Shown here: one piece after another, positions 1-34,585 of the stretch | Layout: each line of letters starts with the position of its first letter | How positions within the stretch are numbered: the stretch's first letter is position 1 | Virus record (IMG/VR): IMGVR_UViG_3300006033_000014 | Location: 1-34,585 of that record | Length of the DNA stretch: 34,585 nucleotides | Source of the DNA: a virus | Reading direction: 5' to 3' (one strand) | Position numbers and translations under genes: made by a program | The notes under the pieces: generated by a model | The model's database searches: none | Told to the model about the DNA's origin: nothing | The model's input: the letters and a program-made list of their open reading frames with translations, nothing else

Positions 1-100
1 GGCGATTCGCGGTATACCGTGAAAGGAGAATGAAACATGACCGAAAAGGTTGAGATCGACATTGTAGCCAGAGACAAGGCAAGCGGTACGATAAAAAAAG
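1..100. repeat. Terminal 100-bp direct repeat, left copy (circular overlap)
   Basis: Bases 1-100 are identical to 34486-34585. The repeat lies in the end of the tail chaperone gene and the start of the tape-measure gene, not in a packaging region. Joining the copies gives an unbroken chaperone-to-tape-measure junction. I read it as assembly overlap of a circular or circularly permuted genome of 34,485 bp. Confidence 0.95.
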
Positions 101-954
101 TATCCGTCAACATGAAAGAGCTAGGCGAGAAAGTCACTGGCTTAGGTATGCGCTTGTCGGCGATTACGACCCTGCCAGTACTCGCGTTGGGCAAATGGGT
201 AAGCCAAAACAAAGAGATTGCCGATACTTTAGCGCCCATTGGCGTTGAGTTTGCTAAGATCCGCGATGAATTAGCGGTTGGATTATTGCCAGTCCTGCAG
301 GAAGCTATGCCGTCAATCCTCGAAATTGTGCGCGGTATTGGGGATCTTGCCAAAGCCTTTAGCGCCCTCGATACGTCGACCAAACAAACGATTGTAACGG
401 CTATCGGTGTAGTCGCGGCATTGGGGCCTATCGTGTCAATTATCGGTCAGGTCATGGCAACCATTGGGCTACTGCAAGGCGTACTAGGAGCGGGCGGGTT
501 GAGTGCGGCATTTACTGGACTAGGCGCGGCTATCGCGGCTATTGGTGCACCCGTCATCATCCTGACCGGACTACTCGCGGCATTGTTCCTACTCGTGTTT
601 ACCAACTGGGACAAGCTTGTAACGATTGCCAAACAACTAATATCGTTAGGCGCATACGCACTAGGCGGCGAGCAAGCTGGCCTTGCAATGGCTAAAACCG
701 TCGGGCTGGCTGGCCGTGCAAACGGCGGGCCTGTTATGCCTGGACAATCCTACATGGTCGGCGAGCGCGGGCCGGAAATCCTACGCATGGGCGCGTCAGG
801 TGGTCAGGTTATCCCATTGTCAGGGCGTAGCGGAGGCAATGGCGGGGCGAATGTGTACTACACAAACAACGGCGTAGACCTGCAAGGGGCGCAACAGATT
901 CAAGCATTGCTAGACCCGTTCATCACGAAGAATATCAGACGGGCGGGCGCATAA
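37..954 (+). CDS. Tail tape-measure protein, short
   Basis: A 305-aa protein that probably sets tail length and is packed inside the tail tube. The N-terminus is charged. Residues about 110-190 are strongly hydrophobic and alanine/glycine rich, as in tape-measure proteins that insert into the host membrane. Residues 230-247 carry the pattern GGPVMPGQSYMVGERGPE, which is common near the C-terminus of tape measures. A Shine-Dalgarno AGGAG lies just upstream. The gene follows the frameshifted tail chaperone and overlaps its end on the circular map, the standard position. The odd point is size: most siphovirus tape measures exceed 600 residues. At about 0.15 nm per residue this predicts a tail near 45 nm. 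Identity is well supported; the length prediction is inference. Confidence 0.85.
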   Translation: MTEKVEIDIVARDKASGTIKKVSVNMKELGEKVTGLGMRLSAITTLPVLALGKWVSQNKEIADTLAPIGVEFAKIRDELAVGLLPVLQEAMPSILEIVRGIGDLAKAFSALDTSTKQTIVTAIGVVAALGPIVSIIGQVMATIGLLQGVLGAGGLSAAFTGLGAAIAAIGAPVIILTGLLAALFLLVFTNWDKLVTIAKQLISLGAYALGGEQAGLAMAKTVGLAGRANGGPVMPGQSYMVGERGPEILRMGASGGQVIPLSGRSGGNGGANVYYTNNGVDLQGAQQIQALLDPFITKNIRRAGA

Positions 955-3422
955 TGGCGAAATGGGGAACGTTCAAATGGGGTACAAGCAAATGGGGCGC
1001 CGGCCAAACCCCAGGCCCACAACCTACGTACACCGCGCCGTATGTGTGGGTAATAGAGATAGCCTGGACTGGCAGCTTTAGCGGCGCGAATGAAGCCGAC
1101 AAGGTAACGTCTCTGCGAATTGAACGGGGCAAGGAGTATTTTGTATCGCGCAATGGAGACGGATTAGAGCCGTCAACCCCAGGGCGTGCCTCGTTCACGC
1201 TCGACAATACTGACGGCCGCTATGACCCATACAACACGAGTAGCCCGCTATACCCGTTCGTGGCGTGTGATAAGCAAGTAAGGATTACATTACGCGATGT
1301 AAACAACAGTTTCACGAGTTACCCCGTATTTATGGGGTGGATTAGCGACCTTAGACCCGTGTCAGGCAGTGGCGACGCGGTCAGTGTCGAATGCGTTGAC
1401 GATATGGAAGGTTTATCGCGTCAAGATGCAACCGTTGAGATGAAATTCAACACGAACACGACCGATGCAATTACCGCCGTGTTGGATAACGTGGATTATC
1501 ACAATCGTGATATTACGACCAGTGACAACCCAATAACGCTCTTTAGCGTCGAAGATCAAAACGCTATGGATATACTCAACGAGCTTGCAGAGGGTTCACT
1601 AGGCCAGTTCTTCTGTGACAGGACGGGTAAAATCCGTTACTACTCGCTACGCTACAACTCGCAACCTACGCACGTAATTGATCAGGCCGACGTGTTGAAG
1701 CAATTCACGATTGCGCAACCTTGGGACGAGAAACGCACGCGGGTTACTACGTTTGGAAACAGGTGGATTAGGACTACCGAGCGCGTAGTGTGGGCATCGT
1801 CTGGCATCCTAATTGTGCCAGGGTCATCCTCGATTGACTTTGATATATCGTTCTCAAATCCCACGATTCCCATTACACCCGTTGCAGGTCGTGATTATAG
1901 TGTCGGCATCAGTAACATTGTTGGCGGCGTGGCGGTTCCTGCATTATCGGCACAACTTTCAAACGTTACGCCAAAGTCTTGCACCGTCACAATATCGAAT
2001 GCGGCCACAACCCCACGTGATACCTATCTAAAGGTCAGGGGAAGCGAGTTCCTAACGTCATACCCCGTCAGACAACGGCGCTATGTGCCGGGCGCATCAC
2101 AGTCTGAAATGCAAGAGGTCAGTACCAAAGTCAAGACAACCGTAGAGGACAATAGCGTGCCGGCATCGTTGCGGTCGTCATTCGTGTTGGATAACGCATT
2201 CCTGCAGGACGCGGGTTTTAGCGCGGCGTATGCCTCATTACTGTTAGGGCATCTGCGCTTTGCATCGAAAAACCCAGTCATCACCATGCGCAATTGTGCG
2301 ACACCCGCGCTACAATTCGGGGTAGAGCTTCAAGATTACGTAACATTTACATCCGCGAAAAAGGAAATTGACAACACCTACAGACTCGGTAAGGTGGTGC
2401 ATGAATGGCTATCCCCAACAGGCCAGGATGTACAGACTACGTACCACCTGATAAACGTGTTGCAGTCAACGCAGTCGATTGTAGGCGATGGGGAAATCAT
2501 TATTGAGATCATCGACCCAGACGGCGGAGGCGATGGGGATACACCAGGCGGCGGTAATAATCCGCCACCGCCTACACAACCACCTGACACAGGAGACCCG
2601 ATTGTAAATTGTCCGGCAGATTCCCCCGCCAATGGGCCGCAGTGGATTCCGGAGATGATGAGGAGCGTCCAGAATACGGGAAGCTCTTTCATCCGGGCAC
2701 AAACGTCATTTGTGGCACGCGGCGGGGCAACCCATGCAAACCCGTCAAGGTGGGAAATGGTTTGCAGATTAGAAATTGCATCAGACTCCGGTCTAGGATG
2801 GGTTCCAGGTGGTTTCATCCCAGGCGCTAAAGTGACATTCAACGCGGGCGGCGCTGGTGGGGCAAACTACGAAGCTACATTCGACCTATACGGCGGGCCA
2901 AACCAGTTTAGTGGGCCTATCATCCTGTCAGGGGCGCGGCGCATTACATCCGTGATTTTCGACATTCCTTCAGGCGGCGAAGCGTATACAACCATTGGGG
3001 CACCGCTGGCAATCGTAACCCTAGACCCCAATAACTTTATTGGTACGCCGGTCGGTTTTGAATTTCAGGCACAACGCAAGTTGTACGGCATTCGCGGCAT
3101 TAGCGGGTTTTGGCGATATAACAACGGCGATCTAGGGCCAGAGGGTTACATTCACGACATCCTAAACCAGGACGGTTTGCCGTTACCCTACTCGTCAGAT
3201 CAGATATGGGATGATGACGCGATTCCTCATGCGCCATATGCGGCGAGATATTTCTATGGTTCGATCAATCCAGATGCTAAAATGCGGGCACGGGCAACCT
3301 ATGGAGCCGATGGGTATGACGGTCGAACAGACGGCCTGACGGTTGGGCTATATAACGCTATGCCGATGGGCAACCTACGGGTTACAATCGAATCGTTTAT
3401 GATTTATAACGTGTGCCCATAG
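954..3422 (+). CDS. Tail hub / baseplate-type minor tail protein
   Basis: An 822-aa protein that starts at a TAATG junction with the tape-measure gene, where the distal tail or hub protein normally lies. Residues 1-16 carry three K-W-G units. Residues about 30-510 are beta-rich with early SLRIERGKE and FTLDNTDGRYDP patterns, as seen in hub-like proteins that define measured segments of the tail tip. A glycine/proline linker rich in DGGG and PPPP lies near residues 520-550. A separate C-terminal domain of about 270 residues follows and may bind carbohydrate or the fibre. It probably forms the tail tip and anchors the fibre-like proteins encoded next. The assignment rests on position and general sequence character; no catalytic motif was seen. 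Confidence 0.7.
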   Translation: MAKWGTFKWGTSKWGAGQTPGPQPTYTAPYVWVIEIAWTGSFSGANEADKVTSLRIERGKEYFVSRNGDGLEPSTPGRASFTLDNTDGRYDPYNTSSPLYPFVACDKQVRITLRDVNNSFTSYPVFMGWISDLRPVSGSGDAVSVECVDDMEGLSRQDATVEMKFNTNTTDAITAVLDNVDYHNRDITTSDNPITLFSVEDQNAMDILNELAEGSLGQFFCDRTGKIRYYSLRYNSQPTHVIDQADVLKQFTIAQPWDEKRTRVTTFGNRWIRTTERVVWASSGILIVPGSSSIDFDISFSNPTIPITPVAGRDYSVGISNIVGGVAVPALSAQLSNVTPKSCTVTISNAATTPRDTYLKVRGSEFLTSYPVRQRRYVPGASQSEMQEVSTKVKTTVEDNSVPASLRSSFVLDNAFLQDAGFSAAYASLLLGHLRFASKNPVITMRNCATPALQFGVELQDYVTFTSAKKEIDNTYRLGKVVHEWLSPTGQDVQTTYHLINVLQSTQSIVGDGEIIIEIIDPDGGGDGDTPGGGNNPPPPTQPPDTGDPIVNCPADSPANGPQWIPEMMRSVQNTGSSFIRAQTSFVARGGATHANPSRWEMVCRLEIASDSGLGWVPGGFIPGAKVTFNAGGAGGANYEATFDLYGGPNQFSGPIILSGARRITSVIFDIPSGGEAYTTIGAPLAIVTLDPNNFIGTPVGFEFQAQRKLYGIRGISGFWRYNNGDLGPEGYIHDILNQDGLPLPYSSDQIWDDDAIPHAPYAARYFYGSINPDAKMRARATYGADGYDGRTDGLTVGLYNAMPMGNLRVTIESFMIYNVCP

Positions 3423-3441
3423 CGGGCAACAGGAGCAATCT

Positions 3442-4290
3442 ATGGCAACTTATCCAGGTGCAATCAAAACGTTTACCGCACAGGTCGACAATGTGGATGA
3501 CGCAGAGGCCGCAGATGTAAACGTGGTGTATGACGAGGTGACGGCAATCCAAACCGAATTGGGTACAAACCCTAAAGCTTCTGCCACTGACCTAAAGACC
3601 CGACTCGCGCACACGCTCAACGCATTGGGCTATCTGTCATTTGACACGCCGACCGAGTTGACAATAGCGTCAGGTAGTATCACGACTACACAAACCTTTC
3701 ACCGCGTCGATACCCAGGCGGACGCGTCAAGCGATGACCTAGACAATATCACTATTCCGGCAACGGGTGACAACCAATTCAGGCTATTACGAATTGAGGA
3801 CGATTCGCGCAATGTCAGAATACGGCACGGGTTCGGAAATATCTATTGCTTAGGCGGTCAGGCTATCACGCTGGATACAACCAACGACATCGCCGTAGTG
3901 ATGTACGATACATCGCAGTCGCATTGGATTGCCTACGGCGTAACGCAAGCGGGTTTACTCGGCGCTAATAACGCGTGGACGGGCACAAACACATTCACGG
4001 GCGCTATGGCGTTTCCGTATCTTGCCGTCATCGCAAACCTGACATTAGACGCCACACACTACACGATTGACGCGGTTGTGACGGGTGGATCAATCACCGT
4101 GACGTTACCATCTGCGGCAACGTGTACGGGTCGGGTATACAATATCCGCAAGTCTGACGCGTCTGTCTACACCGTAACCATCGCGGCGGCAGGTGGTGAA
4201 ACGATCAACGGCGACGCTACAAAGGTTATCTCTGCGCAATATGACGTGATAACTATCCAGTCAACGGGCGTAGTCTGGGCGATCCTATGA
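3442..4290 (+). CDS. Tail fibre-like structural protein
   Basis: A 282-aa protein with an AGGAG ribosome site upstream of the ATG. The N-terminus (residues 1-50) resembles the start of phage appendage proteins, with a repeated acidic/valine pattern (VDNVDDAEAADVN) followed by a possible coiled coil. The rest is rich in threonine, alanine, glycine and asparagine with alternating hydrophobic residues, including NNAWTGTNTFTG, a repeat type typical of fibre shafts. The C-terminal 80 residues look like a beta-structured tip. It lies between the hub gene and a second fibre-like gene, which it overlaps by 4 bases. It probably contributes to host recognition. The exact role is not known. Confidence 0.65.
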   Translation: MATYPGAIKTFTAQVDNVDDAEAADVNVVYDEVTAIQTELGTNPKASATDLKTRLAHTLNALGYLSFDTPTELTIASGSITTTQTFHRVDTQADASSDDLDNITIPATGDNQFRLLRIEDDSRNVRIRHGFGNIYCLGGQAITLDTTNDIAVVMYDTSQSHWIAYGVTQAGLLGANNAWTGTNTFTGAMAFPYLAVIANLTLDATHYTIDAVVTGGSITVTLPSAATCTGRVYNIRKSDASVYTVTIAAAGGETINGDATKVISAQYDVITIQSTGVVWAIL

Positions 4291-5729
4291 CATACCGGAA
4301 TAGACAAACCCCAGGGCAAGTAACGCAATTCAATAACGCGGCTGGTGAGGTGTTTCAGGAAGATAGCGGGCTTTATACGTCATTCACGGGCGCGACGGCT
4401 ACGCTTCAGGCGATTCTAACGGCGGCACGCGCTTACACGTTACCAGATCAGGACGGCACACTGGCATTGCTAGAGCGCGAACAGACATTTTCGCAACAGC
4501 AAAACTTCGTCGTTGAAGGCAATATCCCAATACGCGCAGAACGATTGGTTACAACAACCAACGCGATTGCAAGCGCGGGCGTATTCCGGTTGACCAGTAG
4601 CGGCGATATGGTTGACGGGCACGGGCCACAGGTGACCTTGTCAATTCAGGATGACACATTAGACCCTCAAAATATCGCTACGATTGCGGCCACACGCGAC
4701 GGGGCGGATAACACAGGCCGTATGCTATTCTCGGTTTACGTGGCGGGCACGTTTAGCCGTCGCCTTGCAGTAACATCAACGGGCGTGATTGCAGGATTAG
4801 GGTTACTGGCCGCTACACCCGCAGTATCATCTGCGCCGTTACACGCCTACACACGCGACGCAACCGCCAACGCGATTAGCACGGTTCAGGCAATCGACCA
4901 TGACAGCGGTTCTGCTGGCGCGGCTGGCATGGGAGCGCGGCAATCGTGGCTACTGAAATCATCGACCACAAGCCAACAACTTGCAGGCGCGATTGATGTA
5001 GTCTGGACTACGGCCACCCATGCGACCCGTACCGCTAAGATTGATCTATCCGTAACGCTGGCCGCCACAGAGACCAAACGGATGACCATTGCCGACGCGG
5101 TACAGATTGGCGATATTACGGGCGGTAACGTCTCGCAGTTTGACAATGACGGCACCCTAAAGTTTCTGGGCAATGCAACGGTATTCGATGATCTGCGCGT
5201 GGAGCCAAACGCACGCACTACTGGGGCTAATTCACCAACTTTTGAGGTGTATCTAACCAATGGCGCGGGTAGTCGTGGGGTATGGTTGTATTCGTTTGAC
5301 AATGCCGTTGCAGGAAGCGAGAAGGAGCTATTTTTTACAATCCAATTCCCGCACGGTTGGAAGGGGACGGACGTATACCCCCATGTGCATTTCATCCCGG
5401 CGGCCAATGGTACGGCTATGGCGGTTAGATGGGGCTTAGAATATACTTGGGTAGAGCCAGGCGGAACGTTTGGCAACACGTCGATTGTTTATACTGCAAC
5501 CAACGTACAGGGTGATGTAAATCTAGTAGCCAACAAGCACTATATAGCCGCGTTTTCTGGCATCACCCCATCGGCAACGCAGAATGATATATCCTCAATT
5601 GCGATATGCAGGCTATTCCGCGATTCTGCCAACGCTGCCGACACCTACACCAACAAGGCGGGACTTCTGTACGTTGATTGGCATTATGAAATTGATCAGA
5701 TTGGCAGTAAATCGGAATATACTAAGTAA
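4287..5729 (+). CDS. Tail fibre / receptor-binding protein candidate
   Basis: A 480-aa protein starting at an ATGA overlap with the preceding fibre-like gene, with no strong ribosome site of its own, so translational coupling is likely. The N-terminal 75 residues include ARAYTLPDQDGTLALLE and EREQTFSQQQNF, patterns common in phage fibre N-terminal or shaft segments. The middle is threonine/alanine rich with a TLKFLGNATVFDDLRV stretch, after which residues about 310-480 form a distinct C-terminal domain with many aromatic residues (VYPHVHFIP, YVDWHYEI). That C-terminal domain is the best candidate in this genome for contact with the host surface. No enzymatic motif was recognised. Confidence 0.65.
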   Translation: MTYRNRQTPGQVTQFNNAAGEVFQEDSGLYTSFTGATATLQAILTAARAYTLPDQDGTLALLEREQTFSQQQNFVVEGNIPIRAERLVTTTNAIASAGVFRLTSSGDMVDGHGPQVTLSIQDDTLDPQNIATIAATRDGADNTGRMLFSVYVAGTFSRRLAVTSTGVIAGLGLLAATPAVSSAPLHAYTRDATANAISTVQAIDHDSGSAGAAGMGARQSWLLKSSTTSQQLAGAIDVVWTTATHATRTAKIDLSVTLAATETKRMTIADAVQIGDITGGNVSQFDNDGTLKFLGNATVFDDLRVEPNARTTGANSPTFEVYLTNGAGSRGVWLYSFDNAVAGSEKELFFTIQFPHGWKGTDVYPHVHFIPAANGTAMAVRWGLEYTWVEPGGTFGNTSIVYTATNVQGDVNLVANKHYIAAFSGITPSATQNDISSIAICRLFRDSANAADTYTNKAGLLYVDWHYEIDQIGSKSEYTK

Positions 5730-5748
5730 TCTCAACTAGGAGCATACT

Positions 5749-6006
5749 ATGGCAACTACTCAACAAATGTCAGATCATGTTACGAAAGTCCGTCAAGCCG
5801 CTACCGAGGCGATGGATGCAATCAAGCAGCTTGATGCGCTACGCAAGGATTGGGACTATCTCGGTCTATCATCTGCCCTAACCGATGACCAATGCCAGGG
5901 ACTTACCACTGCCGACATTGCGGCGGTCTACACCACGCTTGCGGCTATCAATACACTGCTGGCCGCCGGGCATGGTACGAACATGACCAAAGTCCGGTTG
6001 GGATGA
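5749..6006 (+). CDS. Small alpha-helical protein in the tail-lysis operon
   Basis: An 85-aa protein with a clear AGGAG site upstream. The sequence is predicted to be mostly helical, with no signal peptide, membrane segment or cysteine motif. Its stop codon overlaps the start of the GH25 endolysin (ATGA), so the two are probably translated together. It could be a small virion protein or a fibre chaperone, since such genes often sit right after fibre genes. I do not recognise its family. Confidence 0.75.
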   Translation: MATTQQMSDHVTKVRQAATEAMDAIKQLDALRKDWDYLGLSSALTDDQCQGLTTADIAAVYTTLAAINTLLAAGHGTNMTKVRLG

Positions 6007-6770
6007 GTACCGTCTATATGCCTATTACCGCGTCAACCTACACTGTACCAACGCCCATGACATTAGGGTGCGACGTGTCGTTTTGGCAGGACGATAATTC
6101 AACCGTCAAGGGGATTGACTTCGTGAAAATGCACGAGGCGGGCGCTAAGTTTGTTTTTATCCGCGCCGGGCAGTATATTCACCCTGACCCCGACTTCAAT
6201 AACAACTGGCGGGCATCGAAGGCGGCGGGCTTACTGCGTGGAGCTTACTTGTTTTTTGATTACCGATTCCCGGCAGTCAATCAGGCGAATATGTTCGCGG
6301 CGCGTCTTGCAGGAGACCCAGGCGAATTACCACCCGTCCTAGATATTGAGTACCGCGCTGCATGGGGCAGGCCAACACGTGACGCGATGCTTGCGGCTAT
6401 CAACGCGTTCCTGCTACGTATGCGCGAGTTAGGTCATAAGCGGGTGATATTCTACTCTAACCCTGATATGCTCTTATCGCTTGCGCCGGTACCTGAATGG
6501 CTATCCTCACAATGTCCGCTGTGGATTGCACACTACGGCGTATCTGCGCCCAGGCATGACGGCTGGCCTGCATGGACGTTCTGGCAGTATACGGATAGAG
6601 GCGACGGTGAAAGCTTCGGCGTTGAGAGTAAACAACTTGATATGGATTGGTTCAACGGAAGCGAGGCCGCATTGCATCAATTCGCCGTAGGAGCGCAGGA
6701 ACCGACCTACGCACAAGCGCTTGACACATGGGCGCGGTCGATGGGATTTACAGGCCCCCCATTGCCATAA
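6003..6770 (+). CDS. GH25 endolysin (lysozyme/muramidase)
   Basis: A 255-aa glycoside hydrolase family 25 protein expected to cut the MurNAc-GlcNAc bond of peptidoglycan at lysis. Visible family features are GCDVSFWQ with Asp24, PPVLDIEYR with Asp114 and Glu116 (the expected acidic catalytic pair), and the late FWQYTD and DMDWF patterns that line the active-site barrel. I chose the ATG at 6003, coupled by ATGA to the gene before, because the family's barrel begins at about residue 20 from here; a longer reading would overlap the preceding gene. There is no signal peptide, so a holin or other release route is needed. It is the last late gene and is followed by a terminator. The C-terminal 35 residues may be a small wall-binding tail. 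Confidence 0.92.
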   Translation: MSTVYMPITASTYTVPTPMTLGCDVSFWQDDNSTVKGIDFVKMHEAGAKFVFIRAGQYIHPDPDFNNNWRASKAAGLLRGAYLFFDYRFPAVNQANMFAARLAGDPGELPPVLDIEYRAAWGRPTRDAMLAAINAFLLRMRELGHKRVIFYSNPDMLLSLAPVPEWLSSQCPLWIAHYGVSAPRHDGWPAWTFWQYTDRGDGESFGVESKQLDMDWFNGSEAALHQFAVGAQEPTYAQALDTWARSMGFTGPPLP

Positions 6771-6802
6771 CGTGATATAATGATCATGCCCTCCCAAGGT
6801 TT

Positions 6803-6840
6803 GCCCTCTGCATGTCCCCCACATGCAGGGGGCATTGTAT
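6803..6840 (+). terminator. Late-operon terminator
   Basis: Bases 6803-6815 and 6821-6833 form a 13-bp stem (GCCCTCTGCATGT against ACATGCAGGGGGC, one G-T wobble) with a five-C loop, followed by ATTGTATTGTAT. The tail is only moderately T-rich, so termination may be partial. It lies about 30 bases after the endolysin stop and just before an early promoter, the expected boundary between late and early transcription. Confidence 0.75.
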
Positions 6841-6844
6841 TGTA

Positions 6845-6906
6845 TAGTTACAAGATAGTTACAAACACTAAAACCTATTGCAACCCCTAACGATAGGGAG
6901 TATACT
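6845..6906 (+). promoter_or_regulatory. Early promoter P1 with operator-like sequence
   Basis: TTGCAA at 6878-6883 and TATACT at 6901-6906 are 17 bases apart, a near-consensus sigma-70 promoter. TAGTTACAAGAT (6845-6856) is followed by a second TAGTTACAA (6856-6864). Overlapping the -35 box is an imperfect inverted repeat, CTATTG (6875-6880) and CGATAG (6891-6896). The whole arrangement recurs at 7901-7962 with identical spacing, which supports regulation of both promoters by one factor. Confidence 0.8.
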
Positions 6907-6957
6907 GTATACATCGAGCGAGACAAAAGCAGTCAGACAGACAAGGGAGCGGCACAA

Positions 6958-7251
6958 ATGACTACTATCACCATCAACATTGACGATGACGGCATGATCG
7001 GCGGTATGACCGAAAGCGAATTGGAATCAATCGACGTGCCGGCATCTTACGAGAAGTATCTGAATAAAGTTTCCGGATTAGTTCGCGAACGTTTTCCCAA
7101 TGCCCGCATAGAAATAAATATTTGCCCGTGCGATATTGACATTGAGATCAAGGGAGTTGATGATTTTGACTTACGTAGTTCGGTATACAATACCGTGAAT
7201 AATATATCAAATTACATCTATGCAGCTGGACGGTTCTGGGTATATCGCTAA
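6958..7251 (+). CDS. Early protein of unknown function
   Basis: A 97-aa acidic protein, first gene after promoter P1, with a GGGAG ribosome site. The start MTTITINIDDDG and the alternating INICPCDIDIEIKG strand suggest a compact alpha/beta fold. A single C-P-C sequence is present but there is no second cysteine pair, so zinc binding is doubtful. The position at the beginning of the early region suggests a role in host takeover, anti-defence or regulation; this is inference from place only. I do not recognise the family. Confidence 0.7.
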   Translation: MTTITINIDDDGMIGGMTESELESIDVPASYEKYLNKVSGLVRERFPNARIEINICPCDIDIEIKGVDDFDLRSSVYNTVNNISNYIYAAGRFWVYR

Positions 7252-7284
7252 TCACCCTCTCGTTCCGGCGCGAGTAGCCACCGG

Positions 7285-7337
7285 CCCGTATCGCGGTAGA
7301 TGCCGCGACTGATGAGGCTCAGTCAAGCCGAAACGGG
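7285..7337 (+). ncRNA. Hammerhead ribozyme, type III
   Basis: All core elements are present in order. Stem III is 7285-7289 (CCCGU) paired with 7333-7337 (ACGGG). The cleavage site is GUA, between A7290 and 7291. Stem I is 7291-7296 (TCGCGG) paired with 7303-7308 (CCGCGA). The core CTGATGA is at 7309-7315. Stem II is GGCT 7316-7319 with AGCC 7326-7329, and GAA plus A15.1 is at 7330-7333. No core base deviates from the consensus. The RNA would be made in the P1 transcript and would cut between the first two early genes. Hammerheads are known in phages; the regulatory role here is inferred. Confidence 0.92.
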
Positions 7338-7346
7338 AGCGCAACA

Positions 7347-7811
7347 ATGAGAAGTAGATACGTAGTCGTTGAGGATCAGGGCGGTGGATTACAGTTATTC
7401 GTGTTCGACACCGCCAACCGTTGCGTATTCGCACGCGGCTCATATGAGCATACGCCAGGGCTATTGTCGCAGTCATTGACGGCACTGGTGAACGGGTCGG
7501 ATGTAGTCGCCAATTACGCCACCTGGGATACTGAAATCCTAGACGCGGCGGGTGCATGGGAAGACGTGAGGATCGATGATACCGGGTATTACTCGATTGT
7601 CGCAATGGGCATCGAATCGCGTATCCGGTGGGCTTATGCAAACATGGGGCCTGCGTCAATGGCAGAGTTTGGCGTATCGCAGGCACGCATTGACTCGGCT
7701 AAGGCCGCACAACAGTTAGGCCGAATCAAGTCGACGCGCAAGGCCGAGGCAAGCCGCGAGAATGGCAAAAAAGGCTACAGTGGCGCGAAAATCGACCAAT
7801 GCGAAGCGTAA
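7347..7811 (+). CDS. Early protein of unknown function behind the ribozyme
   Basis: A 154-aa protein. Its ribosome site GGGAG (7335-7339) overlaps the 3' strand of hammerhead stem III, 7 bases before the ATG, so ribozyme folding or cleavage may alter access to it. The N-terminal 110 residues look like a mixed alpha/beta domain (YVVVEDQGGGLQLFVFD, then YYSIVAMGIESRIRWA). The C-terminal 45 residues are lysine, arginine and alanine rich, suggesting nucleic-acid contact. No catalytic motif was recognised. It is followed by about 180 bases containing promoter P2. Confidence 0.7.
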   Translation: MRSRYVVVEDQGGGLQLFVFDTANRCVFARGSYEHTPGLLSQSLTALVNGSDVVANYATWDTEILDAAGAWEDVRIDDTGYYSIVAMGIESRIRWAYANMGPASMAEFGVSQARIDSAKAAQQLGRIKSTRKAEASRENGKKGYSGAKIDQCEA

Positions 7812-7900
7812 CGCATAGATACGCGTAAAATCGCGCTACGTGGCTATTTATGGCGTTATACGCGATTGTATGATCATGCGATGATCTAATGGCGTGATGA

Positions 7901-7962
7901 TAGTTACAAGATTATTGCAATGTCTAAAATCTATTGTAACCCCCAACGATAGCGGTTATAAT
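7901..7962 (+). promoter_or_regulatory. Early promoter P2, duplicate of P1 module
   Basis: TTGTAA at 7934-7939 and TATAAT at 7957-7962 are 17 bases apart. TAGTTACAAGAT (7901-7912) sits exactly 30 bases before the CTATTG half-site, as in P1. The 22-base block 7931-7952 differs from its P1 counterpart 6875-6896 at only two positions. A separate short inverted repeat, GATCAT-gcg-ATGATC, lies upstream at 7872-7886. Confidence 0.82.
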
Positions 7963-7992
7963 AGATACATCTTAGAGACAGGGAGCGGCACA

Positions 7993-8319
7993 ATGGATCA
8001 AATCTTACACGCTTACGACGTTACACGCGGCCAACGCGTGGCAATCACCGGAATGATTACCGCCACACATGGCAAGACCTATTGGGCAGTCACTTCCGTC
8101 AGCGGGGATCAATACGGTATCCCCCTGAACGAGACCAACACGCTGATTGATTGGGTTATCGAGCCTGTGCCGTGCGCCCATGATAACCCGCAGGTTGAGG
8201 TTATCGGCGGATTGTCCCGAGACTGCGGAGAGTGGGATGACGTGAGCTATGATATTCTGGTATGCCCAGAGTGTGGCGCGGTGCTAGATCGACCTACTGA
8301 GTACGAAATACCGTTCTAG
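7993..8319 (+). CDS. Small zinc-ribbon-like early protein
   Basis: A 108-aa protein starting at the ATG after GGGAG, about 25 bases downstream of the expected P2 start; longer in-frame readings would begin upstream of the promoter. The C-terminal half has cysteines in PCAHDN, RDCGEWD and a VCPECGAV knuckle near residues 90-97, consistent with a small metal-binding domain. The N-terminal half (VAITGMITATHGKTYWAVTSV) resembles a small beta barrel. Function is unknown. Early expression and likely metal binding suggest a regulatory or host-interaction protein. Confidence 0.72.
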   Translation: MDQILHAYDVTRGQRVAITGMITATHGKTYWAVTSVSGDQYGIPLNETNTLIDWVIEPVPCAHDNPQVEVIGGLSRDCGEWDDVSYDILVCPECGAVLDRPTEYEIPF

Positions 8320-8324
8320 TAATC

Positions 8325-8355
8325 CCGCGCCGCGTCTGCCTCACAGTGGGCGCGG
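8325..8355 (+). promoter_or_regulatory. GC-rich hairpin in the ERF gene leader
   Basis: CCGCGCC (8325-8331) pairs with GGCGCGG (8349-8355), with an inner CTG/CAG stem, and is followed by a small GCCC-GCAT-GGGC hairpin at 8361-8372. No T-run follows, so it is not an obvious terminator. It may be an mRNA-stabilising or translation-control structure before the ERF gene. Confidence 0.4.
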
Positions 8356-8395
8356 CCATTGCCCGCATGGGCTAAATCTACTTGGAGGGTAACAC

Positions 8396-9130
8396 ATGCA
8401 ATCTGAAAGTATCGCAAATCTCGCAACGGCTCTAAGCAAGGCACAGGGCGCAATGGGCGCGGCATCTATGGCCGCAACAAATCCTTTCCTGCACAACAAG
8501 TACGCCGACTTGGGGGAGGTCATCAAAGCGGCCAAAAAGCCATTAGCAGATAACGGCCTTGCAGTGTCGCAAATCGTAACAATTGACGGGGCGCTTGTGT
8601 CCGTCAAGACGTTACTCATGCACGCGTCGGGTGAGTGGCTGGCTTCTAACTGCGCGATGACAATCGTGGAGTCGAAAGGTCTATCTACCGCGCAAGTAGC
8701 AGGTTCTATCATCACCTATCTGAGACGTTACGCGTTGGCCTCTATTGTCGGCCTGTATTCGGATCAAGACGATGACGGCAACACCGCGACCGAGACGAAG
8801 GCGCAAGCCAAACCCGTGCAACAGCAAAACGCGAAAACAGCCAAACCCGCGCAACCCGCCGCGTCTACTGCGCTCATGCCTGCCGCGCAACCCAACATAC
8901 TCATGACGACCGCCGAGGCGTGCGAGATTACTACCCGTGACGGCGTACGCTATGGCGACCTGGATACTGAAACTCTCATGGGGATGACTGGCAGTATCAA
9001 CAAGAGCCTGACACAACCCAACCTGACCCAGGCAGAGATTGACGACCGCCTCCGCAAGCTTACCGCGATTGAGGTCATTTTGAATGACCGCGTACCAGCT
9101 GAAATAATGGGGGATAAAGACAATGGTTAG
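8396..9130 (+). CDS. erf: ERF-family single-strand annealing protein
   Basis: A 244-aa recombination protein of the ERF superfamily, which anneals complementary single strands and supports phage recombination and genome circularisation. Diagnostic segments are NPFLHNKYADLGEVI at residues 29-43, LADNGLAVSQ at 50-59, LLMHASGEW at 73-81 and SIITYLRRYALASIVGL at 104-120, followed by the acidic DQDDDGN. Residues 130-170 form an alanine, glutamine and proline linker, and the C-terminal 75 residues form a separate helical domain, a common ERF layout. The ribosome site is GGAGG. It opens the replication and recombination block and overlaps the next small gene by 8 bases. Confidence 0.93.
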   Translation: MQSESIANLATALSKAQGAMGAASMAATNPFLHNKYADLGEVIKAAKKPLADNGLAVSQIVTIDGALVSVKTLLMHASGEWLASNCAMTIVESKGLSTAQVAGSIITYLRRYALASIVGLYSDQDDDGNTATETKAQAKPVQQQNAKTAKPAQPAASTALMPAAQPNILMTTAEACEITTRDGVRYGDLDTETLMGMTGSINKSLTQPNLTQAEIDDRLRKLTAIEVILNDRVPAEIMGDKDNG

Positions 9131-9335
9131 TATCGTATCGCCTAGTCTTCATGACGTGCTGGCTATGCAACCCGCCTACATCATTCACGTCAACGGCGGA
9201 CAGTACTGCGGCATTACCACCGCATCGCGTGATTATGCCGTTGAGTTAGTAAGTCTGGGGTTCGCGAGATTCTGCAACCGCCAGGGACACGAGTACACAC
9301 TACCTATCAAATTACACTGGGAGAATCAGGCATGA
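9123..9335 (+). CDS. Small hypothetical protein
   Basis: A 70-aa protein whose start overlaps the end of the ERF gene and whose end overlaps the next gene (ATGA), so it is clearly part of the same operon. It contains two isolated cysteines and no membrane segment. The pattern YIIHVNGGQYCGITTASRDYAVELVSLGF suggests a small alpha/beta fold. I do not recognise it. Tight coupling to ERF suggests a recombination accessory role, but this is inference only. Confidence 0.65.
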   Translation: MVSIVSPSLHDVLAMQPAYIIHVNGGQYCGITTASRDYAVELVSLGFARFCNRQGHEYTLPIKLHWENQA

Positions 9336-9622
9336 AACACGTTGCACGCACGGAAAAGATGTGCTCCGGCCAGTTGGCCGCCGCTGAAATGATGACCATG
9401 ACAAACACTGACGCAGTCGCGCTATTCGACCAGATCTATTCGACGCTTCCAGTCAACGAACAAATGCGCATGGATCGAAACATCAAGCGGCTTATGGGTA
9501 TCAAAAACATGGGCGTTGCATCGGCAAAAGAGATGCTCTTGAAAGTGGCGATTCACGAAACGATGGGAAGCCTAATCACGCCCCGCGAATTACTCAAGCG
9601 CACTTACGCGAGGCAGTCATGA
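9332..9622 (+). CDS. Small helical hypothetical protein
   Basis: A 96-aa protein coupled by ATGA to the gene before and by ATGA to the small membrane protein after. The sequence is methionine and lysine rich and appears all helical. The segment KRLMGIKNMGVASAKEMLLK around residues 48-67 could form a helix-hairpin-helix-like DNA contact (IKNMGVASAKE), but this is weak. Function is unknown. Confidence 0.65.
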   Translation: MKHVARTEKMCSGQLAAAEMMTMTNTDAVALFDQIYSTLPVNEQMRMDRNIKRLMGIKNMGVASAKEMLLKVAIHETMGSLITPRELLKRTYARQS

Positions 9623-9723
9623 GTAACGTAATCAGCGCACTGGCTGAAGGCGCGAAAATCCTACTCGTGACAATCGCGCTCTTGATGGTATTATGGTTCG
9701 TGCCTCTCGCTATGGGGTGGTAA
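9619..9723 (+). CDS. Very small single-pass membrane protein
   Basis: A 34-aa reading frame starting at the ATGA overlap with the previous stop and ending at TAA 9721-9723. After MSNVISALAEGAK it has one hydrophobic helix, ILLVTIALLMVLWFVPLAMG, long enough to cross a membrane. Translational coupling in a packed operon supports expression. The promoter of the first structured RNA begins at its stop codon. The function cannot be told from sequence; small membrane peptides of this sort can modulate host membrane proteins. Confidence 0.55.
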   Translation: MSNVISALAEGAKILLVTIALLMVLWFVPLAMGW

Positions 9724-9724
9724 G

Positions 9725-9733
9725 TGGTATAAT
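9725..9733 (+). promoter_or_regulatory. Extended -10 promoter of RNA element A
   Basis: TGG followed by TATAAT is a full extended -10 element, with no good -35 box 17 bases upstream. The predicted start at about 9740 coincides with the first base of the structured RNA that follows. The same TGGTATAATAT sequence stands in front of RNA element B. Confidence 0.75.
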
Positions 9734-9739
9734 ATAAGT

Positions 9740-9847
9740 GCCCGCCAGGCATAACGCACTATATAATCTAGAGTACCATTCTCAACCCTTACGCGCTATT
9801 GCGTTATCTCTGGCGGGATAACAACCACGTAAGGGTTGAGTTATTTT
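9740..9847 (+). ncRNA. Structured leader RNA element A (pseudoknot)
   Basis: Helix a joins 9741-9748 (CCCGCCAG) with 9810-9817 and 9751-9758 (ATAACGCA) with 9800-9807, separated by a 2x2 internal loop. Helix b joins 9781-9793 (CTCAACCCTTACG) with 9828-9840, 13 perfect pairs. The order a, b, a', b' is a pseudoknot. Helix b is followed by TTATTTTC, resembling an intrinsic terminator. Element B at 10978-11094 has the same layout with different bases but preserved pairing. It forms the leader of the primase gene. Possible roles are an attenuator, a protein-bound operator RNA, or a discrete small RNA of about 108 nt. Confidence 0.78.
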
Positions 9848-9860
9848 CAGGGATGGGCGT

Positions 9861-10928
9861 ATGATTCCAGAGCTTCACGAAAAACTAGTAGACCGAATAG
9901 GCGCAACCGTCAGACTGCGCAAGACCTCAGCGCATGAATGGGCTGGCCCGTGCCCGAAGTGTGGCGGTAAAGACCGCTTCCGCGTCAACGATGAACGCGG
10001 GTGGTTCTGCCGTCAGTGTTGCGGCGACCCTGCAAGCGGTGGGCATTGGGGCGACTATGCCGACTTTACCAAATTTGCGTTTGGATGGGAGCTACGCGAC
10101 ACGCTCAAAGCCATGGGGTTGAATCGGCATATTACCGCGCAGGAAATGCAGGCATTGGAGCAGGAACGCGCACGCAATGAAGCCCAACAACGCCGCGAGG
10201 AAGCTATCACGCAGTCCGAAGTGTGGGCATGCCTGACCCATGAAGCCGACTACCTGAAATATCATCGAATTATGAACGAGAGCGTTGAAGCGCTGGCGCT
10301 ATGGCAAGACCGGGGATTATCGTTTGACTGGCCTGATATGTTCATGTTGGGATATTGTCCGTCTAAAATCTGGAAGTCCGGCGATGAATATTTCGAGTGC
10401 GCAAGCCTGACCATTCCCTATCTTCGGGCGATCTATGACGAGATGAACGAAGTAATTGTCGAAACCCGTTGCATCGGACTCCGCCATAGATTGCTTATGG
10501 ATAATCCACCAGGGGGCAAGTACCGCCCGCACATGGCGGGCGCTGGCAATCACCTGTATTTCACGCAACCGCGACAATCGCGCATTGACGGAGGCGGACT
10601 GCTGATCGTTGAGGGCGAAATAAAAGCCATGGTAGTCGAGGCTAATCTGTGGACTGGAGGCATTGCGGGCGATAGTGAACCGATATTCCCTGAATTATCC
10701 GTTGTCGGCATCCCAGGAAAGAGCTACAAACCGGAATGGATACAGCAATTCCGTCAGGCGCGGCGTGTATGGATATGCCTAGACCCTGACGCACGAACTG
10801 AAGCAATGCGGTTACGGGAGCAGATAGGCAATATCGCGCACGTGATATTACTGCCCGAAAAGATTGACGACCTGCTGAATGCGGGTATCATCGACCAGCG
10901 AGAATTATTAGACCTATTTAGGAATTAG
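9861..10928 (+). CDS. Phage primase with zinc ribbon and Toprim domain
   Basis: A 355-aa DnaG-like primase expected to make RNA primers at the phage fork. A CHC2-type zinc ribbon uses Cys31, Cys34, Cys50 and Cys53 (CPKCGGKDRF and FCRQC). The Toprim domain starts near residue 245, with Glu251 in LLIVEGEIKAM and Asp308/Asp310 in ICLDPDA, the expected metal-binding acidic residues. It lacks a helicase domain; a DnaB-like helicase is encoded separately at 12397. The start has only a modest AGGGATG ribosome site, and the upstream 108-base pseudoknot RNA probably controls the level of this gene. The protein ends about 35 bases before the promoter of the second such RNA. Confidence 0.9.
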   Translation: MIPELHEKLVDRIGATVRLRKTSAHEWAGPCPKCGGKDRFRVNDERGWFCRQCCGDPASGGHWGDYADFTKFAFGWELRDTLKAMGLNRHITAQEMQALEQERARNEAQQRREEAITQSEVWACLTHEADYLKYHRIMNESVEALALWQDRGLSFDWPDMFMLGYCPSKIWKSGDEYFECASLTIPYLRAIYDEMNEVIVETRCIGLRHRLLMDNPPGGKYRPHMAGAGNHLYFTQPRQSRIDGGGLLIVEGEIKAMVVEANLWTGGIAGDSEPIFPELSVVGIPGKSYKPEWIQQFRQARRVWICLDPDARTEAMRLREQIGNIAHVILLPEKIDDLLNAGIIDQRELLDLFRN

Positions 10929-10962
10929 CCTCGTGTTGATTGTAGTAATGTCGCTGGCGATA

Positions 10963-10971
10963 TGGTATAAT
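10963..10971 (+). promoter_or_regulatory. Extended -10 promoter of RNA element B
   Basis: TGG plus TATAAT, with start predicted near 10978, the first base of helix a in element B. No convincing -35 box stands at 17 bases. It matches the element A promoter, including the bases just after the -10 box. Confidence 0.75.
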
Positions 10972-10977
10972 ATCAGT

Positions 10978-11094
10978 ACCTGCCAGGGACTGTTATCAAT
11001 ACGATTAGATTATACGAGGCAACCCCCTCAACCCCTATCGTATTGATGTATCCCTGGCAGGACACATTCAAAAATCGCAGGGGTTGAGTTATTT
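10978..11094 (+). ncRNA. Structured leader RNA element B (pseudoknot)
   Basis: Helix a joins 10979-10989 (CCTGCCAGGGA) with 11051-11061, and 10995-11005 (ATCAATACGAT) with 11037-11047. Helix b joins 11027-11036 (CTCAACCCCT) with 11079-11088. Helix b ends directly where helix a' begins, so the two could stack as in a classic H-type pseudoknot. The 3' end GTTGAGTTATTT is shared with element A. Compared with A, paired bases change together, which argues for a conserved RNA fold. It lies just upstream of a winged-helix replication gene. Confidence 0.78.
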
Positions 11095-11113
11095 AATCCA
11101 AAGGAGCGGAGCA

Positions 11114-11434
11114 GTGAAAATTAGTCAGGGTAGAAAGTTTCTAGTCCTTGATTACATGGTGCGCGAATACGGGCCGACACGCGCTATAGTCTACGCGTAC
11201 ATTGAGCGCGAATCATCTACTCCGGTTTCCGATTGGGCGTGTTGCGTGTCTGAAGAAACAATGGCCGCCGGGTGTGGCATATCAAAGCGTTCTCTTGACG
11301 CTCACCTTCAGGCGTTGATTGATGACGGGTACATTGTTGCAGTGCTGAAACGCCGACATGCACCATGTATTTATAAGCCGACACATAACGCGGACGTGAT
11401 GAACAGGAAGGCTATCTATAAGGACGGTGACTAA
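11114..11434 (+). CDS. Winged-helix DNA-binding protein, likely replication related
   Basis: A 106-aa protein. I chose GTG at 11114 because AAGGAG stands 7 bases upstream; a longer TTG reading would begin inside RNA element B. Residues about 45-80 (SEETMAAGCGISKRSLDAHLQALIDDGYI) form a helix-turn-helix with a wing-like tail, as in MarR/DnaD-like and replication initiator N-terminal domains. It is followed at once by the replisome organiser. It may bind the origin or regulate the replication operon; the sequence does not decide between these. Confidence 0.78.
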   Translation: MKISQGRKFLVLDYMVREYGPTRAIVYAYIERESSTPVSDWACCVSEETMAAGCGISKRSLDAHLQALIDDGYIVAVLKRRHAPCIYKPTHNADVMNRKAIYKDGD

Positions 11435-12381
11435 TGGCGAATCAACCGATGGCGTGGTATAAGGCGTATTCTGAAACCTGCAAGGATGACAAGATTCTTG
11501 CTATTGCTGACCAGTTGCAAATGACACGAAACGAGGTTCTAGGCGCGTGGACAAGCTTGTTATGCCTTGCCAATACTTCACCCGTGCGCGGTGCAATGTA
11601 TTTGACGGAACAATCACACTGTACGCAACACTTTTTGATGTTGCATGCGTGTTGCACGCAACAATTGATTGAAACGTTTGTGACAATGAACATGCTTGAG
11701 ATTGACGAAAATGGAGCCTATCGTATCAAAAATTGGGAGAAACGGCAGGCTAAAAAGGACAATAGTACTGAACGGTCACGAAGAAGCCGCGAAAAAGCCA
11801 AATTAGCGGCTCAAAAGGCTAAGGAAGACGCTCAAAAGGCTATTGATGCAACAAAAAACGTTGCATGCAACGGCGTTGCAACATCAGAAAACGTTGCATG
11901 CAACGGTATAGAGTTAGAGATAGATAAAGATAATAATAATACAGACGATTATCACGACGCTTTTTCAGAAACCCCGGCAGTGCAATCAACTTACAAACCA
12001 CCAGTCAATCAACCTGTAGGATCATTTGCTGAATGGAATAGCTACCCATCGTTACTGACGGATAGCCAACTGATGCAGATATGGTTTGAAGTAACCGGAA
12101 TGCCGAGTATCCCAACGAATAGGGGCAATGGGAGCGATTCAGTCAATATCGTGATGGGCGCACTACATGACCAATACCGCCTACATGGTAGTGGAACGGT
12201 GGAATACCTGAAACGCATGTATAGCGCGTGGCGGGCGCGTAATTATAAGGCATCTAATGCCGGGTGGTTGACGGAATGGGCGGTAACAGGCGATATACCC
12301 GCGCAAAGACAACAAGAAACCGCGCTGAACGGCAATAACAACGGCAAAAAGCAAAAGCTTATGCCAGAAGTATCGTGGTAG
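11434..12381 (+). CDS. Replisome organiser / replication initiator
   Basis: A 315-aa protein starting at TAATG with the preceding gene. Residues 1-100 resemble the winged-helix N-terminal domain of phage replisome organisers (MAWYKAYSETCKDDKILAIA, then NEVLGAWTSLLCLA). Residues 105-160 are a lysine/alanine linker encoded by repeated palindromic DNA. The C-terminal domain (about 200-290, with YLKRMYSAWRARNYKASN) resembles DnaD-like or helicase-loader domains. It probably binds the origin inside its own gene and brings in the downstream helicase, as lambda O and SPP1-type proteins do; that comparison is by analogy. Confidence 0.8.
   Translation: MANQPMAWYKAYSETCKDDKILAIADQLQMTRNEVLGAWTSLLCLANTSPVRGAMYLTEQSHCTQHFLMLHACCTQQLIETFVTMNMLEIDENGAYRIKNWEKRQAKKDNSTERSRRSREKAKLAAQKAKEDAQKAIDATKNVACNGVATSENVACNGIELEIDKDNNNTDDYHDAFSETPAVQSTYKPPVNQPVGSFAEWNSYPSLLTDSQLMQIWFEVTGMPSIPTNRGNGSDSVNIVMGALHDQYRLHGSGTVEYLKRMYSAWRARNYKASNAGWLTEWAVTGDIPAQRQQETALNGNNNGKKQKLMPEVSW
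11859..11950 (+). other. Candidate replication origin inside the initiator gene
   Basis: The perfect 14-bp palindrome CGTTGCATGCAACG occurs at 11859-11872 and 11892-11905, 33 bases apart, with a partial copy CGTTGCAAC at 11874-11882. A strongly AT-rich tract of GATA/AAT repeats follows to about 11942. More GTTGCA-type boxes lie upstream at 11629-11662. Iteron-like palindromes next to an AT-rich segment in the linker of an initiator gene match the lambdoid origin plan. Confidence 0.65.
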
Positions 12382-12396
12382 TCCCTGGGAGGGATC

Positions 12397-13383
12397 ATGG
12401 CAACAAACGAGATCAAGGCACAAACGTTATTTACCCCTGAGGAAATCGGCGTAATCGGGGCGCAACATATCCGCCACCGGCGCGAAAACAAACATTTATC
12501 CGTACCGTTGGGCGTGAAATCCGTTGATACGGTCGACGCGAAAGGCAATCAGTTATTGCCGTTGTTTTCGGGTGAAGTTATGTCAATCATCGGGCGGCCT
12601 GGTAACGGCAAATCTGGAGTTATGACGTTCTCGGCACGCACTAGGGCGGAGCAGTTATTATCGCTCAAATTGTTTGATAGGGTGGTTTTGTATGTGACGG
12701 TAGAACAGATGGTTGAAGAAATGTATGCGTTCAATCTGGCGGCTGATAGGCGCATATCGATTACCAATATGGCGCGGGGCGAGATCACAGACGCGGAATG
12801 GGCGGAATGCCTGAAACATTCGATTGAACGGCGAAACCTACCGCTATGGTATTCTGGATACTCCGCATATATCAACGGCACACAGAATACAATCAACATC
12901 GAGACTATCACGCGGGACGTTAAGACAATCCGAGACGTTCATCACAAGCAGATTGATATTATTTTCATCGACTACCTACAGCTATTACCCTATGCCGGGA
13001 ATGCCGAAAGCAAGACCGTTGGAATCTCCAACAATCTCGACATGATCAAGCGTCTGGCCTTGCAGGTCTGGAAGTGCCCAGTAGTGTTGGGCGTGCAGGC
13101 AAAGCGCGAGGTTGACGACTACCCGGACGAAATGCCGCGTCAGGAAGATGGGCAGTGGACAAGTAACATTGAGCAGGCATCAGATAAAATTCTATCCGTA
13201 GTCAGGCCGCGCAAGTATCGCAAAGAGGGGCAAGAGTTTTACGGTCAAACCGTGCAGGGTAACAACCAATTGGTATTGTCGGTGCTAAAGCAAAAACTAG
13301 GCGCGGCAAACTATGTAAAGTGGTTGTATTTCGACCCGATTTACAACAAGCTTGACGACCTAGAGATTGAGAAAACGCAATAA
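12397..13383 (+). CDS. DnaB-like replicative helicase (ATPase domain)
   Basis: A 328-aa RecA-fold ATPase of the DnaB type. Walker A is GRPGNGKS (66-73) and Walker B is IIFIDYLQLL (188-197), followed by GVQAKREVD and a late REDGQWTSNIEQASD-like region corresponding to the nucleotide- and DNA-sensing motifs. At 328 residues it is shorter than host DnaB (about 450-470) and lacks most of the N-terminal collar domain, which is usual for some phage helicases. It has a strong GGGAGG ribosome site and follows the replisome organiser, which probably loads it. It should unwind the fork with the primase encoded at 9861. Confidence 0.9.
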   Translation: MATNEIKAQTLFTPEEIGVIGAQHIRHRRENKHLSVPLGVKSVDTVDAKGNQLLPLFSGEVMSIIGRPGNGKSGVMTFSARTRAEQLLSLKLFDRVVLYVTVEQMVEEMYAFNLAADRRISITNMARGEITDAEWAECLKHSIERRNLPLWYSGYSAYINGTQNTINIETITRDVKTIRDVHHKQIDIIFIDYLQLLPYAGNAESKTVGISNNLDMIKRLALQVWKCPVVLGVQAKREVDDYPDEMPRQEDGQWTSNIEQASDKILSVVRPRKYRKEGQEFYGQTVQGNNQLVLSVLKQKLGAANYVKWLYFDPIYNKLDDLEIEKTQ

Positions 13384-13389
13384 TGCCCC

Positions 13390-13417
13390 TTGCATTATGC
13401 CGAAATTGTGATACAAT
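13390..13417 (+). promoter_or_regulatory. Promoter at the end of the helicase gene
   Basis: TTGCAT (13390-13395) and TACAAT (13412-13417) are 16 bases apart, with TGA before the -10 giving an extended form. The start would be near 13424, leading into a perfect AAGGAGGTG ribosome site at 13434. It would drive the next block of genes independently of the replication operon. Confidence 0.6.
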
Positions 13418-13445
13418 TGATCTATCATCAGATAAGGAGGTGACA

Positions 13446-13610
13446 TTGACAGGGAAACGGCGTGAGTACGGCATGGGGCGGGAGCGCATGATTATCTTTC
13501 GCGTGTCGGCTGAAGAATATGACCAGATACGCAAGCTTGCGGAGGATAGGTCGATAGGCGAAACCATGCGCTGGATGATCCAACAAGTATGCAAGGATTG
13601 TGAGGGATAA
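13446..13610 (+). CDS. Small ribbon-helix-helix-like protein
   Basis: A 54-aa protein from a TTG start. I prefer TTG at 13446 because AAGGAGGTG ends 3 bases upstream; the alternative ATG at 13383 (TAATG with the helicase stop, 75 aa) would place the promoter inside the gene and has no ribosome site. The core RMIIFRVSAEEYDQIRKLAE followed by a second helix matches the strand-helix-helix layout of CopG/Arc-type DNA-binding proteins, which act as dimers. A likely local transcription regulator. The start choice is the main doubt. Confidence 0.6.
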   Translation: MTGKRREYGMGRERMIIFRVSAEEYDQIRKLAEDRSIGETMRWMIQQVCKDCEG

Positions 13611-13611
13611 T

Positions 13612-14013
13612 GTGTTAAGAGCAGAATTATCAGAAATCGTAGGAAAGATATTATCGAAAGTCGCAGTAATCGAAGATCGCATTGATTTTAGCTTCGATGA
13701 TGGCAGTCAATATACGATGTATCATTATCAGGAATGTTGCGAGAATGTTATCATCGAAAGTATTGACGGGGATATTAATAGACTAGTCGGGCAGAAAATC
13801 ATTGAGGCGCGGGAAGAAGGAAATAATGAGCAGGAAGACAAAGGCATTGACTTCGAATCTCGAACGTGGACGTTCTACATTCTGCGCACAAACCTAGACT
13901 CGGTTACTATCCGGTGGTTTGGGGTTTCAAACGGTTATTATTCAGAAAGAGCAGATCTATATCGAACGTGGCCAGCCGCGCATGATCATATTGGAGGTAA
14001 ACGTGTGCGATGA
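13612..14013 (+). CDS. Phage protein of the DUF7448 type
   Basis: About 133 aa. A start at GTG 13612 has GAGG 6 bases upstream; GTG 13600 is possible and adds four residues. Family-like features are FSFDDGSQYTMYHYQECCENV near residues 26-46, then IESIDGDINRLVGQ, WTFYILRTN and VTIRWFGVSNGYYS near the end. I recognise this pattern as a small domain common in phage genomes with no known function. The double cysteine in QECCENV is conserved in the examples I recall. It sits in a string of short accessory genes and overlaps the next one. Confidence 0.75.
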   Translation: MLRAELSEIVGKILSKVAVIEDRIDFSFDDGSQYTMYHYQECCENVIIESIDGDINRLVGQKIIEAREEGNNEQEDKGIDFESRTWTFYILRTNLDSVTIRWFGVSNGYYSERADLYRTWPAAHDHIGGKRVR

Positions 14014-14200
14014 TTGTAACGATTACAGCCGCAGGATTTTAGCGGCACGGAAAGCGGGGCTTTACCCGTTAGAGCGGTGCTTGATGCTATTTTGCGCTGA
14101 CCACATGCGCGAGGTACATGGTATCCAGGCGCAACCGCAAGACCTTACGGCGGGTCTATGGCCAGGTAAGCGGGTTGTAGTGGCGGGAAAGCATGAGTAA
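14003..14200 (+). CDS. Small cysteine-containing protein
   Basis: A 65-aa protein from GTG 14003, placed by GGAGG 5 bases upstream; upstream in-frame codons lie inside the previous gene without a ribosome site. It begins MCDDCNDYSRRI and later has RCLMLFCADHMREVH, giving C-x2-C and C-x4-C-x2-H arrangements that could bind one zinc ion. It overlaps the previous gene by 11 bases. Its end lies 19 bases before the chosen helicase start. No family was recognised. Confidence 0.65.
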   Translation: MCDDCNDYSRRILAARKAGLYPLERCLMLFCADHMREVHGIQAQPQDLTAGLWPGKRVVVAGKHE

Positions 14201-14219
14201 CGTCCCTTGGAGGGATGCA

Positions 14220-15635
14220 ATGGATCAAGATTACACAGAATTTTTATCACGCAAGGAAATCACGGTAAAGCATAGCGGGTTTGCGGTTGATGCTTCTGCT
14301 ATTCACCCGATGCTATTCGATTGGCAGGCCGAAGTTGTGACGTGGGCGCTTCAATTGGGCAAGGCCGCGCTATTCGAGGAATGCGGACTAGGAAAGACCT
14401 TGCAACAATGCGAGTGGGCGCGGCAAGTACAGCTGCACACTGGCGGCATGGTAATCATAGTTGCGCCGCTGGCGGTAAGTCATCAAACGATTGCAGAAGC
14501 CGCGAAAATCGGGCTATCAATCCGGTATGTACGGCATCAAGACGAGGCGACTACTCCAGGCGTGTATATCACAAACTTCGACATGCTCAAAGAGTTTGAT
14601 GGTTCATTGTGGCAAGGCGTGGTGCTAGACGAGTCGAGTGTACTCAAAAACTACACGGGAATCACAAAGCGCATGATATTGAGTATGTTTGAAACTACGC
14701 CCTACAAACTCGCCTGCACCGCGACACCCGCGCCTAATGACCATCTGGAATTGGGCAATCATGCGGAATTCCTGAACGTTATGCCGTCGAATGAGATGAT
14801 CCAACGGTGGTTTATCAACGATTCGATGAAAGCGGGTAATTATCGGCTAAAGAAACACGCGGAACACGACTACTGGCGATGGGTAACAAGTTGGGCGGTT
14901 TGCATGTCGAAACCTTCAGACCTTGGCTATCCAGATGAATGTGAACGCTATTCGTTCCAGATGCCGGCGATGAAGATCATCAACGAAACCGTATCGGTCG
15001 ACCATACGCGGGCATGGGAAAGCGGGCGCTTGATCGTTGACGGCACATTATCGGCTACGGAAATGTGGGCGGAAAAGTCCGCAACCGTAATAGACAGATG
15101 CAATCGAGCCGCTGAAGTTATCAACCGAGAGCCGTCAGAATCGTGGATAGTCTGGTGCGAAACCGACGAGGAAGCTAATCTGCTCAACGGGTTACTGCCG
15201 GATGCAATCGAGGTGCGCGGAAGTCACAGTATCGCGCTCAAAGAAGAACGCCTGAATGCGTTTTCGGACGGCCGCGCAAGGATCATTATCACGAAGTCGA
15301 AAATAGCGGGTTACGGCATGAACTGGCAACACTGCGCTAATCAGGTTTTTGTGTCGTCAACCTACTCATTCGAGAAGTTTTACCAATCGGCGCGGCGGTC
15401 ATGGCGTTTCGGACAACGGCGTGACGTGAACATCTACCTTGTGGCGGCTGAAAGCGAAGGCGATATACTCAAGACGCTGGAGCGAAAACAGGTAGATCAT
15501 CGCGTTATGCAACAATCGATGAATGCGGCAATGCGTGAGAATGGACTAGGAATGCAGGCGCGGCGTGAACGCGAATTGTATCGGCCAACTATCGAAATGG
15601 TTTTACCAGAGTGGTTACAGGGAGTGGCAGCATGA
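14220..15635 (+). CDS. SNF2/DEAD-like superfamily 2 helicase
   Basis: A 471-aa superfamily 2 ATPase. I chose ATG 14220 because GGAGGG precedes it; ATG 14193 would add nine residues with a poor site. Walker A is ECGLGKT (54-60), motif II is VVLDESSVLKN with DESS at 137-140, motif III is CTATPAPND (166-174), and the C-terminal lobe carries ITKSKIAGYGMNWQ and motif VI YQSARRSWRFGQRR. The form DESS and the SARRSWRFGQ motif are typical of SNF2-like proteins of phages. It is coupled by ATGA to a DNA methyltransferase. It may remodel or unwind DNA during replication, or form a modification complex with its neighbours; the latter is inference. Confidence 0.88.
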   Translation: MDQDYTEFLSRKEITVKHSGFAVDASAIHPMLFDWQAEVVTWALQLGKAALFEECGLGKTLQQCEWARQVQLHTGGMVIIVAPLAVSHQTIAEAAKIGLSIRYVRHQDEATTPGVYITNFDMLKEFDGSLWQGVVLDESSVLKNYTGITKRMILSMFETTPYKLACTATPAPNDHLELGNHAEFLNVMPSNEMIQRWFINDSMKAGNYRLKKHAEHDYWRWVTSWAVCMSKPSDLGYPDECERYSFQMPAMKIINETVSVDHTRAWESGRLIVDGTLSATEMWAEKSATVIDRCNRAAEVINREPSESWIVWCETDEEANLLNGLLPDAIEVRGSHSIALKEERLNAFSDGRARIIITKSKIAGYGMNWQHCANQVFVSSTYSFEKFYQSARRSWRFGQRRDVNIYLVAAESEGDILKTLERKQVDHRVMQQSMNAAMRENGLGMQARRERELYRPTIEMVLPEWLQGVAA

Positions 15636-16615
15636 ACGTACTAGATCAAGCAATCGGCGAATCGTATGCGTTATACAATGGGGATTGTTGCGAAGTTATC
15701 AATGGCATTCCCGATAATAGTATTCACTTCTCGGTTTACTCTCCGCCATTTAGCAATCTGTATATCTACAGCGATTCAATCGCGGATATGGGCAATAGCG
15801 CGGATGATCTTGAATTCTTCACGCACTATTCATATCTCATCCGCGACCTGCACCGCGTAACTATGCCAGGGCGTCTAAGCGCGGTACACTGCAAGGATTT
15901 ACCGCTATACCACAACCGCGATGGGGCGGCTGGCCTGAAGGACTTTCCCGGCATGATCATCAAGGCACATGAGGAAGCTGGTTGGACGTACCATTCACGG
16001 GTAACGATTTGGAAAGACCCCGTTACAGAGATGCAACGCACAAAGAATCACGGGCTATTGCACAAAAACTTTACGCAACGCGGCGAGGTGTGCCGCCAGG
16101 GCATGGCTGATTACCTACTCGTGTTTCGGAAATGGGACGGGATCGACGGCACGGAATCAATCGAGCCAGTGCGCCATAATCTGAAACAACCAGGGTCTAA
16201 TGGTACAGGTCATCGGTACATCGGGCAGGAGCCACCAACGGCGTACGATTCGGATCGTGATTATTCAATCCAGGTATGGCAGCGCTATGCAAGTCCGGTA
16301 TGGTTTGACATCGACCAACAGCGCGTACTCAACTATCAGCTTGGGCGTGACAACATGGATGAAAAACACATATGCCCGCTACAGCTTGACGTTATCGAAC
16401 GGTCGATTGATCTATGGACAAACGCAGGCGATACAGTATTATCACCGTTTGCAGGAATCGGAAGCGAGGGGCATTGTGCAATCAAGCAAGGGCGCCGGTT
16501 CGTGGGCGTGGAGTTGAAGGAAAGCTATTTCACCGTTGCGGCGCGTAATCTTGCGAAGGCCGAGTCAGATGGTAAGGTTATCGACCTGTTCACGTTTGCG
16601 GGCATATCGTCATGA
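15632..16615 (+). CDS. DNA methyltransferase, N4-cytosine/N6-adenine type
   Basis: A 327-aa amino-methyltransferase. Motif IV is SPPF at residues 37-40 (in SVYSPPFSNLY) near the N-terminus, and the AdoMet-binding motif FAGIG lies at 273-277 near the C-terminus, followed by VGVELKESYF. This order is the beta class. SPP(F/Y/W) favours N4-cytosine over N6-adenine (usually D/N-PP), but base choice cannot be settled by motif alone. I chose ATG 15632, coupled to the helicase stop, with GGGAG upstream. It overlaps a PD-(D/E)XK nuclease by 4 bases. It may protect phage DNA from host restriction. Confidence 0.9.
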   Translation: MNVLDQAIGESYALYNGDCCEVINGIPDNSIHFSVYSPPFSNLYIYSDSIADMGNSADDLEFFTHYSYLIRDLHRVTMPGRLSAVHCKDLPLYHNRDGAAGLKDFPGMIIKAHEEAGWTYHSRVTIWKDPVTEMQRTKNHGLLHKNFTQRGEVCRQGMADYLLVFRKWDGIDGTESIEPVRHNLKQPGSNGTGHRYIGQEPPTAYDSDRDYSIQVWQRYASPVWFDIDQQRVLNYQLGRDNMDEKHICPLQLDVIERSIDLWTNAGDTVLSPFAGIGSEGHCAIKQGRRFVGVELKESYFTVAARNLAKAESDGKVIDLFTFAGISS

Positions 16616-16920
16616 ATAGCCTGGAAGCCCTGCTATTCGCGCAGATGCAATCAGCTCGACTTACGCCCGTTCACGAGTACCGTTTTCACCCCGTGAGAAA
16701 ATGGCGGTTCGACTTCGCATTCGTTGGCGAGAGAATAGCGGTAGAGGTAGAGGGCGCGACATGGGCAGGCGGTAGGCACACGCGGGGCAGTGGCTTTGAA
16801 GCAGACTGCGAGAAGTACAACACGGCGGCGTGTCTAGGTTGGCGCGTAGTACGGGTAACGAGCGTCATGGTCAGAGATGGCCGCGCTATCAATTTTATAA
16901 AATTGATTATGGGAGGCTGA
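16612..16920 (+). CDS. PD-(D/E)XK nuclease-like protein
   Basis: A 102-aa protein with a compact restriction-endonuclease-like core. RKWRFDFAF supplies Asp34, and IAVEVEGATW supplies Glu45 and Glu47. GGRHTRGSGFEADCEKYN is a conserved loop found in phage nucleases of the VSR/DUF559-like group, followed by GWRVVRVT. It starts at an ATGA overlap with the methyltransferase gene. The partner genes are a helicase and a methyltransferase, so the three form a compact DNA-processing cassette. It might resolve recombination intermediates or cut unmodified DNA; the sequence does not choose between these. Confidence 0.85.
   Translation: MNSLEALLFAQMQSARLTPVHEYRFHPVRKWRFDFAFVGERIAVEVEGATWAGGRHTRGSGFEADCEKYNTAACLGWRVVRVTSVMVRDGRAINFIKLIMGG
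16890..16905. repeat. 16-bp perfect palindrome, copy 1
   Basis: CAATTTTATAAAATTG is a perfect palindrome ending 17 bases before the start of the dCTP-deaminase-like gene. It lies in the end of the nuclease gene. An identical copy lies at 18030-18045. It could be a protein-binding site. Confidence 0.6.
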
Positions 16921-16922
16921 AA

Positions 16923-17393
16923 ATGATTTTATGTGACAGTCAATTAGCATGGTGGGGCAATGAGGGTGGCATCAGTCCGTTCACGGTATCGAACGTCAAT
17001 CCTGCAAGCGTGGATCTATGCCTTGCTCCGAAAGTTATCAACCTAGAGACGGGTGACACTTCCAACGTTGACGGTATGATATTACGCCCAGGTATGGCTA
17101 TTTTAGCCTGCACGCTAGAGGTTGTAACCATACCCGATGACTGCGTCGGGCATATCTACCTGAAATCGTCAATGGCACGTAAAGGGCTAGATCATGCGCT
17201 TGCGGGTTTATGTGACCCTGGTTTTAGCGGACAGATTACGCTAGAGCTTCATGCCCATCGGCCTTTCCTGTTGACGGCAGGCATGAGGATCGTACAAATC
17301 GAGTTGACGCGAATGGAGCATAAGCCCGTAAAGACTTACGCGCAGACGGGGCGCTATCAGGGGCAACGTGGGCCGACGGAGGCTAAATCATGA
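16923..17393 (+). CDS. dcd: dCTP deaminase / dUTPase-superfamily protein
   Basis: A 156-aa trimeric-fold nucleotide enzyme. NPASVDLCL (26-34), HIYLKSSMARKGL (77-89), DPGFSG (98-103) and ITLELHAH (105-112), with Glu108 in the place of the Dcd catalytic glutamate, followed by GMRIVQIEL and a final GRYQGQRGP, match the dCTP deaminase family rather than plain dUTPase. It would convert dCTP to dUTP and feed dTMP synthesis. ATG 16923 is chosen for the GGGAGG site. It is slightly shorter than bacterial Dcd (about 190 aa), as is common in phages. Its stop overlaps the next start. Confidence 0.85.
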   Translation: MILCDSQLAWWGNEGGISPFTVSNVNPASVDLCLAPKVINLETGDTSNVDGMILRPGMAILACTLEVVTIPDDCVGHIYLKSSMARKGLDHALAGLCDPGFSGQITLELHAHRPFLLTAGMRIVQIELTRMEHKPVKTYAQTGRYQGQRGPTEAKS

Positions 17394-17983
17394 CTGACGA
17401 ACAGATGATGATCGAAATGACAATGCGCGCAAAGCAGGCGCGGGAGTTGGCAAGCAAGGCAACGGCGGGGGAGTGGCGAGTATGGGGCAGGAGCGACGGA
17501 ACTCTGGCAATTTATTCACCAGAAAGCACAAATCTACCGGCTATGGATATTGCCGAGGTATATGATGACGATAGCCCGTCAGGAAACGCCGCCTTTATCG
17601 CGGCATCTCGTGCGCTCGTGCCTCAGTTGGCCGATGACGTGCTGGCACTTACAGCCGAGATTGACGACCTACGCAAACAGCTAGATGACGCCGCTGGTCT
17701 CAAGATTGATCTTGAGCGCGTTAGAAAAGCATTGCGCAGAGAATACACCGGAAAAGAGTATTTAGCCACCGAGTTAGACAAGGCGCGTGCAGAGATCGAG
17801 GCGCTCAAGACCGCTACAGCATTGATTGCGGAGCGCGAGAGCGTGTGCGTGTGGCAAAGCATGGGGGATAACGCGGATTGGGTAACGTATTCTACCGGAT
17901 GTAATGATAAATGGGCGGTTGATAACGGCAGTATTGACTATACCTGCTGCCCATCTTGCGGGCGCAAGATCAAGATCGGATAG
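17390..17983 (+). CDS. Ead/Ea22-like phage protein with zinc ribbon
   Basis: A 197-aa protein. Residues 10-85 (ELASKATAGEWRVWGR, then NAAFIAASRALVPQLADDV) match the Ead/Ea22-type domain widespread in early regions of phages. Residues about 85-150 form a long coiled coil rich in leucine, lysine and glutamate. The C-terminus has C-x12-C and CCPSCGRKIKIG cysteines that could bind zinc. Ea22-like proteins are non-essential lambdoid accessory proteins of unclear role. It overlaps the dCTP-deaminase-like gene by 4 bases. Confidence 0.78.
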   Translation: MTDEQMMIEMTMRAKQARELASKATAGEWRVWGRSDGTLAIYSPESTNLPAMDIAEVYDDDSPSGNAAFIAASRALVPQLADDVLALTAEIDDLRKQLDDAAGLKIDLERVRKALRREYTGKEYLATELDKARAEIEALKTATALIAERESVCVWQSMGDNADWVTYSTGCNDKWAVDNGSIDYTCCPSCGRKIKIG

Positions 17984-17991
17984 GTGAAGCC

Positions 17992-18570
17992 ATGAGTGAC
18001 ACCAAACATACCCCTGACGAACTCCGCGCCAATTTTATAAAATTGGTAGCTATCGCCGAAGAAAAAAGCCTGATGTTAGGGCCAAACGATTACGAGATTA
18101 CACGGGAGGCGTTGCACTCCATGCTTGACGAACCGAGCCGCAGCCATTATCTGCATTACATTACCGGGGTTAGTCGATTGGAGGATATGGCCGAATGTCA
18201 GGTAATCGCCCTGATGCGTGTGCTAAAACCCACGAGGGTAAATGGCTATTGGGTGTGCGCGAATGAGGCGCTACACGCGGCCATCGAGAAGGCGGATGGC
18301 GGCGGCATGAGTGATAATCTGCAATCTTTGTTTACCGACGTTGCGACCGTGCCGCAAATCGGCAGCGAGTTATACCGCGATGTAATCAAGCTCTACGGCG
18401 CTGGCCCTGACGGAAAGACCTGCCGCACGTGTGCGCATTGCGTAGCGACTGGCATCAACACAACCTATCACAAGTGCGACATGACCAAACCTACACGGGG
18501 GCCGTCTACAGATTGGCGCGTGAGCTGGCCTGCTTGCGGGAAATATGAGGCAAAGGGAGGCAAGGAATGA
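17992..18570 (+). CDS. Two-domain accessory protein with C-terminal cysteine cluster
   Basis: A 192-aa protein starting at ATG 17992 just after the previous stop. The N-terminal 100 residues are helical and contain NFIKL, encoded by the second copy of a 16-bp palindrome. The C-terminal 80 residues hold CRTCAHC, YHKCDMT and SWPACGKYE, a cysteine-rich module I have seen in other phage accessory proteins and probably zinc binding. The internal MSDNLQSLFTD could mark an old fusion of two genes, though it has no clear ribosome site. Function is unknown. Confidence 0.7.
   Translation: MSDTKHTPDELRANFIKLVAIAEEKSLMLGPNDYEITREALHSMLDEPSRSHYLHYITGVSRLEDMAECQVIALMRVLKPTRVNGYWVCANEALHAAIEKADGGGMSDNLQSLFTDVATVPQIGSELYRDVIKLYGAGPDGKTCRTCAHCVATGINTTYHKCDMTKPTRGPSTDWRVSWPACGKYEAKGGKE
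18030..18045. repeat. 16-bp perfect palindrome, copy 2
   Basis: CAATTTTATAAAATTG, identical to 16890-16905, inside the start of the two-domain accessory gene. The flanking bases differ between the copies, so this is not part of a longer duplication. Confidence 0.6.
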
Positions 18571-18881
18571 ACATAACAACACTACTGCCTGCAATATTTA
18601 TAATCGTGCTTGCAGGTTTCTTTATTGGCATGACACTTGCCGAGTGGATCAATCGACCACACGCCACAGGCTCTAGACTGGCAAGCGTGCGCTATTGCCC
18701 GCGCTGTGGCAATGCGCTTGTGGATAGGGTTTCAGGTATGGATTACTCAATGGCGACGGGGCAGGCTGAACGTGTCAATCATGTGCGGGTATGTGAGACG
18801 TGTAATATTGAGTGGGTTAGATACATTGTTGATACTGCGGGTAATATCGTTGAGCGGACTGACTACGGGAGGATTGAATGA
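18567..18881 (+). CDS. Membrane-anchored zinc-ribbon protein
   Basis: A 104-aa protein with an N-terminal membrane helix (LLPAIFIIVLAGFFIGMTLA, residues about 6-25) followed by a cytoplasmic zinc ribbon: YCPRCGNAL near residues 43-51 and RVCETCNIEW near 74-83, a complete C-x2-C pair of knuckles. It starts at an ATGA overlap with the preceding gene. No family function is known to me. The layout suggests a membrane-tethered sensor or modulator. Confidence 0.72.
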   Translation: MNITTLLPAIFIIVLAGFFIGMTLAEWINRPHATGSRLASVRYCPRCGNALVDRVSGMDYSMATGQAERVNHVRVCETCNIEWVRYIVDTAGNIVERTDYGRIE

Positions 18882-19084
18882 CTGAAATCATGCCTGAAAG
18901 AATCTGGTTACAGAACTGTTACGGAGAGATAGATTGGTGTAGCGAACAGCATGAGAAAGGCGACGTGGAATATATCAGGAAAGACGCTGTCACCGCGCAG
19001 ATTTCAGTACTTGAAACGGAAGTCGCTCTTTTGCGCCGGAAGCTAGAATTATTAGAATCAACCATTGCGAAAGAATGGCGTTAG
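18878..19084 (+). CDS. Small phage protein with C-terminal coiled coil
   Basis: A 68-aa protein coupled by ATGA to the gene before. The start PERIWLQNC and the DVEYIRKD sequence match a family of short phage proteins of unknown role that I recognise by pattern. The last 25 residues (LETEVALLRRKLELLESTIAK) form a coiled coil. No enzymatic residue is evident. Confidence 0.7.
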   Translation: MTEIMPERIWLQNCYGEIDWCSEQHEKGDVEYIRKDAVTAQISVLETEVALLRRKLELLESTIAKEWR

Positions 19085-19101
19085 TCTAACGGGAGGATCG
19101 A

Positions 19102-19350
19102 ATGAGTGACGACAAGAACGAATCAATTCGACTCAACTACACAATAGGCGAGGCATTATTGATCATGCGGCGGCGGCATGGCTTGAGTCAGTCGGAACTT
19201 GCGAAACGCGCCGGAGTTGCGCAAAGAACAGTTGCAAAGACTGAGAGCGGTGATAGGAGCATATCTCTCGGAGCCATTACTGCGCTATTCGTGGCGTTGG
19301 GTCATGACATACTATTTGCATTGCGCGAACGGAAGGACGGGGACGCATGA
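19102..19350 (+). CDS. XRE-family helix-turn-helix regulator
   Basis: An 82-aa protein. Residues about 20-70 (MRRRHGLSQSELAKRAGVAQ, then TVAKTESGDRSISLGAI) are a clear XRE/Cro-type helix-turn-helix. There is no dimerisation or RecA-cleavage domain as in lambda CI, so it resembles small Cro or antitoxin-like regulators. The ribosome site is GGGAGG. It could control the duplicated early promoter module or other operons. In an antitoxin-like system a toxin gene would be expected next to it, and none is recognisable. Confidence 0.85.
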   Translation: MSDDKNESIRLNYTIGEALLIMRRRHGLSQSELAKRAGVAQRTVAKTESGDRSISLGAITALFVALGHDILFALRERKDGDA

Positions 19351-19751
19351 AAGGCTTTCTAATCACTGGCACAATATTCCTTGCGCTGGTCATCGGCGCG
19401 TTGGTCGTCATCACGGCGGCATCTGAGCAGGCGCAGGAGCTTGACGCGCTACGCAATGCAACGCCACAACCTGATATTGCCTACTACCAACACGCGCTAG
19501 ACACGCAAGCCGATCTTGCAAAGCACGCGCTAGACACCCAGGCCAAAGTGGCGCAAACGGGCATGATTGCCGAGGCCGCTATAGCCGCGAGTGGGGACGT
19601 GAGAGATTGGGGCATTGGCGCGTGTTGCCCAGGCGCGATTGTAATGTTACTGGCTATCGGGGCAGTCGGTATCTGGTTACGCACTAAAAACGGGTATTCG
19701 GTTTTTCATGTAGAACATTCCTCTGTACACTGTATTCAAAAGTCGGATTAG
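19347..19751 (+). CDS. Small membrane protein whose end is rewritten by the ISL3 insertion
   Basis: A 134-aa protein with an N-terminal membrane helix (residues 4-24), a helical middle with a repeated ALDTQA unit (DTQADLAKHALDTQAK), and a second hydrophobic segment (VMLLAIGAVGIWL) near residue 100. The mobile element begins at 19692, so the last 19 residues are encoded by element DNA. Without the element the reading frame would continue from AAAAAC into AGT TAG at 22327-22332 and stop after one more residue (116 aa). The insertion therefore changes only the C-terminal tail. The function is unknown; membrane location is clear. Confidence 0.75.
   Translation: MKGFLITGTIFLALVIGALVVITAASEQAQELDALRNATPQPDIAYYQHALDTQADLAKHALDTQAKVAQTGMIAEAAIAASGDVRDWGIGACCPGAIVMLLAIGAVGIWLRTKNGYSVFHVEHSSVHCIQKSD
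19684..19691. repeat. 8-bp target-site duplication, left
   Basis: CTAAAAAC directly precedes the left end of the ISL3 element and is repeated exactly at 22319-22326. Eight bases is the duplication size typical of the ISL3 family. Confidence 0.92.
19692..19715 (+). repeat. ISL3 left terminal inverted repeat
   Basis: GGGTATTCGG followed by 14 more bases; 17 of 24 positions match the inverted right end. The conserved core is TATTCGG and the TGT/GAA bases near the inner end. Confidence 0.85.
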
Positions 19752-19764
19752 TGTGTGGATCATC
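19723..19764 (+). repeat. Subterminal direct repeat of the ISL3 element, copy 1
   Basis: A 42-base unit matched at 33 positions by 19779-19820, without gaps. It contains TCGGATTAGTGTGTGGATCA, related to the terminal repeat core, so it is probably a transposase-binding site. Confidence 0.75.
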
Positions 19765-19778
19765 GATGTTCTTCAAGC

Positions 19779-19820
19779 CTGTACACTCCTTTCAAAAATC
19801 GGATCAACGTGTAGATCACC
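19779..19820 (+). repeat. Subterminal direct repeat of the ISL3 element, copy 2
   Basis: A 42-base unit, 56 bases after copy 1, containing TCGGATCAACGTGTAGATCA. Both copies and both element ends share TCGG followed at fixed distance by a TGT-rich box. Confidence 0.75.
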
Positions 19821-19847
19821 TATCGTAATTGATAGGTGGTTTTCTTT
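19817..19847 (+). terminator. Terminator-like hairpin at the element's left end
   Basis: CACCTATC (19817-19824) pairs with GATAGGTG (19831-19838), with a 6-base loop, followed by GTTTTCTTT. It could stop phage transcription from entering the element's operon. Confidence 0.65.
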
Positions 19848-19856
19848 AATAGTTGC

Positions 19857-19885
19857 TTGACATTTATCATATAACGTTATATAAT
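19857..19885 (+). promoter_or_regulatory. Consensus promoter of the ISL3 operon with palindromic operator
   Basis: TTGACA (19857-19862) and TATAAT (19880-19885) are exactly 17 bases apart, a full consensus match. A perfect 14-bp palindrome, ATATAACGTTATAT (19869-19882), fills the spacer and enters the -10 box, so a bound protein would block RNA polymerase. The ribbon-helix-helix protein encoded at 20806 is a natural candidate for the repressor; this is inferred. Confidence 0.8.
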
Positions 19886-19923
19886 AAATACAGGGTAATA
19901 ACAAGCACAAAAGGAGAGCAAAC

Positions 19924-20160
19924 ATGGCAGAGCATATGCAGGCAGTAAAGACAACCTGGAAGCTGGAGTACAAACCCTGCGCTGGTGTGCCGCACAGGCT
20001 TTTGGTCGAGAACCAAAACGAAATTCCCGATATGCTGAGGTTTATCAAGGGCAAAGGCTGTGATACCGTAAAGATGATCGAAACCCGGACCTGCGATGCA
20101 ATGCCAGGGATGGTATACACCAAAGAAAACGTTATCGACCTAGATCTTTTGTTTTCGTAG
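19924..20160 (+). CDS. ISL3 cargo protein 1, unknown
   Basis: A 78-aa protein, first in the element's operon, with AAGGAG upstream. It has cysteines at CAGVPH, KGCDTVK and TCDAMPG and no membrane segment. The alternation of strands and one helix suggests a small alpha/beta protein. No relative was recognised. It is inside the element, so it moves with it. Confidence 0.65.
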   Translation: MAEHMQAVKTTWKLEYKPCAGVPHRLLVENQNEIPDMLRFIKGKGCDTVKMIETRTCDAMPGMVYTKENVIDLDLLFS

Positions 20161-20178
20161 GCACTAAGGAGGATACGA

Positions 20179-20625
20179 ATGAGCACGTTTGGTGGTCGAA
20201 AAATGGTAGCGTGTCCGTTCTGTGACAATATATACGACAGCAACGATGAACACATATGTCAAAACCAATATGAGGCGGCGACGTATGTCACGCCTTCGCT
20301 GTCAACTAAACCGGTAGGCACGGATGGCATATTTGTTAGATTTGACGAAGAAATAGAAAAGCTCCGCGATCGCGCAGAAGTCGCAGAAGCCAGGCTTTCT
20401 CTTACCGAAAAAGGAGCTGCGGTCATCCTTAGGAGGGCTGAGAAATTGCAATCTTTACTAGAAATTACACTTTCTGGCATCCCTTTGTGCGATGGTGGCA
20501 ATTGTCCAATTTGCGGCGAGCATGTGCTTTCTCCTTTTGGCGGAGAAATGCCCCATGCGCCAAATTGCATTCTCGTTACCGCCAGAACCGCGCTGGATGA
20601 GCTAAAACGGGAAACTTCAAAATGA
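20179..20625 (+). CDS. ISL3 cargo protein 2, double zinc-knuckle and coiled coil
   Basis: A 148-aa protein with a strong AAGGAGG site. The N-terminus has CPFCDNIYDSNDEHIC, a C-x2-C ... H-x2-C finger. The middle (about 50-100) is a coiled coil. The C-terminus has CPICGEH followed by PHAPNC, a second finger of a type often seen in small phage proteins. Its form suggests that the element acquired cargo from a phage genome. Function is unknown. Confidence 0.7.
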   Translation: MSTFGGRKMVACPFCDNIYDSNDEHICQNQYEAATYVTPSLSTKPVGTDGIFVRFDEEIEKLRDRAEVAEARLSLTEKGAAVILRRAEKLQSLLEITLSGIPLCDGGNCPICGEHVLSPFGGEMPHAPNCILVTARTALDELKRETSK

Positions 20626-20822
20626 AAACGCTCTATTTTCTCGGAGAGGCCGGAGGGGCGAGGGTAAGACCAACCTCTATTGGGAACAAAAACATGTGGA
20701 CCAACTGGTATTTGAGCCACGGAATGCGCGAAGTATCGAAAGAAGAATATGATGCCGCCAAGAAACAATACAGGGATACTGAGCATGTGACCACGGAGGC
20801 TCCGAATGCTACCGAAGAATGA
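20622..20822 (+). CDS. ISL3 cargo protein 3, unknown
   Basis: A 66-aa protein coupled by ATGA to the preceding cargo gene. It contains NMWTNWYLSHGMREVSKEEY, a segment that reads like a small phage accessory protein. The last 15 residues are acidic. The end overlaps the start of the ribbon-helix-helix gene by 17 bases. No family function is known to me. Confidence 0.6.
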   Translation: MKTLYFLGEAGGARVRPTSIGNKNMWTNWYLSHGMREVSKEEYDAAKKQYRDTEHVTTEAPNATEE

Positions 20823-20991
20823 CCACCCAAAGCGCGGTAGACCGCCCAAGCAGGGCAGCAAGATGGTGCAGACCGGATTGTGGCTGTACGAAAACCAAAT
20901 CCAGTGGATCAAAGAAGAAGCTGCACGGTTAGGGATAACCGCCAGCGAACTATTACGAATCCTGATCGATAAAGCAATGAAGGATAAATGA
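20806..20991 (+). CDS. Ribbon-helix-helix protein with AT-hook-like N-terminus (ISL3 cargo)
   Basis: A 61-aa protein with GGAGG upstream. Residues 8-15 (PKRGRPPK) resemble an AT-hook, binding the minor groove of AT-rich DNA. Residues 21-58 (VQTGLWLYENQIQWIKEEAA, then GITASELLRILIDKAM) fit a ribbon-helix-helix DNA-binding fold. It is coupled to the transposase by ATGA. Its likely target is the AT-rich palindrome in the element's promoter, giving autoregulation of transposition; this is inference from arrangement. Confidence 0.75.
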   Translation: MLPKNDHPKRGRPPKQGSKMVQTGLWLYENQIQWIKEEAARLGITASELLRILIDKAMKDK

Positions 20992-22316
20992 CCGATCTTC
21001 TCAATCTTCCTTACTGGAACGTTCTGAAAGTTCAGGAAACCGACCTGAACTATGTCATCGATGCTACTTACGAGGTCGAGCCTGCTGGCTGCCCTCACTG
21101 CGGGTTCATGATCCGCTACGGACACGGCACGAAGGAAAAGCTCTTTATGGATACTCCCATCCACGGCAAGCGGGTAGGTATCCGGGCGATTCGCAACCGG
21201 TACAAGTGCCAGAACTGCGGGAAAACCTACATCCAGCCACTCCCCGATATAAACGAAGACCACTTTATGACAAAGCGCCTGGTCAGCTACATCGAACGGG
21301 AGGTTTTCAAGCGCACCTTTACGGCGATGGCTGCTGAAATCGGAGTGGATGAAAAGACAATCCGTAACGTTTTCAATGAGTACGTGGAGCGCGAGGAAAA
21401 GAAGCGGGTTATCCTGGCTCCTTACTGGCTGGGCATCGATGAACTGAAGATCGCCGGTGGGTATCGTGGCGTGTTCAGTAACGTCAAGGATCGCTGCATT
21501 CTCGATCTCATTCCAAACAGGAAGAAGGTGGAGGTGGTGAAGTTCTTCAAGAAGCTGCCTGAAAAGGACCGCGTGCAGCTCGTCTGCATGGATATGTGGA
21601 CGCCTTACAAAGAGATTGTGAATGAGTATCTTCCAAAGGCCCAAGTCGTGGTGGATAAGTTCCACTTCATAAGGATGGCGAGTGATGCACTGGAAGCTGT
21701 TCGGAAGGATGTTCGAGCTGAACTCACTGATCGCCAGCGCCGCCAGCTCATGCACGACCGTTTCATTCTTCTCAGAAGGAAAAGAGACCTGGAAGCGAAA
21801 GATCTGATCTTGTTGGATTCCTGGCTTGGTTCCTTCCCCCTTCTCAAAGAGACTTACGAACGCAAAGAGGAACTGTACGATATTTGGGAACTCAAAGACC
21901 GGAAAGAGGCCGAAAAGCAATATGCCGATTGGCAAACCAAAATCCCCGCTGATGGGCTGTTTGCCTTCCGGCCTCTTTTGACCGCAATGCAGAACTGGCG
22001 GAATGAGATTTTCGCTTATTTCGACCACCAGGCCACCAATGCCTACACCGAATCCCTTAACGGCCTGATGAAGCTGGCTAACCGCATGGGCCGGGGTTAC
22101 TCGTTCGAGGTCATCCGGGCGCGCATTCTGTATGCGCCGGAGAACGCAAAAACCACCACCCTCCGCCGTGGGATTCTCAGAGACCAGCAGGCCTACTACA
22201 TGTTTCCACCCGCAAGGCCACGCCCTGATTACTTCAGCGGTGTGAAGATTTCCACATTGGTGAGTGCAATTCGGAATGATCATTTCCTACCTATTTCCAC
22301 ACGTTATTCCGAATAG
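20988..22316 (+). CDS. tnpA: ISL3-family transposase
   Basis: A 442-aa DDE transposase, full length for the family (about 400-450). The zinc-finger region is Cys35/Cys38 and Cys74/Cys77 (GCPHCG and CQNCGK). A helix-turn-helix with AAEIGVDEKTIRNVFNEY is at 114-131. Catalytic acids are Asp151 in GIDELKI, Asp202 in VCMDMWTPY and Glu355 in NAYTESLNGL. It carries out cut-and-paste movement of the element with 8-bp duplications. The frame is intact, so it may be active. Its stop is 2 bases from the element end. Codon choice (AAG, GAA, CTG, CTC) differs from the surrounding phage genes. Confidence 0.95.
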   Translation: MTDLLNLPYWNVLKVQETDLNYVIDATYEVEPAGCPHCGFMIRYGHGTKEKLFMDTPIHGKRVGIRAIRNRYKCQNCGKTYIQPLPDINEDHFMTKRLVSYIEREVFKRTFTAMAAEIGVDEKTIRNVFNEYVEREEKKRVILAPYWLGIDELKIAGGYRGVFSNVKDRCILDLIPNRKKVEVVKFFKKLPEKDRVQLVCMDMWTPYKEIVNEYLPKAQVVVDKFHFIRMASDALEAVRKDVRAELTDRQRRQLMHDRFILLRRKRDLEAKDLILLDSWLGSFPLLKETYERKEELYDIWELKDRKEAEKQYADWQTKIPADGLFAFRPLLTAMQNWRNEIFAYFDHQATNAYTESLNGLMKLANRMGRGYSFEVIRARILYAPENAKTTTLRRGILRDQQAYYMFPPARPRPDYFSGVKISTLVSAIRNDHFLPISTRYSE

Positions 22317-22318
22317 CC
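22295..22318 (-). repeat. ISL3 right terminal inverted repeat
   Basis: Read on the minus strand it starts GGCTATTCGG and continues to match the left end at 17 of 24 bases. It includes the transposase stop codon. Confidence 0.85.
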
Positions 22319-22326
22319 CTAAAAAC
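22319..22326. repeat. 8-bp target-site duplication, right
   Basis: CTAAAAAC, identical to 19684-19691. The following AGT TAG would complete the interrupted reading frame of the small membrane protein. Confidence 0.92.
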
Positions 22327-22349
22327 AGTTAGGTACTGGGAGGGTACAC

Positions 22350-22691
22350 ATGAGAAGAATCAATCAAATTATTGATAAAGCACCAGACTATTCACCCGCA
22401 ATTGAGAGGGATGAACGCGGCAGGATCATTGGGAAAGACGCGCCATTGAACGCTTTCCTTTGCGCGATTATTCTAGGCGCAATTCAACATTTGGGCGTTG
22501 ATGACGGCGGGCAAAACGACAAGTACAAATTCAGGATTACCAAAAAGGATGAAATCGAATTCCTTCAATCTGAGGAGTGCGAAGAGTTGTGTTCCGTCAC
22601 TGACGGGGTAAATTACAACGTAATCCGTGACTTCGTGCGCGGCGGATGCAATCTACCCAACAAGCGGAAAGTGTTTCAGGTGCGCGAATGA
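22350..22691 (+). CDS. Accessory phage protein, unknown
   Basis: A 113-aa protein with GGGAGG upstream; the mobile element ended just before this ribosome site, so expression could be unaffected or could now come from the element's promoter. Segments FLCAIILGAIQHLGVDD and RITKKDEIEFLQSEECEEL are helical. The end RDFVRGGCNLPNKRKVFQVRE resembles the tail of small phage proteins I cannot name. It is coupled to the following gene by ATGA. Confidence 0.7.
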   Translation: MRRINQIIDKAPDYSPAIERDERGRIIGKDAPLNAFLCAIILGAIQHLGVDDGGQNDKYKFRITKKDEIEFLQSEECEELCSVTDGVNYNVIRDFVRGGCNLPNKRKVFQVRE

Positions 22692-23272
22692 ACAGATATG
22701 ACGCACTAATCGCAATGGTCATCGCGCCAACACTGAATGGGTTTGGCTTAGGCGGTATCGTAGGGCTATCCGTTGCAGGCGCTACGGGCAACCTATCCGG
22801 CGCATGGCAACTATTCGGCGTAGTAGGCGCGGCGGGTTGGTTCGCGTCGGCGGTGCTTATGGATGCACGCGTTCACATGTTACACGAGGCAGAGATGATT
22901 GATAATGTACCAGAGGATACAAGCCCGTCAGTTGAGCTTGCTACAGCGCCTGTAGGTTGGCAAGCCGTACCGCGATACGAGACGACCGCAACCATCACGC
23001 ATAGCGTCGACCCGTTGCGAGTATGGTTGTCGGTAGGCAACAGGCGCGTGCCATTGTCGATTACACCGCGTCAAGGGCGGGCATTGGCGGAGTATATCTC
23101 AAACGGACACGAGACAGTAACCTACAAGCTGGCTGATGGTGTATTCACAAGGGCGCAGATCGAAGCGCTACGGCGTGAGTTGTTGGTAAAGCGGTTGGCT
23201 AATTCCAACAGTCGCGGTATGGTCATCCTTACACAGTCGGCACGCGAGGCTATTAGCGCCCTCCCCCACTGA
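22688..23272 (+). CDS. Two-helix membrane protein with soluble C-terminal domain
   Basis: A 194-aa protein starting at the ATGA overlap. Residues about 5-35 (MVIAPTLNGFGLGGIVGLSV) and 40-57 (LFGVVGAAGWFASAVLM) form two membrane segments. The C-terminal 110 residues are soluble (LRVWLSVGNRRVPLSI, then ALAEYISNGHETVTYKLA and LTQSAREAISALP). It is the last gene before the late promoter. It could anchor a phage complex at the membrane. No family was recognised. Confidence 0.7.
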   Translation: MNRYDALIAMVIAPTLNGFGLGGIVGLSVAGATGNLSGAWQLFGVVGAAGWFASAVLMDARVHMLHEAEMIDNVPEDTSPSVELATAPVGWQAVPRYETTATITHSVDPLRVWLSVGNRRVPLSITPRQGRALAEYISNGHETVTYKLADGVFTRAQIEALRRELLVKRLANSNSRGMVILTQSAREAISALPH

Positions 23273-23353
23273 TACACTATTGCAAAACGTATGCAATAAC
23301 GCGGGTGTTTGCGACATGCACGGCCTGCAACAAGATTACGAGTAGGGGAGTGG

Positions 23354-23372
23354 TTGACACCTATGTTATAAT
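23354..23372 (+). promoter_or_regulatory. Late promoter with TTGACA-N7-TATAAT layout
   Basis: TTGACA (23354-23359) and TATAAT (23367-23372) are only 7 bases apart, too close for a normal sigma-70 -35/-10 pair. TGT before the -10 makes it an extended -10 promoter. The motif GTTGACAMCTATGWTATAMT also occurs at 28479-28498 before the capsid gene. The conserved upstream TTGACA may be a binding site of a phage activator. It precedes the holin and terminase genes. Confidence 0.75.
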
Positions 23373-23399
23373 CTGATTATTACTGGTAGATTATCCATA

Positions 23400-23446
23400 G
23401 CGCCGTTGCGTTTCCTGGGTGGGAGGCGTAGCGGCGCATTCGTTTT
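23400..23446 (+). promoter_or_regulatory. Hairpin with T-rich tail in the late leader
   Basis: GCGCCGTTGCG (23400-23410) pairs with CGTAGCGGCGC (23427-23437), 11 pairs including two G-T wobbles, followed by ATTCGTTTT. It could be a weak terminator or attenuator in the leader of the late operon, before the AGGAG of the holin gene. Confidence 0.55.
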
Positions 23447-23468
23447 ATCACCATAGGAGCTTACATAC

Positions 23469-23732
23469 ATGGACTTAGCAATTGGCGGTATATCGGCACT
23501 GGCTCTCGTAGTTGGACTAGTGCAAGCGGCAAAAGAGCAATTCGGTATCAGCGGGCGCGGGGCTTTCATCCTTGCACTCGTGTTAGGCCTGGTCATCTCG
23601 CTTGCCTATCAGGTCGGCGTAATGTTCCCATCATTCGCGCCATGGATTCAACAGGTGGTGATTGGTCTCGTGATTGGTATGGCGGCAACGGGTTGGTATG
23701 ACCTGGGGAGCAAATGGACGCGCAAACCATAA
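23469..23732 (+). CDS. Holin-like membrane protein
   Basis: An 87-aa protein with AGGAG upstream. It has three hydrophobic segments: about 5-20 (GGISALALVVGLVQA), 30-50 (RGAFILALVLGLVISLAY) and 62-78 (QVVIGLVIGMAATGWY), with a short polar tail ending KWTRKP. Size, helix number and charged C-terminus fit a class I holin, which would form membrane holes and release the GH25 endolysin. It is first in the late operon while the endolysin is last, about 17 kb apart. The function is inferred from membrane pattern and position. Confidence 0.7.
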   Translation: MDLAIGGISALALVVGLVQAAKEQFGISGRGAFILALVLGLVISLAYQVGVMFPSFAPWIQQVVIGLVIGMAATGWYDLGSKWTRKP

Positions 23733-24184
23733 TCCCCCCGTCAACGTTGTGGGAGCAATTCACGGTAATTGGTGTCATGGTTCTGGTCTTGACGCTTATG
23801 GCGCGGGCGGGCTGGTCGGCTCTAAAGCAATGGCGGCAATGGCAACGGGAAGAGGACGATGCGCGTAGTGCGGAACGAGAGAAACAACGCGTTTGGCAGG
23901 AAGCTATGTTCACGAAACAGGCGCAGGACTGGCAGGCGTTCATTTCGCGAATGCAAAACGAATGCGCAGCTGACCATGAGCGAGACCGCAAGGAAATATC
24001 CGAATACCGTCAGGCTATGGAGCGCATTACAAGCGGGGTCAATGAATTATCGCGTAACGTGAGCCTGGTAATGACCACACTGCAAAATCATATCATCGCC
24101 GATGATGCAAGGTTTGACGTACTCCTTGACGCGCAACAGAAGGCGAAAATCCGGCAACAGCTGGACGGCAGACTAGACAAGTAA
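23714..24184 (+). CDS. Membrane-anchored coiled-coil protein
   Basis: A 156-aa protein starting inside the holin-like gene end, with GGGGAG upstream. One membrane segment (FTVIGVMVLVLTLMARAGW, about 16-34) is followed by a long charged helix (about 40-150). Such a layout can belong to a second holin/antiholin or a spanin-like lysis protein. It does not show a lipobox. Its long helical tail could instead anchor the terminase complex. Function is uncertain. Confidence 0.65.
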   Translation: MDAQTIIPPSTLWEQFTVIGVMVLVLTLMARAGWSALKQWRQWQREEDDARSAEREKQRVWQEAMFTKQAQDWQAFISRMQNECAADHERDRKEISEYRQAMERITSGVNELSRNVSLVMTTLQNHIIADDARFDVLLDAQQKAKIRQQLDGRLDK

Positions 24185-24221
24185 AACGATTTACATGGTT
24201 TACGCATAAAAGGGAGGAGGA

Positions 24222-24569
24222 ATGGCAACGACAAAACTAGAGATAGACAACGTAATTGAGAAGATCAGGGAAGCATCAGGCAACCTAACAACTGCCGCGA
24301 GACTACTTGGAATCTCGCGGCAAACGCTTTACAACTATCTGCGTACTAGGCCGAGTGTGCAAGCCGCTATTGAGGAATCTCGCGAGTCAATGATCGATAA
24401 CGTTGAATCGTCGCTATACAAGGCGGCGCTTGCGGGTGAAGGTTGGGCCGTTTGTTTCTTCCTGAAGACCCAGGCCAAACGGCGCGGCTATGTTGAGCGT
24501 CAAGAAATCACCGGAGCCGACGGCGGCGCTGTGCAAATCGTGGTTGACTGGGATACTGTAGCCGAATGA
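24222..24569 (+). CDS. terS: Terminase small subunit
   Basis: A 115-aa protein with a very strong GGGAGGAGG site. Residues 20-40 (TTAARLLGISRQTLYNYLRT) form a helix-turn-helix that would recognise the packaging site. The region VESSLYKAALAGEGWAVCFFLKTQAKRRGY (about 64-93) matches the common small-terminase segment. It overlaps the large subunit gene by 4 bases. It acts as a ring that directs the motor to phage DNA. Confidence 0.88.
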   Translation: MATTKLEIDNVIEKIREASGNLTTAARLLGISRQTLYNYLRTRPSVQAAIEESRESMIDNVESSLYKAALAGEGWAVCFFLKTQAKRRGYVERQEITGADGGAVQIVVDWDTVAE

Positions 24570-25762
24570 CCGTAACAGTTAGAGTGCATCCCCATGCAGG
24601 CCAGCGCGAAGTACATCAATCACCCGCGCGGCTGAAGGTTATCACCGCTGGCCGTCGATGGGGTAAGACTCGTCTAGGCGTCATGGAGTGCATTGACTGC
24701 GCGGTTCATGGCGGTACGGCCTGGTGGATTGCACCGAGTTACAAGGTTGCTAAAGTCGGTTGGAAACCATTAGCGAGAATTAGCCGGAGTATCACGGGTG
24801 CAGATGTACGACTAGGCGACCTGGAAGTAAGATACCCAGGCGGTGGAAGCGTGGCCGTCCGAAGCGCGGATAACGAGGGCGGCTTACGTGGCGAAGGGTT
24901 AGACTATCTAGTCATCGACGAAGCGGCTTTCGTGCGAGAATCGGCATGGGTTGAGGAGTTGCGACCGGCACTATCTGACAGACTAGGCCGCGCTATGTTC
25001 ATCTCGACCCCAAACGGTCATAACTGGTTTCATGGTCTATTCCTACGCGGGTTGTCTGGTCAGGACGGATGGCAGTCATTCCAGTTTCCAACGTCAGGCA
25101 ATCCGTACATAGCGACAAGCGAGATTGAAGCGGCGCGGTTAGATATGCCTGAAATCGTGTTCCAACAGGAATACATGGCGCAGTTTGTCGACTTGCAAGG
25201 CGCTGTGTTCCGGCGATTACAAGAATCCGCTACGGTTGACGTGTTGGAATCGCCCATCCCAGGGCATCGCTACATTGCAGGCGTGGACGTTGCAAGTGCG
25301 GTAGACTATACCGTTGTATGTGTACTAGACGCGCAAAGCAAAGAGTTGGTGTATATGGATCGTTATAACCGCGTCGATTACAACGTACTTGAGGATCGTC
25401 TAGCGGCATTGCATCAACACTGGAAGCTTATGACTATGGCGATTGAAACCAATAGCATTGGGCAACCCGTGATTGACAGATTGGTATTGCGCGGCTTGCC
25501 TATCGTACCATTTACAACAACGTCAGGCAGTAAGCAGATGATTATCACCGCGCTACAATCGGCGTTTGAACATGGCGAGATCAAGATCATCAATAATCCT
25601 ATCCTCATGGGCGAGTTGTTATCATTCGAGGGTAAGCGCAACTTGTCGGGTTCGTTCAGTTATTCGGCACCGGCGGGAATGCACGATGATTGTGTAATGT
25701 CATTGGCGATTGCGTGGGATGCAATTTCGGCAGGCAGTGTATTTGCAGGGAGTAGATACTAG
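24566..25762 (+). CDS. terL: Terminase large subunit
   Basis: A 398-aa packaging motor. Walker A is AGRRWGKT (28-35), Walker B is DYLVIDEAA (113-121), and STPNG (147-151) is the coupling motif. The RNase H-like nuclease domain has Asp240 in IAGVDVASAVDYTVV, Glu292 in AIETNSIG, and late acidic residues in HDDCVMSLAIA. Length and motif order fit the compact Terminase_3/6-type group. It starts coupled to the small subunit. The nuclease cuts concatemers at the start and end of packaging. Confidence 0.96.
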   Translation: MTVTVRVHPHAGQREVHQSPARLKVITAGRRWGKTRLGVMECIDCAVHGGTAWWIAPSYKVAKVGWKPLARISRSITGADVRLGDLEVRYPGGGSVAVRSADNEGGLRGEGLDYLVIDEAAFVRESAWVEELRPALSDRLGRAMFISTPNGHNWFHGLFLRGLSGQDGWQSFQFPTSGNPYIATSEIEAARLDMPEIVFQQEYMAQFVDLQGAVFRRLQESATVDVLESPIPGHRYIAGVDVASAVDYTVVCVLDAQSKELVYMDRYNRVDYNVLEDRLAALHQHWKLMTMAIETNSIGQPVIDRLVLRGLPIVPFTTTSGSKQMIITALQSAFEHGEIKIINNPILMGELLSFEGKRNLSGSFSYSAPAGMHDDCVMSLAIAWDAISAGSVFAGSRY

Positions 25763-27321
25763 TGACCAAACAACTTTATTTTGACGGCACAAAAGCGGTA
25801 TCGTTGTGGGACGTAGATAGTAATCGCGGGTGGGAGGTTATCGGTCGGCATGGGCTAGAGGGCGAGGCGCTCTACTATGCCCGCGTACCATGGCTATTCC
25901 GTGGCGTGCGAGATCGTGCGAACAACGTAAGTCGTATGGCCTGGTACATCGTCAACGGAGACGTGGATGTTGACCAGCTATCTAGCTACAGCAACGCTCT
26001 AGGCTTTTGGCCTAACCCGCGCCGGACGTTGCACCTGTTAGAACAGTCCATTACCATGATGGGCAAAGCCTATCTATTCCTCGAAACTAACAAATTCGGG
26101 GTAATCAAAGCCGTAAAGTATTGCGTACCTACTTCAATCACTGAGGTATACGATACCGAGACCGGATTGATTACGGGTTACAAGCGGCGCGTTGGCAGTA
26201 AGACCATGGATGTATCGCCTGAAAATATCGTAGCAATCTACGACCCAGATTATCTTACGGAAAACGGGCCAGGGGCTACGTCCGCAGGCGAGGCGGCGCT
26301 AATGGCGGCGGGTGCATTATTCAACGTCTCGCGATTCGTGGCGGAGTTTTTCCGTAGGGGAGCCGTCAAAGCGTCGGTACTTACCGTTACCAACACTTCG
26401 CAACCTGAAGCCGAGAGACTCCAAACGTGGTGGGAAGACGTAGTGACTGGCATCCGCAACGCGTGGAGCGCTATCGTACTACGCGGCGATAACGTCAAGC
26501 CGGTCATCATCGGCGAAGGGCTGGAATCGTTACAGAATGATAGCCTGACCAAAGAACAACGGCAGGATATCGCTACGGCTATGGGCGTGCCTGAATCGCG
26601 CATGTGGTCGGCGGCGGCCAACTATGCAACCCGTGAGATGGATGAAAAATCATACTACGAGGGTACGATTATTCCCGAATGCGACCTGATTAGCGAGGCG
26701 CTCAATACGCAAATGTTCACGGCATCCCATCGGCTGTCTGGCTATCGCATGGAAGCACGCTATGAAACCCTGGACATCTTCCAGAAAGATGCGGCCGAAC
26801 AAGCAGGGGCGTATCAATCCTATATCGCGTCAGGCATGAAGCCGTCCGTAGCCGCGCAGGTGTTGGGCATCGAATTACCCAACGGCATGGAGTACGAAGA
26901 TCTAGACCCAGAGATTGAAACCGAGGAAGATCAACCCGAGCAACCTGAACAGCCAACAGCAGCAGAACAGCAGCAGCAGCAGCCAAACGTTGAAGATAAT
27001 ACACAATCTGCTGCGCTGGCTGCGCCTGCTGCGACCGAGTTAGAGACCCGTTCCGTGTTGGCGGCATGGCGTAGGAAAGCCGAGAATGCAATCAAACGCG
27101 GTAAGGCGGCCGACGTAGAATTTACAACCGAGATCATCCCCGCATGGCAGAGAGACGACCTGCATGAGGCATTGCGCGAGTGCAATACGATTGAGGCAGT
27201 CCGCGCAGTGTTCGACGTACACAACCATGACCAGCAGGCCGAGACGGCTAATGATAGATTAGCTGATGAATTATCGCGGGCGAATGAGATTCTAGCTTAC
27301 GTGAGGGCTACACATGACTAA
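25762..27321 (+). CDS. Portal protein
   Basis: A 519-aa protein from a GTG overlapping the terminase stop (TAGTG). Residues about 60-380 carry portal family features: WLFRGVRDRANNVSRMAWYI, ENIVAIYDPDY, VAEFFRRGAVKASVLTV and ERQDIATAMGVPESRMW-type text (KEQRQDIATAMGVPESRMW). Residues about 385-415 are acidic and glutamine rich with a five-Q run encoded by CAG repeats. A C-terminal domain of about 90 residues follows, possibly a fused scaffold- or protease-binding region. The portal forms the dodecamer through which DNA enters and leaves the head. Confidence 0.93.
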   Translation: MTKQLYFDGTKAVSLWDVDSNRGWEVIGRHGLEGEALYYARVPWLFRGVRDRANNVSRMAWYIVNGDVDVDQLSSYSNALGFWPNPRRTLHLLEQSITMMGKAYLFLETNKFGVIKAVKYCVPTSITEVYDTETGLITGYKRRVGSKTMDVSPENIVAIYDPDYLTENGPGATSAGEAALMAAGALFNVSRFVAEFFRRGAVKASVLTVTNTSQPEAERLQTWWEDVVTGIRNAWSAIVLRGDNVKPVIIGEGLESLQNDSLTKEQRQDIATAMGVPESRMWSAAANYATREMDEKSYYEGTIIPECDLISEALNTQMFTASHRLSGYRMEARYETLDIFQKDAAEQAGAYQSYIASGMKPSVAAQVLGIELPNGMEYEDLDPEIETEEDQPEQPEQPTAAEQQQQQPNVEDNTQSAALAAPAATELETRSVLAAWRRKAENAIKRGKAADVEFTTEIIPAWQRDDLHEALRECNTIEAVRAVFDVHNHDQQAETANDRLADELSRANEILAYVRATHD

Positions 27322-28000
27322 TTGCGATTGTGGCGATACCGTCAAGCGCGTGCTAGATATGTTGCACGCAGAGATTGAAGCGGCAGGGTATGGGGATGCA
27401 ATCAAGGCCTACAGCGCAAGCCGCTATTGCCAGGAAATCAGGGACGCGGCGCAGGAATACTTCAAGCGTGGTAGTCGCGGCGTGTTCATCACCCGCATGA
27501 ACGCTATCATCAAATTTGGCTTGACGGACGCTTTCAACGAGGCCGCTAAAGAATTGGGTATACCGCTTGAAGATCTATCACAAGATGAAATATCCACCCG
27601 TCAGGAAATCATAGACGAGGAAAAGTCTCACGTGTCTGACCTACTAGACTACATTGACGGCGTGGCTACTGACCCAGACCGTGAACGTGCCTATGCCGAG
27701 GTCATATCACCGCGCTTAGATATGTGGTGCGCAAGGTTTGGCAGTGTCAGGTCAGAGGCGCTTACACTGTTAGGCAAAGACGCGAAAATCGAATGGGTTT
27801 ATGACCCCGAAAAGGAACATTGCCCGTCATGTGTCAAGCTGAACGGCATCGTAAAGCGTGCGTCATTTTGGGACACTGCCGGAGTATTGCCGCGTAACCC
27901 GCCTAATGCAAAGCTTGAATGCAAGGGATGGCAATGCGGTTGTGAGTTACAGGTAACAGACAAGCCAGTCAGACGGGGCAAGTTGCCGAGGTTGCCGTGA
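27314..28000 (+). CDS. MuF-like minor head protein
   Basis: A 228-aa protein overlapping the portal gene by 8 bases. The N-terminal half is helical. Residues about 155-220 match the C-terminal MuF domain, with WVYDPEKEHCPSCVKLNG, SFWDTAGVLPRNPPNAKLEC and GWQCGCELQV; the cysteines (C-x2-C and C-x4-C-x-C) probably bind zinc. Such proteins sit in the head near the portal and may be ejected with DNA. Position and motif agree. Confidence 0.85.
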   Translation: MTNCDCGDTVKRVLDMLHAEIEAAGYGDAIKAYSASRYCQEIRDAAQEYFKRGSRGVFITRMNAIIKFGLTDAFNEAAKELGIPLEDLSQDEISTRQEIIDEEKSHVSDLLDYIDGVATDPDRERAYAEVISPRLDMWCARFGSVRSEALTLLGKDAKIEWVYDPEKEHCPSCVKLNGIVKRASFWDTAGVLPRNPPNAKLECKGWQCGCELQVTDKPVRRGKLPRLP

Positions 28001-28479
28001 GTGATTTTGTTGGTATCGATATTCAGGGTATCCCGCGTGTTAGGTCGGTACTCAACAAAGTCGTGCCAGCCGTTCAAGATGCGGTAGTTGATAGCGTGTC
28101 AAAATTCTTGATTGACGTGTTGCAGGAATATCCGCCACCGAAACGAGTAACACGCAAAGCGGCTTATGGCGTGGCCTTTTTCAGTGACCGTCAACGGCGT
28201 TGGTTCTTCTGGGCATTGCGCACAAATCAGATTAGCGTACCCTATCGGCGTACGGGTGACATGCGGCGCGGTTGGCGCAAGATTGGCAACGGTGCAACGA
28301 GCATCTTAGCCAACGAGACAGTAGCCGCCGTCTACTCGCACGATGACGTAAAGCAAGCGCGGCTAAATCGCATGGTCGGCTGGCTGAAGCTTAGGGACAT
28401 TATCAAACAGCGCGAAGATCGCATTGGTCGGGTTGCAGAAGGCGCGGCCAAACGTGCAATCAGGCGCATTACAAGATAG
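27997..28479 (+). CDS. Neck / minor capsid protein candidate
   Basis: A 160-aa protein coupled by overlap to the MuF-like gene. It is basic and contains EYPPPKRVTRKAAYG and VPYRRTGDMRRGWRKIGNG, patterns common in the HK97 gp10-like or tail-completion group. The C-terminus is arginine rich. The protein ends where the second late promoter begins. In other phages a similar protein lies at the neck, though usually after the capsid gene; here it is upstream, so the assignment is moderate. Confidence 0.6.
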   Translation: MSDFVGIDIQGIPRVRSVLNKVVPAVQDAVVDSVSKFLIDVLQEYPPPKRVTRKAAYGVAFFSDRQRRWFFWALRTNQISVPYRRTGDMRRGWRKIGNGATSILANETVAAVYSHDDVKQARLNRMVGWLKLRDIIKQREDRIGRVAEGAAKRAIRRITR

Positions 28480-28498
28480 TTGACAACTATGATATACT
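28480..28498 (+). promoter_or_regulatory. Capsid promoter with TTGACA-N7-TATACT layout
   Basis: TTGACA (28480-28485) and TATACT (28493-28498) are 7 bases apart; TGA makes an extended -10. Seventeen of 20 bases match the late promoter at 23353-23372. The surrounding ATAGTT-gac-AACTAT is an inverted repeat centred on TTGAC. It gives the capsid gene its own transcription. Confidence 0.75.
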
Positions 28499-28502
28499 GT
28501 AG

Positions 28503-28534
28503 TTGCCAATAGGCACAGTCTGACTGTGCGGCAA
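28503..28534 (+). promoter_or_regulatory. First hairpin of the capsid leader
   Basis: GCACAGT (28513-28519) pairs with ACTGTGC (28523-28529), extended by TTGCC (28503-28507) with GGCAA (28530-28534) across a five-base bulge. The expected transcript start is at about 28505, so the hairpin lies at the very 5' end of the mRNA. Confidence 0.65.
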
Positions 28535-28562
28535 TAATTTAGCCATCGGCGACGTAATGACG

Positions 28563-28597
28563 GCGCGGCACGGGTACATCCGTGACCGCGCTTTTTT
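28563..28597 (+). terminator. Strong terminator in the capsid leader
   Basis: GCGCGG (28563-28568) pairs with CCGCGC (28586-28591), and inner ACGG with CCGT, then TTTTTT at 28592-28597. An outer stem GGCGAC (28548-28553) with GTCGCC (28598-28603) could compete or stack. It lies between the capsid promoter and the capsid start. It could end upstream late transcripts, or act as an attenuator that needs antitermination. Confidence 0.75.
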
Positions 28598-28620
28598 GTC
28601 GCCAATAACCGAGGTGAATA

Positions 28621-30462
28621 ATGGCAGAAGAAAATCAAGAGCAGGTAACACAGACGGGAGGTGATCCTATCTCTATCAAGGCAGGTAGACGTAACAACGC
28701 CGAGGATAAGCGGCGCATACGAGAGATTAGGCAAGCCGCCCGTGTAATCGCGGGATTGGTGGACGAGATGGAGCCAGAGGACGAGGATGATGAGGATATG
28801 CCCGCAATGGACGCTGAAAAGACCCTGGTCATTCATGGCGGCGCAGTAAAGGCATTAGGCGATGGGAAAGTCGGCGGGTATCTAGTGCGCTACGGTTCCC
28901 CTACTATGACCGACTTGACTGGTGACTACTTCGACGCGCAAACCGACTTCGGCACAATTACGACTACCCCCGTACTCTACCATCACGGCTATGACGACCG
29001 GATCAAACTGCGCATTATCGGCAGTGGCACACTACGCGCGGATGACGTCGGCGTGTGGGTGGAAGCCCAACTGGCAATGCGTGACGAGTATGAACGGGCT
29101 ATCTATCAAATGGCCGAAGACGGCAAATTGGGGTGGTCATCCGGCACGGCGTCTCACTTGGTCGAGACCGAACGGATTGGCAACGCCTATCGCGTCAAGC
29201 GCTGGCCTCTAGGACTAGACGCGTCCCTGACCCCATCACCCGCAGAGCCGCGCAACAACGCGGTAACTCTCAAAGCGTACATCAACCCTAACCCTATCAA
29301 TCAAGAACACGAGGAACACATGACCCCTGAAGAATTAGAAGCCCTGATGTCATCCGTAGCAACGAAAGCGGTTGACACCTATATCAAAAGCGCCCCGGCT
29401 ACTGTAACCGCCGGAAGCGTAACCGTAACCCGCGATGAAGCGGATAAGCCTTTTGCAAGCGCTGGCGAGTTTTTGGCCGCCGTGAAAATGGCCGCTATTA
29501 GCCCCCGCAGTGAAGACCCGCGTTTGCGCAGTATGAAAGCGTCGGGCATGAACGAGACTGTGCCGTCTGACGGCGGCTATCTTGTGCAATCGACCCTTGC
29601 GACTACGATCCTTGAACGGATGTACTCGACTGGCAATATCCTCTCGCGTGTTGCGCAGGACACTGTAGGTGCGAACAGTAACGGGATGACCTACAACGCG
29701 ATTGATGAAACTTCTCGCGTTACTGGAAGCCGTTGGGGTGGATTGCAAGGCTACTGGTTGGCAGAAGCTGCAACCAAAACCGCGAGTAAACCGAAATTCC
29801 GTCAGTTGGAATTGAAATTGAAGAAAGTAGCCGCCGTAGCTTATGCCACTGATGAATTACTCGCAGACGCGCAAGCCCTGGAATCGTGGATCAATCGCAC
29901 GGTTCCCGAAGAATTGCGCTTCCTTGCTGAAGATGCAATCTACAACGGAGACGGCGCAGGCAAGCCGTTAGGCATTATGAATAGCCCCGCTCTTGTGACT
30001 GTGACCCGCGACACTGGCGCGGCAATCAAGGCCGCCGATATTCTCAACATGTGGTCTCGGCGTTGGGCTGGCGTGAATGACTATGTTTGGTTGATCAATC
30101 AGGACGCTATGCCTCAACTGCCTCAAATGACCATCGGCAACTGGCCTGTATTTGTGCCGCCCGGTGGATTGGCTGGCAGTCAGTACGGCCAGATGTTAGG
30201 CGCTCCCGTCATCGAAAATGAGTACAGCGCAAGCCTGAACACGACCGGCGATATTATGCTTGCCTCGTTATCGCAGTATCAGACCATCACGCGCGGGAAC
30301 ATCGAAGCCGCCTCTAGCATTCACGTTCAATTCCTGACGGACGAAACCGCCTTCCGGTTTGTCTATCGCATTGACGGCGCTCCCGTGTGGAATAGCCCCC
30401 TGACCCCGTTCAAGGGTTCGAACACTCAAAGCCCGTTCGTTGTTCTCGGTTCCGCAACCTAG
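28621..30462 (+). CDS. Fused prohead protease and major capsid protein
   Basis: A 613-aa protein. Residues 1-60 are a charged helical start. Residues about 65-215 are a U35-type prohead protease, with GGYLVRYGSPTMTDLTGD (85-102), the histidine of VLYHHGY (118-124) and the serine of LGWSSGTASH (170-179). Residues 234-613 form an HK97-fold capsid protein: a helical delta-like domain, a likely cleavage region before NETVPSDGGYLV, and late features such as NRTVPEELRFLAEDAIYNGDG-type text (shortened here) and LGAPVIENEYS. Fusion of protease and capsid in one frame is known but uncommon. An internal start at 29320 would also give free capsid protein. Confidence 0.92.
   Translation: MAEENQEQVTQTGGDPISIKAGRRNNAEDKRRIREIRQAARVIAGLVDEMEPEDEDDEDMPAMDAEKTLVIHGGAVKALGDGKVGGYLVRYGSPTMTDLTGDYFDAQTDFGTITTTPVLYHHGYDDRIKLRIIGSGTLRADDVGVWVEAQLAMRDEYERAIYQMAEDGKLGWSSGTASHLVETERIGNAYRVKRWPLGLDASLTPSPAEPRNNAVTLKAYINPNPINQEHEEHMTPEELEALMSSVATKAVDTYIKSAPATVTAGSVTVTRDEADKPFASAGEFLAAVKMAAISPRSEDPRLRSMKASGMNETVPSDGGYLVQSTLATTILERMYSTGNILSRVAQDTVGANSNGMTYNAIDETSRVTGSRWGGLQGYWLAEAATKTASKPKFRQLELKLKKVAAVAYATDELLADAQALESWINRTVPEELRFLAEDAIYNGDGAGKPLGIMNSPALVTVTRDTGAAIKAADILNMWSRRWAGVNDYVWLINQDAMPQLPQMTIGNWPVFVPPGGLAGSQYGQMLGAPVIENEYSASLNTTGDIMLASLSQYQTITRGNIEAASSIHVQFLTDETAFRFVYRIDGAPVWNSPLTPFKGSNTQSPFVVLGSAT
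29320..30462 (+). CDS. Major capsid protein from an internal start (nested product)
   Basis: The in-frame ATG at 29320 (residue 234 of the fusion) is preceded by GAGG with 5 bases between, a good ribosome site inside coding sequence. The product would be 380 aa, close to the 385 aa of HK97 gp5, beginning MTPEELEALM and containing the scaffold-like delta region plus the capsid fold. This would supply many capsid subunits for each fused protease, solving the stoichiometry problem of the fusion. It needs experimental proof. Confidence 0.7.
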   Translation: MTPEELEALMSSVATKAVDTYIKSAPATVTAGSVTVTRDEADKPFASAGEFLAAVKMAAISPRSEDPRLRSMKASGMNETVPSDGGYLVQSTLATTILERMYSTGNILSRVAQDTVGANSNGMTYNAIDETSRVTGSRWGGLQGYWLAEAATKTASKPKFRQLELKLKKVAAVAYATDELLADAQALESWINRTVPEELRFLAEDAIYNGDGAGKPLGIMNSPALVTVTRDTGAAIKAADILNMWSRRWAGVNDYVWLINQDAMPQLPQMTIGNWPVFVPPGGLAGSQYGQMLGAPVIENEYSASLNTTGDIMLASLSQYQTITRGNIEAASSIHVQFLTDETAFRFVYRIDGAPVWNSPLTPFKGSNTQSPFVVLGSAT

Positions 30463-30472
30463 GAGTTATGAC

Positions 30473-30964
30473 ATGAATCCGTATGTAATGTATGACAACA
30501 TCGTTCCGGGCATCGCGCCCGTAGATACCGCCGCCACTGCGATTAGCACGCAGTACATCGACATGGCAACCGCTCATTCTGTGGCGTTTCTCGCGTACTT
30601 CGGAAACATCGCCACCACGTCGACCGATGAAGTTGTAACCGTGACGGTTGAAGGCGCAACGGTTCAGGCGGGTACTAGTGCGTCGGCTGTGGCGTTCAAA
30701 TACCGTTTGTCTGGTGTTGCAGACGCGAACACCTGGGGCGCAGTAACCGCCGCGACTACGGCAGGCGTGTCAATCGCGTCGACCGATGACGGTAAAATGT
30801 TATGGGTTGAATTAGACCCCGGCGCGGTACAGACTGCTAAGGCAGATGCGCGGTGGGTGCGCCTGACTGTGACCCCCGCCGCTGGCGGCACGGCTACGCT
30901 GGTAAGCGCAGTTGGGTTGGTAAGCCCGCGTTATCGCGGCGCTACAATGGTTAGTACCACCTAG
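30473..30964 (+). CDS. Capsid accessory (decoration-like) protein
   Basis: A 163-aa protein from ATG 30473, chosen because AGGAG lies 7 bases upstream; a longer frame would overlap the capsid gene. The sequence is rich in alanine, threonine and valine with beta alternation (VVTVTVEGATVQAGTSASAV) and no cysteines. Its position directly after the capsid gene, with a hairpin following, fits an abundant head decoration protein or similar. It could instead be a neck or tail-associated beta-sandwich protein. Confidence 0.6.
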   Translation: MNPYVMYDNIVPGIAPVDTAATAISTQYIDMATAHSVAFLAYFGNIATTSTDEVVTVTVEGATVQAGTSASAVAFKYRLSGVADANTWGAVTAATTAGVSIASTDDGKMLWVELDPGAVQTAKADARWVRLTVTPAAGGTATLVSAVGLVSPRYRGATMVSTT

Positions 30965-30983
30965 TTATAGGCGGCTGACAATC

Positions 30984-31008
30984 GGGGGTGGAGTGATCAA
31001 CCACCCCC
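30984..31008 (+). promoter_or_regulatory. Hairpin after the capsid genes
   Basis: GGGGGTGG (30984-30991) pairs perfectly with CCACCCCC (31001-31008), loop of 9 bases. No T-run follows; the ribosome site of the next gene comes at once. It may stabilise the abundant capsid mRNA or reduce read-through to later genes. Confidence 0.6.
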
Positions 31009-31018
31009 AGAAGGACAC

Positions 31019-32095
31019 ATGAACAGGCTTGCAATCGTAGGCAGTCACCCCGCAACACGCGAAAACGCCCCCTGGGACGATAAAGATATAACCATCTGGG
31101 TATTCAACGAAGCCCCACAAATGGATTGGTGCAAACGCTGGGATGCGTGTTTCCAGATGCACAATTCCGAGGTCTACACGTCCCCCAACAACATGACCCA
31201 TAAGGGACATTGGGAATGGCTACAACAGGCGCATGGTAAAACGATTTACATGCAACTTCGCGACAACCGCGTACCTGATAGCGTTACATACCCGCTACGC
31301 AATATCATCTCTGATTTACCCGCCGCGCAATTGCGCTGGTTTTCATCGACCCCCGCGTACGCCATGGCGCTGGCTATTCATTCCGGATTTGATGAAATCT
31401 CGATTTACGGCGTTGAGCTATCGAGTAATACCGAGTATCACCGTCAATTGCCTAACTGGTGCTACTGGTTGGGCGTGGCAATGGGCGCAGGGATTACCGT
31501 CAATATCGAGTCTGGCCAGGTGCATTACAAGGATTCGCTCTACGGCTATCAGGGAGAAACACAGTTACCACCCGAGACGTTCACGGAACGTGCTGACCGA
31601 TTGAAGCAATCATGGAATAAGGCGGACAGTGACATTACCGCAGTCAAGAAAAAGCTTGCACGCGCGTTGACGGATAAGAAGCATGAAAAAGCCATGGCGT
31701 TGATCCTCGAATTGCGTGACACTGCGCTTGCGGCATCTGAGTTATCCGGCGCATTGTCAGAAGCTGAACGCTATGGCGCACGCAATGACCCGATTAGCCG
31801 ACAGGAGTTTGAGCGTAGAGCGGCACAAGCGCAACGGGACGGCGAAGGCCACCGGGCGCGGATGTACCATGCAGGCGGCAAGCTTGAATACGTTTGGAAT
31901 ATCTACCTACAATCCGGCAACAGTACCGCATTGACGCAAGTCCGCGCATTTATTGACGAACAAACTCAAGCCGCGTTTGATTGCGGGGCGCATTTAGGAA
32001 TCTACCGCGAGAACATGCAGTACATGGTTGAGGTGGATCGTATCATTGGCGCGGCGGGTGGGGAAAAGACCCTGCAATCGTTGGAGGTGAAATAA
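31019..32095 (+). CDS. Rossmann-like protein in the head-tail operon (MptE/DUF115-like)
   Basis: A 358-aa protein. Residues 1-180 read as a Rossmann-type domain: RLAIVGSHPATRENAPWDD at the start, WDACFQMHNSEVYTSPNNM, FSSTPAYAMALAIHSGFDEI and SIYGVELSSNTEYHRQLPNW. Similar text appears in phage and bacterial proteins related to MptE/DUF115-type or sialyltransferase-like folds. Residues 190-358 are helical and lysine rich. It lies between the capsid and connector genes, an unusual place for an enzyme. It may modify virion proteins or have lost activity. No catalytic residue can be named. Confidence 0.6.
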   Translation: MNRLAIVGSHPATRENAPWDDKDITIWVFNEAPQMDWCKRWDACFQMHNSEVYTSPNNMTHKGHWEWLQQAHGKTIYMQLRDNRVPDSVTYPLRNIISDLPAAQLRWFSSTPAYAMALAIHSGFDEISIYGVELSSNTEYHRQLPNWCYWLGVAMGAGITVNIESGQVHYKDSLYGYQGETQLPPETFTERADRLKQSWNKADSDITAVKKKLARALTDKKHEKAMALILELRDTALAASELSGALSEAERYGARNDPISRQEFERRAAQAQRDGEGHRARMYHAGGKLEYVWNIYLQSGNSTALTQVRAFIDEQTQAAFDCGAHLGIYRENMQYMVEVDRIIGAAGGEKTLQSLEVK

Positions 32096-32694
32096 TGGCA
32101 ATTACAAACGGTTACGCTACATTGGCGCAGGTGAAACAGCGCATTGGCATCACCGACACCGATGCAAACCGAGACACTGACCTGGAGCTTGTGATAGGCG
32201 CAGTCTCGCGGCTGATTGATATGCGGGCGGGACGCGTGTTTTACACGCAGGCTATTGCGACCGAGAGGATCTATACCCCACAAGCCGCGTGCCGTGTATA
32301 CGTCGATGACTTCACGGCGGTTACATCCATCGCGCTTGATGAAACAATGGACGGCACATATTCAACCGCACTTGTGGCGGCTGATTACTGGTTGTCCCCT
32401 ATCGTGTCGTATGGCGGGCAATGGCCATATACGTATATCGAATTACGCCCCTGGTCAAACCATTCCTTTAGCGTGGGACAACGCAATAGCGTCAAGATTA
32501 CTGCTCTTTGGGGATGGGCGGCAGTCCCTGACGATATCCGCGAGGCGTGCATACTGCAATCGGCTAGAGTGTGGGCACGGCGTAATAGTCCATTTGGCGT
32601 GATAGGCGCGGCTGAATTTGGGCAACCTATCGCGATTGGAAAGGTCGACCCCGACGTTGAAGCTATGCTACAACCTTACGTGAGGCTTACCTAA
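32095..32694 (+). CDS. Head-tail connector (gp6-like adaptor)
   Basis: A 199-aa protein at a TAATG junction with GGAGGTG upstream. The start LAQVKQRIGITDTDANRDTD followed by LELVIGAVSRLIDMRAGRVF matches the helical head-tail adaptor family (HK97 gp6-like). The C-terminal domain is beta rich and ends with IREACILQSARVWARRNSPFG, also typical. It would form the ring under the portal. Order portal, capsid, connector, terminator, tube fits siphoviruses. Confidence 0.85.
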   Translation: MAITNGYATLAQVKQRIGITDTDANRDTDLELVIGAVSRLIDMRAGRVFYTQAIATERIYTPQAACRVYVDDFTAVTSIALDETMDGTYSTALVAADYWLSPIVSYGGQWPYTYIELRPWSNHSFSVGQRNSVKITALWGWAAVPDDIREACILQSARVWARRNSPFGVIGAAEFGQPIAIGKVDPDVEAMLQPYVRLT

Positions 32695-33101
32695 TGGCAA
32701 TACAAGACGCTATTGCATGGATTCAGGGACAGGCCGCCACAGTAACAGGCATCCAACAAGCCCCTACAATCCCAAACGATAACGCGGCTAATACGACATG
32801 GTGCATTGCGTACCCTGAAAGCGGCGAGTTCTCAACCGTTGCGGCGGATGATGGGCGCGATTTTCACAATGTGCGTATCGAGATTCTAACCTATCGCAAT
32901 GACCTATTCCAGGCTATGCGTCGGTTGTCTGGACTACCCGAAGCTCTAGCCCATAAGATCATGGGCGACCCGACGATGGGCGGAACGGTTTCAACCTATG
33001 ACACCATCACGTATCAATTCGCCGCGTCAGAGTGGGCAGGCGTGCCAGTGGTCGGGTATATCCTAACCGTGACCCGCATCAAACTAATTACGAGTGTATG
33101 A
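32694..33101 (+). CDS. Tail terminator / neck protein candidate
   Basis: A 135-aa protein starting at TAATG with the connector gene. The pattern of an N-terminal helix, then WCIAYPESGEFSTVAADDG, and VRIEILTYRNDLFQAMRRL fits the alpha/beta fold of tail-terminator proteins. It lies exactly between connector and tail tube genes, where the terminator is usually encoded. It would cap the tail and join it to the head. Confidence 0.7.
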   Translation: MAIQDAIAWIQGQAATVTGIQQAPTIPNDNAANTTWCIAYPESGEFSTVAADDGRDFHNVRIEILTYRNDLFQAMRRLSGLPEALAHKIMGDPTMGGTVSTYDTITYQFAASEWAGVPVVGYILTVTRIKLITSV

Positions 33102-33109
33102 GGTAAATC

Positions 33110-34111
33110 ATGGCAATTACAAAACTACGTAAACTACAATTGGGACGGGAATCTACGGCGGGAACACCCGTTGCGGCAACTACGATCTATCGAGCGCCTG
33201 CAAGTTCGATCGTGGCAGACCAAGAGCGCGTTATCCCTGACGAAAACGTTGGGTATCTAGGCCCGATTGATAGAGGTTATTTCCCGTCAATCGGCGCAAC
33301 CTATGAAATGCCAGAGAGTGAGGCAACGTTTGAGCAGATATTGCACCTACTTGAGGCAGGTGTACAGACGGTATCAGCGACGGCAAACGGCGGAACGACT
33401 ACGGCATACGTCTATACCTACGCTATGCCAACGACCGCGCAAAATACAATCAAGACCTACACCCTGGAGGTTGGCAACGATCAACAGGCGTACCGCATGG
33501 GCTACGGGCACGTTGAGACTATCACCCTGTCAGGCGTACCGCGTGAGGCCGTCAAGGTTTCGGCTATGTGGCGCGGCCAGTCGAAAATGGCGAATGCGTT
33601 CACGGGTGCTTTATCGCTTGCGGCGGTAGAGGAAATCCTATTCGGTAAAGGGAAGCTCTATCTTGACGATGCTGGCGGCACGTTGGGCGGCACACTGACC
33701 AGCGCTACTTGGATGGGATTCACGATGGAAGTCAATACGGGCTGGCGTGCGCAGTGGACGGGTGACGGCGCTTTGAATTTTAGCTTTATCAAGAACATTG
33801 GGCCGGATATTACCGGATCATTGACGCTAGAATACAACGCTACGGGCGTAGGCGCTGAAACTGCTTTTGCAGCTGGCACAACGAAACTAGTGCGTATGGA
33901 CTTCGACGGTTCGACGTTGTCAGGCAGTGGCGGAACGTACTCAACCAAAAAGTATCGCGTAGATCTAGCAATGCAGATTACTTCCGTTGACCCGCTGGAA
34001 TCACGCGACGGCAATGACATTGTTACCGTCAACTTCCGCGCAGTCTACAACGCGACTGCCGCGCTTTACGCGAATTTCCTTGTTTGTAATCTACTGGCAA
34101 CGGTTCCATAG
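33110..34111 (+). CDS. Major tail tube protein
   Basis: A 333-aa protein with GAGG upstream. The N-terminal KLRKLQLGRESTAGTPVAA and the DENVGYLGPIDRGY segment are familiar from phage tail tube proteins. The rest is beta rich with many threonine, glycine and alanine residues, and the end VNFRAVYNATAALYANFLV is also typical. It stacks as hexamers to form the tail tube. It precedes the tail assembly chaperone gene as in other siphoviruses. Confidence 0.85.
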   Translation: MAITKLRKLQLGRESTAGTPVAATTIYRAPASSIVADQERVIPDENVGYLGPIDRGYFPSIGATYEMPESEATFEQILHLLEAGVQTVSATANGGTTTAYVYTYAMPTTAQNTIKTYTLEVGNDQQAYRMGYGHVETITLSGVPREAVKVSAMWRGQSKMANAFTGALSLAAVEEILFGKGKLYLDDAGGTLGGTLTSATWMGFTMEVNTGWRAQWTGDGALNFSFIKNIGPDITGSLTLEYNATGVGAETAFAAGTTKLVRMDFDGSTLSGSGGTYSTKKYRVDLAMQITSVDPLESRDGNDIVTVNFRAVYNATAALYANFLVCNLLATVP

Positions 34112-34119
34112 GATAACCC

Positions 34120-34362
34120 ATGACATTCAAATTCTTACTTGACCCTGACGCTATCACCGTAGGCGACCTAGAAGATACGGAAACCACCATCACCGGAACG
34201 CTTACCCTAATGGCGCGATGTATGACTACGCTAGACGGGCAACCTATCGACCCCGTAGAAGGGCGGAAGCTACTACGCGCCTTATCACTGGCAGACTTTG
34301 GAGACGTGAAAAAGGATTTTTTATCCGCGTTGAAGTCAGTGGTGGAGACCTTGACGACGTAA
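34120..34362 (+). CDS. Tail assembly chaperone, short form
   Basis: An 80-aa acidic protein between the tail tube and tape-measure genes, the place of lambda gpG. It ends KDFLSALKSVVETLTT when ribosomes do not shift frame. AGGA lies upstream of the ATG. The slippery sequence at 34317-34323 sits near its end, so part of the ribosomes would make the longer product. Confidence 0.85.
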   Translation: MTFKFLLDPDAITVGDLEDTETTITGTLTLMARCMTTLDGQPIDPVEGRKLLRALSLADFGDVKKDFLSALKSVVETLTT

Positions 34363-34538
34363 TCGCATGGGCAGAGGCCAACGGCAAGCCGCCATTGTGG
34401 GTGAACGAGTTGCAGGCCGCCGAGGAATGGGGCGTACCGCCATGGGTTGTACATCAAGGCCCTGCAATATGGTTCAACCGCTGGCGGCGATTCGCGGTAT
34501 ACCGTGAAAGGAGAATGAAACATGACCGAAAAGGTTGA
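34120..34538 (+). CDS. Tail assembly chaperone, -1 frameshift product (G-T type)
   Basis: Reading 34120-34323 and then shifting back one base continues from 34323 to the stop at 34536-34538, giving 139 aa: 68 shared residues plus 71 new ones beginning IRVEVSGGDL. The second part (WVNELQAAEEWGVPPWVVHQ) resembles the T-domain of many siphovirus chaperones. It overlaps the tape-measure start at 34522, as in lambda. The chaperone binds the tape measure until the tube is built. Confidence 0.85.
34317..34323 (+). other. Programmed -1 frameshift site T TTT TTA
   Basis: In the zero frame the codons are GAT TTT TTA, so the heptamer T TTT TTA has the X XXY YYZ form. An AAGGA-like sequence stands just upstream and may pause the ribosome. 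Confidence 0.88.
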
Positions 34539-34585
34539 GATCGACATTGTAGCCAGAGACAAGGCAAGCGGTACGATAAAAAAAG
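34486..34585. repeat. Terminal 100-bp direct repeat, right copy
   Basis: Identical to 1-100. It contains the end of the chaperone T-frame and the first bases of a second copy of the tape-measure start (ATG at 34522, cut by the window end). It represents the same genome position as the left copy. Confidence 0.95.

Follow-up and report, generated by a model that had tools for sequence, protein, structure and literature searches.

What is a complete hammerhead ribozyme doing directly in front of a start codon in the early region of a phage genome? The question is raised by positions 7285–7337 of our window, an entire IMG/VR virus record (IMGVR_UViG_3300006033_000014; 34,585 bases) from a tailed phage with genes for terminase, portal, capsid, ERF recombinase and primase. 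The original prediction, made from the DNA letters alone, described a complete type III hammerhead ribozyme here, with every core base, stems I, II and III of six, four and five pairs, a G-C pair at 10.1/11.1 and a GUA triplet, cut between 7290 and 7291 and situated between the first two early genes, downstream of promoter P1. The sequence bears out all core bases and stems, our coordinates agree on the cut and on the type III order of the stems, and the place in the early region, after P1, holds (Table 1); overall, this interpretation of ribozyme, cut site and setting is supported. Going beyond it, we found that stem III shares bases with the Shine-Dalgarno (SD) sequence of gene 2, and that the ribozyme falls among those phage type III hammerheads which have a CAG..A loop II and are located before start codons.

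Table 1. Features of the ribozyme and its surroundings in window coordinates, with the evidence for each
Feature	Position	Strand	Basis or remark
Terminator-like hairpin upstream of P1	6802–6834	+	14-pair stem, consensus scan only
Promoter P1, TTGCAA - 17 - TATACT	6878–6906	+	Consensus scan
Gene 1, 97 aa	6958–7251	+	No family match
Type III hammerhead ribozyme	7285–7337	+	Sequence, flank-shuffle control, leave-one-out model
Stem III, 5' strand CCCGU, putative anti-Shine-Dalgarno role	7285–7289	+	Sequence
Predicted cleavage site, after A17 of the GUA triplet	7290–7291	+	Homology to hammerhead core
Stem I hairpin UCGCGG-uagaug-CCGCGA	7291–7308	+	Sequence
Catalytic core CUGAUGA	7309–7315	+	Sequence
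Stem II hairpin GGCU-cagtca-AGCC, loop II of CAG..A type	7316–7329	+	Sequence
Catalytic GAA plus A15.1	7330–7333	+	Sequence
Stem III, 3' strand ACGGG	7333–7337	+	Sequence
Shine-Dalgarno GGGAG of gene 2	7335–7339	+	3/5 bases within stem III
Gene 2, 154 aa, predicted gated gene	7347–7811	+	No family match
Promoter P2, TTGTAA - 17 - TATAAT, before gene 3 (7993–8319)	7934–7962	+	Consensus scan

Reading in the same direction as the genes, the ribozyme lies 33 bases 3' of gene 1 and 9 bases 5' of the gene 2 ATG. The regions of the two promoters are alike (6844–6915 versus 7900–7971, 79% identical); in the former, the palindrome GTATACTGTATAC spans the -10 box and is possibly an operator. Positions 6901–8000 gave no blastn match in cultured phages, and viral contigs searched with the gene 2 protein gave no relative. 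Among the matches listed, TerL resembles that of cultured phages weakly (<35% identity), and the capsid protein is closest to that of a Bradyrhizobium phage (36% identity over about half its length). The genome also carries an ISL3-family transposase gene (20988–22316), for which the best plasmid matches among those listed have 43–47% identity.

All 15 pairs of the ribozyme are intact, with a possible U-G pair in addition to the six Watson-Crick pairs of stem I, and no core base is altered. Of the features of a type III hammerhead, the site has CUGAUGA followed by GAA, an A15.1-U16.1 pair, an H17 other than G (here A), and a core surrounded by three helices, of which stem III opens to the flanks. 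By itself the core counts for little, since chance alone produces the loose pattern CTGATGA..GAAA in 19 out of 100 windows after shuffling. When the core and stem II were kept fixed and the flanks shuffled, only 16 of 100,000 sequences equalled the pairing score of the window, and the full pattern of fixed length occurred in 0 of 100 shuffles.

The search with the Rfam hammerhead type III model proposed in the original prediction succeeded in part: RF00008 matches the site with 29.3 bits (E 1.2e-4 for a 221-base stretch; E 0.019 over the whole window with all 4227 families; E 4.6e-6 for the family within the record), but the gathering score of 48.5 is not reached and at that score the window is not reported. 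The gathering score is an annotation cut-off rather than a molecular property. At gathering, the scan of nine other phage loci reported their type II hammerheads and none of the type III hammerheads that we parsed there; RF00008 therefore seems to be tuned to other members than the phage type III hammerheads. We built a phage-specific model (R1) from an alignment (A1) of 49 phage type III hammerheads that excludes the window; these sequences align readily. Trimming before alignment dropped the window, L119, L114, L222, L306, L196, L198, L283 and one duplicate, and manual selection took out 7 of the remaining 56 sequences, which were near copies or superfluous. In A1, both partners vary in 13 of the 15 pairs, with a pairing of 97.6% and a covariation score of 0.934, figures that are inflated by selection because the parser itself requires pairing; the safeguard is the comparison with shuffled flanks given below. 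With R1 the window scores 60.5 bits (E 2e-16; no second match up to E 5), which falls within the range of 48–66 bits of the other phage hammerheads. We regard the ribozyme as a secure new addition to the known hammerhead family, and its complete core and homology predict self-cleavage at 7290/7291.

In the calculated minimum-energy fold a GACUGA/UCAGUC hairpin displaces stem II, and the native fold is 4.3 kcal/mol worse in a calculation that leaves out tertiary contacts; compared with shuffles, the fold stability of the ribozyme stretch is no greater (z −0.81). Loops I and II of the window could form a 3-pair GAU/GUC contact. Among 65 distinct CAG-type loop pairs, however, loop complementarity, counting Watson-Crick pairing only, is not above that of shuffled pairs (17 versus 14.8), and a loop-loop pseudoknot is unsupported by covariation.

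For comparison we collected hammerheads from phage loci, counting related phages (e.g. L242, L287, L297) apart. Two targeted scans, one for hammerheads with GGAG and ATG behind them and one of wider scope, selected GGAG after the core, so that SD overlap within them is partly by design, and two samples were blind to the downstream sequence. In the first blind sample, 73 of the 91 core matches listed for 80 loci parse as full hammerheads versus 45 of 1820 with shuffled flanks, and the matches listed for 120 loci (L108–L227) comprise 81 type I and 28 type III hammerheads and 26 without parse. Among these listed matches, an SD-preceded ORF start follows within 60 bases in 40/77 type I and 12/26 type III hammerheads (random positions 7–9%; antisense controls 1/76 and 0/28), and SD overlap is seen in 0/28 type III hammerheads. 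The distance from cut to start is regular for type I, 26 of the 40 listed having the SD-preceded ORF start 22–28 bases after the cut. A scan for the CAG loop, also blind to the downstream sequence, gave 103 distinct matches (70 of type III, 11 of type I and 22 unparsed, among the matches listed). Here, of the 67 listed type III hammerheads with sufficient flanking sequence, 65 are followed within 60 bases by the start codon ATG of an ORF that encodes 30 aa or more (random positions 33.9%), and in 57 of these 67 it stands 11–26 bases after GAAA (random positions, 10–26 bases: 10.2%). A recognised SD is present in 30/69 of the listed type III hammerheads of this sample and an SD overlap of at least 2 bases in 6/69, the total being 69 instead of 70 due to a stricter pattern test. 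With its loop II CAGUCA, the ribozyme of the window is one of the phage type III hammerheads with a CAG..A loop II that abut start codons, among which the use of the SD in stem III is a minority arrangement.

In the window, the first three of the five SD bases of gene 2 sit in the ribozyme helix that the cut would split; the motif GGGAGcg before the ATG is common to genes 1, 2 and 3. We found SD overlaps of at least 2 bases at 19 environmental phage loci including the window; ten of them have 4–6 bases, and in seven (L264, L282, L094, L242, L287, L297, L304) the whole SD lies inside a stem III of 8–11 pairs. A CAG..A loop II occurs in 14 of the 19 hammerheads of the SD-overlap loci (window not counted; L243 has two), compared with 6/45 other type III and 0/147 type I hammerheads (Fisher p 5e-6, related loci not collapsed). 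Of the 18 downstream proteins besides that of the window, 10 were scanned against PHROGs; none had a match, and no common function emerged from them. One of the loci, L242, harbours three type II hammerheads (4777–4843, 5088–5149, 5560–5624) downstream of its SD-overlapping type III one.

According to the folding calculations, cleavage would make the SD more accessible. The probability that the window SD is unpaired rises from 0.04 in the intact RNA to 0.54 in the 3' product, or from 0.33 to 0.54 when the native fold is enforced. For loci with an overlap of at least 4 bases the calculated mean increases from 0.08 to 0.55 (10/10 raised by >0.1), and for those with 2–3 bases, the window among these nine, from 0.35 to 0.60 (7/9 raised); at an overlap of 0–1 the median change is 0.01 (14/47 raised). 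For this dependence of the gain on overlap the Mann-Whitney p is 8e-6, with related loci counted apart. The calculated energy of stem III equals that of the pairing between SD and anti-SD in the window (both −6.6 kcal/mol); in L242 the values are −12.3 for stem III versus −8.9 kcal/mol for ribosome pairing.

We propose that the ribozyme gates a ribosome-binding site, i.e. that its cleavage switches gene 2 on, and we cautiously favour this as the probable reading of the locus. It builds on the sequence, structure and position described above and on the calculated opening of the SD; cleavage, release of the 5' strand and an effect on translation we infer. The early transcript from P1 would span gene 1, the ribozyme and gene 2, and once the polymerase has passed 7337 the RNA could fold into the type III hammerhead and be cut after A7290. 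In the uncut RNA, stem III (CCCGU/ACGGG) would mask three of the five SD bases, and gene 2 should therefore be translated poorly. The cut would free the strand CCCGUA, the remaining 5-pair duplex being presumably weak enough to dissociate and expose the SD. Translation of gene 2 would then use a shorter mRNA that has a 5'-OH end and whose 56-base leader starts with the stem I hairpin; gene 1 would end up on an RNA of its own, terminated by a 2',3'-cyclic phosphate. The complete hammerhead, its leave-one-out score, the SD overlap, the calculated opening, the closeness to the genes and an engineered precedent all support the gate. Against it stand the partial overlap in the window, where the site would already be unpaired with a probability of 0.33 in the enforced native fold, as well as the better competing fold, relatives without the ribozyme and the restriction of the overlap to a minority of hammerheads. 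More generally, tailed phages may have a subgroup of type III hammerheads of the CAG..A form which builds the open stem from the SD of the next gene and makes that gene translatable by self-cleavage, and at least 19 loci, the window included, would be of this kind; this wider claim we put forward as quite possible, with some reserve.

The main rival of the gate is plain transcript processing, in which constitutive cuts yield mRNAs of gene length that have defined 5' ends and differ in stability, and the SD overlap is a mere by-product of the ribozyme being packed tightly against the start codon. It agrees with the fact that phage hammerheads precede genes with or without an SD in the stem, most of them without such an overlap, and cutting of long phage transcripts has already been proposed (Perreault et al. 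2011, PMC3088659). However, it fails to predict that in seven loci a stem III of 8–11 pairs should extend over the whole SD, when 4–6 pairs are usual and enough; we consider it possible, though on the doubtful side, as the full account of the locus.

The overlap could also work in the opposite sense, as a translation-sensing off switch: ribosomes bound to the SD would block stem III and thereby cleavage, while ribosome-free transcripts would be cut and degraded, tying the life of the mRNA to its translation. SD binding and stem III are indeed mutually exclusive by sequence, and ribosomes could compete with stem III of the window because it is no stronger than the pairing of SD and anti-SD. In L242, however, stem III outweighs ribosome pairing, and the hammerhead is already fully made when the polymerase has yet to reach the start codon, so that folding and cutting would usually come first; we think an off switch improbable. 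Still less credible is the view that the element is a relic without activity, or a chance resemblance, which adopts the competing hairpin and has no function. The minimum-energy fold, the score under the Rfam gathering cut-off and a patchy distribution would suit it, but not the unchanged core, the 15/15 intact pairs and an R1 score typical of phage hammerheads.

The patchy distribution is evident among relatives of the phage. Out of 302 TerL relatives found we kept 80, of which 47 were scanned with RF00008 and 41 with R1. In the R1 search the ribozyme was absent from all 43 gene-level relatives (41 by TerL and 2, L338 and L339, by ERF; many of them fragments), and with 0/43 positive there is no sign of its conservation in the phage lineage. 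Two RF00008 matches among the 47 TerL relatives (14.6 and 13.2 bits) were too weak to be taken as real. L338 has a DUF3800-VI RNA motif (3003–3052) upstream of its ERF gene. Starting from L264, L087, L266, L094, L287, L242 and L282, we found no cultured phage with an SD-type hammerhead; a search for such hammerheads in named prophage hosts gave 3 genome-contig matches, none of which parses as a hammerhead. The R1 scores in Streptomyces phage R4 and in Caelum were no more than 17.2 and 15.8 bits. These phages and Tefunt contain type II hammerheads (9 in R4, L430; 5 in Caelum, L431; 8 in Tefunt, L432), all 22 above the Rfam gathering score and all on the minus strand, the strand of the small-gene operons. 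Three of those in R4 coincide with the tiny ORFs gp60.1, gp67.1 and gp75.1, which may be misannotations.

Compared with known systems, the ribozyme shares the core, the order of stems, the open stem III and the predicted cut after H17 with Rfam RF00008 type III; it differs in its score below gathering (29.3 of 48.5 bits), in H17 being A, and in sharing stem III with an SD. Hammerheads of phages and prophages near genes and start codons are already in print (Perreault et al. 2011, PMC3088659), for example HHphage, 13 bases before the helicase gene of the haloviruses HF1/HF2, with a mapped mRNA 5' end no more than 3 bases from the cut. The window ribozyme resembles the hammerheads of that report in its phage setting, its place between genes of one operon and its nearness to a start codon. 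The main text of PMC3088659, which calls the biological functions of phage hammerheads unproven, makes no mention of Shine-Dalgarno sequences or ribosome binding and does not describe the overlap. The overlap of the catalytic fold and the SD also suggests that widespread cutting may divide the early operons of phages into gene-sized mRNAs.

Our literature search (bioRxiv and most subscription papers lie outside its coverage) showed no natural hammerhead with an SD in its stem; the natural overlap of hammerhead and SD therefore appears to be new, with an unproven function, and opens a direct, cheap test of one function of a phage hammerhead. Natural catalytic RNAs that decide gene expression are the c-di-GMP group I intron of Clostridioides difficile and glmS, which act by self-splicing or cofactor-driven cleavage, are controlled by ligands and are much larger RNAs than the hammerhead of the window. 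Both are named in a study of engineered ribozymes (PMC5052635), and so far it is from engineering that the design of the gate is known. In that study, an engineered twister ribozyme held the SD in one of its stems, and expression was 5-fold to about 100-fold higher with the active than with the inactive ribozyme; an earlier engineered ribozyme switch with the SD in a stem is cited there (Ogawa and Maeda 2008). As proposed for the window, these switches pair anti-SD and SD as a ribozyme stem so that the cut frees the SD; they are man-made, whereas the ribozyme of the window is natural and has no known ligand. If our reading is true, the phage hammerhead is a natural counterpart of this engineer-built switch design.

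Follow-up and report, generated by a model that had tools for sequence, protein, structure and literature searches.

Several described systems resemble the leaders reported here. In type III toxin-antitoxin and AbiF loci, a promoter is likewise followed by a pseudoknotted or otherwise structured RNA, a Rho-independent terminator and a protein gene, and the terminator throttles this gene (PMC5086642; PMC12373285). Phage P4 controls its replication genes by a trans-acting RNA, the CI RNA, and shares with A and B an RNA leader before primase-type replication genes, complementary segments and, as predicted for A and B, premature termination (PMC4825925). The T4 gene 32 operator is a further example of a phage replication gene whose leader contains a pseudoknot (PMC535899). 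Attenuators and the expression platforms of riboswitches have competing helices and a U-tract terminator directly before the gene.

Two leaders, designated A and B, were studied in a stretch of phage DNA of 34,585 nt, hereafter called the window. They are proposed, with moderate confidence, to represent an undescribed class of structured phage 5' leaders, most likely acting as a cis-acting OFF switch.

Organization of the phage genome and of the two leaders

The window carries a 100-bp direct repeat at both ends (1-100 and 34486-34585); this terminal repeat indicates that the record is probably a complete genome of ~34.5 kb, circularly closed or permuted. The genome has a G+C content of 52% and encodes terminase, portal, capsid, tape-measure protein, lysin, Erf and a replication block. 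No close relatives of it were found in the collections searched. Close protein homologues of the primase or DnaB were absent from the viral contigs, as were those of the primase from the genomes and phages searched. Because the ISL3 transposase is shared with Pelolinea, the host probably belongs to the Anaerolineae (Chloroflexota), as judged from this single mobile gene. The Pelolinea contig in question (G001:C16) is circular, and each of its ends holds part of the ISL3 transposase gene. The ISL3 cassette (20623-22319) has 91-94% DNA identity with this contig, the rest of which is unrelated in DNA; nothing but the cassette is in common with the phage, and the contig contains no leader of the A/B kind.

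Element A was placed at 9725-9847 and B at 10963-11094, and the positions and sequences first described for both, together with every pairing, were verified (Table 1). In each element, the promoter is followed by helix a, the 5' strand of helix b, a', b', a U-rich tail and the gene. The order a-b-a'-b', as read from the letters, was confirmed in both as the predicted topology of a pseudoknot. The transcription start, which we take from the -10 boxes to be G9740 in A and A10978 in B, would lie 1 base 5' of helix a. On inspection upstream of the -10 box, no good -35 box was found for the A promoter. The 3' strand of helix a in A can alternatively form a hairpin of its own, GTTATCTC-TGGC-GGGATAAC, inside helix b.

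Table 1. Positions of the leader elements and of selected genes in the window
Feature	Position	Strand	Sequence or remark
A, extended -10 promoter	9725-9733	+	TGGTATAAT
A, helix a 5' strand	9741-9758	+	a1 CCCGCCAG, 9741-9748; a2 ATAACGCA, 9751-9758
A, helix b 5' strand	9781-9793	+	CTCAACCCTTACG; within the loop of hairpin a
A, helix a 3' strand	9800-9817	+	a2' TGCGTTAT, 9800-9807; a1' CTGGCGGG, 9810-9817
A, helix b 3' strand	9828-9840	+	CGTAAGGGTTGAG; 13 bp with CTCAACCCTTACG
A, U-rich tail	9841-9847	+	TTATTTT; intrinsic-terminator-like; 5' of AGGGA ribosome-binding site and ATG 9861
Primase-like gene, 3' of A	9861-10928	+	Zn_Ribbon_Prim; PHROG DNA primase
B, extended -10 promoter	10963-10971	+	TGGTATAAT, identical to that of A
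B, helix a 5' strand	10979-11005	+	a1 CCTGCCAGGGA, 10979-10989; a2 ATCAATACGAT, 10995-11005
B, helix b 5' strand	11027-11036	+	CTCAACCCCT
B, helix a 3' strand	11037-11061	+	a2', 11037-11047; a1', 11051-11061
B, helix b 3' strand	11079-11088	+	AGGGGTTGAG; partner of CTCAACCCCT
B, U-rich tail	11089-11094	+	TTATTT; 5' of AAGGAG ribosome-binding site (11101-11106) and GTG 11114
Winged-helix replication-initiator-like gene, 3' of B	11114-11434	+	HTH_36 below Pfam cut-off; PHROG replication initiation, weak
Replisome organiser	11434-12381		replication block
DnaB-like helicase	12397-13383		replication block
ISL3 transposase	20988-22316		97% protein identity to a copy on a 36.5-kb Pelolinea MAG contig

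The leaders occupy gaps of 137 nt (A) and 185 nt (B) before the primase-like and winged-helix genes in a block that is otherwise tightly packed. That A precedes a primase gene and B a winged-helix replication-type gene, as had been proposed, was supported by Pfam and PHROG matches, which are weak for the winged-helix gene. Small frames of 33-35 codons adjoin the leader in three phages (window 9619-9723, L066 2502-2602 and L065 2858-2965); two of them are membrane-like and one is basic. Elsewhere in the window, a promoter at 23367 (TGTTATAAT), a 17-bp hairpin (GCGCCGTTGCGTTTCCT/GGGAGGCGTAGCGGCGC), a U-rich tail and a ribosome-binding site precede a gene at 23469. This simple attenuator-like leader indicates that A and B are not the only promoter-terminator-gene units of this phage. 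A repeated promoter- or operator-like sequence, GATAGTTACAA...CTATTG.AACCCC.AACGATAG, was observed in the intergenic segments 6850-6910 and 7900-7963.

Pairing and folding of A and B

The two elements have in common the promoter, a CCYGCCAGG word, the core CTCAACCC and GGGTTGAGTTATTT. Their a2 arms are unrelated to each other and perfectly paired inside each copy, and a clean compensatory exchange was found at one a1 pair and one b pair. The claim that both partners change wherever the copies differ was therefore upheld for these two pairs and for all of a2, but it did not hold for the extra b pairs of A (TACG/CGTA), which have no full counterpart in B. With the b core kept, the loop of A can pair with b' of B and vice versa (-15.1 and -13.2 kcal/mol).

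The rarity of such pairings was assessed by a genome-wide pseudoknot scan and 60 dinucleotide shuffles, with one of the two a-segments counted in the summed helix length. This length was 21 in the elements, in comparison with a maximum of 20 in the 60 shuffles, and the genome-wide scan found no other pseudoknots of the length of A and B. The MFE z-scores against shuffles were -4.5 and -4.8 for the two elements. When only nested folding was considered, A preferred the b state (-42.4 vs -33.4 kcal/mol for the a state), helix a giving way to helix b and the inner hairpin once b' was made. In B, the a state was preferred (-48.9 vs -34.2 kcal/mol for the b state); helix a persisted, and helix b was possible solely as a pseudoknot. 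The usual pseudoknot penalty is 7-10 kcal/mol. By a rough estimate that assumes this penalty, the pseudoknot of A would be about level with its b state and that of B slightly below its a state.

A search of Rfam 15, in which the window was run at gathering scores and the segment 9700-11120 up to E 10, gave no match, in agreement with the original prediction that the arrangement may be undescribed. The families searched included the C4 antisense RNA, HEARO, group I intron, HDV-like and abiF motif models, none of which matched A or B. HDV-like, group I and hammerhead readings were rejected, since the elements matched nothing in Rfam; an HDV-like reading is further weakened by helix a, which greatly exceeds HDV P1 in length. 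No description of such leaders was found among the titles listed in searches of the open-licence literature.

Elements of the same architecture in other phages

A covariance model of A and B, originally suggested as the means of finding homologues, did not find any: A and B were its sole matches in 396 Anaerolineae genomes and ~480 kb of relatives, and covariance searches yielded no real match in these genomes. DNA patterns of the conserved arms yielded chance matches only. It follows that homology has to be sought in architecture and position and not in sequence. The primase was aligned with distant prophage primases, and a profile scan led to viral contigs encoding primases of 23-44% identity; among the relatives of this phage, the identity was 26-44%.

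Ten additional elements with this architecture and of unrelated sequence were found in six more phage records (two in G397, three in G398, one in G399, two in G400 and one each in G401 and L105); these relatives are metagenomic contigs, and for several of them the promoter and the U tract had served in the selection. The closest primase relative is that of G397/L065 (44%), where an element lies just upstream and a frame of ~35 codons separates it from the primase gene. This element has a -35/-10 promoter, a1 GTTGGCAG/CTGCCAAC, a2 GCGTGAGT/ACTCACGC and b GAAAAAACTGTTTTCG/CGAAAGCAGTTTTTTT, followed by ATTTAACGAGGTGGTTATG; its topology is as in A, and its sequence is different. G397_1, G400_1 and L105 have in common the word GCGTTGGCAGCGC, which was found together with a promoter nowhere else in the viral contigs. 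The capsids of G398 and G399 (43-47%) and the portal of G398 (44%) are related to those of the window, which indicates a group of related phages. A search of G402, G403 and four cultured phages whose genes are weakly related revealed no such element, so the class appears restricted as far as tested. A pattern match in L106 and a model match in L127 were dropped because they lacked the architecture; the latter appears to lie inside a coding frame. An Rfam search of the relatives gave only spurious miRNA matches at the elements.

For statistical support, 1.95 Mb were scanned on both strands for a -10 box, a helix a within 70 nt, a crossing helix b and a U-rich end. The counted elements scored 53-83.5, whereas this sequence, shuffled threefold, gave no score above 49; the remaining real matches (45 and below) were at the shuffle level and were excluded from the count, and L105 was counted from a separate pattern finding and a first, stricter scan (score 67.5). 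Some of the relatives were scanned with the U tract as a criterion, which did not apply to A and B or to the unfiltered scan. In the latter, from which the promoter and U criteria were omitted, the pseudoknots that ranked above every shuffle numbered eight, and these elements made up six of them. The other two (L112 3483-3651 and L114 16455-16666) lack both promoter and U tail and were left out of the count. A -35 box (at most one mismatch, spacer 16-18), never a search criterion, was present in 6 of the 11 elements with a scanned -10 box vs 10.8% of background -10 sites; the twelfth element, G398_3, has TTGACA-17-TACAAT. In all 12 elements, b' ends 0-25 nt 5' of a start codon.

Three relatives ahead of nuclease-like genes could be aligned, and the alignment was made by sequence only. 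Helices a and c contained 6 pairs with both sides changed, a number reached by 2 of 500 shuffles in a test that comprises only three sequences and whose shuffles ignore relatedness. In this alignment, 90.5% of cells were paired vs 38-53% when it was slid. A covariance model of these three relatives recovered a fourth element, that of G399 (L112), with an E of 0.016. The original prediction depended on the existence of homologues with compensatory changes, and the architecture-level relatives do show such changes.

A primase gene lies downstream of A, of G397_1 (after the small frame) and of L105, and a gene for a winged-helix replication-type protein downstream of B and G401. By Pfam, an HNH gene follows G398_2, G399 and G400_2, and, by inspection and with less certainty, a nuclease-like gene follows G397_2, G398_1 and G400_1. 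Downstream of G398_3 are a 33-aa frame, an HNH-like gene and a primase gene. The Pfam matches downstream of the relatives were HNH, DUF1064 and MarR-like. Thus, about half of the downstream genes belong to replication and about half are nuclease-like, mostly HNH, which indicates that the RNA is not specific to replication.

Other observations were made during this search. Iteron-like arrays, in which short direct repeats face inverted copies (e.g., TGTAACGGA / TCCGTTACA in L047) and very long hairpins are possible, precede the primase genes of the Anaerolineae prophages L041, L042, L047, L048, L049, L052, L058, L062 and L064; they are perhaps replication origins. The related phage contig L073 contains two type II hammerhead ribozymes (RF02276; 4488-4551 and 5780-5844) and, at ~4075-4105 and 3' of a TGGTATAAT promoter, a hammerhead-like core (CTGATGAG...GCGAAAC) without an Rfam match.

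Proposed function of the leaders

A promoter, a 5' helix and a U tract at the end of helix b, close to the start codon, are the constant features, and together they have the anatomy of a conditional terminator. Transcription from the A and B promoters, termination and gene control are predicted here from the sequence. Helix a, starting at about +2, would form first, and helix b would form next, its 5' strand being drawn from the loop of hairpin a. Helix b, the b' strand of which runs into the U tract before the start codon, would then act as a conditional intrinsic terminator or, where b' holds a Shine-Dalgarno sequence, would hide the start site. The helix-a domain would decide the availability of the b 5' strand, and the leader would thereby set the share of transcripts reaching the downstream gene.

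In G397_2, G398_1, G398_2 and, roughly, G399, an upstream segment (c) resembles b' and pairs with the b 5' strand, which suggests competition between an antiterminator and the terminator. A likely Shine-Dalgarno sequence lies within b' in G397_2, G398_1 and G398_2, and helix b would also block translation there. Against a switch in A and B speaks the absence from both of such an upstream alternative partner of b. Against a terminator, the U tracts of A and B are interrupted, that of B being weak, and the loops of helix b (34 nt in A and 42 nt in B) are long for an intrinsic terminator. The covariance searches of the 396 Anaerolineae genomes, from which no real match emerged, also count against the proposed class.

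The strongest alternative to the cis-acting OFF switch is a trans-acting RNA. A and B would then be self-contained genes for a stable small RNA of ~105-120 nt that serves immunity or copy control, and loop strand b would pair in trans with b' of the second copy or of a superinfecting relative, following the logic of the P4 CI RNA or of plasmid antisense RNAs. We regard this as unlikely, even though it would explain why the structure is kept when the self-complementary strands have nothing in common from one relative to another, a pattern expected of RNAs that recognize themselves. Systems of RNA-based incompatibility or immunity typically combine a constant scaffold with hypervariable, self-complementary loops. 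The ability of the A and B loops to cross-pair through the kept b core and the position of an element before the primase gene, as in P4, are also consistent with a small RNA, as is the fact that b in some of the relatives with segment c is complementary to an upstream and a downstream copy in the manner of P4 seqA-seqB-seqC (PMC4825925). However, an upstream copy is absent from A and B, and where a relative carries two or three elements, their b strands are mostly different, so that cross-talk is not general; a separate transcript and a processing site are hypothetical. In a broader form, which we hold equally doubtful, the elements may be a hypervariable phage RNA defined by topology alone, a promoter-pseudoknot-terminator cassette present in one to three copies per genome before replication and nuclease genes, whose self-complementary strands diversify because related phages use them for RNA self-recognition in immunity or copy control.

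A translational operator and DNA operators fit less well than a trans-acting RNA. In the former, a pseudoknot by the start site would allow a phage protein, e.g., the primase or initiator, to repress its own synthesis in the style of T4 gene 32. The pseudoknot leader before replication genes, the short distance from b' to the start codon and the Shine-Dalgarno sequences in b' of three relatives would suit such repression, but the downstream genes are unrelated (primase, winged helix, HNH and PDDEXK-like). This diversity makes it unlikely that the downstream gene encodes a common ligand or that its product is the one common binding protein. Moreover, the U-rich end of b' would be left unexplained, and the ribosome-binding sites of A and B lie outside helix b; an operator is accordingly considered rather improbable. 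Very little probability is given to DNA operators or origin repeats whose arms are protein-binding sites and whose RNA fold is incidental. The direct and inverted iteron arrays before the primase genes of other Anaerolineae prophages favor them, but in A and B no word is repeated between a and b, and the a2 arms are perfectly paired in spite of being unrelated between the copies. The iteron reading of A and B was rejected because of this lack of shared words, because the polarity from promoter through pseudoknot and U tract to gene is fixed in 12 of 12 elements, and because no operator sequence is common to the relatives.

If the leaders act as the proposed cis-acting OFF switch, A and B are concrete candidates for pseudoknot-based transcription termination. 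They suggest that phages of a bacterial group that has been little studied, probably the Anaerolineae, place their replication and mobile-nuclease genes under a layer of RNA control. Structured RNAs are normally found with sequence-guided covariance models; here, the architecture is kept and the sequence is unrecognisable before a primase of 44% identity, so that standard RNA-family searches miss the class.

Comparison with known systems

Type III toxin-antitoxin and AbiF loci contain tandem RNA repeats, whereas a repeat search revealed none in the leader region of A and B, where the predicted terminator is itself part of the pseudoknot, as one of its helices. According to Pfam, the genes downstream of A, B and the relatives are replication or HNH genes and not ToxN/TenpN/CptN or Abi_2. 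The P4 RNA acts, after processing, as an antisense RNA on two targets, whereas A and B are pseudoknotted, have no upstream copy and match no Rfam family. The pseudoknot of T4 gene 32 is ~28 nt long, lies at the 5' end and is accompanied by UUAAA repeats, whereas the class described here has helices of 10-25 bp, a U-tract end and unrelated downstream genes. The arrangement of an attenuator, in which a putative promoter is followed by a stem, a U-rich tract and a gene, was found in A, B and the 10 relatives. A and B differ from attenuators and riboswitches in having no known aptamer or leader peptide and in that the 5' strand of the predicted terminator is located in the loop of an upstream helix.

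Follow-up and report, generated by a model that had tools for sequence, protein, structure and literature searches.

A conserved internal start in phage protease-capsid fusion genes points to an in-frame nested gene for the free major capsid protein

Protease-capsid fusions have already been described (PMC5513430, PMC7302621), and a "protease-scaffold-capsid fusion" is common to small siphophages (PMC7302621). Such fused genes raise a problem of stoichiometry, since each of the hundreds of capsid subunits would carry a protease. The fusion gene described here lies in an IMG/VR virus record, the window being the whole stretch of 34,585 bases that was analyzed. A 613-aa ORF on the + strand (28621–30462) joins protease and capsid domains in a single uninterrupted frame, as reported in the first-pass annotation of this DNA. 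It stands in a block of head genes in the order terminase (24566), portal (25762), two unassigned ORFs, the fusion ORF and a head-tail adaptor (32095). A 358-aa ORF between the capsid and head-tail adaptor genes (31019–32095) matched nothing in Pfam or PHROG. The window also carries an ISL3-family transposase (20988–22316; PF01610, 8e-64) where the non-structural genes give way to the head genes, overlain by a 674-aa antisense ORF without a family match.

The C-terminal half of the fusion is an HK97-type capsid protein, matching PF05065 (E = 2.9e-44) and TIGR01554 (E = 1e-57) in profile searches. In a Foldseek comparison, the capsid part matched HK97-fold capsids in the PDB, the closest solved structure being that of the Rhodobacter GTA capsid (RcGTA, 6tb9; E = 3e-15). 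The HK97-fold domain covers residues 318–597 (29572–30411) and, in the predicted model, about 80 residues with predicted helices stand before the capsid core, forming a delta/scaffold-like N-terminal domain (29320–29571) with its first helix at residues 236–257. The N-terminal part of the ORF is a predicted S78-like prohead protease (residues 69–219, 28825–29277), a prediction supported by the relatives of the window protein, with 19 of 41 aligned sequences matching PF04586 at E ≤ 0.01 (best 4.3e-9); the window protein itself gave a sub-threshold match (E = 0.0098, 16.5 bits against a 21-bit cut-off). The protease half also gave tblastn matches to Salinibacter phages (about 7e-17), and a sequence search of solved structures returned no convincing match for the protease. 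His122 (codon 28984–28986) and Ser173 (codon 29137–29139), both on the + strand, fall inside the His and Ser motifs named in the first-pass annotation; they are invariant in all 41 aligned sequences and are likely to be catalytic. In the predicted structure, the protease is confident over residues 68–206 and is followed by a low-confidence linker until residue 235 (pLDDT <50 at residues 207–209 and 222–235), after which the scaffold helices start at residue 236. One Salinibacter phage (L003:2336–4882) encodes an 848-aa protein in which an S78-like domain is C-terminal, upstream of a separate capsid-looking gene.

Within the linker, which runs from residue 207 to an internal ATG (29239–29319), the sequence GAGG-AACAC-ATG (29311–29322) places a Shine-Dalgarno (SD) core, GAGG (29311–29314), 5 nt before an ATG that opens an in-frame product of 380 aa at residue 234 (putative free major capsid protein, residues 234–613, 29320–30462). 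The site is present as the earlier annotation had claimed, and so is the likeness in size to HK97 gp5 (385 aa) that it had drawn; the predicted delta-plus-capsid layout is also that of gp5. In HK97, however, the protease (gp4) and capsid (gp5) are encoded by separate genes, whereas in the window they are fused. The window site is not significant alone because a similar SD precedes 14 of the 213 internal in-frame ATGs in the window (6.6%), several of them stronger. Its predicted anti-SD energy is moderate (−5.9), compared with −9.1 for the SD of the fusion start (GAGGTG, 28611–28616). What is significant is where the site stands, between the two domains, and that it is conserved, as the relatives collected for comparison show.

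Simple protein searches that used only the window gave little, and relatives were gathered by scans with a capsid profile and a fusion profile. This yielded 72 fused ORFs (the window and 71 related sequences) on many contigs, on which ground an assembly artefact was rejected; 52 remained at an 80% identity cut-off, of which 51, including the window, were intact. L151, with an early end of its open frame, and L162, which is partial, were left out of the statistics. With the SD core defined as AGGA, GGAG or GAGG located 4–12 nt 5' of an ATG, all 51 intact non-redundant fusions were found to carry an SD-preceded ATG in the linker. Counted per ATG, an SD was present at 56/113 (50%) in the linker but only 22/450 (5%) in the capsid domain (Fisher, 9e-28), the corresponding control values being 20/154 in the protease domain and 57/1026 (6%) out of frame. 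At about 2.2 ATGs per linker, chance alone should make near 10% of linkers positive. The internal products of the relatives have a median length of 391 aa (5–95%: 376–416). Two fused loci held out from the analysis and found after the rule had been fixed (L181 and L182, from MAGs labelled Verrucomicrobiota and Opitutaceae) both showed a GGAGG-type SD at the boundary.

Because the linker peptide itself favors SD-like codons, synonymous codons were shuffled within each gene in 500 runs. An SD of at least 5 nt was observed in 39 of 51 fusions against 20.5±2.9 in the shuffled genes (maximum 29 in the 500 runs), and the mean SD energy was −8.14 against −5.31±0.34. At the 4-nt level, the shuffles still yielded 30.4 of 51, so that part of the SD-like signal comes from the acidic or lysine-rich linker peptides. 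The peptide preceding the Met varies between fusions (for example qeheehM, tmegheM, nvkegeM, ttkevkM and theeeiM), whereas the DNA remains alike and the SD persists. Low RNA structure at the site was also considered (−4.7 vs −11.3 kcal/mol) but was attributed to composition and dropped as evidence, as synonymous shuffles encoding the same peptide gave −5.1 kcal/mol.

The nearest relatives of the window capsid are a mix of fused and unfused forms, and capsid relatives of 61–66% identity are encoded by separate genes with an SD-ATG at the point equivalent to the internal start. L010, L011 and the rest of their group encode the S78 protease in a gene of its own, the stop of which is followed by TAGGGAGGAATNACAAATG. 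In L135 (3480–3540), protease and capsid stand in the same frame with AAGGAGG-TA-TAA-ACA-ATG at the junction, and the capsid must use this ATG because a single in-frame TAA separates it from the SD; L135 thus represents a natural one-codon difference between the fused and unfused states. In six further loci (L145, L147, L149, L150, L157 and L160), a capsid 61–66% identical to that of the window lies behind a separate ClpP-like protease gene, with PF00574 confirmed in Pfam for the proteases of L145 and L157, indicating that one protease family replaced another beside a capsid that retained its own start. The capsids of L010, L011 and L135 (S78) and of L145, L147 and L157 (ClpP-type) resemble that of the window in that an SD precedes the equivalent Met, at which they start, and differ from it in that the protease gene has its own stop in the former and belongs to another family in the latter. 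When the fused or unfused label was placed on the capsid tree, at least 16 changes were needed, at least nine of which were forced by supported branches. Two contigs in the collection carry two major capsid genes each; in L131 one of the pair is fused and the other free, and in L001 both are free.

Protease-scaffold-capsid fusions in actinobacteriophages are known from Arthrobacter (AM/AU/AN), Microbacterium (EE/EL), Rhodococcus (RRH1) and Gordonia (CW/DM) phages (PMC5513430, PMC7302621). As in the window, a single ORF encodes a maturation protease, a scaffold and an HK97-fold capsid, although these fusions share little sequence similarity with the window family. Most of those sampled also have an SD-ATG or SD-GTG at the boundary, as shown for Circum (residue 165), Gordon (241), Decurro (160), Barebow (173), McGonagall (276), BlueFeather (204), Noely (205), Adaia (162), Penoan (160), Rahul (307), Efeko (168), Pondwater (166) and RRH1 (274). 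In the Gordonia phages SallySpecial and EricDab, no internal start was recognizable at the capsid boundary, and those of Whytu and Idaho were weak. In two wider IMG/VR fusion sets of 43 representatives each, an SD-preceded ATG or GTG was present in the linker of 34/43 and 35/43 members, with linker ATGs enriched relative to those of the capsid in each set (Fisher, 2e-13 and 5e-8). Synonymous shuffling of the RRH1/Gordonia set gave 24 observed SDs of at least 5 nt against 10.5±1.9, whereas the Microbacterium set (lineage A5) showed no codon-level enrichment (25 against 23.4 expected). The pattern recurs in about 80% of members of these two divergent actinophage-like lineages, with real exceptions.

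Taken together, the conservation of the site, the codon shuffles and the starts of unfused homologues strongly support an in-frame internal start giving free capsid, and the window ORF is very probably an in-frame nested gene pair comprising the fusion and an internally started capsid. The fusion could instead be the sole product, with all capsid subunits freed by proteolysis and the internal SD and ATG incidental, as any S78-type protease would cut beside the delta domain anyway and SallySpecial and EricDab have no recognizable internal start before the capsid. This is considered unlikely given the conservation of the site in 51 of 51 fusions, its position, its codon-level enrichment and the free homologues that begin at the same place; in addition, one protease per capsid subunit would be expected to fill the prohead.

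The start might also be a relic of recently separate genes, left after loss of a stop codon and not maintained by selection. The repeated switching between fused and unfused states and the single in-frame stop that distinguishes L135 are consistent with such a history, but fused clades that comprise several divergent members all retain a strong SD next to a changing peptide, the SDs exceed those of the synonymous shuffles, and a relic start with such an SD would still initiate, making this explanation very improbable. A third alternative, in which the SD-like bases merely follow from a linker rich in Glu and Lys and the Met is there by chance, draws on the encoding of EE, KE and ED by SD-like codons and on the survival of the 4-nt core in 30 of 51 shuffled genes. 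It is hard to reconcile with the excess of longer SDs, with a suitably placed Met in every linker and with the enrichment in the unrelated RRH1/Gordonia lineage, and can be given hardly any credence.

In the favored nested-gene reading, initiation at 28621 would give a protease-scaffold-capsid polyprotein, and initiation at the internal SD and ATG (29320) would give the scaffold (delta) and capsid alone, equivalent to the usual HK97-type capsid precursor. Co-assembly of the two products into the prohead is possible because both share the capsid C-terminus, and the fusion would thereby anchor the protease within the shell. Once there, the protease may cut the delta domains between scaffold and capsid, free itself and leave a uniform mature capsid. 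Initiation at 29320, the ratio of the products, their co-assembly and the cleavage are all inferred. The first-pass annotation had further proposed that few fused and many free capsids are made. This ratio was not adopted because SD strength does not favor the internal start, the predicted anti-SD energy averaging −8.0 kcal/mol at the fusion start and −8.1 kcal/mol at the internal one, which has the stronger SD in 30 of 51 fusions. If free capsid is made in excess, the ratio must be set by a factor other than SD strength, for instance translational coupling or accessibility.

The mechanistic model is phage lambda C/Nu3, where nested in-frame genes give one product that joins protease and scaffold and a shorter one that shares its C-terminus, and the comparison made in the earlier annotation is apt in this "works like" sense. 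Herpesvirus UL26/UL26.5 has the same two-product layout, with nesting via separate transcripts. In both, the nested product is scaffold only, whereas in the window it would comprise scaffold and capsid, and the nesting of the capsid itself, compared with the scaffold of lambda C/Nu3, appears to be what is new. Many "protease-capsid fusions" of tailed phages, belonging to at least three lineages that are highly divergent, are probably in-frame nested genes of this kind, with capsid made from its own internal start. If so, two products would be predicted from genes annotated as one, and the conserved start would resolve the stoichiometry problem of the fused genes by a translational solution to the protease:capsid ratio that annotations have overlooked. 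The conserved start also shows capsid genes entering and leaving fusions without losing a start of their own.

No description of an internal capsid start in such fusions was found in the open-access full-text literature, although one may exist elsewhere, and no mention of it was found in the two papers that describe the fusion (PMC5513430, PMC7302621). The published comment that comes closest deals with an internal ATG in the Gordonia phage EpicDab, where the start lies before the protease and not before the capsid (PMC9671378). In SallySpecial and EricDab (L171 and L172), an N-terminal membrane-helix region is followed by an SD-ATG located just 5' of the protease domain.
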